Of a stretch of 50,413 nt of DNA, positions 1 through 50,413 are shown one piece after another; position 1 is the stretch's first letter, and each line of letters opens with the position of its first letter. Below the pieces are notes generated by a model. The model did no database searches, was not told where the DNA came from, and worked only from the letters and a program-made list of their open reading frames with translations. The translations under genes and the position numbers were made by a program. Source of the DNA: Syntrophobacteraceae bacterium (GTDB lineage Bacteria; Desulfobacterota; Syntrophobacteria; Syntrophobacterales; Syntrophobacteraceae); the NCBI GenBank assembly GCA_013314815.1, contig JABUEY010000011.1:1-50413 (forward strand). Reading direction: 5' to 3'.

Positions 1-201
1 CGGATCGCCGCGATGCCATGGCGCCCCTTCCTTGTGAAGGTACCAGGAAAAAAAACCTCGATCAGGAACTGAATGCCCGGTGCCGGATCGGCATGGCCGC
101 ATCAGGCATCTACACTCCATCTGCCTTCCTACTGCCGCGACCACCCCGACTCTTCTCGCTTACCCGTGCCGTCACGGAGCTGCGCCGGGAACGCTCCCCG
201 G

Positions 202-1524
202 TCATTCTTCCTCGTCCCCGGGTTTTTCAGGCAGAATTTCGATAAGAACCTTGTCGACTCTGTGGCCGTCCATATCCATGACTTCGAATCGATACCCGCA
301 GCACCGGAAACTATCCCCTGCGGAAGGGATGCGGTCCAGGCGCGCCATCACGAAACCACCCAGGGTTTCAAAAAGCCCGCTCCTTTCTCCCGGCAGCTTC
401 TTTATACGGAATTTCTCCTTCAGTTCTCCCACCGAAAGCATTCCATCCACCAGCCACGAACCGTCTTCCCGCTGCACAACCTTGGCTTCATCGAACTCGT
501 CTCTCGACGGGATATCTCCGACAATCGCTTCGAGAAGGTCGTTCAGAGTTACCAGCCCCTCGATGGTCCCATATTCATCGATGACCATCGCCATGGGCGA
601 TCCCGTTTCTTTGAAGAGTTCGAGAACCCGCAGTGCATGAGTGTTCTCGAGAACGAAAAGAGGTTTTTGAATCAGGGACTTCAGATCGAAAGGCTTCTTC
701 TCCAGGCTGCTCATCAGCAGATCTTTTACGTGTACCACTCCAAGGATATTGCCGAGCCTTCCCTGGCAGACCGGGAACCTGGAATTGAAGCTCTCCTTGA
801 TTTTCTGCCTGATTTCAGCCTCGGTATCGTTGATATCCAGCCATATCACCTTCTTGCGTGGAGTCATGAGCCCGCCGACGCGGCGGTCTCCAAGGCGCAG
901 CACCCTCTCGACGATGTCCTGCTCCGCTTCTTCGAACACTCCCGCCATCGTCGCCTGTTCGATCAGGACCTTGATTTCCTCCTCGGTAACGGGAGGTTCC
1001 GAAGACGGGCGCACGCGCAGCACCTTCAAGACAACGTCCGTGGACAGGCTGAGCAAACGCACCGCTGGCAGTCCGACAATTGACAGGAATCGCATGGGCT
1101 TTGCCGCAATGGAAGCAATCCTTTCGGGATTGTCGAGGGCCAGCCGCTTGGGAACAAGCTCTCCTATCACGAGGGAGAGGTAGGTGATGGCAAGAACGAC
1201 CAGGAATAGAGACAGGGTATCACTGTAAGGAGCCAGGACCGCGTATTGACTCAGGATATCGGACAACCTGTGGGATATGGATGCACCGCCGAATGCTCCA
1301 CTCATGACTCCAACCAGCGTAATGCCGATCTGGACCGTGGACAGAAAAAGATTGGGCGAATCGGCGAGATCGAGAGCAGTGCGTGCTCCGGCATCGCCTT
1401 CCTCGGCCTTCTGCTGAAGGCGGGCCTTCCTGGAAGATATAATAGCGATTTCGGACATCGAAAACATGCCGTTGATCACGATGAGCACGAGAACGACAAA
1501 GACGTCGAAGTCGCTCAATGACAT
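202..1524 (-). CDS. CorC/HlyC-family membrane protein (CNNM-CBS-CorC domains)
   Basis: A 440-residue integral membrane protein. The N-terminal third (about 1-190) is a CNNM/DUF21 domain with hydrophobic segments, beginning directly with a membrane helix after MSLSDFD. Two CBS repeats follow at about 205-330 (MTPRKKVIWLD; PMAMVIDEYGTIEG), then a C-terminal CorC_HlyC domain (about 345-430, FETLGGFVMARLDRIP). Members of this family are linked to Mg2+/Co2+ efflux or tolerance; the old 'hemolysin' name is historical. Length is normal. The start is an ATG behind AGGAAAG. Substrate cannot be read from sequence. It appears monocistronic; the HPF gene upstream on the same strand is more than 100 bp away. 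Confidence 0.9.
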   Translation of the reverse strand: MSLSDFDVFVVLVLIVINGMFSMSEIAIISSRKARLQQKAEEGDAGARTALDLADSPNLFLSTVQIGITLVGVMSGAFGGASISHRLSDILSQYAVLAPYSDTLSLFLVVLAITYLSLVIGELVPKRLALDNPERIASIAAKPMRFLSIVGLPAVRLLSLSTDVVLKVLRVRPSSEPPVTEEEIKVLIEQATMAGVFEEAEQDIVERVLRLGDRRVGGLMTPRKKVIWLDINDTEAEIRQKIKESFNSRFPVCQGRLGNILGVVHVKDLLMSSLEKKPFDLKSLIQKPLFVLENTHALRVLELFKETGSPMAMVIDEYGTIEGLVTLNDLLEAIVGDIPSRDEFDEAKVVQREDGSWLVDGMLSVGELKEKFRIKKLPGERSGLFETLGGFVMARLDRIPSAGDSFRCCGYRFEVMDMDGHRVDKVLIEILPEKPGDEEE

Positions 1525-1650
1525 TTCGCTCTTTCCTGTTTACCATCCCGGAGTCTCCGGACACCGGTCCGGGCCGCCATGACATTCCCCTCCCTCCCTG
1601 CCTGCGGAAACCGGGAGGAACGAAAGGGACTCGATACGGATCGCGGCCGG

Positions 1651-2181
1651 TCAGTAAACGGTAACCGAACTTGCCTGAGGGCCTTTCTCACCTTCCGTCT
1701 CCACAAAACCAACCTGGGTCCCCACGACGAGATCTTTGAACTTGAAGTTCAGCAGGGAGTTCTCATGGAAATAGACTTCCCTGCCGTCGGGCGTCTCGAG
1801 AAAACCGTACCCTTCCTCGGGGAAAATCCTCGTTATCCGCGCAAGGGGCTTCTCTTCGTGGAATTTGACCTCGCCACGCTGCTTCTCGGCATGCTCTTTC
1901 AGACGCCGTTGAGCCGTATCGAACGAACTCACTATGGCAACATGCAGATCTTCATCCGGCTCACGTTTGACGATGATCTCACTGCCCGGAACGGTTATGT
2001 CCACACGCACGTTGTACAACATACCGCTTCGTTGACTGCGATGAGGAATATCCACCTTGACCCGGCATCCGATGATCTTGTCGTAGAGTCTGTCCAGTTT
2101 TTCAGCCTTCTCGCGTATGAGCTGCTCTGTGCCTTCGGAGATGTGAACATTGCGAGCGCTGATTTCTAAAGGAAGTTTCAT
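1651..2181 (-). CDS. Ribosome hibernation factor HPF/RaiA fused to a cold-shock domain
   Basis: A 176-residue protein of two domains. Residues 1-100 are HPF/S30AE-like (begins MKLPLEISARNVHISEG), which binds the 30S decoding region and idles ribosomes. Residues 108-176 form a cold-shock/OB fold with RNP1 (GYGFLE) and RNP2 (VYFHEN). Usual long HPFs carry a dimerisation domain at this place instead. The ATG at 2181 was chosen because a strong GGGAGAAG site precedes it; the frame stays open upstream to 2304 but that part has no family similarity. Probable role: stress or stationary-phase ribosome protection with added RNA or single-strand binding. Confidence 0.88.
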   Translation of the reverse strand: MKLPLEISARNVHISEGTEQLIREKAEKLDRLYDKIIGCRVKVDIPHRSQRSGMLYNVRVDITVPGSEIIVKREPDEDLHVAIVSSFDTAQRRLKEHAEKQRGEVKFHEEKPLARITRIFPEEGYGFLETPDGREVYFHENSLLNFKFKDLVVGTQVGFVETEGEKGPQASSVTVY

Positions 2182-2396
2182 GGATTCTTCTCCCACTCGA
2201 TATGAAATGATGTAATCGGGACGGCTTCCGTTCCCGGCTCCACTTCCGGCTGGATACGCCTGTCCCGGCCCCCCTGCAGGACCCACGAAAAAATAAGGTC
2301 CCATGATGCACTATTCAAGCAAATTATGATATGCGGCGAATTTTTGTTTGGGTGTCAACCACCGTGTTTCGCCGTCAAGAATGCCCGTTTCCAGGT

Positions 2397-3620
2397 TCAG
2401 GCCTTGAGCCTGGTTTCGACCCTGACTTCGGAATGCAGAGTGTGATGGACGGGGCAGCGGTCTGCAATTTCCAGCAGCCGCTCCCTCTGCTCTGCATCGA
2501 GCGGTCCTCTCAGTTCTATTTCCCGCTCGACCACATCGATCCTGCCGCTCTTCGACTCACATTCGCTGCAATCCCGGGCATGGACTTTTCGGTGTTTCAA
2601 CCGCACCACGATGGATTCGAGAGGCCATTCTTTTCTGTCCGCGTACATGCGCAGCGTCATGGAGGTGCATGCACCGAGAGCCGAAACGAGGTAATCGTAG
2701 GGGCTTGGCCCAGTGCCCGATCCGCCCACGGCAACTGGTTCATCGGCGATGAGTCTGTGCGCGCCGGCCAGGATCTCGGTTCGGTATCCCGTTTGCCCCG
2801 TATGTACGACAATCCGGTTGTCCGTGAGGTCTCTTTCCTCCCTGTCCCTGTCTTCCGGGCTGCCGATGTATTTTCCGGCCCAGGCGGCCAGAACCGCCCC
2901 AGCGTAAAGGGAATCGGACCTGCTGGAAAGCAGGTGGTCTGCCTGATCGAGAGAAATGAAACTTTTCGGGTGCCTTGCCGCCTGAAAGATCTTCCCCGCG
3001 GATTCGATCCCCACAATCGTATCCCGCGGTGAATGAAAGATCAGCAGCGCCTTCCCGAGTTGGCGGATACTCTGCTCCATGTTGCTCCGATCGAGTTCAT
3101 CCACGAATTCCTTCCTGATTCTAAAGCTTCTGCCCGCCAGAGTCACCCTGGCTTCGCCCTTGGATCGGATCTCCGGCCCTTCCCTGCTTAAAAATCTGGC
3201 GACGCTGGAAAGGTCCGCAGGCGCGCCGATCGTGGCAACGGCCAGAGATGAAGGAATCGACGCTGCCGCCTGAAGAACGGCCGCACCTCCCAGGGAGTGG
3301 CCGATGAGCAGCTTCGGGGCGTCAAAGCCGGATTTCAGAAACTCGGCCGCGGCAACCAGGTCGGATACGTTCGAGGAAAAGCCGGTATTCGAGAAGTCCC
3401 CCTCGCTTTCCCCCAATCCCGTAAAGTCGAACCTGAGGACAGCAATCTTGTCTCTTGTCAACGCACGACTGATATTGACCACCGCATTGAAGTTCTTGGT
3501 ACACGTGAAGCAATGGGCGAATATGGCGTAGGCATGAGGTTTTTCATCCATGGGCAAGTCCAGCCGGGCATCGAGTCGCTGCCCCGCTGCATTCCTGAAG
3601 GTCAGTTTCTGGAACTGCAT
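2397..3620 (-). CDS. Bifunctional alpha/beta-hydrolase / OsmC-family protein
   Basis: About 407 residues. Residues 1-250 form an alpha/beta-hydrolase with nucleophile elbow GHSLGG, an oxyanion-type HCFTCTKN near the N-terminus, the acid region SPRDTIVG and the histidine in QADHLL. Residues 265-407 form an OsmC/Ohr-type domain with both family cysteines (LGACTSMTLR and ADRCPVHHTL), which in relatives reduce organic hydroperoxides. This fusion architecture is known in many bacteria, but the physiological substrate is not. The start is the ATG at 3620 behind GAGAGGTG; a GTG two codons upstream is the alternative. It is divergent from cytochrome c3. Confidence 0.9.
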   Translation of the reverse strand: MQFQKLTFRNAAGQRLDARLDLPMDEKPHAYAIFAHCFTCTKNFNAVVNISRALTRDKIAVLRFDFTGLGESEGDFSNTGFSSNVSDLVAAAEFLKSGFDAPKLLIGHSLGGAAVLQAAASIPSSLAVATIGAPADLSSVARFLSREGPEIRSKGEARVTLAGRSFRIRKEFVDELDRSNMEQSIRQLGKALLIFHSPRDTIVGIESAGKIFQAARHPKSFISLDQADHLLSSRSDSLYAGAVLAAWAGKYIGSPEDRDREERDLTDNRIVVHTGQTGYRTEILAGAHRLIADEPVAVGGSGTGPSPYDYLVSALGACTSMTLRMYADRKEWPLESIVVRLKHRKVHARDCSECESKSGRIDVVEREIELRGPLDAEQRERLLEIADRCPVHHTLHSEVRVETRLKA

Positions 3621-3916
3621 CTTCACCTCTCATGGTTCGAGGAATCTCTGCAGGAAGTACCGTGGTGCATCCTTTCTTTCGCTCGATCGACTTATATGCG
3701 GTTCCGGATCTCCGAACATTCTTTCTACACTCCAAACTAATCATTGAAGAATTGCTGGCAATCCACGAAAAAACGCGGGCTCATCAGAATAATGGTTGTC
3801 TTCCAAAGTCCTCTATCCTTCGAGATCTGCTGAACACCCGAGATCTTCCGCCCGCCTCTGCAGTCGATCCTCGACGGCCGAGGGCGGAACTGCCGTGTCC
3901 TCGGGCAAATACTCTC

Positions 3917-3946
3917 TTGACATATAATGAAAATCTTCACTAAAAT
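3917..3946 (+). promoter_or_regulatory. Sigma-70-type promoter of the cytochrome c3 gene
   Basis: TTGACA at 3917-3922 matches the -35 consensus exactly and TAAAAT at 3941-3946 matches five of six -10 positions, with an 18-bp spacer. The predicted start lies near 3953, about 57 bp before the ATG at 4010. This promoter lies in the roughly 390-bp divergent gap (3621-4009), where I see no other gene. Confidence 0.6.
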
Positions 3947-4009
3947 GGCCGATGTCTGGGAATTGTGAGCTGGGATAATTCAAGCGAGAGTGAAAGGAGG
4001 GAAGAAATC

Positions 4010-4456
4010 ATGAGACGTGGCAAGTACTTTACAAGTGCAGTCGCCGTGGTCGCACTCGTCTTCGCTGCTGCACTGGTGGCAATCGCCGTGGACAAGGGTC
4101 CGGATGTCATGAGCATCAAGGCAGGGCTCTGGCCGACACCGACGAAAGCCCCCGTGGAGTTCACGCACAAAAAGCATTACGAAGACCACAAGATTGCATG
4201 TGCCGACTGTCACCATGTCTACAAGGACGGCAAGAATGTCTGGAAGGAAGGTGACCCCGTCGAAAAATGCGAGAAGTGCCATACGGAACCCACCATCCAG
4301 GGTGAAAAGAAGCTCCCCCCCGACCAGCAAAAGCTGAATCTTAAGATTGCTTTTCACGACAATTGCCAGGGTTGCCATCAGAAACTGAAAAAGGAAAACC
4401 CTGAAACAAAGGCTCCCGTTACCTGCGCTCAGTGTCATCCCGCGCAGAAGCCGTAA
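4010..4456 (+). CDS. Tetraheme cytochrome c3 (class III), periplasmic
   Basis: 148 residues including an N-terminal signal peptide (basic MRRGK then a hydrophobic stretch to about residue 26). Four CxxCH heme sites are visible: C64-ADCH, C87-EKCH, C119-QGCH and C139-AQCH. Histidines such as H53, H56 and H69 are candidates for the bis-His axial ligands typical of cytochrome c3. In sulfate reducers this protein shuttles electrons from periplasmic hydrogenases and formate dehydrogenases to membrane complexes. The ATG at 4010 follows an AAGGAGGG site; an in-frame upstream ATG at 3965 would spoil the signal peptide. A promoter precedes it and a terminator follows, so it is transcribed alone. Confidence 0.95.
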   Translation: MRRGKYFTSAVAVVALVFAAALVAIAVDKGPDVMSIKAGLWPTPTKAPVEFTHKKHYEDHKIACADCHHVYKDGKNVWKEGDPVEKCEKCHTEPTIQGEKKLPPDQQKLNLKIAFHDNCQGCHQKLKKENPETKAPVTCAQCHPAQKP

Positions 4457-4479
4457 CGATCGCGAAATCCTCTGCAGTC

Positions 4480-4516
4480 AAAACCGCCGGCCCTTCAGGG
4501 TCGGCGGTTTTGTTTT
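4480..4516 (+). terminator. Rho-independent terminator after cytochrome c3
   Basis: AAACCGCCG and CGGCGGTTT pair around a GC-rich inner stem and small loop, followed by TTGTTTTC. It ends the single-gene cytochrome unit 24 bp after its stop. Confidence 0.8.
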
Positions 4517-4623
4517 CTCCCTAGCAGGCTTGTTCGCGCAATAAAGAGATGTGGAATGCGGCTGCCTGAGGTCGCGGACCCGCCGTTTCAGCTGAGCAGG
4601 CCCGCCGCCTTCGCCGGTTCTTA

Positions 4624-4672
4624 GAAAAACAACAGGCCGCTTAACCCTCGCCACAGGGTTAAGCGGCCTGTT
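4624..4672 (-). terminator. Rho-independent terminator after ferredoxin
   Basis: A perfect 18-bp inverted repeat (4631-4648 with 4655-4672, six-base loop). On the minus strand the stem is followed by GTTTTTCT. It lies 24 bp beyond the ferredoxin stop codon. Confidence 0.85.
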
Positions 4673-4696
4673 CACAGGCAAGACGCGAGCCGTAAT

Positions 4697-4882
4697 CTAC
4701 ACTTCTTCCACTGTGATGGCACCCTGTTCACAGACTTCCACACAGCTTTCGCATCCCAGGCATTCTTCCTCGTTCACGGGTTCAGCCTTACCGTCAACCA
4801 TCTCATAGACATCAACCGGGCATACATCTACACATTCGCCGTCGCCGATGCACTTGTCCTTATCGACCGTCACCTTAAACAT
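4697..4882 (-). CDS. Small dicluster ferredoxin of the 7Fe type with Asp14
   Basis: 61 residues. The first cluster motif is C11-x2-D14-x2-C17-x3-C21-P, so aspartate stands where the second cysteine would be. The second motif is complete: C41-x2-C44-x2-C47-x3-C51. Length, Asp14 and overall pattern match, from memory, Desulfovibrio africanus ferredoxin III, which carries a [3Fe-4S] cluster that converts to [4Fe-4S] or binds other metals, plus a [4Fe-4S] cluster. It is a cytoplasmic electron carrier, possibly used in pyruvate or sulfite metabolism. The gene stands alone with its own strong terminator. Confidence 0.93.
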   Translation of the reverse strand: MFKVTVDKDKCIGDGECVDVCPVDVYEMVDGKAEPVNEEECLGCESCVEVCEQGAITVEEV

Positions 4883-5244
4883 GTTTTGTCCTCCATCGTC
4901 ACTTGAAATGAGAAAATTCCATGAATCGAGTTACCGGGGAGACCTACGCCATAACTCCCTCTCACCTCTACCGGGTCTACTTCTCGTAACCCCTTCCATG
5001 CCTGTTGTCAAGTTCAATTGTCGAAGCCCGGCGACTCGTTACTGCGGCATCCATCTTCACTCGTGAACTACAGCTGAAATCTTCGAACGACCTGTTCGGA
5101 AGCTACGTCCCTGCAAGAATCGAAATATATGCCCTCGTAAAAACAGGTTCTTCCGGTAGGCAGCTTCTTTTCGTAACCGCGTACCCGGACAGTTGTCGCA
5201 CAAAGATGGAATACACCCCGACAACGTCAGATTCACAACAGCGA

Positions 5245-5271
5245 CGTCATTCACGCGAAGATGGAATCCAG
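5245..5271 (-). repeat. Inverted dispersed module, left arm
   Basis: CGTCATTCACGCGAAGATGG followed by AATCCAG is the imperfect reverse complement of the module at 5391-5419 in the neighbouring copy. The two arms face each other across about 120 bp and could form a long imperfect hairpin. The same arrangement recurs at 33.83-34.01 kb. Confidence 0.6.
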
Positions 5272-5351
5272 AAAGGGTGACTGCGCATGGCTGAACAGTT
5301 TCAGGTAATGGGGAAGATCCTGGAATACATGATGGACAGAGCAGCACAATC

Positions 5352-5445
5352 CCGGGTGGAGAAATCTTTATGGCGCGATCCGCGCTTGGACTGGATTCCC
5401 ACCGTTCGCGGGAATGACGATGTGTAGGGAATGACGGAGTGGTGC
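5352..5445 (+). repeat. Dispersed repeat module with two 17-bp tail units
   Basis: The segment from GGGTGGAGA to GAATGACG is nearly identical to the reverse complement of 33827-33893. Both share CTTTAT, a GATCCGCGCTT core and GACTGGATTCCC. It ends in two 17-bp units beginning GAATGACG (5412-5428 and 5429-5445), the same unit type as the array at 34.0-34.15 kb. Confidence 0.75.
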
Positions 5446-5714
5446 CATCGATCCTTTGCATGAAAACCACCGGATGCGTGAAAGGCTCTGGATGCACTCG
5501 TCTGCCGGAGGGACCTGAAGGACACGGATGATCATGGGAATTCACACAAGGAAATCGGACTTCGATCGGTCAGAATTCATAGGTTGTGGATCTCAGCAGG
5601 GACTGGCTCGGTGGGGTACGCCACAGCACGGGACATCACGTGGGCGGAGGGAGTTTTGAAGGCGGAGGCATTGTGGAAGCAGGCGCCTCCGTATACGTTC
5701 GGCAAGTGCATGAA

Positions 5715-5756
5715 AACAGCTCCACGGACGGCGCCCTAACCCCGCCCGTGGAGCTT
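5715..5756 (-). terminator. Terminator of the dsr operon
   Basis: AGCTCCACGG (5719-5728) pairs with CCGTGGAGCT (5745-5754). On the minus strand the stem is followed by GTTTTCATG. It lies just beyond the dsrC stop and is the only terminator-like stem with a T-tract that I see downstream of the dsr genes. Confidence 0.6.
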
Positions 5757-5777
5757 CCTTGCTCAAGCCGGATCAGA

Positions 5778-6095
5778 CTAAACGCAACCGGTAGGCTTGG
5801 GAAGGCCGGCCATCTTGCAGGCACCCTTGCCCGGTCCCGATGGAAAGAGCTCGTAAATGTACTTGAGCTTGTATCCGGTCACCTTGGTAAGAATGCGGAC
5901 CATGGGAGCGATACCGTGCTTCTTGTAGTAATCCTGGAGCACGTGAATAACCTTCCAATGCTCTTCGGTAAGCTCGCTGATCCCTTCGGAATTCTTGACA
6001 TAATCCACCCACTCGGGGCACCACTGGTCGAAACTGCTGATGAATCCGTCTTCGTCAATCTCGAACGACTTGCCTTTGAATTCAATCTGTCCCAT
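5778..6095 (-). CDS. dsrC: DsrC sulfur-carrier protein (DsrC/TusE family)
   Basis: 105 residues, exactly the family length. The flexible C-terminal arm holds both redox cysteines, Cys93 (GKGACKM) and the penultimate Cys104 (PTGCV). In sulfate reducers DsrAB loads sulfur on these as a trisulfide, which the DsrMKJOP membrane complex is thought to reduce. A strong AAGGAGG site precedes the ATG. It is the last gene of the operon, 15 bp after dsrN, whereas dsrC often lies elsewhere in Desulfovibrio genomes. Abundant stand-alone expression is possible, but I see no promoter in the short gap. Confidence 0.96.
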   Translation of the reverse strand: MGQIEFKGKSFEIDEDGFISSFDQWCPEWVDYVKNSEGISELTEEHWKVIHVLQDYYKKHGIAPMVRILTKVTGYKLKYIYELFPSGPGKGACKMAGLPKPTGCV

Positions 6096-6110
6096 GGACG
6101 GTACCTCCTT

Positions 6111-7580
6111 TTAAATTGCAGTTATATATTCACAGGTTCCCGACAGACCTCGTTCCGGATCGATATTGGGATCCAGTGACTCCACAGATTTCTCTTTGCG
6201 GTAGGATCGAGCGGCACGGATCAGCGCTTCAGCCCAGAGCCCGTTTCCCACCACGTGGATGTGTGAATAGCATGCAAGAGTATTTTTATACCACATTCCA
6301 TCCCATCCTGCCACTATTCCGTGCCCCTTCTTCAGGTGGAAGACAAACGGAAAGCTCTTATCGCTGCCGATAATGCGCGAATAGTGAAACTCATGTCCTC
6401 TCAAAACCGCCCCTTCCGGGAAAAACGGATTCCGATTCACGCACTCGATGACAGTGTAGCCGTGTCCCTGCGGCCTCTTTTCGAGGACCACATCAAACGG
6501 GAAGACCCCTGTCATCGGGAAGGTTTTTCCCCCATGCAGAATAGCACGGCACAGAAACATCAGGCCACCGCATTCGGCATAGACGGGCAGACCCTTTTCG
6601 ATCTCTTTTCTGAGAGATTCCCTGAACACCCTGTTTTCTGAAAGGGCCTCCAGGTGTGTCTCCGGAAATCCTCCTCCGATGTAAAGTGCATCGAGCCGTG
6701 GAAGCGGACGGGCGTCGAAGCTGGAAATCTCCACCAGCCTGGCCCCCTTTTCTTCCAGCGCCTCCAGGTTTTCCGGATAGTAGAACTGGAACGCGGAATC
6801 ACGCACAACTCCGATGACCGTCCGCGCTTCCGGCTCCGGCTTCCGTTCGGCTTCGCCGGCACCAATCGGCCAACCCAGAGGTGCGGCTGTTTCAGCCAGC
6901 TTCCATAGAGCCTGGAGGTCGACGCACTCGTTCATCCTGGAGGCGGCAAATGTGACCGCCTCCGCCGTATTTTCGGACTCCTGGTGTGGAACGAGTCCCA
7001 GATGACGTTCCGGGAAAAGGTTGTCCCCTCCCTTGGGTACCACACCCAGCACCGGAACATTACAGTAGCGCTCGATGGCCCCTCGCAACACCCCCTCGTG
7101 GCGTCTGCCCGCCACCTGGTTGAGGATGACTCCTCCTATATTCACATCGGGGTCGAGTTGCCGGCATCCGAGGACCAGAGCCGCCGCTGTTCTCGTCACT
7201 TTCGTGGCATCCAGGACCAGCACCACGGGAGATCGAAGCAGCTTGGCCAGTTCAGCGGTCGAAAAGCTTCCCTGGACATCCACTCCATCGTACAGACCGC
7301 GGTTGCCTTCGATCAGGCTCCCATCGGCATTGTTGGAACGTCGCACGAAAGAACGGAGCATTTCGTCAGGCTTCATCAGAAAGGGATCCAGGTTGTAGCA
7401 CGGACGCCCGGCCGCAACGGACAGCCACCCGGCGTCGATGTAATCGGGACCTTTCTTGAAGGGAACCACCCGCAACCCGCAGTTCAACCGCCAGGCGGCT
7501 GCCAGGCCAAGAGATATGAACGTCTTGCCGGCACCTCCACGCAAAGCGGCAATCACAAGGCGCGGTTTCTGAAACAGCAT
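6111..7580 (-). CDS. dsrN: DsrN, cobyrinate a,c-diamide synthase-like siroheme amidase
   Basis: 489 residues of the CobB/CbiA family. The N-terminal ATP-dependent domain has a P-loop GGAGKT at 15-20 and KKGPDYID. The C-terminal class-I glutamine amidotransferase domain has its nucleophile in AECGG (Cys337) and a histidine in GHEFHYS. Its position inside the dsr operon identifies it as DsrN, thought to amidate siroheme to siroamide for DsrAB. A cobalamin role cannot be excluded by sequence alone. It starts 61 bp after dsrB, with a perfect stem-loop in that gap, and ends 15 bp before dsrC. Confidence 0.9.
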   Translation of the reverse strand: MLFQKPRLVIAALRGGAGKTFISLGLAAAWRLNCGLRVVPFKKGPDYIDAGWLSVAAGRPCYNLDPFLMKPDEMLRSFVRRSNNADGSLIEGNRGLYDGVDVQGSFSTAELAKLLRSPVVLVLDATKVTRTAAALVLGCRQLDPDVNIGGVILNQVAGRRHEGVLRGAIERYCNVPVLGVVPKGGDNLFPERHLGLVPHQESENTAEAVTFAASRMNECVDLQALWKLAETAAPLGWPIGAGEAERKPEPEARTVIGVVRDSAFQFYYPENLEALEEKGARLVEISSFDARPLPRLDALYIGGGFPETHLEALSENRVFRESLRKEIEKGLPVYAECGGLMFLCRAILHGGKTFPMTGVFPFDVVLEKRPQGHGYTVIECVNRNPFFPEGAVLRGHEFHYSRIIGSDKSFPFVFHLKKGHGIVAGWDGMWYKNTLACYSHIHVVGNGLWAEALIRAARSYRKEKSVESLDPNIDPERGLSGTCEYITAI

Positions 7581-7604
7581 CGGGTCTCTCGCACGAATCT
7601 CACC

Positions 7605-7628
7605 GGTGCGGGGAAGAATCCCCGCACC
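7605..7628 (-). other. Perfect stem-loop between dsrB and dsrN
   Basis: GGTGCGGGGA and TCCCCGCACC form a perfect 10-bp stem with a four-base loop. No T-tract follows, so it is not a classical terminator. It could stabilise the 3' end of a processed dsrAB message or reduce expression of dsrN relative to dsrAB. Confidence 0.6.
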
Positions 7629-7641
7629 AGCAGGGAGTATG

Positions 7642-8742
7642 CTAGAATTTAAACTGAGTCGTGGTTCTCCAGGTCATCATGGCCAAACGATAGTCGTCGA
7701 TGTGCTCATGCCTGAATTCCAGGCCCGTCTTCTCGAAGAAACGTTCCCATCCGATACGGTTGATCCAGTCGCCCACGCGCTCATAACGACGACCACCGGC
7801 CGCATAAGCCTCAACGATCTTCTTGACGGTATTGACCGCCGTCGGCCACCTGGGCGGCTCGTTGGGGATGTAAGGCACGGCGAGCTTCGAGAACATCGGT
7901 ACGGACAGAACGTTGGAAACCTTTCCTCCCACCCAGATCGCGATCCCGTCACCTTCGCCGTCGGCGAGGGGCAGAGCCGGACACATGGTGTAGCAGTTTC
8001 CACAGAACATGCAGCGATTGTTGTTGATCTCGATGCTCTTCAGTTCTCCAACCTTCTTGGGCTTGATAGCCGCCGTCGGGCAGGCTGCGATCACCAGCGG
8101 GATCTCGCACACGTTCTGCACACGATCATGCTCGATAAAAGGCGGCTTGCGGTGCACCCCGAGGATGGCGATATCGGAGCAGTGCACGGCGCCGCACATG
8201 TTCAGGCAACAGGCCAGGGCGATGCGCACCTGAGCGGGCAGCTTGTGCGATCCGAAGTACTCGAACAGTTCATCCATGACCGACTTCACCACGCCGGAGG
8301 CATCAATGGCGGGGGTGTGGCAGTGAGCCCAACCCTGAGTGTGAACGATGTTCGTGATGCTGTTGCCCGTCCCGCCGATGGGGAACCAGTTGCCGCGGCT
8401 CCTCAGGTCGTCGATCAGCGGCTGCAGTTTGGACTTGTCGCTCACCAGAAACTCGACGTTGTTCCGGGTGGTCCACCGCAGGTAGCCGTCGCAATACTTG
8501 TCAGCGATGTCGCACATTTCACGGATAAGATCCACGCTGATCAGGCGGGCCGAACCAATGCGCACGGAATAGATTTCGGCTCCGGATTCAGCCACGTGCA
8601 CCAGCACGCCCGGTTCGAGGATTTCATGATATTTCCACTTGCCGAAGTTTTCCTTGATTACCGGAGGAAAGAACTTGTCATACTTCGGGGGTCCGATGTC
8701 AGTGATCCGATCTTGCATAAGGTTATTGGGGTCGAAAGCCAT
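7642..8742 (-). CDS. dsrB: Dissimilatory sulfite reductase beta subunit
   Basis: 366 residues, full length for DsrB. Cysteines of the siroheme-coupled cluster region are C141 (AHCHTP), C178, C179 and C183 (LACCLNMCG). The inserted ferredoxin domain has C221-P and C244-x2-C247-x2-C250-x3-C254-P. With DsrA it forms the alpha2beta2 core that reduces sulfite in the cytoplasm and transfers sulfur to DsrC. It follows dsrA by 11 bp, so the two are co-translated. All key cysteines are intact. Confidence 0.97.
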
Positions 8743-8753
8743 ATTCTCATCTC

Positions 8754-10028
8754 CTAAGCTTGATGTCGTTGACGGAATGCTACTCCATCATGTTCCCAAC
8801 CACCGGGGACCTCCGCCGGATCGTAGAAAATGTACGGATTGAAACGCGGAGTATTGATCATGCGTGGATCGGGAGTCAGGTCGCAAGCCTTGAGGAATTC
8901 GCGGAGGCTTACACGCTGGATCATTTCACCGAGGCGCTCGCGGTTCTTGCCGTGCTCCATCCAGTAATCCCACATCTTTTCAACGAATTCCTTGAATTCT
9001 CCGTAGGGCGGTTCCATCTTGATGAACGGAATGACCACGCTGGAGAGCTGCGCACCTTCGAGAATAGGTGCCTTGGCGCCGACTAGAATGGTGGCACCGG
9101 TATCGAGTCCCGGCCTCAGGGCGCGAGGCATGACCCGGATACAATGCATGCAGCGGGTGCAGTCTTCATCCCAGATCTTCAGGGTCTTCCCGTCCCATTC
9201 CATGCAGCGGGTCGGGCACAGGTCAACGACTTCCGCCTTGATGTCGAAGGATCCCTTCTCTCTTCCACCGGCGCCGGCATGAGGAACCAGTTCGCCGCCG
9301 ACATAGGCTCTCACCGCTTCCTGGTCAATGCGGATGTTGTCGCGCCAGGTACCGATGATGGAACAGTCCGAACGGGCAATTGCGGCTACGCAGTCGCATG
9401 GGCAGCCGGAAGCCTTGAACTTGAACTTGTAGGGAAACATCGGGCGATGCAGGGCATCCTGGTATTCCATGGTGAGATCATAGATGATGTCCTGCGTGTC
9501 GACGCAGGACCACTCGCACCGCGACATTCCCAGGCAGCCTTCCGGAGTCCTCATGTTCGACCCGGATCCCCCGAGATCCATGCCCAGGTCGTGGGTAAGT
9601 TCGTAGAAAATCGGTTCGAGCTCGTCTGTAGTGGTTCCGAGCAGTACGATGTCGCCCGTGGAACCATGCATGTTGGTGAGCCCGCTCCCTCTTCTCTCGA
9701 AAAGATCGCACATCTGGCGGAGTATTTGAGTATTGTAATACTTGCTGGCAGGCTGGTTCACGCGAACCGTATGAAAATGCGCCACGTTGGGGAACAGGTC
9801 CGGACGGTCGCAGTAGCGACCGATAACGCCTCCGCCGTACCCGAGAACACCAACGATACCACCGTGCTTCCAGTGACCTTCCTTGTCCCTGTAGGACATT
9901 TCCATCAGCCCCAGCCAGTCCTCGCACATCTTGCTCTTGGGGGCCATCCTCTTGACGTCGGTCACAAAGCTCGGCCAAGGTCCCTTTTCTAGTTCGTCGA
10001 GCATAGGAGTTGCATGCTTCTGTGCCAT
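8754..10028 (-). CDS. dsrA: Dissimilatory sulfite reductase alpha subunit
   Basis: 424 residues. The siroheme-[4Fe-4S] motif is C165-x5-C171 plus C209-x3-C213. The ferredoxin domain uses C271/C275 and C290-x2-C293-x2-C296, followed by MPRALRPG as in other DsrA. The second motif reads GCPCDC, with an extra cysteine at 211 compared with the Desulfovibrio vulgaris form as I recall it. ATG 10028 was chosen for its ACGGAGGT site; a GTG at 10094 keeps the frame open but has poor spacing. The phylogenetic type is reductive, since dsrD and dsrN accompany it and no sulfur-oxidation dsrEFH genes are seen. Confidence 0.97.
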
Positions 10029-10217
10029 TCCATCTACCTCCGTAGGCCAAATTCTCTTCAAATGGTGTTCACCTTTTCTTCCGCGTCGAATCACCGAACT
10101 TTTTCTACTTCACCTCCTTCTACAAAGCGAATCAACGTTTCCTTGCGGGACAATCATTTCCTGTCTGGTATTCTTACCCGGTTCGATTACAGAGCTATGG
10201 CAGGGAGCGTCGGCGGG

Positions 10218-10454
10218 TTAATTCATACCTTTTTCTTCTTTATCCACGTCACCCTCACTGGGAAGCATGTACATCGTGGTGCTGCCACTCGACCAGTACT
10301 TCAGTTTGCCCTCGGCGACAAGCTCGTTGATGATCTTCTTCGCCTGCATCATCTTGATCTCGGGAACAGCCTTGCAAAGGTCATTGAAGTAATGCTTGGT
10401 CTTCTTCTGCTGCTTCACCCATTCGATAATTCTTAGCTTTGCTTCCTCGCTCAT
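10218..10454 (-). CDS. dsrD: DsrD, winged-helix activator of DsrAB
   Basis: 78 residues with the family signature KYWSSGSTTMY in the wing region and a helical first half (about 5-55). DsrD was long thought to bind nucleic acid; more recent work describes allosteric stimulation of DsrAB sulfite reduction. The second of two adjacent ATGs (10454) has the better distance from AGGAGG; the first (10457) sits only two bases away. It lies 189 bp upstream of dsrA rather than downstream of dsrB as in Desulfovibrio. No terminator separates it from dsrA. Confidence 0.93.
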   Translation of the reverse strand: MSEEAKLRIIEWVKQQKKTKHYFNDLCKAVPEIKMMQAKKIINELVAEGKLKYWSSGSTTMYMLPSEGDVDKEEKGMN

Positions 10455-10560
10455 CATGGCCTCCTGTAAGCATCAGATCGCGTTTAATAACAACAGGATG
10501 TCTCGGGCATCCTGAACTTCTCGAAAATTTATCAAGTAAAATGAGACGATTGACTCAGCT

Positions 10561-10589
10561 TGATTACCGCGGCAAGGAATCTTTGTCAA
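10561..10589 (-). promoter_or_regulatory. Candidate promoter of the dsr operon
   Basis: On the minus strand TTGACA (10584-10589) is a perfect -35, followed after 17 bp by TAATCA (10561-10566), a poor -10. It sits about 110 bp before dsrD in the 488-bp divergent gap (10455-10942). The leader also contains a 7-bp inverted repeat, CAGGATG/CATCCTG (10494-10514). I see no gene in this gap. Confidence 0.3.
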
Positions 10590-10942
10590 TAGAAAATTCC
10601 CTGTAAAATCAGCACAAAACGCCCGCCAACCTTGAGAAAACAGGCACATGAACTTGTGCAAACTTGACATCCTCTTACGGGGTTGTTAAGTATCCTAACG
10701 CTTTCCTGGAATGCCACTTCGATTCGGCATCCGATGTCGATCGTGAGCAGCGGGAATCCAGATGAGATGGGGACCATCCCCCTTTCGGATTTCCCCCAGC
10801 CTCACAGCCCGGGCTGTACTGTCACTGCGGGATTCAACTCGACGATTATACTGGGCGGTTTCAACGGGAGCGGGAACGGCTGAGTGGTACAGGGGCCATT
10901 TGCCCGCTAAGATAATACAAAATGAAAAGAGAGTAAAGGATC

Positions 10943-11569
10943 ATGAAGCATCCGGTGAGCAAAGAGGAGGCGCAACTCAGCCTCTATATCAAGTTCCTCA
11001 AGGAACGGCTGTTTTTCGAACCCGAGTCCGCCGTTATGCATTACAATCTCGGCCTTGCCTACTCTCAGAAGGAACTCCTCGATGAAGCCGTCTCGGAGTT
11101 CAAACAGGCCCTCGAATGCGATCCTTCCCTTGCTCAGGCTCACATTAACCTGGGCGGCCTGTATTTCAGGAAAGGAGACTTCGATGCATGCATCGAGGCC
11201 AACGAGAAGGCTCTGGCCATCGATCCGAATCTTCCCATGGCCTACAGCAATATCGGATTCGCGTGTCTGCACAAAGGCGACTTCGCAAGAACGATCGAAT
11301 CGAGCCGCAAAGCGATTGAGCTCATGCCCAACATGATTGCGGCCTACAACAACCTGGCCGCGGCCTATATTCAGACAGGGCAACTCGATGAGAGCATCGA
11401 AGCATCTCTTGCGATTCTCGGAATCGATGAAAACTTCGCCCCCGCCCATTACAGCCTGGCCGTCGCGTTTCAGATGAAGCACGACCGTGTCAAGGCCAGG
11501 GAACACTATGAAAAGGCCACGGCACTGGGCCACCCCGCCGACCCCGACCTGGAAGCATCCTGGGCATAA
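10943..11569 (+). CDS. Tetratricopeptide-repeat protein next to dsr
   Basis: 208 residues, almost wholly TPR. At least four 34-residue units are recognisable (MHYNLGLAYSQKELLDEAV, AHINLGGLYFRKGDFDACI, AYSNIGFACLHKGDFARTI, AYNNLAAAYIQTGQLDESI), with a fifth partial unit near APAHYSLAVAF. There is no signal peptide or membrane segment, so it is a cytoplasmic scaffold or chaperone. It is transcribed divergently from dsrD, with an AAAGGATC site before the ATG. A role in assembling sulfite-reduction proteins is inference from position only. Confidence 0.85.
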   Translation: MKHPVSKEEAQLSLYIKFLKERLFFEPESAVMHYNLGLAYSQKELLDEAVSEFKQALECDPSLAQAHINLGGLYFRKGDFDACIEANEKALAIDPNLPMAYSNIGFACLHKGDFARTIESSRKAIELMPNMIAAYNNLAAAYIQTGQLDESIEASLAILGIDENFAPAHYSLAVAFQMKHDRVKAREHYEKATALGHPADPDLEASWA

Positions 11570-11650
11570 CATTCGGCGATCCGCATCCGGTCGACACCCG
11601 GGGTTCCACCAGCCCGGGAGTTGCACTTTCCAACGCATCGAGGGTCAAGC

Positions 11651-12163
11651 ATGCTTATTACCAAGGATATGCTGGTCATCATCGAATACACCGTTCGCCT
11701 GGAAGACGGTGTGTTTGTCAAGGGAGACAAGGGCCCCGTGTCGCTCAATTTTGTCGTCGGCTACGGCCAGGTGCTCCCGGGACTGGAAAAAAGGCTTCTC
11801 GGGCTGTCCGAGGGTGACGAGGCAGAATTCATGATCCCGGCCCGCGAGGCATTCGGAGAATACGACAGAACGCAGGTTCGAACGAAGACCTTTGATGAAT
11901 TTCCGGAAGGGCGTTCTCTTCAAGCCGGCAGATGGGCAGTGGCAACCAGCAGGCCGACCATGACGCAGTACAGCTATTTCATCAAGGAGAAAACGGAAAC
12001 GTCCATCACCCTGGACTACAATCACCCCCTGGCGGGAAAGGACCTATACTACCGGGTGAAAATCGTTCACGTGAGGCCTGCACTCCCCGAAGAACTGCAG
12101 TTTCTGCGCCCCTGCGAACACTCCGACCCGGAAGAATCAACGGATGCGCTTCAGCCCTCTTGA
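11651..12163 (+). CDS. FKBP-type peptidyl-prolyl isomerase, SlyD-like
   Basis: About 170 residues. The split FKBP domain is clear: IEYTVRLEDGVFV near the start, then YGQVLPGLEKRLLGLSEGDE and IPAREAFGEYD, followed by an insert-in-flap segment and the closing strand HPLAGKDLYYRVKIVHVR. It lacks the long His/Cys metal-binding tail of E. coli SlyD, so a nickel role is not indicated. It folds or isomerises proline-containing clients in the cytoplasm. The ATG at 11651 has only a weak ribosome site. It follows the TPR gene by about 80 bp and is probably co-transcribed. Confidence 0.88.
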   Translation: MLITKDMLVIIEYTVRLEDGVFVKGDKGPVSLNFVVGYGQVLPGLEKRLLGLSEGDEAEFMIPAREAFGEYDRTQVRTKTFDEFPEGRSLQAGRWAVATSRPTMTQYSYFIKEKTETSITLDYNHPLAGKDLYYRVKIVHVRPALPEELQFLRPCEHSDPEESTDALQPS

Positions 12164-12243
12164 CCGGCCGGTTGTTTCGTCGCAGGGATTTCCCCTGCCG
12201 GCTGCACTCATCCAGGGAGTCGCAGGGGGAGACGAGCGTGCGA

Positions 12244-12618
12244 TCATCTCTGCGCGATCGTCTTGAGATACCATTCACAAAACTGCAGGATCATTCCAGC
12301 TCGAGATTCCCCCTGGATCAGTCCTCGGCACAAGTCGAACAACTCCTTGTGCACGGCTGCTGATTCCTCCCGGTCTGAACGGGACTGGTAGAATCTTCTC
12401 AGGATTTCATTTGCCTGCAGCGAAGCCGACCCGAAGATCCTTTCTCTGGGATCCTTTGGCTCCTGGAACGGGTCCCAGTTCTCGTATCCGATCCTGAGAA
12501 TCCGCTCCTGCCCGCGTTTCGACATGGAATCGAATATGGCCTTTTTCCTCGATTCGTGTTCCTTCTCGTCCACCCTGAATCCATCCGGCCGACCCGGCAC
12601 ACTGCACGGGTTCGGCAA
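12244..12618 (-). CDS. Small conserved-looking hypothetical behind ahbAB
   Basis: 124 residues, soluble, charged and mostly helical. Recognisable runs are RILRIGYENWDPFQEPKDPRE in the middle and QFCEWYLKTIAQR at the end. I do not recognise a named family. It begins 9 bp after the siroheme decarboxylase stop, so it is translated from the same message. The real start may be a later Met (residue 32, SMSKRG), since the first 20 residues are proline-rich. A role connected with heme or siroheme handling is guesswork from position. Confidence 0.65.
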   Translation of the reverse strand: MPNPCSVPGRPDGFRVDEKEHESRKKAIFDSMSKRGQERILRIGYENWDPFQEPKDPRERIFGSASLQANEILRRFYQSRSDREESAAVHKELFDLCRGLIQGESRAGMILQFCEWYLKTIAQR

Positions 12619-12627
12619 TTCTCTTTC

Positions 12628-13614
12628 TCAGTCCCAGAAGAGCTTCAGCCGCGTCTTCTTGAATTCCCTGGTGCTGAAGAGGATGAGATAATCATAAAGC
12701 CCGATTGCGGCTGCGAGCTTTTCGGCAATCTTTCTGCAGTCTTCAATGCTTCGCCCGTGAACCATGGCGTACAGGTTGTAAGGCCAGACAGCATAGGCAG
12801 GCCTGTGATAACAGTGGCTCACTTCCGCGTAAGAGGCGAGGATGCGTCCGTACTCATCGACCCGTTCCACCGGGCAGTTCCAGACCAGCATGCCATTTGC
12901 ACTGAAACCCACCTGGCGATGGTTGAGCACGGCCGCAAAACGGCGCACGATTCCTTTGTCTACCCAGTGGACAAGAGTCCGGAGCAGTTCGGTTTCGTCC
13001 AGCCCCACTTCGTCGGCCCAATACTTGAAAGGCCTGTCCACCAGAGGCAGATCCTCCTGAACACACCGTACGATGCAGATGTTTTGATCAGTGGGCTGAA
13101 ACGGAACCGTCGATTCCATAACCGGCACATCCCCCCGATCCTCCCCGGCATCCCCATCTCCTTCCTCGAGCACGTCCAGAACGACGGCCAGTTTGTACCT
13201 GCGAAGAGCGGGCAGGATAAGTGTCGGCCACCCGCCCGCCGCGGCGGCCAGTTCCCCGACCACATCCTCCACCCGCTTTCCGGGCGGCACCGCAACGGTA
13301 AACCACATGTTGTATGTCCCCGGACGGAGATAGTTGTGACTCACACCCGGGTAGGCATTGATGCACCGAGCTGCGCGGTCGAGTTCCCCTTCGGGGACGG
13401 CCATGGCTACGAGGCTGCTTCGATAGCCCAGCGCACCTGTATTGAAGATGGCACTGATCTGGCGGATGAGCCTCTGCTCCTTCAGCAGCCTGAGGCGCTC
13501 CCGCACCTCGTCTTCGGCCATTCCCAGCCCTTCGGCGAGCAGACGGTACGGTTGGGAAACGAGCGGAAAAGATCGCTGCACCCGGTCGAGCAGCACCCGG
13601 TTTGTGGAATCCAA
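12628..13614 (-). CDS. Fused siroheme decarboxylase (AhbA-AhbB-like, Lrp/AsnC fold)
   Basis: 328 residues with two similar Lrp/AsnC-type halves joined in one chain. Half one (about 1-150) has an HTH and GVSHNYLRPGTYNMWFTV. Half two (about 170-328) has KGIVRRFAAVLNHRQVGFSA and EVSHCYHRPAY, then PYNLYAMVHG. In Desulfovibrio AhbA and AhbB are separate subunits that decarboxylate siroheme to didecarboxysiroheme on the way to heme; NirDL-type fusions occur in denitrifiers for heme d1. In a sulfate reducer a heme role is more likely. A linker rich in Gly, Asp and Glu (about 150-165) joins the halves. It is divergent from the kinase-like gene. Confidence 0.88.
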   Translation of the reverse strand: MDSTNRVLLDRVQRSFPLVSQPYRLLAEGLGMAEDEVRERLRLLKEQRLIRQISAIFNTGALGYRSSLVAMAVPEGELDRAARCINAYPGVSHNYLRPGTYNMWFTVAVPPGKRVEDVVGELAAAAGGWPTLILPALRRYKLAVVLDVLEEGDGDAGEDRGDVPVMESTVPFQPTDQNICIVRCVQEDLPLVDRPFKYWADEVGLDETELLRTLVHWVDKGIVRRFAAVLNHRQVGFSANGMLVWNCPVERVDEYGRILASYAEVSHCYHRPAYAVWPYNLYAMVHGRSIEDCRKIAEKLAAAIGLYDYLILFSTREFKKTRLKLFWD

Positions 13615-13906
13615 GCCCTTGCTCCTTGGGAAGGTGTTTTAGAGTATAAGGTTCGCGTACCTCTGCAATATATACCCCGCATCCCGCCATGACAAGCAAA
13701 GGCATACCGGCGGCACGGAAATAGACTCTCCGCTACCACCATGGCAAGTCATCGAAGGATTGTCATCGAAGGATTTGCGATATCCTGATTCTTCGTTTAC
13801 CATGGAGTGCAGACCTGAAAACATCTCGGCCGGTCATGTCTTGCCGGCCCGAAGAAAGAGAACTGAACCCGGCAGACGGCATCCGTCTCCACTCAACAGG
13901 CATGCC

Positions 13907-15082
13907 ATGAACACGAGTCCCGCTTTCTCCTATCACCTTTTGGTGAACAGCCCGTACGGGCTCCTTCCCCTGGACTCCACCCGCGAGCATCTGCCGCTCC
14001 CCGCGGGCCCGGAATCCCTTCCGACGGGTCTTTCCTGCGGACCTTATCTCAGGGCACTCAAAGACTTCTTCAGCAGATCTTCCCACGACTCCCTGCGTTC
14101 TGTTCTTTCCCTGTACATGGACTCAACAGCCCCGCTGGACGAAATTCGTCGCGTCGATATCATCAGCGAGAAGCATGGAGCCGTTTACCAGGTGGCTCGA
14201 GTGAGGGTCAGTCTGGGCGACCGAAATGTCTCCTTTGTGGTAAACACCGCCGTAAAGCCCGAGCAGAAAGCCTTCCTGGAAACGGAATATGTCCTGCTCC
14301 ACGAACTTCATGAACGATTCGGCCTCCCCTGGCTGCCCCGCCCCCTGCTGAAGGGAGAAGCAGCCTGCACGGATTCAGAGGGCCGCCCGGCAACCCTTTC
14401 GATGTTTGTGGCCGAGTGGTTTGAAGGGTACCAGGAATTTCATCTCTCGAGAGAAAAGGATGGAGACGGGTACCTCATCAAGGTCTGGGGCGACAAGGAA
14501 GGAGATCACTTTCTCGACGCCGAAAAAACACGATCCCTGTACCGCCGGGCCGCGGCGATCCTGACATCGTACCTCGACACGGAAACCCTGTGCCAGGTCT
14601 ATCCCTGGCATCATGCAGCAGGAGATTTCGTCGTACGCACAGACGGCGACGATGTGCAGGTGCGCATGGTCACGGCCAGAGACTACCGCTGTCTTTTGCC
14701 TTGCCAACCCGGTCCCGACGAAAAGATCATCGGCATCATCCACTTCTTTGTCAATCTCACCCTGCGCATGCGGCTGGACAGGCTCGACGGCGTCGGTTCC
14801 CCGGTCTGGGCGGCTTCGGATTCCCTCGATGGAGTGGTATCGGGGTTCCTGGATTCATGGCATCTCAAAGCCCTCGCGGATCCTCGACTCCCCGGCCCCG
14901 ATGAAGTCCTCGGACTGTTTCGCAGCTTCTCTCCCGATGAATGGAAATCCCTTGCCGAGGTGGTGGTACAGCACGGGATGGTGGAGCGGGACGAAGGCCG
15001 GTTCCTCGAAGGGCTCACCGAAACCCATGCACTTGAACTGGCTGACGTGCTGCGCAGTTCATCACGGGTGTTTTGTCCGTAG
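13907..15082 (+). CDS. Orphan protein with possible kinase/phosphotransferase-like fold
   Basis: 391 residues from the ATG at 13907 (AACAGG six bases upstream); the frame is open back to 13760 but that part is low-complexity. No named family is recognised. Features resembling an aminoglycoside-phosphotransferase or protein-kinase fold are K117 in VVNTAVKPEQ, a following acidic helix (LETEYVLLHELHERFG), a hinge-like MFVAEWFEGYQEF (about 167-179), then HHAAGDFVV (about 235-243) and TARDYRCLL (about 255-263) where a catalytic loop and metal site would lie. The usual HxD and DxG motifs are not clear, so activity is uncertain. Divergent from ahbAB, convergent with the inhibitor gene. Confidence 0.7.
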   Translation: MNTSPAFSYHLLVNSPYGLLPLDSTREHLPLPAGPESLPTGLSCGPYLRALKDFFSRSSHDSLRSVLSLYMDSTAPLDEIRRVDIISEKHGAVYQVARVRVSLGDRNVSFVVNTAVKPEQKAFLETEYVLLHELHERFGLPWLPRPLLKGEAACTDSEGRPATLSMFVAEWFEGYQEFHLSREKDGDGYLIKVWGDKEGDHFLDAEKTRSLYRRAAAILTSYLDTETLCQVYPWHHAAGDFVVRTDGDDVQVRMVTARDYRCLLPCQPGPDEKIIGIIHFFVNLTLRMRLDRLDGVGSPVWAASDSLDGVVSGFLDSWHLKALADPRLPGPDEVLGLFRSFSPDEWKSLAEVVVQHGMVERDEGRFLEGLTETHALELADVLRSSSRVFCP

Positions 15083-15192
15083 ACGGAGGCAAACAACCCG
15101 ATTCCGGCAGGGTCAGGGACCATGGTTCGACACAAGATCCAATCCGTTCAACAGCTCATGGCGGAATGCCGGTGGCGGGCACGAAAGCGTGA

Positions 15193-15705
15193 TCATCGCA
15201 CCACAACGGTGAACCGGATTTTTCGAATGGGAGCCTCGCCTTTTTCCCACGGACGCAGGTACTCGAAAGACAAGACGGTTTTGCCTTGTCCCACGGTCCT
15301 GAACTTCCACCATTCCATCCCGCCGGCTCCCAGCATGCCCGTCTCGGAACCTTTGAATTCATTGGACACATGACGAACCACGTCAGGATTGGGTTTCCCA
15401 GTGAGCTGCCAACCATAGCCGGTAGTCGGGTTGGATTCGAGAGTGATGGTGAATTCCTCGCCGACCTGCAATCGAACAGGGCTGCCCGTATCCTTTTCCC
15501 CAATGATCCGTCCTTCCGATGTCTGTACGTCACCGAACAAATCCATTCCCCTCCCCTGCCCCGAAGCCTGGCATGCCCAAAGAGGCCAGCACAAAAGAAG
15601 CGCCGCGAAAAATACTCTGCACCACACCCCGGAAACTCCGGCCCGGCCGCAACAGGTCAGCCGCACGCACACCGGTTCTCCACCCGCTTCATGAAGGCTG
15701 CTCAT
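15193..15705 (-). CDS. Secreted chagasin-type (I42) cysteine-protease inhibitor
   Basis: 170 residues. A hydrophobic segment (FFAALLLCWPLWAC, about 32-45 of the chain) looks like a signal peptide, perhaps a lipoprotein signal, though the lipobox is not canonical. The mature part has the three inhibitor loops of the chagasin family: SNPTTGYGW, the glycine-rich GAGGMEWW and the RPW loop in YLRPWEKG. The family blocks papain-like cysteine proteases; bacterial members are usually periplasmic or exported. The ATG at 15705 follows GGAGGGGAACGA; an ATG seven codons upstream has no ribosome site. Confidence 0.82.
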   Translation of the reverse strand: MSSLHEAGGEPVCVRLTCCGRAGVSGVWCRVFFAALLLCWPLWACQASGQGRGMDLFGDVQTSEGRIIGEKDTGSPVRLQVGEEFTITLESNPTTGYGWQLTGKPNPDVVRHVSNEFKGSETGMLGAGGMEWWKFRTVGQGKTVLSFEYLRPWEKGEAPIRKIRFTVVVR

Positions 15706-16101
15706 TCGTTCCCCTCCTCCACTCATTCAACCCCGATCACATCGTCGACCCTACAAAATCACGCATTTCCCGCTTCACCGTATTTCCTCTCCAGAAGTCC
15801 CGGACTCTCCGGGAATATTCCCGGCACCGCCGCCCGGGGAGACAGAGCAGAAGCACCCGCAACCCGGTCGACGGTCTCCTTATTCTATACGGCTCAAGAG
15901 TCTGGAGAACGCTGAGACCTGAATCTCGGAATGCTGCCCAGGTCTTCGTGCTTGCATGCTGGCAATGATTTCACCCTCCGTAATTTTGAAGCGGCATCTG
16001 GCAGAATCAGAAAAACGGGCTTAGTTTAGCATAAAATGGCCAAGGAATGGACTCGCCGTGTCCAAAACTGCAACCGTCCAACCGATTGAAAGGAGAAACT
16101 C
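15706..16101. other. Intergenic region before the universal stress gene
   Basis: About 395 bp between divergently transcribed genes. I see no protein-coding signal. A TAAAAT at 16032-16037 could be a -10 for the stress gene, but no matching -35 is placed at the right distance. Confidence 0.4.
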
Positions 16102-16515
16102 ATGAAGGTGCTGGTGCCCACAGACGGATCCGAAAGTTCCATGAAGGCCGTGCGAATGGCCCTGGACATGGCCAAACATGAGGGAGCAAAGATAACCCTG
16201 ATGTCCGTGGCATTTCATGCTACGAGGGACTTCGATGAAATGCCGCCCAACATCCAGGACAAACTGGACGTGGCGGCCAGGAATGCATTGAACAAGGCCA
16301 AGGCGGTTTTCGAAGCTGAAGGGATCCCGGTCGAATCCGTTTTAGAAGCGGGCTACGTGCCTGCAAATAACATCGTGGAGAAGGCCCGGGAAGGAAAATA
16401 CGACAAGGTCGTCATGGGGAGCACGGGGACCTCGGCATTGAAAGAGGTGCTCATCGGAAGCACTGCAGCCAAGGTATCCGCTCATGCACCCTGCACCGTG
16501 ATTATCGCCAGGTGA
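16102..16515 (+). CDS. Universal stress protein (UspA family, ATP-binding type)
   Basis: 137 residues, one Usp domain. The nucleotide signature G-x2-G-x9-G-S is intact (GSTG, nine residues, then GST), and the N-terminal VPTDGSESS loop carries the adenine-site aspartate. This places it with ATP-binding (MJ0577-like) members. It is cytoplasmic. A strong AAAGGAG lies before the ATG. It is monocistronic and convergent with the selenoprotein gene. Confidence 0.93.
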   Translation: MKVLVPTDGSESSMKAVRMALDMAKHEGAKITLMSVAFHATRDFDEMPPNIQDKLDVAARNALNKAKAVFEAEGIPVESVLEAGYVPANNIVEKAREGKYDKVVMGSTGTSALKEVLIGSTAAKVSAHAPCTVIIAR

Positions 16516-16635
16516 GACCGACGGCCGTCTGTCCGGTGCCCCTGTCTGCAGTCGATTCGCGGCAGGATAGACGCCGAATGCATCGAGGGATACCCTGCCG
16601 GAATCCGCCCGAAGCGGTGTCGCCTGCCGCCTTCG

Positions 16636-16677
16636 ATCCGGCGCACCCTCCCGCGTGACGGGGAGCATGCGCCGGAT
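16636..16677. terminator. Long GC-rich hairpin between convergent genes
   Basis: ATCCGGCGCA (16636-16645) pairs perfectly with TGCGCCGGAT (16668-16677), with a further CTCCC/GGGAG stem inside. No T-tract follows on either strand, so it may be a weak bidirectional terminator or an mRNA 3' stabiliser between the stress gene and the selenoprotein gene. Confidence 0.45.
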
Positions 16678-16712
16678 ACGTTGCGAACACAAACGATCAG
16701 CAGCAGGCACGA

Positions 16713-17030
16713 TCAACAATGGCAGGAAGTGGAGCCGCATCCTCCGCCGCCAACGGCGACCTCAGGCGTGAGCTTGAAACCGGAACCCATCCCGTAGTTC
16801 ACATAGTCCACGGTGATATCCTTCGTCTGCTTGTGGAGTTCCTTTTCAATGACCATTGTGAAACTGTTTACCTTGAATACATCGTCGGCCTCGGTAGGTT
16901 CATCCAGAACCATCGCCAGGGACGGGCCGCTTCACCCGCCCGCCTGGAGGAATACTCTTATCGGGCTGATCTCCTTGCCCTTGAAGTATTCCTTCAATAT
17001 CTCCTCGGCTTTTTCAGATACATGAATCAT
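16713..17030 (-). CDS. HesB/IscA-like selenoprotein (in-frame UGA read as selenocysteine)
   Basis: 105 residues if the UGA at 16934-16932 is read as selenocysteine 33. Upstream of UGA the frame encodes a HesB/IscA start (MIHVSEKAEEILKEYF); downstream it continues as SGPSLAMVLDEP, VDYVNYGMGSGFKL and a cysteine-rich tail GGGGCGSTSCHC. Selenocysteine replaces the first conserved iron-sulfur-scaffold cysteine in the LQAGG-U-SGPSL context. HesB-like selenoproteins with this layout are an established family in anaerobes. The ATG at 17030 has an AAGGAGAT site. Standard gene calling would give only a 66-residue piece from an internal ATG at 16913. The tail differs from the usual CGC of IscA. Likely role: iron-sulfur or redox chemistry; not proven. 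Confidence 0.88.
16910..16925 (-). promoter_or_regulatory. Candidate bacterial SECIS stem-loop
   Basis: Nine bases after the first base of the UGA the mRNA can form a 5-bp stem CCGUC/GAUGG (one G-U pair) around a six-base loop CCUGGC. Loop guanines lie about 15-16 bases beyond the UGA, close to the spacing known for bacterial SECIS elements bound by SelB. Drawn by hand, not computed. Confidence 0.55.
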
Positions 17031-17470
17031 GCAGATCTCCTTTTCATTTCCTCTTCTGGTAAGGCGAACCATTACTTATTACAGTTCAATTATTATTAAT
17101 CACTCGATGCAAAGAAGTCTCTAACCTCTCGAAGAAAAAAAGAAACCCATCTCCAGCATCGAGCTGACATCGCCTGCTTTCACCCTATTCTCATGAATCA
17201 ATGTTGTTCGGGCCAAACCCCCGCGTTTTCCTCCGGCAGGACTCATGGCCACACGGGATCCGGCATTGGATGGGCCAATCCGTTCAGGCGCGTATAATTA
17301 ACATAAAGGTCTAGGTTCGAAAACCCTTAATGGCACATGGAGGTGCTTTTTCGGTCGGTCGATGGGGTTGGGAGAGGACGGGGCCGGGTACATCCGTCGA
17401 AGGCACATGGAACGATCTGAACGAAGCACTGCCAAAACCGCAAGACCTCCTATGACAACGATGAAACAGG
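17031..17470. other. AT-rich intergenic region upstream of the selenoprotein
   Basis: About 440 bp. The part next to the selenoprotein is much richer in A and T than its surroundings (17075-17150) and likely contains its promoter, but no good hexamer pair is visible. A TATAAT at 17293-17298 on the plus strand lacks a -35 at usual spacing. No gene is seen. Confidence 0.45.
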
Positions 17471-17803
17471 TTAAATGGAGCGCAGCGTATCATCGAGTGA
17501 AGGTTGAATCACCAGCAGTGATGCGATACCCGAAAGATCGAAGACTTCCCGTATGTAATCCTTCATGGAACAGAGGCACAACTGCCCCTGGGTCTGTTTG
17601 AGTTCCTTCACGCATCGGATGAACACCCGAAGGCCCGCACTGGATATGTAGTCGACATCGCCCAGGTCGAGGACAAGCCGGTTCTCGCCGTTCTTGATGA
17701 GGTTGAGCAGTCTTTCCCCGAATTCGTCGGATGTATTCGAATCCAGCCGTCCTTTGAGAGTCAAGATCATGACATCGTTTTCTTTGCGCTCCAGCACTTC
17801 CAT
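17471..17803 (-). CDS. STAS-domain anti-sigma-factor antagonist (SpoIIAA/RsbV-like)
   Basis: 110 residues forming one STAS domain. The phosphorylation site motif DYISSAGLRV has the conserved serine that a partner kinase would modify. It starts behind GGAGAGG, 12 bp after the stop of the RsbW-like gene, so the two form a partner-switching pair. No sigma factor or PP2C phosphatase is present nearby; the target is therefore unknown and could be a sigma factor or an enzyme. Confidence 0.92.
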   Translation of the reverse strand: MEVLERKENDVMILTLKGRLDSNTSDEFGERLLNLIKNGENRLVLDLGDVDYISSAGLRVFIRCVKELKQTQGQLCLCSMKDYIREVFDLSGIASLLVIQPSLDDTLRSI

Positions 17804-17815
17804 CCGCGTCCTCTC

Positions 17816-18262
17816 CTATCTGTTGCATGCCGCCGAACCGGACTCGATGAGTTTCTTCCTGATCCGAACGATGTTCTTATCCTTGAATCGTTCATAATCC
17901 ATTTCGTCCATCAGGCTTCGAACCAGGTGAAGGCCGAGCCCGCCGATTCCCCGTTCCTCGATGGGACAATGGATATCAGGCCTCGTTGCGGTCAGGGGAT
18001 TGAACGGGCATCCGTCGTCTTCGACCTCAATGGTCACCGCCTCCGGTGCATACGCAATGTGTACGCTGATCAGGTGATTGCCGGCTTCGAGGTGCCCGTA
18101 TTTTATGGAATTGGTGATGAGTTCATCGAGGACCAGGTTGAGCACGAAGACGATCTTGTCGGGAAGATCATGGTCTCTGCCGAAGGAGCATATGATCTCC
18201 CGAAGGCGCTCCAACTCCGCCAGGTCCGCCTTCACCTCAAAAGAAACACTGTTTTCTGACAT
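17816..18262 (-). CDS. Anti-sigma regulatory serine kinase (RsbW/SpoIIAB-like)
   Basis: 148 residues of GHKL ATPase type. The N box is LVLDELITNSIKYG, the G1 box VEDDGCPFNP and the G2 box GIGGLGLHLVRSLMDEM. In the family it phosphorylates the STAS partner and binds a sigma factor when the partner is phosphorylated. It is the first intact gene of the pair. A truncated frame (18269-18490) ends 6 bp before its start codon, and its ribosome site lies inside that frame's last codons. Confidence 0.92.
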   Translation of the reverse strand: MSENSVSFEVKADLAELERLREIICSFGRDHDLPDKIVFVLNLVLDELITNSIKYGHLEAGNHLISVHIAYAPEAVTIEVEDDGCPFNPLTATRPDIHCPIEERGIGGLGLHLVRSLMDEMDYERFKDKNIVRIRKKLIESGSAACNR

Positions 18263-18268
18263 GCGATG

Positions 18269-18490
18269 TCAGTCCTGAAAGATCGCCATCCCCGGCATCA
18301 GCCGGCCTGACATGGGTTTGGAGCTGATAACCATATTCGCCTCCGATGAATCATAAGAGATCTCCCATACATCGTCAATCCATAATATAGAGCCTTCGTC
18401 GGGACGGGATGGAACAGGACTTTCGACGAGCGAACCGTGCGCCGCAAGGGTCGAGTCGAACACAAAGGCCGGGTCGTCTTCTTCGATATG
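18269..18490 (-). pseudogene. C-terminal gene remnant upstream of rsbW-like gene
   Basis: An open frame of 73 residues reads HIEEDDPAFVFDSTLAAHG and ends SGRLMPGMAIFQD. It has an ordinary soluble composition, but an in-frame TAG (18493-18491) stands immediately before it with no ribosome site for any internal start except a GTG at 18463. The dispersed-repeat sequence begins a few bases further upstream. It reads like the tail of a larger gene, perhaps a partner of the switch, cut off at the repeat. It may also be a short real gene starting at GTG, or chance. Confidence 0.35.
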
Positions 18491-18517
18491 CTACGGTTTC
18501 ACGAAAGTCTTTCGCGG

Positions 18518-18590
18518 GAATGACGGTGTTATTTTCTCGGCAAGGGCGGTGGGGTCTTCACAAGAATCACGGTGTTGTCTTCGTGGCAAG
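18518..18590 (+). repeat. Pair of 27-bp imperfect direct repeats of the GAATGACG family
   Basis: GAATGACGGTGTTATTTTCT (18518, continuing to 18544) and GAATCACGGTGTTGTCTTCG (18564, continuing to 18590) both end in GGCAAG and are spaced 46 bp apart. The TTCGCGGGAATGACG leading into the first matches the module at 5.4 kb. Confidence 0.65.
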
Positions 18591-18852
18591 CATGTTGGGG
18601 TATTCGATTTTGCCGTTTTATTCCTTGCCATGTATCGAGTTTCACATGTATAAGCTGTGAATAGTCCGCTGCCGCGGCGCGTCTTCAGATCCATCCGGTC
18701 CGCGGCATCTTAAGGGCAACAGTGCAGGCGACCTGTGTTTCCGGGCTTCGAGTGCGGCAGATTACCCGCGAAGCCCTGAGATGCCGGGCACCTGTTGTCT
18801 TCCAACCGTCGTTATTCTCAAGAGACATTCTTTACTCCATGAGGAGTTACGA

Positions 18853-21360
18853 ATGATCACCAAGCTCCCGCTGTCCTACTGGGTCAAGACAAGCAGCATG
18901 AAGCTGCAGTTCCTTCTTCTGGTCCTGATCATCATAACGGTGGGTGCCAGAGTCCTGCCGCTCGAGATGCAGAAGAAGATCGTGAACCAGGCCATCAGGC
19001 TTCAGAAGATCGACCTTCTCCTTCTTTACTGCAGCTTTTACATCGTGGCGGTTATCACGGCGAGCGGATTGAAATACGTCATCACCATCCTCCAGACACA
19101 CATCGGCCAGGAGGCCCTGAACAGGATCCGCAAGGGACTTTATGAACACATCCTCACTCTGCCGCTCAGTTTCTTCCACAAGTCTTCTCCCGGGATGGTT
19201 GTTTCGTCTCTTGTCACCGAGGTGGCGACAGCCGGTGAGTTCGTCGGCCAGGCGATCTCTACTCCGGTCACCAACCTGCTGACGCTTCTCGCTTTCGGCG
19301 CGTACATGTTTTACCTCAACCCCCTGCTTGCCGTTCTGAGCCTGGCTACTTATCCCATTGTCATCTTTCTTGTTCCCAAGCTGCAGGCGAGATCCAACAA
19401 GGCCAACAAGACCCGGGTGGACATCACCCGGAGGATGAGCAGCAAGGTGGATGAAGCCATATCCGGGATTCATGAGATACACGGCAACAACAGCCACGGA
19501 ATCGAAAACAGGAAATACGGCCGGATCGTGGATGAGCTGTTCAAAATAAGGATCGTCTGGATCCTTTACAAGAACGGAGTCAAGGTACTGAACAACTTCT
19601 TTCAGAACCTCGGGCCGTTCATCCTCTTTCTCGTGGGAGGCTACCTGGCCATTCAGGGGCGCTTCGACCTCGGTGCTCTCGTGGCGTTCCTTTCCGCTTA
19701 CGAGAAGCTTTACGACCCCTGGAAGGAACTCATGGATTTTTACCAGGTTTACCAGGACGCCAATGTGAGTTATGGCCGGATCATGGAATACTTCGATGTG
19801 GAACCCGAACATCTCCTGGCGCCGGTCGGCCGTGAAGTCTATTCCCTCAACGGGAGCATCGACGCCAAGGACGTGTCTTTCACCATTGCGGGAGGCATAC
19901 AGCTTCTCAAGCAGATCAACATGAACCTGAAGCCGGGTGAACATCTCGCCCTGGTGGGATTTTCCGGGAGCGGGAAGAGCACGCTCGCTCATTGCATCGG
20001 GCAGCTGCACAAGTACACGGGCGGCAGTATTCAGCTTGACGGCAAAGAGGTTTCGGAGCTGACCAAGAAGGACATCGCCAAAAACATGGGCATCGTTTCT
20101 CAGAAGCCTTTCATCTTCGATGGAACGATCAAGGAGAACCTGCTCTATTCGTGCGAGGCGCTCATCGATGAAGACAAGCCCGAGGAAAGGGAGAAACTTC
20201 CCGATCTCGACGAAACGATCCGTGTGCTGCAGCAGGTGGGCATCTTCGTGGACGTCCTGCGGTTCGGCCTCAATACGGTCCTGGAACTGGACCGGGACGA
20301 GGAGTTGACGCAGAAGCTCATTCGAGTGCGAGAGAGTTTTCAGAAGGAATTCGGCAGGGAACTTGCCGATTACTTCGAGTTTTTCGACGAGAGGAAGTAC
20401 CTGTACTATTCATCGGTGGCCGCCAACCTCATATTCGGAAGCCCCAGCCAGAAAGATTTTTCCACGGACCGCCTTCCGGAAAACCCCTATTTCCTGGATT
20501 TCCTCGATGAAGCCCAGCTCAAGATGCCGCTCATTCACCTGGGCCGCGACCTCGCCACCATGACCATCGATGTGTTGGGCAATCTCCCTCCCGATGAGGT
20601 CTTTTTCCGGCAAAGTCCCATATCCATCGACGAATTCGAAGACTACAAAGCCCTGGTCGGTCGGATCGAGGATGTGCGCATTCACGAGATCGATGAAGGC
20701 GACCGTCACATGCTGCTGAGGCTGGCGTTGCGTTTTGTTCCCGGCGTGCACAAATTGACCGCTCTGCCTCCGGTTCTCGAGAACCTCATCCTCGACGGAC
20801 GGTTCCTCTTCAAGGAAAAGATCGCCAGGGACAATCCCACTGCCATTACGTTTTACCGCATTACGGATTACATCTATTCCCAGACCATCCTCGACAACAT
20901 TCTGTTCGGAAAGCCCACCACCGACCATCCCAAGGCGCAGGAGCGCATCAATCAGAGCATCATTCAGCTGCTGGTCGAAGAAGATCTGCTCGAACGAATC
21001 GTCGAAATCGGAATGGAGTTCAACGTCGGCACAAAGGGTGACAGGCTTTCGGGAGGGCAGCGGCAAAAGCTGGCCATTGCCAGGGTCTTCCTGAAGAACC
21101 CGCCCATGCTCATCATGGACGAAGCCACGTCGGCCCTGGACAATGCCTCTCAGCAGCGCATCCAGAACCTTCTCGAAACCCGCTGGAAGGGCAAAAGCAC
21201 TCTCATAGCCGTTGTTCATCGCCTCGATATCATTAAGGGTTTTGACAAGGTCGCCGTGATGAAAGCAGGAAAGATCATGGAAATGGGGCCCTACGATGAA
21301 CTGATCTCCAGGAAGGGGTTGCTGTATGAACTCGTACACGGACCAAAATCAGGCACCTAG
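18853..21360 (+). CDS. ABC exporter (fused TMD-NBD) with a large insertion in the NBD
   Basis: 835 residues. Residues 1-310 form a six-helix type-IV exporter transmembrane domain. The NBD follows, with Walker A GFSGSGKST (about 369-377), Q-loop VSQKPF (about 414-419), signature LSGGQRQ (about 731-737), Walker B LIMDEATSALD and H-loop VVHR. The distance from Q-loop to signature is over 310 residues, whereas about 60-80 is usual. The extra segment (about 435-690) holds two more stretches like the one that follows a Q-loop (YYSSVAANLIFG, IYSQTILDNILFG). All catalytic motifs are intact, so it should be active. Start ATG 18853 is behind GAGGAG. It overlaps the next gene by 35 bp. Substrate unknown. 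Confidence 0.9.
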   Translation: MITKLPLSYWVKTSSMKLQFLLLVLIIITVGARVLPLEMQKKIVNQAIRLQKIDLLLLYCSFYIVAVITASGLKYVITILQTHIGQEALNRIRKGLYEHILTLPLSFFHKSSPGMVVSSLVTEVATAGEFVGQAISTPVTNLLTLLAFGAYMFYLNPLLAVLSLATYPIVIFLVPKLQARSNKANKTRVDITRRMSSKVDEAISGIHEIHGNNSHGIENRKYGRIVDELFKIRIVWILYKNGVKVLNNFFQNLGPFILFLVGGYLAIQGRFDLGALVAFLSAYEKLYDPWKELMDFYQVYQDANVSYGRIMEYFDVEPEHLLAPVGREVYSLNGSIDAKDVSFTIAGGIQLLKQINMNLKPGEHLALVGFSGSGKSTLAHCIGQLHKYTGGSIQLDGKEVSELTKKDIAKNMGIVSQKPFIFDGTIKENLLYSCEALIDEDKPEEREKLPDLDETIRVLQQVGIFVDVLRFGLNTVLELDRDEELTQKLIRVRESFQKEFGRELADYFEFFDERKYLYYSSVAANLIFGSPSQKDFSTDRLPENPYFLDFLDEAQLKMPLIHLGRDLATMTIDVLGNLPPDEVFFRQSPISIDEFEDYKALVGRIEDVRIHEIDEGDRHMLLRLALRFVPGVHKLTALPPVLENLILDGRFLFKEKIARDNPTAITFYRITDYIYSQTILDNILFGKPTTDHPKAQERINQSIIQLLVEEDLLERIVEIGMEFNVGTKGDRLSGGQRQKLAIARVFLKNPPMLIMDEATSALDNASQQRIQNLLETRWKGKSTLIAVVHRLDIIKGFDKVAVMKAGKIMEMGPYDELISRKGLLYELVHGPKSGT

Positions 21361-21847
21361 CGAATACCAGGGCAACTTGGAAATCCTCATGCAAATCCCG
21401 TTTTTCTCGGGGATGCCCATCGACGCCATGAAGCTCATCGCGTTCCTGTGCACCAGGGAAACCTTCAGGCCTGGAGATTACCTGTTCCAGGAAGGGGACG
21501 TGGATCCCCACGCCTACTTCTTCATCAAGGGCAAGGCGGTGCTCACCCTCTCGACGCCGGGAGACGAAATGGTCATTCGGGAATATTCAGAGAACGATTT
21601 CCTCGGAGGCCTGTCCATCCTGTGGATTTCCAAGCGCTTCTTCTCGCTCAAGGCCATAACGGACACCCGGTGCCTGGTCCTTGAACGAGACAGGTTCCAG
21701 AAGATCCTGGACCAGTTCCCCCAGATCGCCAGGCCTATCCTCGAGGAAATCTGCGCCTTCATACATGACTGGGAGTCGAGGCTGATCGGCTCGCATGCCG
21801 AAACATGTCCTCCATGCAGATCATCCCTCGGTTTGAGCCTGTTCTAG
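21326..21847 (+). CDS. Cyclic-nucleotide-binding-fold protein without DNA-binding domain
   Basis: 173 residues: one CNB (cNMP-binding) domain (about 20-140, with PGDYLFQEGDVDPHAYFFIKG) and a short helical C-terminus, but no helix-turn-helix. The phosphate-binding cassette reads FLGGLSIL...KRFFSLKA: the glutamate that holds the ribose is glycine and the residue after the arginine is not Ser/Thr, so canonical cAMP binding is doubtful. It starts inside the ABC exporter gene with GGAAGGGG before the ATG, so the two are translationally coupled and probably act together. Confidence 0.82.
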   Translation: MNSYTDQNQAPSEYQGNLEILMQIPFFSGMPIDAMKLIAFLCTRETFRPGDYLFQEGDVDPHAYFFIKGKAVLTLSTPGDEMVIREYSENDFLGGLSILWISKRFFSLKAITDTRCLVLERDRFQKILDQFPQIARPILEEICAFIHDWESRLIGSHAETCPPCRSSLGLSLF

Positions 21848-22173
21848 TCGACAGTGACCCGCCGTATCATCGAGTCCGAACAATTCCTGCCGAACACCGG
21901 GTGCCGCATGGAAGCCCGCCCGGTGTATTCGCCCCTCCGGATTTTCCCCTCTTGAATCCCTTTTCCGCAAGGCTCGACGCCACCGCCCGGCGATGCCTTC
22001 CCCCCCCTCGGCCCGGACTCCACCCGCTCCGACGCCTGCTGCTCTGGAAAGCTTTCAGCACGCATGATATAAAAAGCCCAGGAATGCGGCCCGAGATGTC
22101 CGCTCAGCCGGTTCCCGTCTGTGTCGCGGGCTTGTTTCGAATATCGGCCACATCAGGAGAGAAAGATCGAGGC
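21848..22173. other. Intergenic region before the small zinc protein
   Basis: About 325 bp. The plus frame is open through it but the translation is proline- and arginine-rich without family character, so I treat it as non-coding. No clear promoter or terminator is visible. Confidence 0.4.
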
Positions 22174-22401
22174 ATGGATCATTCACGAAAGAATTCTTCC
22201 GAGCGCAGCAAAAAGTGGAAGCGTTCCGGGAAATACGTCTGTGCGACATGCGACCGGGAGCAGTTGTTCTGCTGGACATGCCTGTGCGGATTCATGATCT
22301 GTTCAGACTGCATGGAAGAGAATTTCTGGGGCATGACCTGCAACGGGATCACCTGGACCTGCCCGGATTGTGGAGCAATCCGAAGCTTTGGAAACGACTG
22401 A
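22174..22401 (+). CDS. Small cysteine-rich zinc-ribbon-like protein
   Basis: 75 residues with a basic N-terminus and nine cysteines, arranged as CATC (23-26), CWTC plus C38, CSDC (43-46), C56 and CPDC (63-66). Pairs of CxxC suggest two zinc or iron sites. I do not recognise a named family. It lies 23 bp before the disulfide reductase gene and is likely co-transcribed. A redox or metal function with that enzyme is inference. A larger in-frame start exists at 21805 but has no support. Confidence 0.6.
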   Translation: MDHSRKNSSERSKKWKRSGKYVCATCDREQLFCWTCLCGFMICSDCMEENFWGMTCNGITWTCPDCGAIRSFGND

Positions 22402-22424
22402 CAATCCTTGAAAGGAACGCTGTA

Positions 22425-24164
22425 ATGGAAAGAAATCGCGTGGTCATCATCGGAGCCGTGGCACTCGGCCCCAAGGTGGCCTGCCGCCTGAAAAGACTCA
22501 GACCCGACTTCGACGTCCTCATGATCGACCAGGATGAATACATATCCTACGGGGGCTGCGGCATGCCCTATTTCATATCGGGGGACATCAGCGACGTTCG
22601 CGAACTGATGAGCACCAGTTTCCACATGGAGAGGACTCCGAAGTTTTTCGAAGATGCCAAGGACGTCCGCGTCATGATCCGCACGCGGGCGCTGGCCATA
22701 GACCGTGACGCTCGAACGGTGCTGGTCCGGAGCCTCTCCGGCGGATTGGAGGAGCAGATTCCCTACGACCGGCTGGTCCTGGCCACGGGCAGCCTGCCGA
22801 ACCGTCTCCCCATCCCGGGATCCGATCTTCCAGGAGTGGTGAGCCTGTCGAATCTGCAGTCCGCCGTCGCCATCAAGGAGAGGATATCGAGGGGCGAAGT
22901 GGAGAAGGCGGTCATTATCGGAGCGGGGGCTATCGGGTGCGAGATGGCCGAGGCGTTGACCGACCTGTGGGGCATCGAGACATCGGTGGTCGAAATTGCC
23001 GACCAGGTTTTGCCGGTCATTCTCGATCCCGGGCTCGCTCGCATGGTCGGGCAGCACATGGAGGAGAAGGGGGTTGGCCTGTATCTCGACGAAGCCGTGC
23101 GGGAAATCACCACGGAAAACGATGGCGGTGCGCTTCGAGTGGTCACATCCCGCCGCACCCTCGATGCCGACCTGGTGATCGCCTCGGTGGGAGTGCGCCC
23201 CAATTCCCAACTGGCGGCGGAGGCAGGGCTGCTGGTATCCCCGCGGGGAGGAATCGTCGTCAACCGGCGCCTTCAGACTTCCGACCCGCACATCTATGCA
23301 GGGGGGGACTGCATCGAAACCATGCACCTGGTCACAGGTAAACCGGTATTCTTTCCGCAGGGTTCCCTGGCAAACCGCCAGGGCAGGGTGATCGGGACCA
23401 ATCTTGCCGGCGGATATGCATCCTTCAACGGAGTGGTGGGGAGCTTTTCCATCAAGATCTTCGACCTGGCCGTAGCCTCCACGGGCATTCCCCGGGCGAC
23501 CGCCGCCATGGAGGGATATGATGCCGTCAACGCTCTAGTCGTCCAGGCAGACAGGGCTCACTTCTTCCCGACCCAGGACCTGATGTACCTTCAACTGACC
23601 GTCGATCGAAAAACGAGGCGCATACTGGGATCCCAGGGGATCGGGCATAACGGAGACGCCGTGGTGGGCCGCATCAACAGTATTGCCGCCATGCTGCCCT
23701 ACAGGCCTGTACTCGAAGACCTGTCCAATATGGAAGTGGCCTATTCACCGCCCTTTGCGTCGGCCCTCGACATCGTCAATGCCGCTGCAAACAATGCCGA
23801 AAACATCCTGGACGGCTACAACAAGCCCATCGATGCCGATGAGTTCCGCAGGTGTTTTCTGGAAGAAAAGGCGGACGACATGGTATGCCTGGATGTGAGA
23901 GCCCCCGCAAACGCTGGTCCTTTCGTGGAGCGTTTCGGTGACCGGTGGGTCAATATTCCCCAGGAGACACTCAGGCAGCGGCTAAATGACGTACCCGCGG
24001 ACAAGCGCCTGCTTGTGGTCTGCAACTCGGGTGTGCGATCCTACGAAGCGCTGCGGCAGTTGGAACATGCAGGCATCTGCAGCGCGGTAAACATTCAAGG
24101 GGGCATCGCCGCACTCAAGAAATCAGGGCTGCTCGATGCGGATGATCAAGGTGAAGACCGATAA
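22425..24164 (+). CDS. FAD-dependent CoA-disulfide/persulfide reductase with rhodanese domain
   Basis: 579 residues. An FAD Rossmann motif GAVALGPKVA opens the chain; the active-site cysteine is C45 in YGGCGMPYF; a second NAD(P) Rossmann motif is IIGAGAIGCE and the FAD-closing motif is IYAGGDC. The reductase dimer domain follows to about 450. A C-terminal rhodanese domain (about 475-570) has its catalytic cysteine in CNSGVRS. Fusions of this type (CoADR-Rhd, Npsr) reduce CoA disulfides, CoA persulfide or polysulfide. In a sulfate reducer it may detoxify or use zero-valent sulfur. It overlaps the next gene by 29 bp. Confidence 0.92.
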   Translation: MERNRVVIIGAVALGPKVACRLKRLRPDFDVLMIDQDEYISYGGCGMPYFISGDISDVRELMSTSFHMERTPKFFEDAKDVRVMIRTRALAIDRDARTVLVRSLSGGLEEQIPYDRLVLATGSLPNRLPIPGSDLPGVVSLSNLQSAVAIKERISRGEVEKAVIIGAGAIGCEMAEALTDLWGIETSVVEIADQVLPVILDPGLARMVGQHMEEKGVGLYLDEAVREITTENDGGALRVVTSRRTLDADLVIASVGVRPNSQLAAEAGLLVSPRGGIVVNRRLQTSDPHIYAGGDCIETMHLVTGKPVFFPQGSLANRQGRVIGTNLAGGYASFNGVVGSFSIKIFDLAVASTGIPRATAAMEGYDAVNALVVQADRAHFFPTQDLMYLQLTVDRKTRRILGSQGIGHNGDAVVGRINSIAAMLPYRPVLEDLSNMEVAYSPPFASALDIVNAAANNAENILDGYNKPIDADEFRRCFLEEKADDMVCLDVRAPANAGPFVERFGDRWVNIPQETLRQRLNDVPADKRLLVVCNSGVRSYEALRQLEHAGICSAVNIQGGIAALKKSGLLDADDQGEDR

Positions 24165-25467
24165 ACCTTCGAACACCGCCCCGGGGCAGGAAGCGTGGAG
24201 CGGGAATCCCGTGGGCCTGTTTTGGGAGCAGTCGCTGGTCTGGGGCATTCTTTGCGTGAAGACTCTCACCGACCTGGGAGTGCCTTTCCACCTGCTTGGC
24301 GCCGACGACATCCGAACAGGATGCCTGGAACGGTACCGCGTGCTTCTCGTGCCCGGCGGCTGGGCGTCTCACAAGGTGCGGGTGCTCGGAGATGCGGGAA
24401 GGACACGGATCGCGTCGTTCATCGAGCAGGGTGGAAGCTACATCGGCTTTTGCGGTGGAGCGGGCCTTGCCCTGTCGAGCCCTCCCTCTCTCGGTCTCGT
24501 TCCCCTCGAACGCATGCCTCTCACCAGGCGCCTGCCCAGCGCAAGCGGAACCATCCAGATCCGGGGCAATGAACATCATCCCGCCTGGAGGAACCTTCCT
24601 CCCGATATTCCGGTGTCTGTGTGGTGGCCGTCCCAGTTCGGTTCGAGCCAGTGTCCCGGATCCACCTGCGTGGCATCGTACTGGAAGACAGGAGCGGATT
24701 TCCAGGTGGCCGACATCCCGGTGAAGGAAGTGATTGCCGGCAACTTCCGTTGGCAGGACCTGGAACAGGCATACGGCATCAACCTCGACCCCGAACGGAT
24801 CCTCGGCCACCCGGCCATCCTGGAGGTCCGCTCGGGCAGAGGTCTGCTCATCCTTTCTTATCCGCACCTGGAAACACCGGGCGACACCTGGGGCAACCGG
24901 CTTCTTTTCAATATGCTGAGGTACCTCGACAGCGAAGCGGCCATGGCTCTTCCAAGCAGCGCCCCTCCCCCGCCTCCCTGCTTCGACGCACCTCCCGGCA
25001 GGGCCGCCGCCAGGGCCCTTGAGGCCGCATGGAGAGATGCCGCGAATCTCGTTGCATTCGGAGAGCAAAACCTGCTGTGGAATCGCCGCGGATCGTGGTT
25101 GCTTAACTGGCGCAGGGGCATTCGCGGGCTCGAATACGGCTTTCTCGAGGTCGCTCTGCGCTGCGCACTCGATCACCTGCCCGCTGGACCCGGCGGCGAC
25201 GCTCCCTACGATCCCTGGGTGGCACCAGCGCGGAAAATAGAAGTCGAAGTCCGCAAATTCTGTTCCATGGCAAGGGAATTGCTCGAGGAGGAAAAACCGG
25301 CGGCCCGCAACGGACAATTGTCCAAACTGGGCAAGGTGAACCGACGGGTGGACGATCTGCGTGCCAGGCTGTTCGGCACCCGGATGAATCACGGAGGCAT
25401 GTGCGCCCAGATCTTCGACGATCTCGACACGCTGCTGCTCCATCTTCTTCGCATGAACCGCCCCTGA
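24136..25467 (+). CDS. Glutamine-amidotransferase-like protein (biotin-ligase N-terminal type)
   Basis: 443 residues. Residues 1-275 resemble the class-I amidotransferase fold found at the N-terminus of eukaryotic-type biotin protein ligases (BPL_N): VLLVPGGWASHKV, then the nucleophile elbow YIGFCGGAGLAL with cysteine flanked by glycine, and late histidine LSYPHLETPGD. Residues 290-443 are a helical domain that I cannot name. No biotin-ligase catalytic domain is present. Substrate unknown. The start overlaps the reductase gene by 29 bp; ATG 24142 is an alternative. Overlap suggests coupled expression. Confidence 0.75.
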   Translation: MRMIKVKTDKPSNTAPGQEAWSGNPVGLFWEQSLVWGILCVKTLTDLGVPFHLLGADDIRTGCLERYRVLLVPGGWASHKVRVLGDAGRTRIASFIEQGGSYIGFCGGAGLALSSPPSLGLVPLERMPLTRRLPSASGTIQIRGNEHHPAWRNLPPDIPVSVWWPSQFGSSQCPGSTCVASYWKTGADFQVADIPVKEVIAGNFRWQDLEQAYGINLDPERILGHPAILEVRSGRGLLILSYPHLETPGDTWGNRLLFNMLRYLDSEAAMALPSSAPPPPPCFDAPPGRAAARALEAAWRDAANLVAFGEQNLLWNRRGSWLLNWRRGIRGLEYGFLEVALRCALDHLPAGPGGDAPYDPWVAPARKIEVEVRKFCSMARELLEEEKPAARNGQLSKLGKVNRRVDDLRARLFGTRMNHGGMCAQIFDDLDTLLLHLLRMNRP

Positions 25468-25512
25468 CGCGTCCCACGGGCAGGTATACGATTCTCCAGC
25501 CTCTTCATGTTC

Positions 25513-26556
25513 TCATATGTTGAACCTGAAGTTGATCACATCTCCGTCCTGAACGTGGTATGTTTTGCCTTCGAGTCTGACGACGCCCATCTTCCTTGCC
25601 TCGGCATGGCTCCCCGCTTTCTGCAGGTCCTCGAACGCCACGACTTCCGCTCGAATGAAACCCCGCTGGATATCGGAATGCACCGCACCAGCAGCCTCCT
25701 GGGCAGGCAGATCCGAGGGGATGGTCCATGCCTTGACTTCATCCTCCCCGACCGTCAGAAAGGTGATGCGCCTCAGCAGCCGGAACGATTGCCGGATCAC
25801 CCGGTTCAGTGCCGATTCCTTTATGCCGAAATCGGTTCTGAACATCTCCGCTTCGGAATCGGACAACTGGGCCATTTCCATTTCCAGCTTCCCGCGCACG
25901 ACCATGGCTTCCGCCCATTCAAAGGAGACTTCCGGCGGTTTTTCGTCGTCGTCGGCATTGTTGATGATAACCAGCAGAGGCTTACCCGACAGGAACGTGA
26001 AGCCTCTGAGTTCCGGAGCCTCCGCCAGTTCGGGATTCATGCGCAGCGGCTTTTCCGCGTTCAGGATCTCGGCGCAGGCATGAAGAAGCTCCCTCTCGGG
26101 TCCAATGATCTTCTTGCCTCGCTTCTGTTCCATTTCCAGTTTTTCAAGACGCTTCTCGATGGTCGCCAGGTCCGCAATGATGAACTCATCCTGCAACTCC
26201 CGGAAATCCCTCGATACATCAGGCTTCCCGAGCACCGGGTCATGAAAGTTCCGGATAACCATGAGGAAGGCATCCATGGGACGCATATGGGCAAGAAGTT
26301 CAGACATGTATTCCTGTTTGTTTTCCGCAACACCGGGCAGCCCCTGGAGGTCCAGGTAGGTAACCTGGGCGTAGGTGGTTTTCTTGGGCTTGTAAAGCCG
26401 GCTCAACCAGTCTACCCGCGGATCGGGTACGGAAACCACTCCCGGAACCGGAACCATTCGGCCTCCCGCAGGCACGGATTCCCCCGTGCGCCGGGTCAAC
26501 GCATTGAAAACAGTTGTCTTGCCCGCCCTCCCCAGGCCAATGATACCCAGCTTCAT
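25513..26556 (-). CDS. YchF/Obg-like GTPase or ATPase
   Basis: 347 residues. The P-loop is GLGRAGKTT at the N-terminus and a G3-like DLQGLPG follows. The specificity position reads INNADD in place of NKxD, which fits YchF relatives that prefer ATP. A helical hairpin (EKRLEKLEMEQKRG) is inserted, and the C-terminus is a TGS/DUF933-like domain (EVKAWTIP...YHVQDGDVINFRF). YchF binds ribosomes; this shorter relative is probably similar. ATG 26556 follows GGGGAG at good spacing; an ATG six codons upstream is less likely. Confidence 0.85.
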   Translation of the reverse strand: MKLGIIGLGRAGKTTVFNALTRRTGESVPAGGRMVPVPGVVSVPDPRVDWLSRLYKPKKTTYAQVTYLDLQGLPGVAENKQEYMSELLAHMRPMDAFLMVIRNFHDPVLGKPDVSRDFRELQDEFIIADLATIEKRLEKLEMEQKRGKKIIGPERELLHACAEILNAEKPLRMNPELAEAPELRGFTFLSGKPLLVIINNADDDEKPPEVSFEWAEAMVVRGKLEMEMAQLSDSEAEMFRTDFGIKESALNRVIRQSFRLLRRITFLTVGEDEVKAWTIPSDLPAQEAAGAVHSDIQRGFIRAEVVAFEDLQKAGSHAEARKMGVVRLEGKTYHVQDGDVINFRFNI

Positions 26557-27092
26557 TCTCTGTCTCCCCCCCACAGCCCGTATTCCGACGACGGAAGTGC
26601 CACACCTCCCGGCCGGGTTCAGTCACCCCATCCGGCAAAGGGACGGCCCGCCCCCACGCCCCCGATCGGTTCATCCTGTCCCTGTCCCGGCTCGCATTCA
26701 TGGCCCGGACATGATGACACTCGACTGAGATCCCCCATAGATTTCACAGATAATATCATCCCCTGCGCCCCGCTTTTCAAGCCCGGTGACCATACTGAAA
26801 CGCATCCGAAAGGTCAACCTTTCATTCCCGACCCCTTTTCAATCCTCTTCACATCATCCCATGCTCAACATCGCGGGTAATTTTTGATGCTTTCGAAAGA
26901 CCCTCTGCCTCCCTCGTGCAGAATACACACGAGAAGCAGGCGAGGACATGGCGCAAAATTTGCTAACCAGACAGGGGAAGGCACGGTGTTGCGTTTCCGG
27001 GACGACTCCCGTTCGGACAACCGACGGGAACCGGCAGCCCGAATCGAAATCGTCTGCCGGTTGACCATAACGGCACAGGAGGTAAACATCGA
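26557..27092. other. Divergent intergenic region without visible gene
   Basis: About 535 bp between divergent genes. Open frames on both strands are short, arginine-rich and without ribosome sites. The last bases (AGGAGGTAAACATCGA) are the ribosome site of the next gene. Confidence 0.45.
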
Positions 27093-28673
27093 ATGGATAA
27101 TCCATTCGTGATCCCCGAAGGTTTCCACCCATCGCACGAGAACCCTGTCGTTCTGCCGGAGGACCAGGCCCGCCTGTTGTTCTTTGTGAACGCCCTGCTG
27201 GGCGTGGCGTCGCCAATGGACGGACCGGCTGCGCACCAGCTGATGCGAGAATGCCTGGATGCCTCCTTCACCTCGACGGAGGATCTTGTCGAATGGCTTT
27301 CTGTAAGAATTCCTGTCCAAAAACCTTCACGCAGGGCCGTCGACAGATGCATCGAGAGCACGGACCGGCTTCTCGAAAGAGGAGCCTGGGCGGCGGAATA
27401 CAAAGGTGTTCCTCCCTTCGATGCTTGCCGCCCGTCCTGTCCGCGGTGCATGTTCGGCTTCGGTCCGCCCTCGAAGGACCAGCCCAGGCTCGGAGTTTTC
27501 AATTCGAGGAAATCCCGGCTTGTTTCCCCCGATGAACCCTGGATTTCAGCTCTCCGCTTTTCTCTTCCCCTTCTCCGTGCTCTTCGCCTCATGTTCGTCA
27601 GCAGCACCGGGACACTCACCTGCGACCTGGTAGCGGCATACGCCCGGAAGATGCAGGCACCGCTGTTGCTCGTTCAACCTTTCCCCCTCGAGGAACTTGC
27701 AGGAATTACGGATTCCGCCGAAATACTCCAGAATCCGGATTTCTGTTCCGTTTTCACGTGTTTCACTCGTGCAATGCGCTGCAGCAAAAGGTCGAGGATG
27801 TCCTGCAGAGACCGCCTGATGGCCTCTTTAACGGATATTCACTGGATTCTCGAGATCCGCTCCAGGGGCAGCCTTGTCGATATACTGAGCACACAGCAGG
27901 AGTCGTCGCCCCGGGTGCAATGGATACTCGAACCATGCCACGGAAGGGACTCCGCCCGGGGGAACCAGCTTCTCCTGAATCGATTCCCGCGATCAACGAC
28001 GCTCATACCATACAGATCCATTATTCATAACAATCCACGCAGCGCGTTTTCCGGCCGGCCCTCCTTTTCCATCCTTGAATGTTCCGCAGGCCGGGACGAA
28101 TTCCTCTATCATTACACTCGATCCTGCCCGGGAGCATGGCCGGGTCAGGAGCACGATGAATACCTTCTGAGTCTGTTGAACGGCGATCCTCTTTCAGCTC
28201 ATACCGCTCTGGATACCTTGGCGAGGATCATCCGGGAAGGAAGAATTCGAGGCAGCCACAGGCTGGTGCGCGGCGTTCAGCCTGTCGTTTCCTGGACTTC
28301 CGTATCTCCGGTCTTTCTTTCGTCCATCCGGCAGTGGAACCGGCCTCTCATGCGATGGACTTTCGAACCGTACGGAATCGCGGTCAGCAGAAAGCTGTTG
28401 AGAAAACAGGGAGCCATGCCGTCCATATATATAAAGGATGCTCTGCTTGCCCGCATCCCAGCTGGCGACCGGTTCCGTTTCCAGAGGCATGAGTCTCCCG
28501 GCTGCCGGTGGAAGCAGGAAAAAGAATGGCGCTTGCGTGGAGATTTCCTCCTTGGCGACATTTCCGAAGGCGAAGGTTTTGTCTTCGTCCCAAACAGCGA
28601 AGAAGCGGAAGGTCTGTGCCGGAGAGTGATAACCGCTTTGCCCGTCCTGGCGATTTCAGCAAACCGCAAATGA
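27093..28673 (+). CDS. Orphan 526-residue protein
   Basis: No named family is recognised. The N-terminal part (1-110) is helical, followed by a cysteine cluster CRPSCPRC (about 112-119). The middle (180-350) is mixed. The C-terminal part (about 400-526) contains FEPYGIAVSRKLLRKQGA, PSIYI and KQEKEWRLRGD, a pattern that faintly recalls the AbiGi/DUF2743-like proteins of phage-resistance loci (a GIGFSK...PVIY...EW layout). That resemblance is from memory and weak. It has no signal peptide or membrane segment. A strong AGGAGG precedes the ATG. It stands alone. Confidence 0.65.
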   Translation: MDNPFVIPEGFHPSHENPVVLPEDQARLLFFVNALLGVASPMDGPAAHQLMRECLDASFTSTEDLVEWLSVRIPVQKPSRRAVDRCIESTDRLLERGAWAAEYKGVPPFDACRPSCPRCMFGFGPPSKDQPRLGVFNSRKSRLVSPDEPWISALRFSLPLLRALRLMFVSSTGTLTCDLVAAYARKMQAPLLLVQPFPLEELAGITDSAEILQNPDFCSVFTCFTRAMRCSKRSRMSCRDRLMASLTDIHWILEIRSRGSLVDILSTQQESSPRVQWILEPCHGRDSARGNQLLLNRFPRSTTLIPYRSIIHNNPRSAFSGRPSFSILECSAGRDEFLYHYTRSCPGAWPGQEHDEYLLSLLNGDPLSAHTALDTLARIIREGRIRGSHRLVRGVQPVVSWTSVSPVFLSSIRQWNRPLMRWTFEPYGIAVSRKLLRKQGAMPSIYIKDALLARIPAGDRFRFQRHESPGCRWKQEKEWRLRGDFLLGDISEGEGFVFVPNSEEAEGLCRRVITALPVLAISANRK

Positions 28674-29007
28674 CATGGCTTCTGCGTGCATCCAATTCGA
28701 AAGCCCAGGATTTGTCTCTTCCCGTGGGAACTTCAGCGAAAAATTTGTCCGCGGCGTGCCGGGCCGCGACTGCTGTTTACCGTGAAATGGTGCGGAAATC
28801 AGTTGCCGGAAAGCCGATTTGAGGCATAATGTCCCGGTTCGCCCAGGACAGGGACAGTCGGATGCCGTCTCCAGACCATCGGCCCGATTTGATCATGAGC
28901 TATCCTGGCGCAGTTTTGGGTTTGCCATTCATGGACGAATGGAAGGGCAAGGACCGCTTCATGAGCGCATTCGAATCTGCCGACCCCGGAAGAGGTGGTG
29001 ACGAATT
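28674..29007. other. Intergenic region
   Basis: About 334 bp with only short open frames that lack ribosome sites. Nothing else is recognised. The final bases contain the AGAGGTGG that serves the next gene. Confidence 0.4.
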
Positions 29008-30009
29008 ATGATCGTGATATGCCCCGGCTGTGGGAAAGAATACTCGTTCGACGAAGGCAGCCTTCCGGCTGCGGGAGCCATGGGCAGATGCAAGGCCTGC
29101 GGCACCCGTTTCAGGATCGATCGCCCCGGACAGGAGGAGCAGATCACCTGCCCCGCATGCGGATTCAAGCAAGTGGACGGCAGTGCGTGTCTTACCTGCG
29201 GGCTGGTTTTTGACAAGTACAAGCCGCGGGATGAGGAGCAGGCAGAGACTCCATCCGGGGCAACAGGCCGGCCCGGGGCGGCGGGGAGTATACCGGCCGC
29301 ACTTCCGCCCGCGGAAGAAGAAAAAACCTTCGGCGGATCCATGAGTGGACCGAGAGGTCTCAAGCCTCCACCGGACGAAATCCGCTTTTCCCTCGGCGGT
29401 TCCTTTCGATTCGCCTGGACGGTGGTCAAGGGCAATTTTCTCTTCCTTCTCGCAGTGCTGCTTCTTGCCATGATCATCAGCAGTATTCCTGACGTGCTCG
29501 GCAGGATTCTGTTCGCCGATTCGGTGCCTGCACGGCTTCTGCTTCTCTTTGTGTCCGTGTTCCTTCAATCCGTAGTGACGATGGGGCTGGTGCGAGTGAG
29601 CCTGCTTTTTGTCGATGGCCGCGAGGCGACTTTTTCAGACCTTTTCGCCTGCGCCAGCCTTTTTCCCGCATATTTCCTGGCATCCGTTCTTTACGGCCTG
29701 ATGGTCGTTTTCGGAATGCTGCTCCTGGTGGTTCCCGGTATCATCCTGGCCATAAAGTACATGTTTTACTCCTACGCCGTCGTGGACCGAGAACTCGGAC
29801 CGGTCGAGTCCCTGAAGAGAAGCTCCACGATCACTTCGGGAGCCAAACTGGAGCTGTTCATGTTCATACTTCTCGTACTGTGCGCCAATATCGCGGGCGC
29901 CCTGGCTCTCGGAATCGGTATGTTCGTGAGCATCCCGGTGACCATGATCGCACTGGCCTATGTGTACCGGACCCTCGACAGCCAGGTGGAAGAATCGGCG
30001 GCAGCCTGA
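29008..30009 (+). CDS. Zinc-ribbon membrane protein
   Basis: 333 residues. Two N-terminal zinc ribbons are visible: CPGCGKEYSF with CKACGTRFRI (MJ0042-type) and CPACG with CLTCG (about 49-66). A proline- and glycine-rich linker (70-130) follows. The second half (about 140-325) carries about five or six membrane helices with a conserved-looking GMLLLVVPGIILAIKY and ELGPVESLKRSSTIT. The layout resembles DUF975/YciC-like membrane proteins with a cytoplasmic zinc head. Function unknown. ATG 29008 with AGAGGTGG upstream. Confidence 0.75.
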   Translation: MIVICPGCGKEYSFDEGSLPAAGAMGRCKACGTRFRIDRPGQEEQITCPACGFKQVDGSACLTCGLVFDKYKPRDEEQAETPSGATGRPGAAGSIPAALPPAEEEKTFGGSMSGPRGLKPPPDEIRFSLGGSFRFAWTVVKGNFLFLLAVLLLAMIISSIPDVLGRILFADSVPARLLLLFVSVFLQSVVTMGLVRVSLLFVDGREATFSDLFACASLFPAYFLASVLYGLMVVFGMLLLVVPGIILAIKYMFYSYAVVDRELGPVESLKRSSTITSGAKLELFMFILLVLCANIAGALALGIGMFVSIPVTMIALAYVYRTLDSQVEESAAA

Positions 30010-30378
30010 TTCGGTTGTCCTCACCCATCCGGCAATCCATCACCCGCCGGTCATCGGGAAGCCGTCCGCCAAGTTATTCTGTCTCTCCGATCCGTGGCAT
30101 CTCCGCGCCTTCGGCCACTGCCGCAGATCCCTTCAAAACCCGGGAATGGACAACCTTTTTTCAACGATCCCATTTGCTTCTCCTCATGAAATATTATACT
30201 CATTGAACCTTGTCAAAATTCACGCAGGGTTTCCGGCATCGAACATCAACACGCCGGGCCGTCGACGTGCCGCGGCAGTCGCCGCCGTTTTGCGCACCTG
30301 GAGGTGAACTCTATCGGCGCGGATGTGAAACCCATCCGATATCCATTGCCCTTAACCGAGGGGGAGGAACAGAAGGAA
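30010..30378. other. Intergenic region before ettA
   Basis: About 369 bp, no gene seen. TTGCTT (30174-30179) and TATACT (30195-30200) are separated by only 15 bp and form at best a weak promoter for the ABC-F gene. Confidence 0.35.
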
Positions 30379-32061
30379 ATGGCCAACGAACCCAACAAGG
30401 TGATCTACTCCATGGTCGGAGTAAGCAAATACTACGACAAGAAACCCGTTCTGAAGGACATCTACCTTTCCTATTTCTATGGAGCCAAGATCGGTGTGCT
30501 GGGTCTGAACGGTTCTGGCAAGAGTACACTGCTTCGGATACTTGCCGGAGTCGACAGGGAATTCAACGGAAAGACCGTGCTGGCTCCCGGGCATACCATC
30601 GGATACCTGGAACAGGAACCGCAGCTGGATGAGACTCGAACCGTCCGGGAAGTGGTGGAGGAAGGCGTACAGAAGATCGTGGATCTCCTTGCCGAATACA
30701 ATACCATCAGCGAGCGGATGGGGACTCCCCTGTCCGATGACGAGATGGATCGCCTGATCGAAAAGCAGGGAGGCATCCAGGAACAGCTCGATGCCTTCGA
30801 TGCCTGGGATCTCGATTCGAGGCTCGAAATGGCCATGGATGCCCTGCGGTGTCCTCCAGGGGATACTCCCGTGAGCGTGCTTTCGGGGGGTGAAAAAAGG
30901 AGAGTGGCCCTTTGCAGGCTGCTCCTGCAGAAGCCTGACATCCTCCTGCTGGACGAACCGACCAACCACCTGGACGCCGAAACCGTCTCCTGGCTCGAAC
31001 ACCACCTGCAGCGCTACGAGGGCACCGTCATTGCCGTCACCCATGACCGTTACTTCCTGGACAACGTGGCCGGCTGGATACTTGAACTGGACAGGGGCCA
31101 GGGCATTCCCTGGCAGGGCAACTATTCGTCCTGGCTCGAACAGAAGCGCATCCGCCTCAAACAGGAGGAAAATTCGGAGACGGCGAGACAGAAGACCCTG
31201 GAACGCGAACTGGAATGGATACGCATGTCCCCGAAGGGTCGGCATGCCAAGTCCAAGGCCCGCATCCAGTCCTACGAAGCTCTCCTCAAGCAGGAAACCG
31301 AAAAGAGGGCCAAAGATCTCGAAATCTATATTCCTCCCGGCCCACGGCTGGGCGATGTCGTGATTGAAGCGACCCGTGTAAGCAAGTCATACGACAACAG
31401 GCTGCTGTTTGAAGGAATGACCTTTTCCCTTCCGCCCGGAGGCATCATCGGGGTCATCGGACCCAACGGCGCCGGCAAGACCACGCTGTTCAAGTTGATT
31501 GCGGGCATGGAACAGCCCGATTCGGGTTCGATACGAACAGGCGAGACCGTTCGCCTGGCTTACGTGGAACAGGACCGGGACGTGCTCGACCCTCGGAAGA
31601 GCATCTGGCAGGCAGTCACGGAAGGGGAGGATACGGTCCAGCTCGGCAGCCGTCAGGTAAATTCAAGAGCTTACGTGGCCCGGTTCGGCTTTTCGGGCAA
31701 CGATCAGCAGAAGAAGGTCGGCGCCCTGTCCGGTGGAGAACGCAACCGGGTGCACCTGGCAAGAATGCTGAAACAGGGAGCGAATGTTTTGCTCCTCGAC
31801 GAACCGACCAACGACCTGGACGTCAACACCATGCGGGCGCTTGAAGACGCCCTCGAAAACTTCGCGGGATGCGCCGTCATCATCAGCCATGATCGGTGGT
31901 TCCTCGACCGCATCGTGACACACATCCTGGCCTTCGAAGGAGACAGCAGCGTGGTTTGGTTTGACGGAAACTATTCGGAATACGAGGCGGACAGAAAAGC
32001 ACGGCTGGGCATTGACGCGGACCAGCCTCACCGGATCAAGTATCGACAGCTGACGAGATAG
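30379..32061 (+). CDS. ettA: Energy-dependent translational throttle protein, ABC-F family
   Basis: 560 residues with two ABC ATPase cassettes and no membrane domain. Cassette one: Walker A GLNGSGKST, signature LSGGEKRR, Walker B ILLLDEPTNHLD. Cassette two: GPNGAGKTT, LSGGERNR and VLLLDEPTNDLD. The linker PKGRHAKSKARIQSYE matches the EttA P-site-tRNA interaction motif, and the arm (about 95-140) is EttA-length. EttA binds the ribosomal E site and gates the first elongation step according to ATP/ADP. The ATG at 30379 lies behind GGGGAGGAACAGAAGGA. Confidence 0.95.
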   Translation: MANEPNKVIYSMVGVSKYYDKKPVLKDIYLSYFYGAKIGVLGLNGSGKSTLLRILAGVDREFNGKTVLAPGHTIGYLEQEPQLDETRTVREVVEEGVQKIVDLLAEYNTISERMGTPLSDDEMDRLIEKQGGIQEQLDAFDAWDLDSRLEMAMDALRCPPGDTPVSVLSGGEKRRVALCRLLLQKPDILLLDEPTNHLDAETVSWLEHHLQRYEGTVIAVTHDRYFLDNVAGWILELDRGQGIPWQGNYSSWLEQKRIRLKQEENSETARQKTLERELEWIRMSPKGRHAKSKARIQSYEALLKQETEKRAKDLEIYIPPGPRLGDVVIEATRVSKSYDNRLLFEGMTFSLPPGGIIGVIGPNGAGKTTLFKLIAGMEQPDSGSIRTGETVRLAYVEQDRDVLDPRKSIWQAVTEGEDTVQLGSRQVNSRAYVARFGFSGNDQQKKVGALSGGERNRVHLARMLKQGANVLLLDEPTNDLDVNTMRALEDALENFAGCAVIISHDRWFLDRIVTHILAFEGDSSVVWFDGNYSEYEADRKARLGIDADQPHRIKYRQLTR

Positions 32062-32131
32062 CGGTCATCGCCGGATCGAGTATAATCACTTCTGAGTGGA
32101 ACCGCAGCATTTTCGAGCCAGGAACCGGATC

Positions 32132-33685
32132 ATGAACAGATTTTTCAGAACTGTGACTTACATTGCACTGACACTCGTGACATTTTCCGGCACAGCCCGG
32201 GCGGCTGAACCCGACCCGATCGATGTCGGAAAAATCGAATCCCACGTGCTGGACATCATGCAGGAGTGGGCGGTACCCGGTTTGGCTCTTGCCGTGGTGA
32301 AAGGAGGGGAGGTTGTCCTGGCCCGGGGTTTCGGCACGAAGGAAGCCGGCGGGGATTCCCCCGTCGACGCGGACACGATCTTCTCCATCGGCGCCGTCAC
32401 CGGGGCTCTGACCGCCACGGCCATCGGGCTTCTGGTCCAGGAAGAGAAGATTCTCTGGGATGAACGGGTTACGGACCTTCTGCCCGGATTCCAGATGTAC
32501 GATCCGTACGTAACCCGGGAGGTCACCCTACGAGACCTGTTGTCCAACCGAAGCGGCCTCGGCATCGAAAGCGAACTGCTTTGCTACCGGACAGACCTCT
32601 CCCGGGACGAAATCGTCAGGCGCCTGAGGTACCTGAAGCCCGGATCCGGATTCAGATCTGAATTTGCCTTTCGCAATGCGGCGTTTGTAGCGGCGGGGCA
32701 GATCATCCCCGCGGTGACGGGAAAGAGCTGGGATGACTTCATCAGGGAACGGATCTTCGAACCCCTCGATATGAAGCGCACCTGCACCACCACGAAATCC
32801 CTCGATGGACTCGAAAACGTCGCCGTCCCTCACGTGAACATCGATGACAGGGTTACCCCCGTTCCTCACATCGACATGGATAACACCGCTCCTGCCTCTT
32901 CGATCTATTCGAGCGCAACGGACATGGCCGGATGGGTGAAGCTGCTGTTGAACGGCGGAGCATACAACGATGTCAGGATCGTGGACGAGAAGATCATCGC
33001 CGAGACCTGGAAGCCCCATATCCCCATTCCTTACAATATCGGCGGAGGAATCTCCCCTACGACTCATTTCGTGAGCTACTGCCTGGGATGGGTCGCCATG
33101 GACTACCAGGGAAGACGCGTCATCTGGCATTCCGGCACCACCAACGGAATGCTTTCTTACGTCGGCCTGGTGCCGGAGGAAGAACTCGGAATCGTCCTCC
33201 TGGCAAACTACAGCGGGCAGAAGATCCTCGAACCCCTTTTCTACCACCTGGTCGACACGCTTCTGGGCGTGCCGCCCAGGGAATGGAATGCTCTCTATCG
33301 GGAGAGAGCCCAGGCAAAGGCGGAGGAGCAGAAGCAAACGGAGAAGGCCGTCGTCAAGGCTCGCATACAGGGAACCCGTCCCAGCCTGCCGCTTTCCGCC
33401 TACGCGGGAACTTATGAAAACGAAGCATACGGCAGAGTCAAGGTGAACAAGGAAGGCAGCAACCTGATCCTCCATTTCAGTTCCGAGCTTTTCGGAAAAC
33501 TCGAACACTGGAACTTCGATACCTTCCGAATTTCTTATCGCGTATGGAACCCCGATCTCGGAGGAAACGGGAAACTCTTCGTTTCCTTTGCGCTCGATCC
33601 GGCAGGCCGTGTGAAAGAAATGGACTACGGAGGATTCTTCACCTTCACCCGCCTCCCCGATTCCACCGATGAAGACGAGGACTGA
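32132..33685 (+). CDS. Secreted beta-lactamase-fold protein with degenerate active site
   Basis: 517 residues with a signal peptide (MNRFFRTV, cleavage near GTARAAEP). Residues 30-390 have the serine-hydrolase/class C beta-lactamase fold: LLSNRSGLG, PLDMKRT and the HSG triad in IWHSGTT. The catalytic SxxK motif, normally IGSVTKAFTA, reads IGAVTGALTA, so both the nucleophilic serine and the lysine are gone; the YxN tyrosine is phenylalanine (FRN). A C-terminal DUF3471-like domain (about 420-515, YAGTYENEAYGRVKV) follows. It is probably a binding protein or regulator, not a peptidase. The frame is intact, so it is not simply decaying. Confidence 0.85.
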   Translation: MNRFFRTVTYIALTLVTFSGTARAAEPDPIDVGKIESHVLDIMQEWAVPGLALAVVKGGEVVLARGFGTKEAGGDSPVDADTIFSIGAVTGALTATAIGLLVQEEKILWDERVTDLLPGFQMYDPYVTREVTLRDLLSNRSGLGIESELLCYRTDLSRDEIVRRLRYLKPGSGFRSEFAFRNAAFVAAGQIIPAVTGKSWDDFIRERIFEPLDMKRTCTTTKSLDGLENVAVPHVNIDDRVTPVPHIDMDNTAPASSIYSSATDMAGWVKLLLNGGAYNDVRIVDEKIIAETWKPHIPIPYNIGGGISPTTHFVSYCLGWVAMDYQGRRVIWHSGTTNGMLSYVGLVPEEELGIVLLANYSGQKILEPLFYHLVDTLLGVPPREWNALYRERAQAKAEEQKQTEKAVVKARIQGTRPSLPLSAYAGTYENEAYGRVKVNKEGSNLILHFSSELFGKLEHWNFDTFRISYRVWNPDLGGNGKLFVSFALDPAGRVKEMDYGGFFTFTRLPDSTDEDED

Positions 33686-33826
33686 CCTCCAGGGGTCTCG
33701 AACATGGCGTGATTTCAAGTTCATCCGGCAGACGAGCATCTCCGGTGCTTTTTGCGCAAACGATCCATGACATCACCGATGACATCACCACGTCATTGGC
33801 TACCACAACGTCATCTCAAGAATCAT

Positions 33827-34008
33827 ACACCGTCATTTCCGCGAGGGCGGGAATCCAGTCTAAGCGCGGATCTCGCGATAAAGGTCTCCACCCGGTTTTG
33901 CCCGGCTTTGTCCATCTTATCTATCAGGCCCTTTCCCGTTTCCTGTAACTGTTTCGCCGTGCAGGGTTTGCACGGTTGCTTTTCCTGGATTCCCGCCTTT
34001 GTATGACG
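33827..34008. repeat. Inverted pair of dispersed modules
   Basis: The left copy (33827-33893) is nearly the reverse complement of the element at 5352-5419. The right arm (33985-34008) is CTGGATTCCCGCC continuing to GTATGACG. The cores CGTCAT...GGAATCCAG (33831-33858) and CTGGATTCC...ATGACG face each other across about 125 bp, as at 5.2-5.4 kb. Further degenerate ATGACATCAC units lie just to the left (33768-33820). Confidence 0.7.
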
Positions 34009-34017
34009 ATATGGAGG

Positions 34018-34148
34018 CAGTGACGTTGTTGAAGAACTGGTGAAGGACTGGTGATGTTACGGCAATGACGATGTTACAGGAATGACGATGTTGCGCGGGT
34101 GGCGATGTTGTGAGACTGACGTTGCTGCGGGACTGACGTTAGTGCGGG
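34018..34148 (+). repeat. Degenerate 17-bp tandem array
   Basis: Six consecutive units with exact 17-bp period run from 34047 to 34148: ACTGGTGATGTTACGGC, AATGACGATGTTACAGG, AATGACGATGTTGCGCG, GGTGGCGATGTTGTGAG, ACTGACGTTGCTGCGGG, ACTGACGTTAGTGCGGG. One further unit (34018-34034) precedes after a 12-bp partial copy. The 17-bp period rules out codon-phase structure. The 600-bp gap (33686-34287) contains no gene. Confidence 0.8.
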
Positions 34149-34287
34149 TGCATTCCGCCTTGTTCGACAACTGTCCGGGTACTCGTTGATGAGAAAATGC
34201 CGGAACCATTGGCGCGTTTTCCCAGCTGGTTGCGATCCCACGGCTCATGGAAGTTTGCCGGATGGACCTGATTTCTCGACGGCCTGT

Positions 34288-35289
34288 TCAAGGTGCAGGG
34301 GGTGTGATTCTTATCCATTGTTTCAAGTCTGCCGCCTCCCCCTGGAGAAGCGGGTACACGCAGAGGCTGCCCAGGTAATCACGAAGGACCATGGAATCAG
34401 GGCGGATCTCCTCCACGTACTGGGGAACGAGAGGAATCTTTCCATGGCCTCCGGGGAGGTCCACTACAAAGTGGGGCATGGCCGGACCCGAGATTCGGTT
34501 GCGAAGGCTTTGCAGCAACCGGATTCCGGTGCTCACCGGCGTGCGGAAATGACTCGTCCCGCGTGTCAGATCCATCTGCATCAGGTGATAAGGGCGTACT
34601 CTTAAGACGAGCAGCCCCTGGAACAACTCCGCCAGCACCCCGCTGTCGTCGTTGACTCCCTTCAGAAGCACCGTCTGGCTGCCCAAGGGAATTCCCGCAT
34701 CGGCGAGCAGAGCACATGCCCGACTCGACTGCGGGTTGATCTCCAGCGGATGATTGAAGTGGATATTGACATAGATGGGGTGGTACTGTTTCAGCATTGC
34801 CGCCAGGTTTTCTGTAATCCGTTCGGGAAGCGCGCAGGGAACCCGAGTGCCGATCCGTACGATCTGCACGTGGCGGATCCTTCTCAGTTCCCGCAAGATG
34901 TTTTCCAGCCTGTGAAAAGGCAGAAGCAAAGGGTCTCCTCCAGAAAGGAGAACATCCTGGACCTGGCGATGCCCCTCGATGTATGCAAGACCCGCCCCAA
35001 ACGATTCATCCGTCATGGGCCTCGGCTTCTCCCATCGCCTCTTCCTCGTGCAGAACCTGCAGTGCAGAGCACATTCATGGGAAACCAGCCAAAGGACCCT
35101 GTTCGGATAGCGGTGCACGAGGTTCGGGACCGGGGAAAGCCTCTCCTCGGCGAGAGGATCCTCGAAGCCGTCCGAATCTTCGAGCTCCGCCGGGTCAGGC
35201 ATCACCTGCCTCCAGATGGGGTCTCCAGGATCGCGGATAAGGCCCGCGTAATGCCTGCTCACCCGAAAAGGATACCTCCGGGCCACCAT
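34288..35289 (-). CDS. KamA/EpmB-family radical SAM lysine aminomutase (short form)
   Basis: 333 residues. The radical SAM cluster motif is C73-x3-C77-x2-C80 (CALHCRFCTRKRRW). The PLP-lysine region is LPGGHGKIPL near residue 285, and the family block SPVPNLVHRYPNRVLWLV is intact. ATG 35289 follows a good AAGGAG site; the frame is open another 324 bp upstream, but that part lacks the usual KamA N-terminal features. Length fits EpmB (which modifies elongation factor P) as well as short KamA. No EF-P or EpmA gene is visible here, so function stays open between lysine 2,3-aminomutase and EF-P modification. Confidence 0.85.
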   Translation of the reverse strand: MVARRYPFRVSRHYAGLIRDPGDPIWRQVMPDPAELEDSDGFEDPLAEERLSPVPNLVHRYPNRVLWLVSHECALHCRFCTRKRRWEKPRPMTDESFGAGLAYIEGHRQVQDVLLSGGDPLLLPFHRLENILRELRRIRHVQIVRIGTRVPCALPERITENLAAMLKQYHPIYVNIHFNHPLEINPQSSRACALLADAGIPLGSQTVLLKGVNDDSGVLAELFQGLLVLRVRPYHLMQMDLTRGTSHFRTPVSTGIRLLQSLRNRISGPAMPHFVVDLPGGHGKIPLVPQYVEEIRPDSMVLRDYLGSLCVYPLLQGEAADLKQWIRITPPAP

Positions 35290-35753
35290 TAGAATCTCCT
35301 TCCCGGAGCACTTCCACTTGTGATCGAGGAAGCCAGGTCCCGTGAACACCTGCCCCGTCGTTTCATCCACTGGATTCCCCCAAGGCGCAAAACCCGCAGC
35401 TTTCCTTTCTCCGTCCAGGAACTCTTCCGTCCTTTTCAGCACCACTGCCGGCCCTTCTCCTTTCCCTTTATCGCCATCACGTCCGACCTCCGAAACCTGT
35501 CCAGCATTACCGGTATTTCGAGTACACTGCAAATCAATTTCGCACGGACTCGCCCTTGATGGATTGTACAATGTTCGTTCCTCGTTTTCCTCCATAACCT
35601 CCCGTACAGGCATCCCGCCGCCGTGTGGGTTTCCCCCGCCGGCCGGCCAAACCCGCCCTTTTCATTTGTAAGCCTTGCCGTTATCGGCTACATTTCACAT
35701 CCCGATATACCGATACTGCGGGGTCAACATCCGCCAACTCCGGGGTCTTTTTC
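35290..35753. other. Divergent gap between aminomutase and permease
   Basis: About 464 bp. An open frame continues upstream from the aminomutase to 35613, with a mixed, charged translation and no ribosome site at its first ATG. I consider it non-coding, but a longer aminomutase cannot be excluded. No clear promoter seen. Confidence 0.4.
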
Positions 35754-36995
35754 ATGAACAACTGGATCAGGGTTTACGGCAACAGGCGGGTCCTGAGCAT
35801 GCTCGGGCTCGGCTTTTCATCCGGCCTCCCTCTCGCACTCACGGGTTCCACGCTGCAGGCCTGGATGACAACCGAAAATGTCGACCTTCGCATCATCGGG
35901 ATCTTTTCCCTTGTGGGTCTTCCCTACACCATCAAGGTCCTCTGGGCACCTTTCATGGACCGCTTCAGCCCGCCCTGGATGGGGCGCCGCCGAGGATGGA
36001 TCGTCATCACGCAGATCCTTCTTGCCGCAGGCATCATGGCCATCGGGCTCAACTCCCCTTCGTCCCTGCCATGGCTGACCGCCTTTCTAGCGGTCATGAT
36101 CGCCTTTTGCAGCGCGAGCCAGGACATCGTCGTGGATGCGTACCGGGCGGACGTGCTGCGTGAAAAGGAACTGGGAGCAGGAGCAGCCACCACCGTAGTC
36201 GGCTACCGTATCGCACTGCTGGTATCCGGAGCCCTGGCAATGATTCTCTCGGATCATCTGCCCTGGCAGACGGTTTACGCGCTCATGGCAGCCATCATGC
36301 TCGGCAATGTCCTGTTTACCGTCATGGCTCCGGAACCCGCCGAGCGGGTGGTTCCTCCAGGAAGCATCAAGGAAGCCGTCCTGGGGCCACTGGCGGCCTA
36401 TTTTCAGCGCCCGGGGGCGGTGGAGATGCTTGCCTTCGTCATGGTCTACAAGCTCGGAGACGCCATTGCGGGAGCCATGACCACCCCGTTCCTGCTGGAC
36501 ATGGGCTTCACGCGCACCGATGTCGGCACGGTCAACAAGGGTTTCGGGCTGTTCAGCACCATCTTCGGCACCCTTGCAGGAGGCAGCATCATAGCAAAAA
36601 TCGGCATCAACCGCTCCCTGTGGATATTCGCCTTTCTCCAGGCCTTTTCAAACCTGTCTTTCACGGCTTTGGCACTGACGGGCAAGAGCTATCCCGTCAT
36701 GGTGGCGGCGATCGGCATGGAGAATATCACAGGCGGAATGGGCACCGCGGCGTTCATCGCGTTCATGATGAGCCTGTGCGACAAGCGTTTCACGGCAACG
36801 CAATACGCACTGCTTACGAGCTTCATGGCCACAACCCGCATCCTGGCGGGAGTGCCCACGGGCTTCATGGTGCATTCGATGGGATGGGCGACGTTTTATG
36901 CCGTAAGCATACTGGGAGCCGTTCCCGGCATCCTGCTTCTTCCCCGTTTCGCTCCATGGAGGTCCCCTGCTGTGTCGGTTCCACGGACTCCCTAG
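35754..36995 (+). CDS. AmpG-like major facilitator permease
   Basis: 413 residues, about 12 membrane helices. AmpG hallmarks are LGFSSGLPLALTGSTLQAWM at the N-terminus, LPYTIKVLWAPFMDR, GRRRGWI and ASQDIVVDAYRAD. AmpG imports anhydro-muropeptides (GlcNAc-anhMurNAc-peptides) for cell-wall recycling. It is slightly shorter than E. coli AmpG. ATG 35754 begins the first helix (MNNWIRVYGNRRV). No ampD or nagZ lies nearby; the beta-lactamase-fold protein 2 kb upstream is not obviously linked. Confidence 0.9.
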   Translation: MNNWIRVYGNRRVLSMLGLGFSSGLPLALTGSTLQAWMTTENVDLRIIGIFSLVGLPYTIKVLWAPFMDRFSPPWMGRRRGWIVITQILLAAGIMAIGLNSPSSLPWLTAFLAVMIAFCSASQDIVVDAYRADVLREKELGAGAATTVVGYRIALLVSGALAMILSDHLPWQTVYALMAAIMLGNVLFTVMAPEPAERVVPPGSIKEAVLGPLAAYFQRPGAVEMLAFVMVYKLGDAIAGAMTTPFLLDMGFTRTDVGTVNKGFGLFSTIFGTLAGGSIIAKIGINRSLWIFAFLQAFSNLSFTALALTGKSYPVMVAAIGMENITGGMGTAAFIAFMMSLCDKRFTATQYALLTSFMATTRILAGVPTGFMVHSMGWATFYAVSILGAVPGILLLPRFAPWRSPAVSVPRTP

Positions 36996-37143
36996 CACAC
37001 CGCTCGAATCGGCGCCCGATGGAAGCGGCACTTCCCGCAGCCTGCCATCCCGTGCTTCAAGGGAAGCAGCGTTTACAGAAGATTTTCAACAGTCCGCGGA
37101 GATGCGAGCAAAGCCGGGCGGGAGAGAAGTCGCCGGCAGTCGA

Positions 37144-38325
37144 CTATTGAACGAAGTGCTGGTTGCCGATTCGCACACGCCTGAGGCCCGCGCGCCTGGC
37201 GGCTTCGAGACATGCTTCGGCCTGCGCTTTCGACGTACAGGCAAAGTCTTCCATCAGGAATTGTGGAGCAAAGGCAAGCAGGGTATAGGGGATGTCCGGG
37301 TTGAGGCGTGCGATAAAAGATGCGATGTTTCGGATCTCTTCTTCGTCGACATAACCTGGAACGAGGACGGTGCTTGCCACGAGCAGCGGTGGAGTGGGCC
37401 GAAGCGGAATCCATTTCGCCAGGAGCGCAAAATTTTCCAGCACCTGCCTGTTGTCGCATCCGCACAGTGCTTTATGGATGCGCGGATCCCACGCCTTGAG
37501 GTCAATTTTCACACATCCACCCGAGTCCAGAGACATTTTAGCCATTCGCTTCAGCCAGTCGGGGTTCATGCTGCCGTTGGTTTCCCAGCATATGCGCAGA
37601 ATCCGGCCGGGGTTTTCCCTTCGTGCGCGTTCTGAAACAAGAAGAGCATAAGGCAGCTGAGGAGTCGGGTCGCCGCCGAAATAGCAGATGCAGCTCGTCT
37701 GCCGATTCACCGCTCCAGCCACCATATCCACCGGGTGCCAGAGCTGCCTGCTGCTCCCCCGCTTCTTGAAATGCCAGTTCTGGCAGTACAGGCAATTGAA
37801 GTTGCATGCCTCGAAGAAGACCGCAAGGTTATAGTATCCGACTTCCGTTCCCCGGTCGTTCGCATATTCCGGGTAACCGGCTCCCGTCCCTCCCGGGCAA
37901 ACCCAGTCGGCGACGCAGTTTGTCGGAAGCGGATCGTAGTAGCAGGAAACACGGGCCTGAGTCCGGCCGTCCTTCAGCAGGCTTTCTTCACTGCCCTCCC
38001 GAATTCCGCAGTAACCTTTGCCCTGTTCGTCCATCCTGCAGCGGTTGAAACAAAGGTTGCATAAGACGCCGCTTTCCGACCGGGGAGGAACAGGAGGAAG
38101 TTCGAAGATCTCCCTTGACCCGGAGTGTATCGCCTGAATTCGCCCTTCACACTCCTCCCAGCGCCCACGAATACACTCGGGGCAGACCTCGAGGCTTCCC
38201 CCGAGGTCCTTCATCTCTTTGCCGCAGACCAGGCAGATGGCTTCGCTTTTTCTCAATCGCCCACGTCGTTTGATCAGCACGGTTACCTCTACGCCAATAG
38301 CATCGTATCCGGCTTCCCGGTTCAT
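37144..38325 (-). CDS. PflA-like radical SAM protein with N-terminal zinc ribbons
   Basis: About 393 residues. The N-terminus has C31-x2-C34 with C48-x2-C51 (zinc ribbon) and a second cysteine group C89-x2-C92-x3-C96 with C106 (FNRCRMDEQGKGYCGIR). The radical SAM motif is C174-x3-C178-x2-C181 (CNFNCLYCQNW), followed by GGDPTPQLP and CWETNGS. This belongs to the PflA/AmmeMemoRadiSam-related group, whose substrates are mostly unknown. The start is uncertain: ATG 38325 has GGGGGAG nearby, and the frame is open to 38439. Confidence 0.82.
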   Translation of the reverse strand: MNREAGYDAIGVEVTVLIKRRGRLRKSEAICLVCGKEMKDLGGSLEVCPECIRGRWEECEGRIQAIHSGSREIFELPPVPPRSESGVLCNLCFNRCRMDEQGKGYCGIREGSEESLLKDGRTQARVSCYYDPLPTNCVADWVCPGGTGAGYPEYANDRGTEVGYYNLAVFFEACNFNCLYCQNWHFKKRGSSRQLWHPVDMVAGAVNRQTSCICYFGGDPTPQLPYALLVSERARRENPGRILRICWETNGSMNPDWLKRMAKMSLDSGGCVKIDLKAWDPRIHKALCGCDNRQVLENFALLAKWIPLRPTPPLLVASTVLVPGYVDEEEIRNIASFIARLNPDIPYTLLAFAPQFLMEDFACTSKAQAEACLEAARRAGLRRVRIGNQHFVQ

Positions 38326-38712
38326 GCTCCCCCTGGGAAAAAAGAAAGGAACAAACTCGTTGCGCACACTTTCGACAAACCCGCTATCTTCCCCGTTCGG
38401 TTCATATCGGCAGGACTGCAGCCTTTCGGCGCCGAACAACTCACCGCTGAATAAACGACAGGGAGCGTCACTTGTGGCTTGTCACACTCATGGGCAGTTG
38501 ACGGACCGCAGGAGATTCCATGTGAATACTTCCGGGACACCGCTGTCGGTACTACTATAACCTCTCGATCACAAATAGTGGATACCCTGACGAGCACATA
38601 TCTACAGTGAAGCATGAAGCCCGTCCGGCTCTTCGGGCGGCAGACGGTCAACCCGCCTTCCCTCGGACAGCCTTTGGCCGGCACAGGGACGGGTGAAAGC
38701 CGCGCATGTGTT
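38326..38712. other. Gap between radical SAM gene and hypE
   Basis: About 387 bp. The left part could belong to a longer radical SAM protein. The remainder shows no gene, and in particular no hypC-like frame beginning MCLA. No T-tract terminator follows hypE. Confidence 0.45.
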
Positions 38713-39723
38713 TCAGCAGATTCTCGGAAGCTGTTCCCCTCGCAGCATATCCACCAGCCTATGTCCTCCAATCCGTGTTCTGAGAAAAACCCGGCCCGCG
38801 TCATGTTCGACGACTTCACCAATCCTGCACGCCTGTCTGCCCAGCGGATGGGCCCGCATCACGCGAAGCAGCGGTTCCTCGGCATCTGGAGGCACGCATG
38901 CGAGGAGTTTGCCTTCGTTGGCGACGTAAAGCGGGTCCAGTCCCAGGATCTCGCAGGCCCCTGCCACATCGTCGCGGACAGGAAGCGCTTCCTCGAACAG
39001 TCGAATGCCTGCAGCCGATTGTGAGGCAATTTCATTCAAGGTCGTGGCCACGCCTCCTCGAGTCGGATCCCGCAGAACATGGATCCCCGGGAACACCTCG
39101 AGCATGCTGTGTACGAGTCGGTTCAATGCAGCTGAATCGCTCCTGATTTCATTCTCAAAGGCGAGTCCTTCCCTTTTGCACAAGACCGCCATGCCGTGGT
39201 CTCCGATGGTACCGTTGATGAGTACAACATCCCCGGCGCGCGCGTTCCGTCCACTGATATCGATACCGTCCGGCACGATTCCGATACCCGACGTATTGAT
39301 GAAGATCTTGTCCGCCTTGCCTCGATGCACCACCTTGGTGTCCCCGGCAACAATGAAGACTCCGGCCTCGATCGCCGCCTCGGCCATGGACAGAACAATC
39401 ATTCGAAGTGTTTCCAGGGACAGCCCTTCTTCGATGATAAAACCCGCGGTAAGATAGAGAGGCGTGGCACCCCTCATGGCCAGATCGTTGATCGTTCCGT
39501 GAACCGCCAGGCTGCCGATGTTCCCGCCTGGAAAGACGATCGGGTCCACCACGTAGGAATCCGTTGTCACGGCCACACGCCCCGGACCGACACTCACCAG
39601 GGCGCTGTCGTTCATCTCCTCCAGGTATTCATTGCGAAAGGCGCTGACGAAGAGCCCTTCCACCAGTTCGTGAGTGGCCCGTCCTCCACTGCCCTGGTCC
39701 AACTGCACCGTGTCCACATCCAT
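38713..39723 (-). CDS. hypE: Hydrogenase maturation protein HypE
   Basis: 336 residues of the PurM/AIR-synthase-like fold. Family marks are LDQGSGGRATHELV, TTDSYVVDPIVFPGG, GDTKVVHRGKADK and LRDPTRGGVATTLNEIA. The C-terminus ends PRIC, whose cysteine receives the carbamoyl group from HypF and is dehydrated to thiocyanate for the Fe(CN)2CO ligand of [NiFe]-hydrogenase. An internal ATP site is expected. It starts behind GGAGGTGG, about 55 bp after hypD. Last hyp gene of the cluster. Confidence 0.96.
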   Translation of the reverse strand: MDVDTVQLDQGSGGRATHELVEGLFVSAFRNEYLEEMNDSALVSVGPGRVAVTTDSYVVDPIVFPGGNIGSLAVHGTINDLAMRGATPLYLTAGFIIEEGLSLETLRMIVLSMAEAAIEAGVFIVAGDTKVVHRGKADKIFINTSGIGIVPDGIDISGRNARAGDVVLINGTIGDHGMAVLCKREGLAFENEIRSDSAALNRLVHSMLEVFPGIHVLRDPTRGGVATTLNEIASQSAAGIRLFEEALPVRDDVAGACEILGLDPLYVANEGKLLACVPPDAEEPLLRVMRAHPLGRQACRIGEVVEHDAGRVFLRTRIGGHRLVDMLRGEQLPRIC

Positions 39724-39777
39724 TCCCTTCCACCTCCGGTTCCACTCTTTCCAGGCACTTCGATGCCGCGCCGGGAA

Positions 39778-40866
39778 TCAGCCCTGATACCTGTAATAGG
39801 CTCCACAAGTCCCCTCACTCGATACCATGCACGGCCCTTTCGGGTCCCCTGGAGTGCACACCTTCCGGAAGAGGCCGCACTCGGGTGGAGTCATGACTCC
39901 CCGGAGGACTTCTCCGCACTTACACCCGGGGTGCTCCTTCACTTCGATAACCGGCATGGCGAAGCGCTTTACCGCATCGAAGGTGCTCCATTTCTCCCTG
40001 ATCTTCAAACCGCTGCCGGGGATCATCCCCAAACCGCGCCAGGTGGCATCGGCCGGTTCGAAGATTTCATCGATGAGCCGCTGCGCCGCGAGATTGCCTT
40101 CCCATTTGACCGCCCTGCGATACTGGTTGATGACCTTCGCCTCCCGCTTCAAGACCATATCCACCAGCAGGTGAATACTGTGCAGGATGTCCAGGGGCTC
40201 GAACCCGGTCACCACGCAGGGAATGTGATACCTGGACACAACCTCCTCGTAGGCCGCGGCACCGATGATGGTGCTCACATGGCCGGGGCAGATGAACCCG
40301 TCCAGGTTCAGGTCCTTCGAGTCCAGGAGAGCGCGCATGGCGGGAGGCAAAAGCTTGTGAGCCGAGAACACCGAGAAGTTATCTACCCCTTGCGCCGCCG
40401 CCTGCCGGATGGCAGCCGCGACGGTGGGAGCCGTCGTTTCGAAGCCGATGCCAAGGAACACCACCTGTTTCGATGGATTTTCCTCGGCGATCCGCAGGGC
40501 ATCGAGGGTGGCATAGACAACGCGCACATCCGCTCCCCGGCTTCTTTCCCTGTGCAGGGACGACGAGGAACCGGGAACACGGACCAAATCCCCGAAGGTC
40601 GTAATGATCACTTCCGGCTGCCGGGAAAGCCAGATGGACCTGTCGATATCCTCGCTTGCCGTTACGCAAACGGGGCAGCCCGGGCCGCTGATGAGCCGTA
40701 TCCAGTCGGGCAGCAGCTGCCGCATTCCGGACCGGAAAATGGCCACGGTGTGAGTCCCGCAGATCTCCATCAGGCGGATCTGGCGGTCGAAAGGACTCCT
40801 GCGATGCAGGGTCTCGATCAGCGACTTGGCTGCTTCGGGATCGCGGTATTCGTCGAGGTATTCCAT
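39778..40866 (-). CDS. hypD: Hydrogenase maturation protein HypD
   Basis: 362 residues. Conserved blocks are MEICGTHT, SGPGCPVC, GIGFETTAPT and GFEPLDIL. The C-terminal [4Fe-4S] motif runs through HPGCKCGEVLRG, PPECGLF, CTPGDPKGPC and SSEGTC. HypD holds the iron with HypC while CN and CO ligands are attached. ATG 40866 was chosen because AAGGAG stands nine bases before it; the ATG three codons upstream overlaps that site. Gap of about 90 bp to hypF. Confidence 0.96.
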   Translation of the reverse strand: MEYLDEYRDPEAAKSLIETLHRRSPFDRQIRLMEICGTHTVAIFRSGMRQLLPDWIRLISGPGCPVCVTASEDIDRSIWLSRQPEVIITTFGDLVRVPGSSSSLHRERSRGADVRVVYATLDALRIAEENPSKQVVFLGIGFETTAPTVAAAIRQAAAQGVDNFSVFSAHKLLPPAMRALLDSKDLNLDGFICPGHVSTIIGAAAYEEVVSRYHIPCVVTGFEPLDILHSIHLLVDMVLKREAKVINQYRRAVKWEGNLAAQRLIDEIFEPADATWRGLGMIPGSGLKIREKWSTFDAVKRFAMPVIEVKEHPGCKCGEVLRGVMTPPECGLFRKVCTPGDPKGPCMVSSEGTCGAYYRYQG

Positions 40867-40956
40867 GTATCGCATCTCCTTGGAGGCTCACCGGTCGAAG
40901 ACCATGAGGCCGGGGATCATACCTGTCCTTCGTTGCAAGGAAAAGCCACAGCGGTG

Positions 40957-43326
40957 TCAGCCCGGTTTGCCTGAAGCCAGCATCGCGGCACCCACGAATG
41001 CCTGGCCCAGAGCAATGCACGCATCGTTCGCCGGCACTTCGACATGGCTGTAAACATCGAAACCCATGTTCCGCAGGTGCTCCTCGATGTGCTCCAGGAG
41101 AAACGCATTCTGGAATACGCCTCCGCTCAAACCCACCCGCGTGAGCCCCGTTTCCGATGCAATCCGCCGAACCGCCTCCCCCAGCAGATGGACGAGGCCG
41201 TTATGGAAACGGGAAGAAATGATTCCCGGGGAACACCGATTCCTCATATCCTCGACAACTCCCGCGATCATGGGCAGAGGATCCACGATCCATACACCGT
41301 TCTCGCTGCGCACTTCTCCTTCGTACGCCTCCGATCCGGGTACGAGTGCCTGTTCAAGCTCAACGGCCGCCTGGCCTTCGTAGGTCACAACATCCCTCAA
41401 GCCGGCCAGGGATGACACCGCATCGAACAACCTTCCGCACGACGAGGTCAGGGGCGAGTTCACTCCGCGTTCCAGCATTCTCAACAGGACGGACACATTC
41501 CGCGACGGCCATCTTTCAAGGATATCGCTGAAGGCATGTCGAGGATCGGGATCGAGCACCCGGAGAAAGCTCAAAGCCATCCTCCAGGGTTCCCTGACGG
41601 CCGCGTTTCCGCCGGGGAGAGGAACCTGCCGGAAATGACCGAGCCTCTCGAAGTGAGCCCCGTCCACCCGCAGGATTTCACCGCCCCAGATGGTGCCGTC
41701 CGGCCCGAATCCGGTGCCGTCGAGGGCAACGCCGAGGACCGGCCCTTCGAGCTGCCTTTCGGCCATGACCGAGGCAATGTGAGCGTGATGATGCTGAACC
41801 GCGAAGCGCAGGATACCCTTCTGCTGCATCGCCCATTGGGTACTGAGATAATCCGGGTGCAGGTCGTGAACGATGCATTCAGGCTCCACCTCGAGTATGC
41901 GCTCGAGATGCGACAGGGTCAGCTCGAAAGATCGCAGTGTCTCCAGGTTCTCGAGATCACCGATATGCTGGCTGAGAAAAGCTTCACGTCCCCGGGTAAG
42001 GCAGATGGTGTTCTTCAGTTCCGCCCCTGTTCCAAGCACCGCGGGTACAGGTTCGCGCAGGAACACGGGCACCGGCACGTAGCCTCGAGCCCTCCTCATG
42101 GGGCGAGGCATGCCGGCCAGCACGCGTGTCACTGAATCGTCCGTCCGCATGTAGATGTCGCGGTCATGGAACAGAAAGAAGTCTGCGATGCCCTGGAGGC
42201 GTACACGGGCTTCTTCGTTTTCCATCACGATGGGTTCGTCGCTCTGATTGCCGCTTGTCATGACAAGCGAACGGTATTGCGCACCGTCAAAGAGCAGGTA
42301 ATGAAGAGGGGTATAGGGCAGGAAGGCACCCAGATACCGGTTGCGGGGCGCGACACCGGATGCGATGGGGATTCCCTCGGGGTCGTCACGGCGCGTGAGG
42401 AGAACGATGGGCCGCTGAGGGCTCGTCAGGAGGGCCTCCTCCTGCCCGCTCATTCTGCAGTGACACTTCACGCCGTCCACGTCCGCAAACATCACCGCAA
42501 AGGGTTTTTCCTCACGTATCTTGCGCCTTCTCAGGCGCTCGACCGCCTTTTCGTGCGTTGCAGCAACAGCCAGGTGAAATCCTCCCAGGCCTTTAACCGC
42601 AACGATGGCCCCTTCCTCCAACCTGCGTACGGTCCCCCTCAACGCGTCATCTTTCTCGGATATCCTCGCGCCATGGGAATCTTCGAGCCACACCCGCGGT
42701 CCACACCGGCTGCACGCGTTGGGCTGAGCATGAAACCTGCGGTTGGCCGGGTCATGATATTCGGCAAGACAGGGTGAACACATTTCGAACCGGGCCATGG
42801 TCGTCTTGTCCCGGTCATAAGGAATGTCCTGGATGATGGTGTAGCGGGGACCGCAGTTGGTGCAATTGATGAACGGATATCGATGGCGACGGTCGGCTGG
42901 GTCGAAAAGCTCGGCAAGGCAGTCCGCGCACGTACACATGTCGGGAGAAATGAGGGTGGACCGGGATCGGGCCGAACGGCTCTCGACGATCCGAAAGGAT
43001 TCCATGGGCAGGTAGGGCCGCTCCTCGACCTCCATGTGCGTGATTCGCGCAAGGGGAGGCACCTCGACCGGAATGTCCTGCAAGAACTGTTCGATCTGTT
43101 CCGCCCTGCCCGCCACTTCGATCTCGACGCCATCGGACTGGTTGCACACCCATCCGTCAAGCCCGTACCGACCGGCCAGCTGAAAGATGTACGGCCGGAA
43201 GCCGACCCCCTGCACGATTCCACGAATGCGCACAACGGTGCGCCGATTCCGGACATGCGAATCGAAACCCCGGTTCGGATCCCGCTCCGCAGTCGAATTC
43301 GAACGAAAAACCTCTTTCACACTCAT
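40957..43326 (-). CDS. hypF: Carbamoyltransferase HypF
   Basis: 789 residues. Domains in order: acylphosphatase (about 30-115, VRIRGIVQGVGFRPYIFQ), zinc-finger region with repeated CxxC (CTCADC, CTNCGPRYT, CSPCLAEY, CSRCGPRV), YrdC-like carbamoyl-AMP domain (VAVKGLGGFHLA) and Kae1-like C-terminal transferase (VQHHHAHIASV, VALDGTGFG, GLSGGVFQN). It makes carbamoyl-AMP from carbamoyl phosphate and transfers it to HypE. The ATG overlaps the hypB TGA (ATGA), a coupled pair. Full length. Confidence 0.96.
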   Translation of the reverse strand: MSVKEVFRSNSTAERDPNRGFDSHVRNRRTVVRIRGIVQGVGFRPYIFQLAGRYGLDGWVCNQSDGVEIEVAGRAEQIEQFLQDIPVEVPPLARITHMEVEERPYLPMESFRIVESRSARSRSTLISPDMCTCADCLAELFDPADRRHRYPFINCTNCGPRYTIIQDIPYDRDKTTMARFEMCSPCLAEYHDPANRRFHAQPNACSRCGPRVWLEDSHGARISEKDDALRGTVRRLEEGAIVAVKGLGGFHLAVAATHEKAVERLRRRKIREEKPFAVMFADVDGVKCHCRMSGQEEALLTSPQRPIVLLTRRDDPEGIPIASGVAPRNRYLGAFLPYTPLHYLLFDGAQYRSLVMTSGNQSDEPIVMENEEARVRLQGIADFFLFHDRDIYMRTDDSVTRVLAGMPRPMRRARGYVPVPVFLREPVPAVLGTGAELKNTICLTRGREAFLSQHIGDLENLETLRSFELTLSHLERILEVEPECIVHDLHPDYLSTQWAMQQKGILRFAVQHHHAHIASVMAERQLEGPVLGVALDGTGFGPDGTIWGGEILRVDGAHFERLGHFRQVPLPGGNAAVREPWRMALSFLRVLDPDPRHAFSDILERWPSRNVSVLLRMLERGVNSPLTSSCGRLFDAVSSLAGLRDVVTYEGQAAVELEQALVPGSEAYEGEVRSENGVWIVDPLPMIAGVVEDMRNRCSPGIISSRFHNGLVHLLGEAVRRIASETGLTRVGLSGGVFQNAFLLEHIEEHLRNMGFDVYSHVEVPANDACIALGQAFVGAAMLASGKPG

Positions 43327-44006
43327 GCCCGGGCGGAACGTCGGCTCTGGCGTTCTCTCACCTTGCCTTCCAGCCACACAAACCAGGGTTCCAGCCCCTC
43401 GCCGGTGCGGCACGAGATTTCAAACACTTCCTGCCCGCCGTTGAGCTGCCGCGCTCGATCGCGGACCTTGGAAAGGTCGCAGTCGACATAGGGAAGCAGG
43501 TCGATCTTGTTGATGAGCAGAACCGACGAGGTCTGGAACATCAAAGGATACTTGAGAGGCTTCTCGTCCCCTTCGGTAACGCTGAAGATCATGACCTTGT
43601 CATGTTCGCCGAGATTGAATTCAGCCGGGCACACCAGGTTTCCCACATTTTCGATGATGAGAAGATCCACGTGAGCGAGGTCGAGGGAATCCATCGCCTG
43701 CTGAATCATGTTTCCGTCCAGGTGGCATCCCCCGTCCGTATTGATCTGAACCGCCTGAACCCCTTTCTGCTGAATGCGCTCGGCATCATACGAGGTTTGG
43801 ATGTCCCCCTCGATCACCGCCATCTTGATTCGCCCGGAAAGGTGGTCGATGGTTCTTTCCAGGAGCGAGGTCTTTCCCGCACCCGGCGAACTCATCAGGT
43901 TGAACACATAGATTCCCGCTTCGTCGAAGCGCCTGCGGTTCTCGGCGGCGAGTCGTTCGTTGGCCTGCAGAATATTACGTACAATGGGGACCTTAACCTG
44001 CGCCAT
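43323..44006 (-). CDS. hypB: Nickel-insertion GTPase HypB
   Basis: 227 residues. G1 is MSSPGAGKTSLLE and G4 is LLINKIDLLPYV; the GxxCHLD metal region reads DGGCHLDGNM. The N-terminal CCxxCGC nickel site and His-rich stretch of E. coli or rhizobial HypB are absent, so only the GTPase-domain metal site remains. It delivers nickel to hydrogenase large subunit with HypA. ATG 44006 is behind AGGAG and overlaps the end of hypA by 14 bp; an ATG six codons upstream is not supported. Confidence 0.96.
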   Translation of the reverse strand: MAQVKVPIVRNILQANERLAAENRRRFDEAGIYVFNLMSSPGAGKTSLLERTIDHLSGRIKMAVIEGDIQTSYDAERIQQKGVQAVQINTDGGCHLDGNMIQQAMDSLDLAHVDLLIIENVGNLVCPAEFNLGEHDKVMIFSVTEGDEKPLKYPLMFQTSSVLLINKIDLLPYVDCDLSKVRDRARQLNGGQEVFEISCRTGEGLEPWFVWLEGKVRERQSRRSARA

Positions 44007-44358
44007 CTTCTTCTCCTGTCTCACCTTCTATGTCGATAATGGACAATTCCCTGCCGCTCACAATATCGAAGAGAGGTTCTCCACATTCAGGACATAGAAA
44101 TACCAGATTTTCCACTTCACAGAGGACATCACACTTTGGACAATGCGCAACAACAGGAACGGTTTCTATTTCCAAAAGAGCTCCCGACGCAATGCTGTTT
44201 TCGCTGATCATGTTGAAAGAAAAGGTGAGCGCCTCGGGGACCACTGCAGCCAATGCCCCGATCTGCAGCCGGATGGTATTCACCCTCTCCAGCCGGTACC
44301 TGCGTCCTTCTTCAAGGACGATTTCGAACAGACTTTGAGCTATGGACAGCTCATGCAC
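43993..44358 (-). CDS. hypA: Nickel metallochaperone HypA
   Basis: 121 residues. The N-terminal MHEL provides the nickel site at His2. The zinc domain has C-x2-C twice (CPKCDVLC and CPECG). HypA pairs with HypB to insert nickel into [NiFe]-hydrogenases. It is the first gene of hypA-hypB-hypF-hypD-hypE on the minus strand. The acidic tail (EGETGEEDGAG) overlaps the hypB start. Confidence 0.96.
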   Translation of the reverse strand: MHELSIAQSLFEIVLEEGRRYRLERVNTIRLQIGALAAVVPEALTFSFNMISENSIASGALLEIETVPVVAHCPKCDVLCEVENLVFLCPECGEPLFDIVSGRELSIIDIEGETGEEDGAG

Positions 44359-44761
44359 GGCAGATCCTCGTTTTCAGGGGGCAAGCCTTTTTCCTCCAGT
44401 CAAACTGCCTCGAAACGGATGCTGACATTTAACATGCGTCCGGTAGTCGGTCAAGGTGACGCATTCGAGTCCGCAGCGTTGCAGACGGACTTTTCTGATC
44501 CGATCCGCCCGGCTTCGATCCAGTATAGGCCGCAGCTTTCACCTGCCGCCTTCCGCCGCGCTGCCGGACTCGATGGAACAGGTGTGCGTCTGTCACTGAA
44601 ACAGAGAAATCCGGCAACCCGGCAGTTCCAGGTTGCTGAATTATAACATATTGAAGTATATTGAATAAGTTGGTGTCTATTTCCAGGTGGTTCGACAAGC
44701 ACATGCCCTTTTCCTCCCGGAAAGGACGGAGGAGATACCGAACATACGCGAGACGGTGGCC
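44359..44761. promoter_or_regulatory. Divergent hyp/CDF intergenic region with extended -10 element
   Basis: About 400 bp. On the minus strand TGTTATAAT (44640-44648) is an extended -10 with a perfect TATAAT, but its -35 is poor; it would give hypA a leader of about 275 bases. The region 44636-44680 is clearly AT-rich. No hypC or other gene is visible. Confidence 0.35.
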
Positions 44762-45835
44762 ATGGACCTATTTACGGAATCGACGGAGAATACATTCAGA
44801 AGGCAACGCCTGGTCGCCATCTGTTTTTCGCTTGCCGTGGGGGCAACCCTCATGGGCGTCAAGTTTTACGCCTATTATCTCACCCGTTCCACTGCCATCC
44901 TGTCCGATGCCCTGGAATCCATCATCAACGTCGTGGCCGGTTTTTTCGCCATGTGGAGCATCATTGTGGCGTCGAGGCCTCCTGATCCCGATCACCCTTA
45001 CGGACATGGCAAGATCGAGTACTTTTCGGCAGGCTTCGAGGGAGCACTGATCGTCATCGCCGCTGTCGGCATTGTATATGCGGCCATTCCCCAGATCATG
45101 ACTCCTCACGGCCTGCCCAACCTCGATGAGGGCCTTTTCATTCTGCTGGCTACAAGCCTGGTCAACCTCGTACTCGCAATCGGTCTTTTGCGGGTGGGCC
45201 GGCACACGCGATCGATCGCCCTTGTCGCCGACGGGAAGCATATCCTGACCGACGTTTACACCTCGGCAGGCGTCCTGCTCGGACTGCTCCTGGTTAACTC
45301 CACGGGCTGGTACTGGATGGACGGCGCCATTGCATGTGTCATGGCTCTGAATATACTGTTCATGGGCGCAAGGCTTATCCGCAGATCCTTCGCGGGACTG
45401 ATGGACGAATCCGATCCCAAACTTCTCGAGGAGATCTCGAGACTGATCGCTCAACATCGCCGGGAAAGCTGGATCGACGTCCATCACCTCCGAGCCTGGC
45501 GTTCGGGAAACCGGATTCATGCCGACTTCCATCTTATACTTCCCCGAGATCTGAGCCTCGAAGAAACGCACATCGAAGTCACTCAACTCCAGCAGGCACT
45601 CAAGTCGCACATCTACGGCATGGGGGACGTCCTGATCCACGCCGAACCCTGCATCGAACCCGAATGCCCGATATGCGGCATGGATCCCTGCAATCTGCGC
45701 GGCCATCCGGTCGATCGACAACACATCTGGCTGCGGGACACCTTGACCTCCGGACCTTTGACAGGCCGGCGGGATGAGGCCGCCGAAAACGCCGAAAACC
45801 GCGAAGAAGGGAGCCCGCCTGATGAAAAATCCTAG
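44762..45835 (+). CDS. Cation diffusion facilitator transporter with cysteine-rich tail
   Basis: 357 residues from ATG 44762 (an upstream in-frame ATG at 44687 adds a doubtful extension). Six membrane helices are expected. Metal-site segments are LSDALESIINVVAG (helix 2), HPYGHGKIEYFSAG and DGKHILTDVYTSAG (helix 5). In the helix-2 site Glu and Asn stand where YiiP has two aspartates, a variant of other specificity. After the cytoplasmic domain comes a tail with C-x4-C-x2-C and MDPC (CIEPECPICGMDPC) that might bind metal. Exports divalent metal against protons; metal unknown. Confidence 0.88.
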   Translation: MDLFTESTENTFRRQRLVAICFSLAVGATLMGVKFYAYYLTRSTAILSDALESIINVVAGFFAMWSIIVASRPPDPDHPYGHGKIEYFSAGFEGALIVIAAVGIVYAAIPQIMTPHGLPNLDEGLFILLATSLVNLVLAIGLLRVGRHTRSIALVADGKHILTDVYTSAGVLLGLLLVNSTGWYWMDGAIACVMALNILFMGARLIRRSFAGLMDESDPKLLEEISRLIAQHRRESWIDVHHLRAWRSGNRIHADFHLILPRDLSLEETHIEVTQLQQALKSHIYGMGDVLIHAEPCIEPECPICGMDPCNLRGHPVDRQHIWLRDTLTSGPLTGRRDEAAENAENREEGSPPDEKS

Positions 45836-45949
45836 CCGCTTGCTCCATCGCTTCGGGAATGCCCTTGAATCACAGCGTTTCTTATGGGAAAGTTGACCGG
45901 TAATGCAAGGGAGCCGCAGACAGGAGATTCCAGAAATCAGGAGGTCGGA

Positions 45950-46864
45950 ATGCGTATCGTATTGATCGGCCAGGCTGCCTTTGGAGCCGGGACACTCGAC
46001 GCGATTCTCGAAAAAGGGGAAAACGTTGTGGCGGTTTATACGCCTAAAGACAGGCCGGGAGGCAAGTTCGATCCCTTGAAGGAACTGGCTCTGTCCAGGG
46101 GGATCCCCGTCTTTCAGCCCGCGACCTACAAAAGCGACGATGCATTCTCGGAATACCGCGCCCTCGAACCGGACCTGACAATCATGGCCTTCGTGACGGA
46201 CATTATACCGGCTCGTTATTTTGATGCAGCCACGATCGGAGCCATCAACTACCATCCTTCGCTTCTGCCGAGACACCGGGGGGCGAGCGCCATCAACTGG
46301 GCGATCATCATGGGCGATACACGAACGGGCCTGACCATTTTCTGGCCGGACGGCGGAATCGATACGGGCCCCATATTGCTCCAGAAGGAAGTGGACATAG
46401 GACCCGACGACACTACGGGAAGCGTCTACTTCAATCATCTCTTTCCCATGGGCATCGCAGCCATTCTGGAATCCCTCGAACTCATCAGGGCAGACAGGGC
46501 TCCACGAATCCCCCAGGACGAATCGGCGGCCACCTACGAACCTCCCTGCAACGACAAGGTCGCTCGAGTCGACTGGCACAAATCCGCCCGGGATATCTAT
46601 AACCTGGTTCGCGGCTGCGATCCTCAGCCAGGCGCTTTTACTGATTGGAAAGAGGACAGGATCCGGTTTTACGAAGCATCCCTGAAGGATGAGCCAACTA
46701 CTGAACGTCCGGGAACGATCGTTGCCTCAGACCAGCACGGCCTGCACATCGCCGTGGCCGGGGGAAGGCTGATTGTGGGCAGAGTCCGTTCCTCGACGGG
46801 CAAGGAAAGCGCCTCAGCGTGGGCATCACAGGCCGGCTGCAGGATCGGCGACCGATTCGAATAG
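45950..46864 (+). CDS. Formyltransferase, methionyl-tRNA formyltransferase-like
   Basis: 304 residues. The formyltransferase domain (1-180) has the catalytic Asn-His-Asp set in INYHPSLLPRHRGASAINWA and GGIDTGPILL. The C-terminal domain (about 205-304) is Fmt-like (ARVDWHKSARDIYNLVRGCDPQPGAFT). Compared with classical Fmt the first domain is shorter and lacks the usual tRNA-binding loop, as in ALDH1L1-type hydrolases. Substrate could be initiator tRNA or a sugar/amine. ATG 45950 has a strong AGGAGG. Alone between CDF and hisB. Confidence 0.8.
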   Translation: MRIVLIGQAAFGAGTLDAILEKGENVVAVYTPKDRPGGKFDPLKELALSRGIPVFQPATYKSDDAFSEYRALEPDLTIMAFVTDIIPARYFDAATIGAINYHPSLLPRHRGASAINWAIIMGDTRTGLTIFWPDGGIDTGPILLQKEVDIGPDDTTGSVYFNHLFPMGIAAILESLELIRADRAPRIPQDESAATYEPPCNDKVARVDWHKSARDIYNLVRGCDPQPGAFTDWKEDRIRFYEASLKDEPTTERPGTIVASDQHGLHIAVAGGRLIVGRVRSSTGKESASAWASQAGCRIGDRFE

Positions 46865-47099
46865 GATCGCCTGCAGGAAAGGCATGGAGTACAAGCCAGG
46901 GCTGCCGAGGGTCAGCAGGGATCGACCCCGTCTCTGACTGTGCACCGGGTCGGCACGATGATCCGCATAAGTCCTGTTGCACCTGTTTGTACAGCGAAAC
47001 CGCACCCTTCGCCGGAGTCCGCATCCCATGCGGGAGAACTTCTTTCACCCGGTGCGCGAGGTTGATCGAGAAGACTTCAGAACACAAAGGAAACTTAAA

Positions 47100-47696
47100 A
47101 TGACTACCCTTTCACGACGGGGGGTTGTGGACAGGCAGACGAAGGAAACCCGGATCCGGCTGGAACTCCTTCTGGACGGCGAGGGCAACACGGAACTGCG
47201 GACAGGAATTCCTTTCCTGGATCACATGCTGTCCCTTTTCGCCGTTCACGGATTTTTTGACCTGAAGATCGACGCCGAAGGGGACCTGGAAATCGACGCG
47301 CACCACACGGTGGAAGACATCGGCATCTGTCTTGGCAGCGCCCTGGCCCAGGCATTGGGCGACCGAAAAGGGATCCGCCGCTACGGCCACTCCGTGGTCC
47401 CCATGGACGAAGCCCTGGCTGCCGTGACACTCGATCTGTCCAACCGGCCATACCTGGTCTATCGCATCCCGTCTATCGCCGACCGCGTGGGGCAGTTCGA
47501 GACAGAGCTCGTCCCGGAATTCTTCAGGGCCTTCTGTCTCAATGGTGGAGTCACCCTGCATGTGGACTCTCCCTACGGGAGCAACACGCACCACATCGTC
47601 GAGGCCGTCTTCAAGGCCTGGGGGCGAGCCCTTGACGGCGCCACACAACTCGACCCGAGGCGAGCTGGCGTGCCGTCATCCAAGGGAGCCCTGTAG
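47100..47696 (+). CDS. hisB: Imidazoleglycerol-phosphate dehydratase
   Basis: 198 residues, monofunctional form. Manganese-binding motifs are DAHHTVEDIGI and SNTHHIVEAVFKA; FLDHMLSLFAVHG and the substrate block PMDEALA are intact. It catalyses the sixth step of histidine synthesis. ATG 47100 follows AAAGGAAAC. The other his genes are not in this window, so hisB is separate from them here. The 235-bp region before it contains no gene. Confidence 0.95.
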   Translation: MTTLSRRGVVDRQTKETRIRLELLLDGEGNTELRTGIPFLDHMLSLFAVHGFFDLKIDAEGDLEIDAHHTVEDIGICLGSALAQALGDRKGIRRYGHSVVPMDEALAAVTLDLSNRPYLVYRIPSIADRVGQFETELVPEFFRAFCLNGGVTLHVDSPYGSNTHHIVEAVFKAWGRALDGATQLDPRRAGVPSSKGAL

Positions 47697-47747
47697 GAAA
47701 GTCCGGACTCCACCCGGCAACATCGCCATACTCTTTCCCTGCGGCAG

Positions 47748-49286
47748 TCAACCGCTTTCCGGGTTGCCGGCCGCCGCGGCCGGATAAGGCAGAGTTTGCT
47801 CTTCGCGAGCCTGGAACTCGCCCGCCATGTTCTGGTTGAACAGGTGTACGGTGCTCGTAGGAAATGCGAATTCGATACCCTCCTCCTGGAAGCGCCTCAT
47901 GATCGTCAGGCAGGTTTTCTGAAGCCAGTTCTGAAAATCCCAGAAGACGGCCGGGTGATACCATGCGTAGACTGAAATATTGAGGCTCCAGTCGTTGAAG
48001 CCGTTGAAGTTCACCCGCGGCGGATGGCTCACCCTCATCCCCTCATGGTTGTCCAGCACCTCCCGAATGATCTCGACCGCCTTTTCCACCTTGTCCGGAC
48101 CGGTATCATACGTCAGGGTGAGATTGGTATGCCAGCGAATGAATTCCCTCCTGCCGATGTTTTCCAAAGTTGAATTGATGATCTTTTCGTTAGGAATGGA
48201 GACCAGATGACCGGTGAGGGTCCTGATGCGCGTGCTTCGGAATCCGACGTTTTCCACGAACCCGTCATGATTGTCGATCACGATGCGCTCCCCCACCTGA
48301 AAGGGCTTATCAAGCAGGATGGTGAGGCTCCCCAGGAAGTTGGCGATGGAATCCTTCCCAGCCAAAGCGAATGCAAGGCCTCCGATTCCCAGTGATGCGA
48401 TGAGCGGCCCGATTTCGATGCCGGTCATATTCTGGACGATCATGAGGCTGCCGATGGCGATGATGAAAATCCTGAAGGTCTTTCCCAGCAGGGGCACGAG
48501 CATCTGGTTGATACTGCTGTCCGTGGTCGAAGCCCATCGGCGGATTCGCAGGTCGATCACGTTCACGAACAGGTACACAAACCAGAACAGGGCGATGATG
48601 CCGCCGATATCCGCGGCTTTTCCGGCCGTGCGGTGGATAAGACCATGGCCGTCCGGGGGATCGAAATGTCCCCAGATGGGAGAGAGCGCCCAGTATATTC
48701 CATAAATGCGGATGAAAAGGGAAAGGGGCTTGGCGATGGCCGTAGCCAGCAGGGTGGACCATCGGTCTTCCCCCTTTACTCTCATGGCCTCGATACGCAC
48801 ATGGACAATGTGGCGCAGAATACGCTCGCCGGCAAGCACCAGGAAAAGCAGTCCAAAGCAGACAAAAAGCTTCAGCCACGTGATCCCGAAAAACGCTTCG
48901 GCATTGATCCAGCTGCCCACACTGCGTGACGCCCCCTGGCCTACTTCCTCGATCTTGCGGCTGAGCTTCTCGCCGGCTTCATCGATCTTCACCGTTCGAG
49001 GAAGCAGGGGAGTCTCCTCAAGGGAAGGAATGATTTGGTTCCCCTGTTCTTCCGCCTGGCTTCCGGGGTTCTGAGCGATTTCCTTCCCGGACCCGGCTGC
49101 CCCGGCGGAATCCCTCTTTTCCCCGGAAAGACCCCCGCCCTGCCGGGAATCGGAGCGGTTTTCGCGCAATTCGGCCTTCTCCTGCGCGGAATTCGACTGT
49201 TGACCGAAGGAAGAACTACCTGCCCATCCGGCTGCAAGTAGAATCGTCAGCGAAAGAAAAATGGTAACGACAAACCTCCCCTTCAT
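47748..49286 (-). CDS. MscS-family mechanosensitive channel with exported N-terminus
   Basis: 512 residues. An N-terminal signal-like helix (MKGRFVVTIFLSLTILLAAGW) leads into a periplasmic segment rich in Ser, Glu and Gly (about 25-125). Four or so membrane helices follow, the last being the pore helix (IASLGIGGLAFALAGKDSIANFLG). The MscS beta domain (PFQVGERIVIDNHDGFVENVGFRSTRIR) and alpha/beta C-terminal domain follow. The family releases solutes on hypo-osmotic shock. ATG 49286 behind GGGAGG; upstream ATG 49394 not supported. Convergent with hisB. Confidence 0.92.
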   Translation of the reverse strand: MKGRFVVTIFLSLTILLAAGWAGSSSFGQQSNSAQEKAELRENRSDSRQGGGLSGEKRDSAGAAGSGKEIAQNPGSQAEEQGNQIIPSLEETPLLPRTVKIDEAGEKLSRKIEEVGQGASRSVGSWINAEAFFGITWLKLFVCFGLLFLVLAGERILRHIVHVRIEAMRVKGEDRWSTLLATAIAKPLSLFIRIYGIYWALSPIWGHFDPPDGHGLIHRTAGKAADIGGIIALFWFVYLFVNVIDLRIRRWASTTDSSINQMLVPLLGKTFRIFIIAIGSLMIVQNMTGIEIGPLIASLGIGGLAFALAGKDSIANFLGSLTILLDKPFQVGERIVIDNHDGFVENVGFRSTRIRTLTGHLVSIPNEKIINSTLENIGRREFIRWHTNLTLTYDTGPDKVEKAVEIIREVLDNHEGMRVSHPPRVNFNGFNDWSLNISVYAWYHPAVFWDFQNWLQKTCLTIMRRFQEEGIEFAFPTSTVHLFNQNMAGEFQAREEQTLPYPAAAAGNPESG

Positions 49287-49624
49287 CCGGATATTCCTCC
49301 CTGAGCACTCGACCAATATCTTCTCAACACGACGGGACACTTCCGCCCGAAAAGGCATAGCGGGCACTATACTCGATATACAGGGCAACTTCAACCGACG
49401 GCCCCCGCCGGCCGCGAGCCCTGGCCCCCCCGCTCATCAGGCGATCGCCGGGAACGCAATAAGGTGTGCTCCTCTTTCAGTCGCAAAGAGATCTCCCCGT
49501 TCGGGGAACTCGATCCAACCACTACGGGAAGGTGCCCTGGACAACGGCGAAGCCGGAACAGATCCGCATGGACGAGCAACGGGAATGGCACGTGGCACGG
49601 CTTGGCAAATGCTTTCGATGGCCC
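49287..49624. other. Intergenic region between mscS-like gene and tRNA
   Basis: About 338 bp. Open frames through it are proline-rich and lack ribosome sites. No further element is recognised. Confidence 0.4.
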
Positions 49625-49653
49625 TTGACATGGGTGAGTCGGAAGTGTATAAG
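49625..49653 (+). promoter_or_regulatory. Consensus promoter of the initiator tRNA
   Basis: TTGACA (49625-49630), 17-bp spacer and TATAAG (49648-49653). The start would fall about 5 bases before the mature tRNA 5' end, so the leader is minimal. Confidence 0.75.
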
Positions 49654-49665
49654 TACCAAGATTGG

Positions 49666-49742
<77 letters not shown>

Positions 49743-49754
49743 ATGATAAATCAA

Positions 49755-49787
49755 GGGCTTACGAGGTTTCTCGTGAAGCCTTTTTTC
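49755..49787 (+). terminator. Terminator after tRNA-fMet
   Basis: GGCTTACGAG pairs with CTCGT(G)AAGCC across a four-base loop and is followed by six T. It lies 12 bp beyond the CCA, so the tRNA is a single-gene transcription unit. Confidence 0.85.
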
Positions 49788-50407
49788 ATTTCTGGGTGTG
49801 GATGGTTGCACTGCCGATTGTGGGTTGTCGAGCTCGCCGATGTCGGTTCGGCCTTCTTGGGGAATCCATTTGCAGTATGTTCGTCACGCGATCTCAGTAG
49901 CACTGTGACCCGCTTCCCTGATCACTTCGGAAAGGGAATCATCTCTGCTTAGCCTAAGCCTGGCACAGGATGCCGCATATTGTCAGTGTTTTTCTCCCAA
50001 GCCCTGATTTTTCCAATGATTTTCCCAATCCTCCGTCCCAAAGCCTTTATCGGAAACTGTCTTCGGTCAGGTCCATCCGGCAAACCTCCAGGAGCCATGG
50101 GCTCACAACCGACTATGAGAACGCACAAAACTTTCGACCAGCTGAACTCTTAAGAAACGGGCCAAACAGATCCGGCATTTTGTCACAAACGAGTACTTCG
50201 GTTCCTTTTCACGCAAGCGATCGATGCCAGCACAGCTTCATTCGGCATTACAACATCATTCGGCATTAAACATCATTCCTACGAAGGAGACTGTGTCGTA
50301 ATTGTAGGGCCTGGGAGTGGATTTTTATGGTTTAATAGGAATAAAAAATAGGCAAATCGGAAGGTTATGTGGTATAGTGTAGCCCTGAGAGCAGGAGGAA
50401 AAGGGCT
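49788..50407. other. Gene-free right end with AT-rich tail
   Basis: About 620 bp. No coding region is credible. From about 50290 the composition becomes AT-rich and unlike the rest of the window. This may be the upstream region of an incoming element, with a strong ribosome site AGGAGG at 50393-50398. Confidence 0.4.
50239..50279 (-). repeat. Short tandem GAATGATG units
   Basis: On the minus strand GAATGATGTTTAATGCC and GAATGATGTTGTAATGCC (17 and 18 bases) are followed by a partial GAATGAAG. They resemble the units of the array at 34.0 kb (AATGACGATGTT core). Confidence 0.55.
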
Positions 50408-50413
50408 ATGGCT
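50408..50413 (+). CDS. Possible gene start cut by the window edge
   Basis: An ATG-GCT begins nine bases after a strong AGGAGG (50393-50398). The product cannot be told from two codons. The AT-rich upstream DNA makes a transposase one possibility, but that is a guess. Confidence 0.35.

Follow-up and report, generated by a model that had tools for sequence, protein, structure and literature searches.

HesB-like selenoproteins of anaerobes have been known as a family since the 2000s, and both the family and its selenocysteine (Sec) are described in print. Zhang et al. (2006; PMC1794560) list them for Syntrophobacter, Syntrophus, Desulfovibrio and Geobacter, and a 2026 review gives them the motif UxGP, with annotated members in RefSeq (PMC13188914). 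The function of the HesB-like selenoprotein of Methanococcus maripaludis is not clear, and nitrogen fixation was unimpaired in a disruption mutant (PMC11097638).

The gene considered here lies in a window of 50,413 nucleotides (the whole stretch of DNA that was analysed) from a Syntrophobacteraceae bacterium. It is a new member of this family and a well-documented, ordinary case of it, as a preliminary description of the DNA had proposed. The proteins of the four genera listed above belong to the same named family and come from the same kind of anaerobe, and the gene is likened to them by family name and by the UxGP motif. In all, it very probably encodes a HesB-like (IscA-related) selenoprotein whose UGA at codon 33 is decoded through the standard Sec system and a SECIS element.

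The gene and its family

The features of the gene are given in Table 1. The frame, its good ribosome-binding site and the position of the in-frame UGA had all been read correctly in the preliminary description, and the frame opens with ATG. The UGA stands in the context GG-U-SGPSL, in which U33-S-G-P fits the UxGP motif. Plain ORF calling under translation table 11 recovers just the last 66 residues (ORF 16713..16913), the very fragment that had been foreseen from ordinary annotation, and the gene makes a clean example of truncation by such calling.

Table 1. Features of the HesB-like gene, in coordinates of the window.
Feature	Position	Strand	Remarks or basis
HesB/IscA-like selenoprotein gene	17030..16713	minus	105 codons + TGA stop (16715-16713); translation with TGA=U
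UGA codon 33, predicted to be decoded as selenocysteine	16934-16932	minus	UGA or Cys at the aligned position in homologues
Ribosome-binding site AAAAGGAG, 6 nt upstream of ATG	17037..17044	minus	Direct reading of the sequence
Cys-rich C-terminal tail GGGGCGSTSCHC (C98, C103, C105)	16716..16751	minus	Family alignment, tail census, profile alignment to PDB IscA chains
Predicted bacterial SECIS stem-loop, GGUUC / UGGAU loop / GAACC	16911..16897, loop 16906-16902	minus	Pairing conservation and covariation

The read-through product matches NF038090 (IscA_HesB_Se, NCBIfam) at 116.9 bits (cut-off 85; E 4.3e-34). The match runs over residues 1-100 and spans the UGA, so that the HesB/IscA-like character claimed for both sides of the codon is borne out, and on these scores chance may be taken as excluded. 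The likeness extends to a full-length match, Sec at the family position and a Cys-rich tail, with nothing notable to set the protein apart. Pfam PF01521 (Fe-S_biosyn) is also matched, with 33.5 bits against a cut-off of 26.3. A related model of HesB-like selenoproteins, TIGR01911 (HesB_rel_seleno), gives 44.9 bits, under its cut-off of 66.35, and the protein is not assigned to it; that model stops before the tail. Nor does the protein count as a classical IscA, SufA or ErpA: it misses the equivalog cut-offs, and its cluster Cys positions differ.

Codon 33 and the stem-loop across homologues

Among 395 genomes of the phylum surveyed with NF038090, 220 contain a match with E <= 0.001 and 168 a match above the cut-off. 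Homologues were extracted from fetched loci of related genomes, giving a set of 92 distinct genes. The position equivalent to codon 33 is UGA in 77 of these and Cys in 15, with no other codon found, although the ratio is not a phylum frequency, since the sample was drawn from the better-scoring matches. On a tree built with this column masked, at least nine changes between Sec and Cys are required, five of them forced by well-supported branches. The nearest named relatives come from two Desulfarculales MAGs; they are 73-77% identical, and their codon at this place is likewise UGA.

These counts bear on whether the gene might be a broken hesB pseudogene, or whether its UGA could be a TGC or TGT codon altered by faulty sequencing or assembly. 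The in-frame stop and the 66-residue fragment from standard ORF calling are what such a reading would start from, but 77 homologues, many of them belonging to independent genomes, share the UGA, and that agreement excludes a misread codon, the case named beforehand as one that would overturn the proposal. The protein sequence is moreover kept on both sides of the UGA, together with a covarying SECIS, and the reading as pseudogene or error is so improbable as to be nearly negligible.

Ten loci (L034, L035, L036, L043, L056, L061, L078, L079, L084 and L105) have a Sec form and a Cys form of the HesB-like gene next to each other; in the Cys form the SECIS stem is not intact.

The stem-loop that follows the UGA has the form GGUUC-UGGAU-GAACC, its stem beginning 20 nt and its loop 25 nt after the UGA, with two guanines in the loop. 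The preliminary description had noted it as a small stem-loop at the right distance and had proposed folding as a check. When the sequence of the window is folded singly, the result is no better than for shuffled sequences (z +0.11 to -0.87), so the claim was right yet unprovable from one sequence. It is comparison that secures it. Across the UGA genes the consensus is GGYUC-UGGAY-GARYC, at one fixed distance from the UGA; the stem, with all its five pairs, is complete in 76 of 77 UGA genes and in no Cys gene out of 15; and RNAalifold predicts exactly the same stem.

The pairing is maintained through the choice of codons. An Ala codon in the stem is GCT in 59 of 59 genes (17% elsewhere in these genes), Val is GTT in 18 of 18 (24% elsewhere), and the Leu codon of the stem-loop is CTG in all 77. 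The Glu codon of the stem is GAG in every one of the 59 genes with GCT and GAA in every one of the 18 with GTT (Fisher p 6e-18, a value that ignores relatedness), and the tree calls for two or more changes to explain this paired switch. When codons were redrawn synonymously in 2000 trials, perfect stems numbered 6.2 on average and 16 of 77 at most, as against the 76 observed. A separate count over 32 of these sequences found 99.4% of cells paired and 12 double changes, located in two pairs, as against 3.9 in shuffles; the pairing collapses once the partner is shifted by one base. Conservation with synonymous covariation across homologues is decisive for regarding the stem-loop as a SECIS element, and the gene illustrates how such an element may be preserved by synonymous codon choice.

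Selenocysteine machinery and the decoding of UGA

The check proposed earlier for selA, selB, selC and selD found all four in the genome: a tRNA-Sec with anticodon UCA (73.4 bits), selA (511.5 bits), selB (382.4 bits) and two selD genes. The selA gene is in two pieces: it runs off one contig, and the part for its C-terminal end lies at the border of a second, a division most simply explained by an assembly gap. In one selD the catalytic motif, AAGUAAKICPGDL, itself contains an in-frame UGA. The second (L024, genome contig C98:578-1504) lies inside an open frame of 743 codons and is therefore probably fused to another domain. In-frame TGA codons occur in 6 of the 14 FlpD/MvhD genes, which argues that the genome is rich in selenoproteins; one such gene (L121, C217:32179-32547) contains two of them.

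Sec would thus be inserted at UGA33 by the SelC, SelA, SelD and SelB of this genome, directed by the SECIS that begins 20 nt further on, inside the coding sequence. The terminal UGA of the gene has no element of that type and would end translation. That UGA33 is decoded as Sec and the terminal UGA as stop is strongly supported on comparative grounds, and I regard it as nearly certain. A global reassignment of UGA was considered and rejected, since both the neighbouring Usp gene (16102..16515) and the HesB-like gene itself end in UGA.

The genome also contains a tRNA and SelB pair of a second kind. On contig C208 (L019) the tRNA-Sec model gives 52.6 bits to a tRNA-Cys-like gene (1020-1108) that has an 8-bp acceptor stem, U73 and a variable arm of the long kind. 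After it come mvhD/FlpD (1197-1781), a further ORF and a second gene of SelB type (2334-4301). The pair corresponds to the selC*/selB* systems covered by a review (PMC7609411) and stands beside canonical selC and selB. With both components at hand, and with UCA-anticodon relatives elsewhere proposed as opal decoders (PMC7609411), UGA33 might be supposed to be read as Cys; but the anticodon of this tRNA is GCA, which pairs with UGC and UGU rather than UGA and so rules the tRNA out, and a canonical tRNA-Sec (UCA) is present. Insertion of Cys by this route is very improbable.

Proposed cluster ligands, tail and proposed function

Profile alignment with the IscA/SufA A-type carriers in the PDB (1r94, 1s98, 2d2a; also 1nwb) covers the whole length of the protein. 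U33 falls on the first cluster Cys, as the preliminary description had placed it, and C98 on the last, which in IscA is the second Cys of CGC; the IscA ligands C35, C99 and C101 thus correspond to Sec, Gly and C98. Compared with IscA/SufA, the protein has Sec for Cys, lacks the first Cys of CGC in GGGGCGSTSCHC, and has two extra Cys at its end. The tail had been read correctly as different from CGC, but other members share the difference: a CxC of the IscA kind stands at the first Cys of the tail in only 5 of 92 homologues, and a tail without CGC is typical of the whole NF038090 family. A census of the 92 genes found three tail Cys in most and at least three in nearly all, with 31 ending, as here, in C-x2-4-C-x-C.

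The function of the family is most likely that of an A-type carrier of Fe-S clusters or metal. U33 would take the place of the first cluster-ligand Cys and, with C98, C103 and C105, would bind an Fe-S cluster or a metal ion at a dimer interface. I consider this the most likely role, with about an even chance of being correct. Against a role with Fe-S count the missing Cys of CGC, a poor AlphaFold model from three sequences (pLDDT 58.9, with U33 and the tail under 50), and a comparison of gene neighbourhoods that found no conserved neighbour; genomic context is therefore no help on function.

The main rival keeps the same selenoprotein but makes U33 a redox selenol that would form a selenenylsulfide with a tail Cys. 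Many prokaryotic selenoproteins are thiol oxidoreductases (PMC13188914), and both the abundance of tail Cys and the loss of the CGC ligand would suit such a reaction. Against this, the protein belongs by fold family with the A-type Fe-S carriers, the alignment puts U33 on a cluster ligand, and neither UxxC nor CxxU is found at U33, so that redox chemistry is possible but somewhat unlikely. The family could serve to test whether an Fe-S cluster can be held by a selenolate.

Searched with NF038090, which does pick up homologues in controls such as E. coli, the genome gave the HesB-like selenoprotein as its only match. A genome search with PF01521 found no other A-type carrier, which by itself is weak evidence of absence, since it missed even the HesB-like gene. 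The apparent absence of another carrier is a lead rather than proof. That the Sec protein is the organism's sole A-type carrier, its cluster held by the selenolate and the C-x4-C-x-C tail, is a tentative and rather unlikely proposal.

In some relatives (L090, L096, L102, L053 and L036) the tail ends in UGA with a directly adjoining stop or second UGA, e.g., ...SCCS-UGA-stop, an arrangement that fits a double stop and a penultimate Sec alike.
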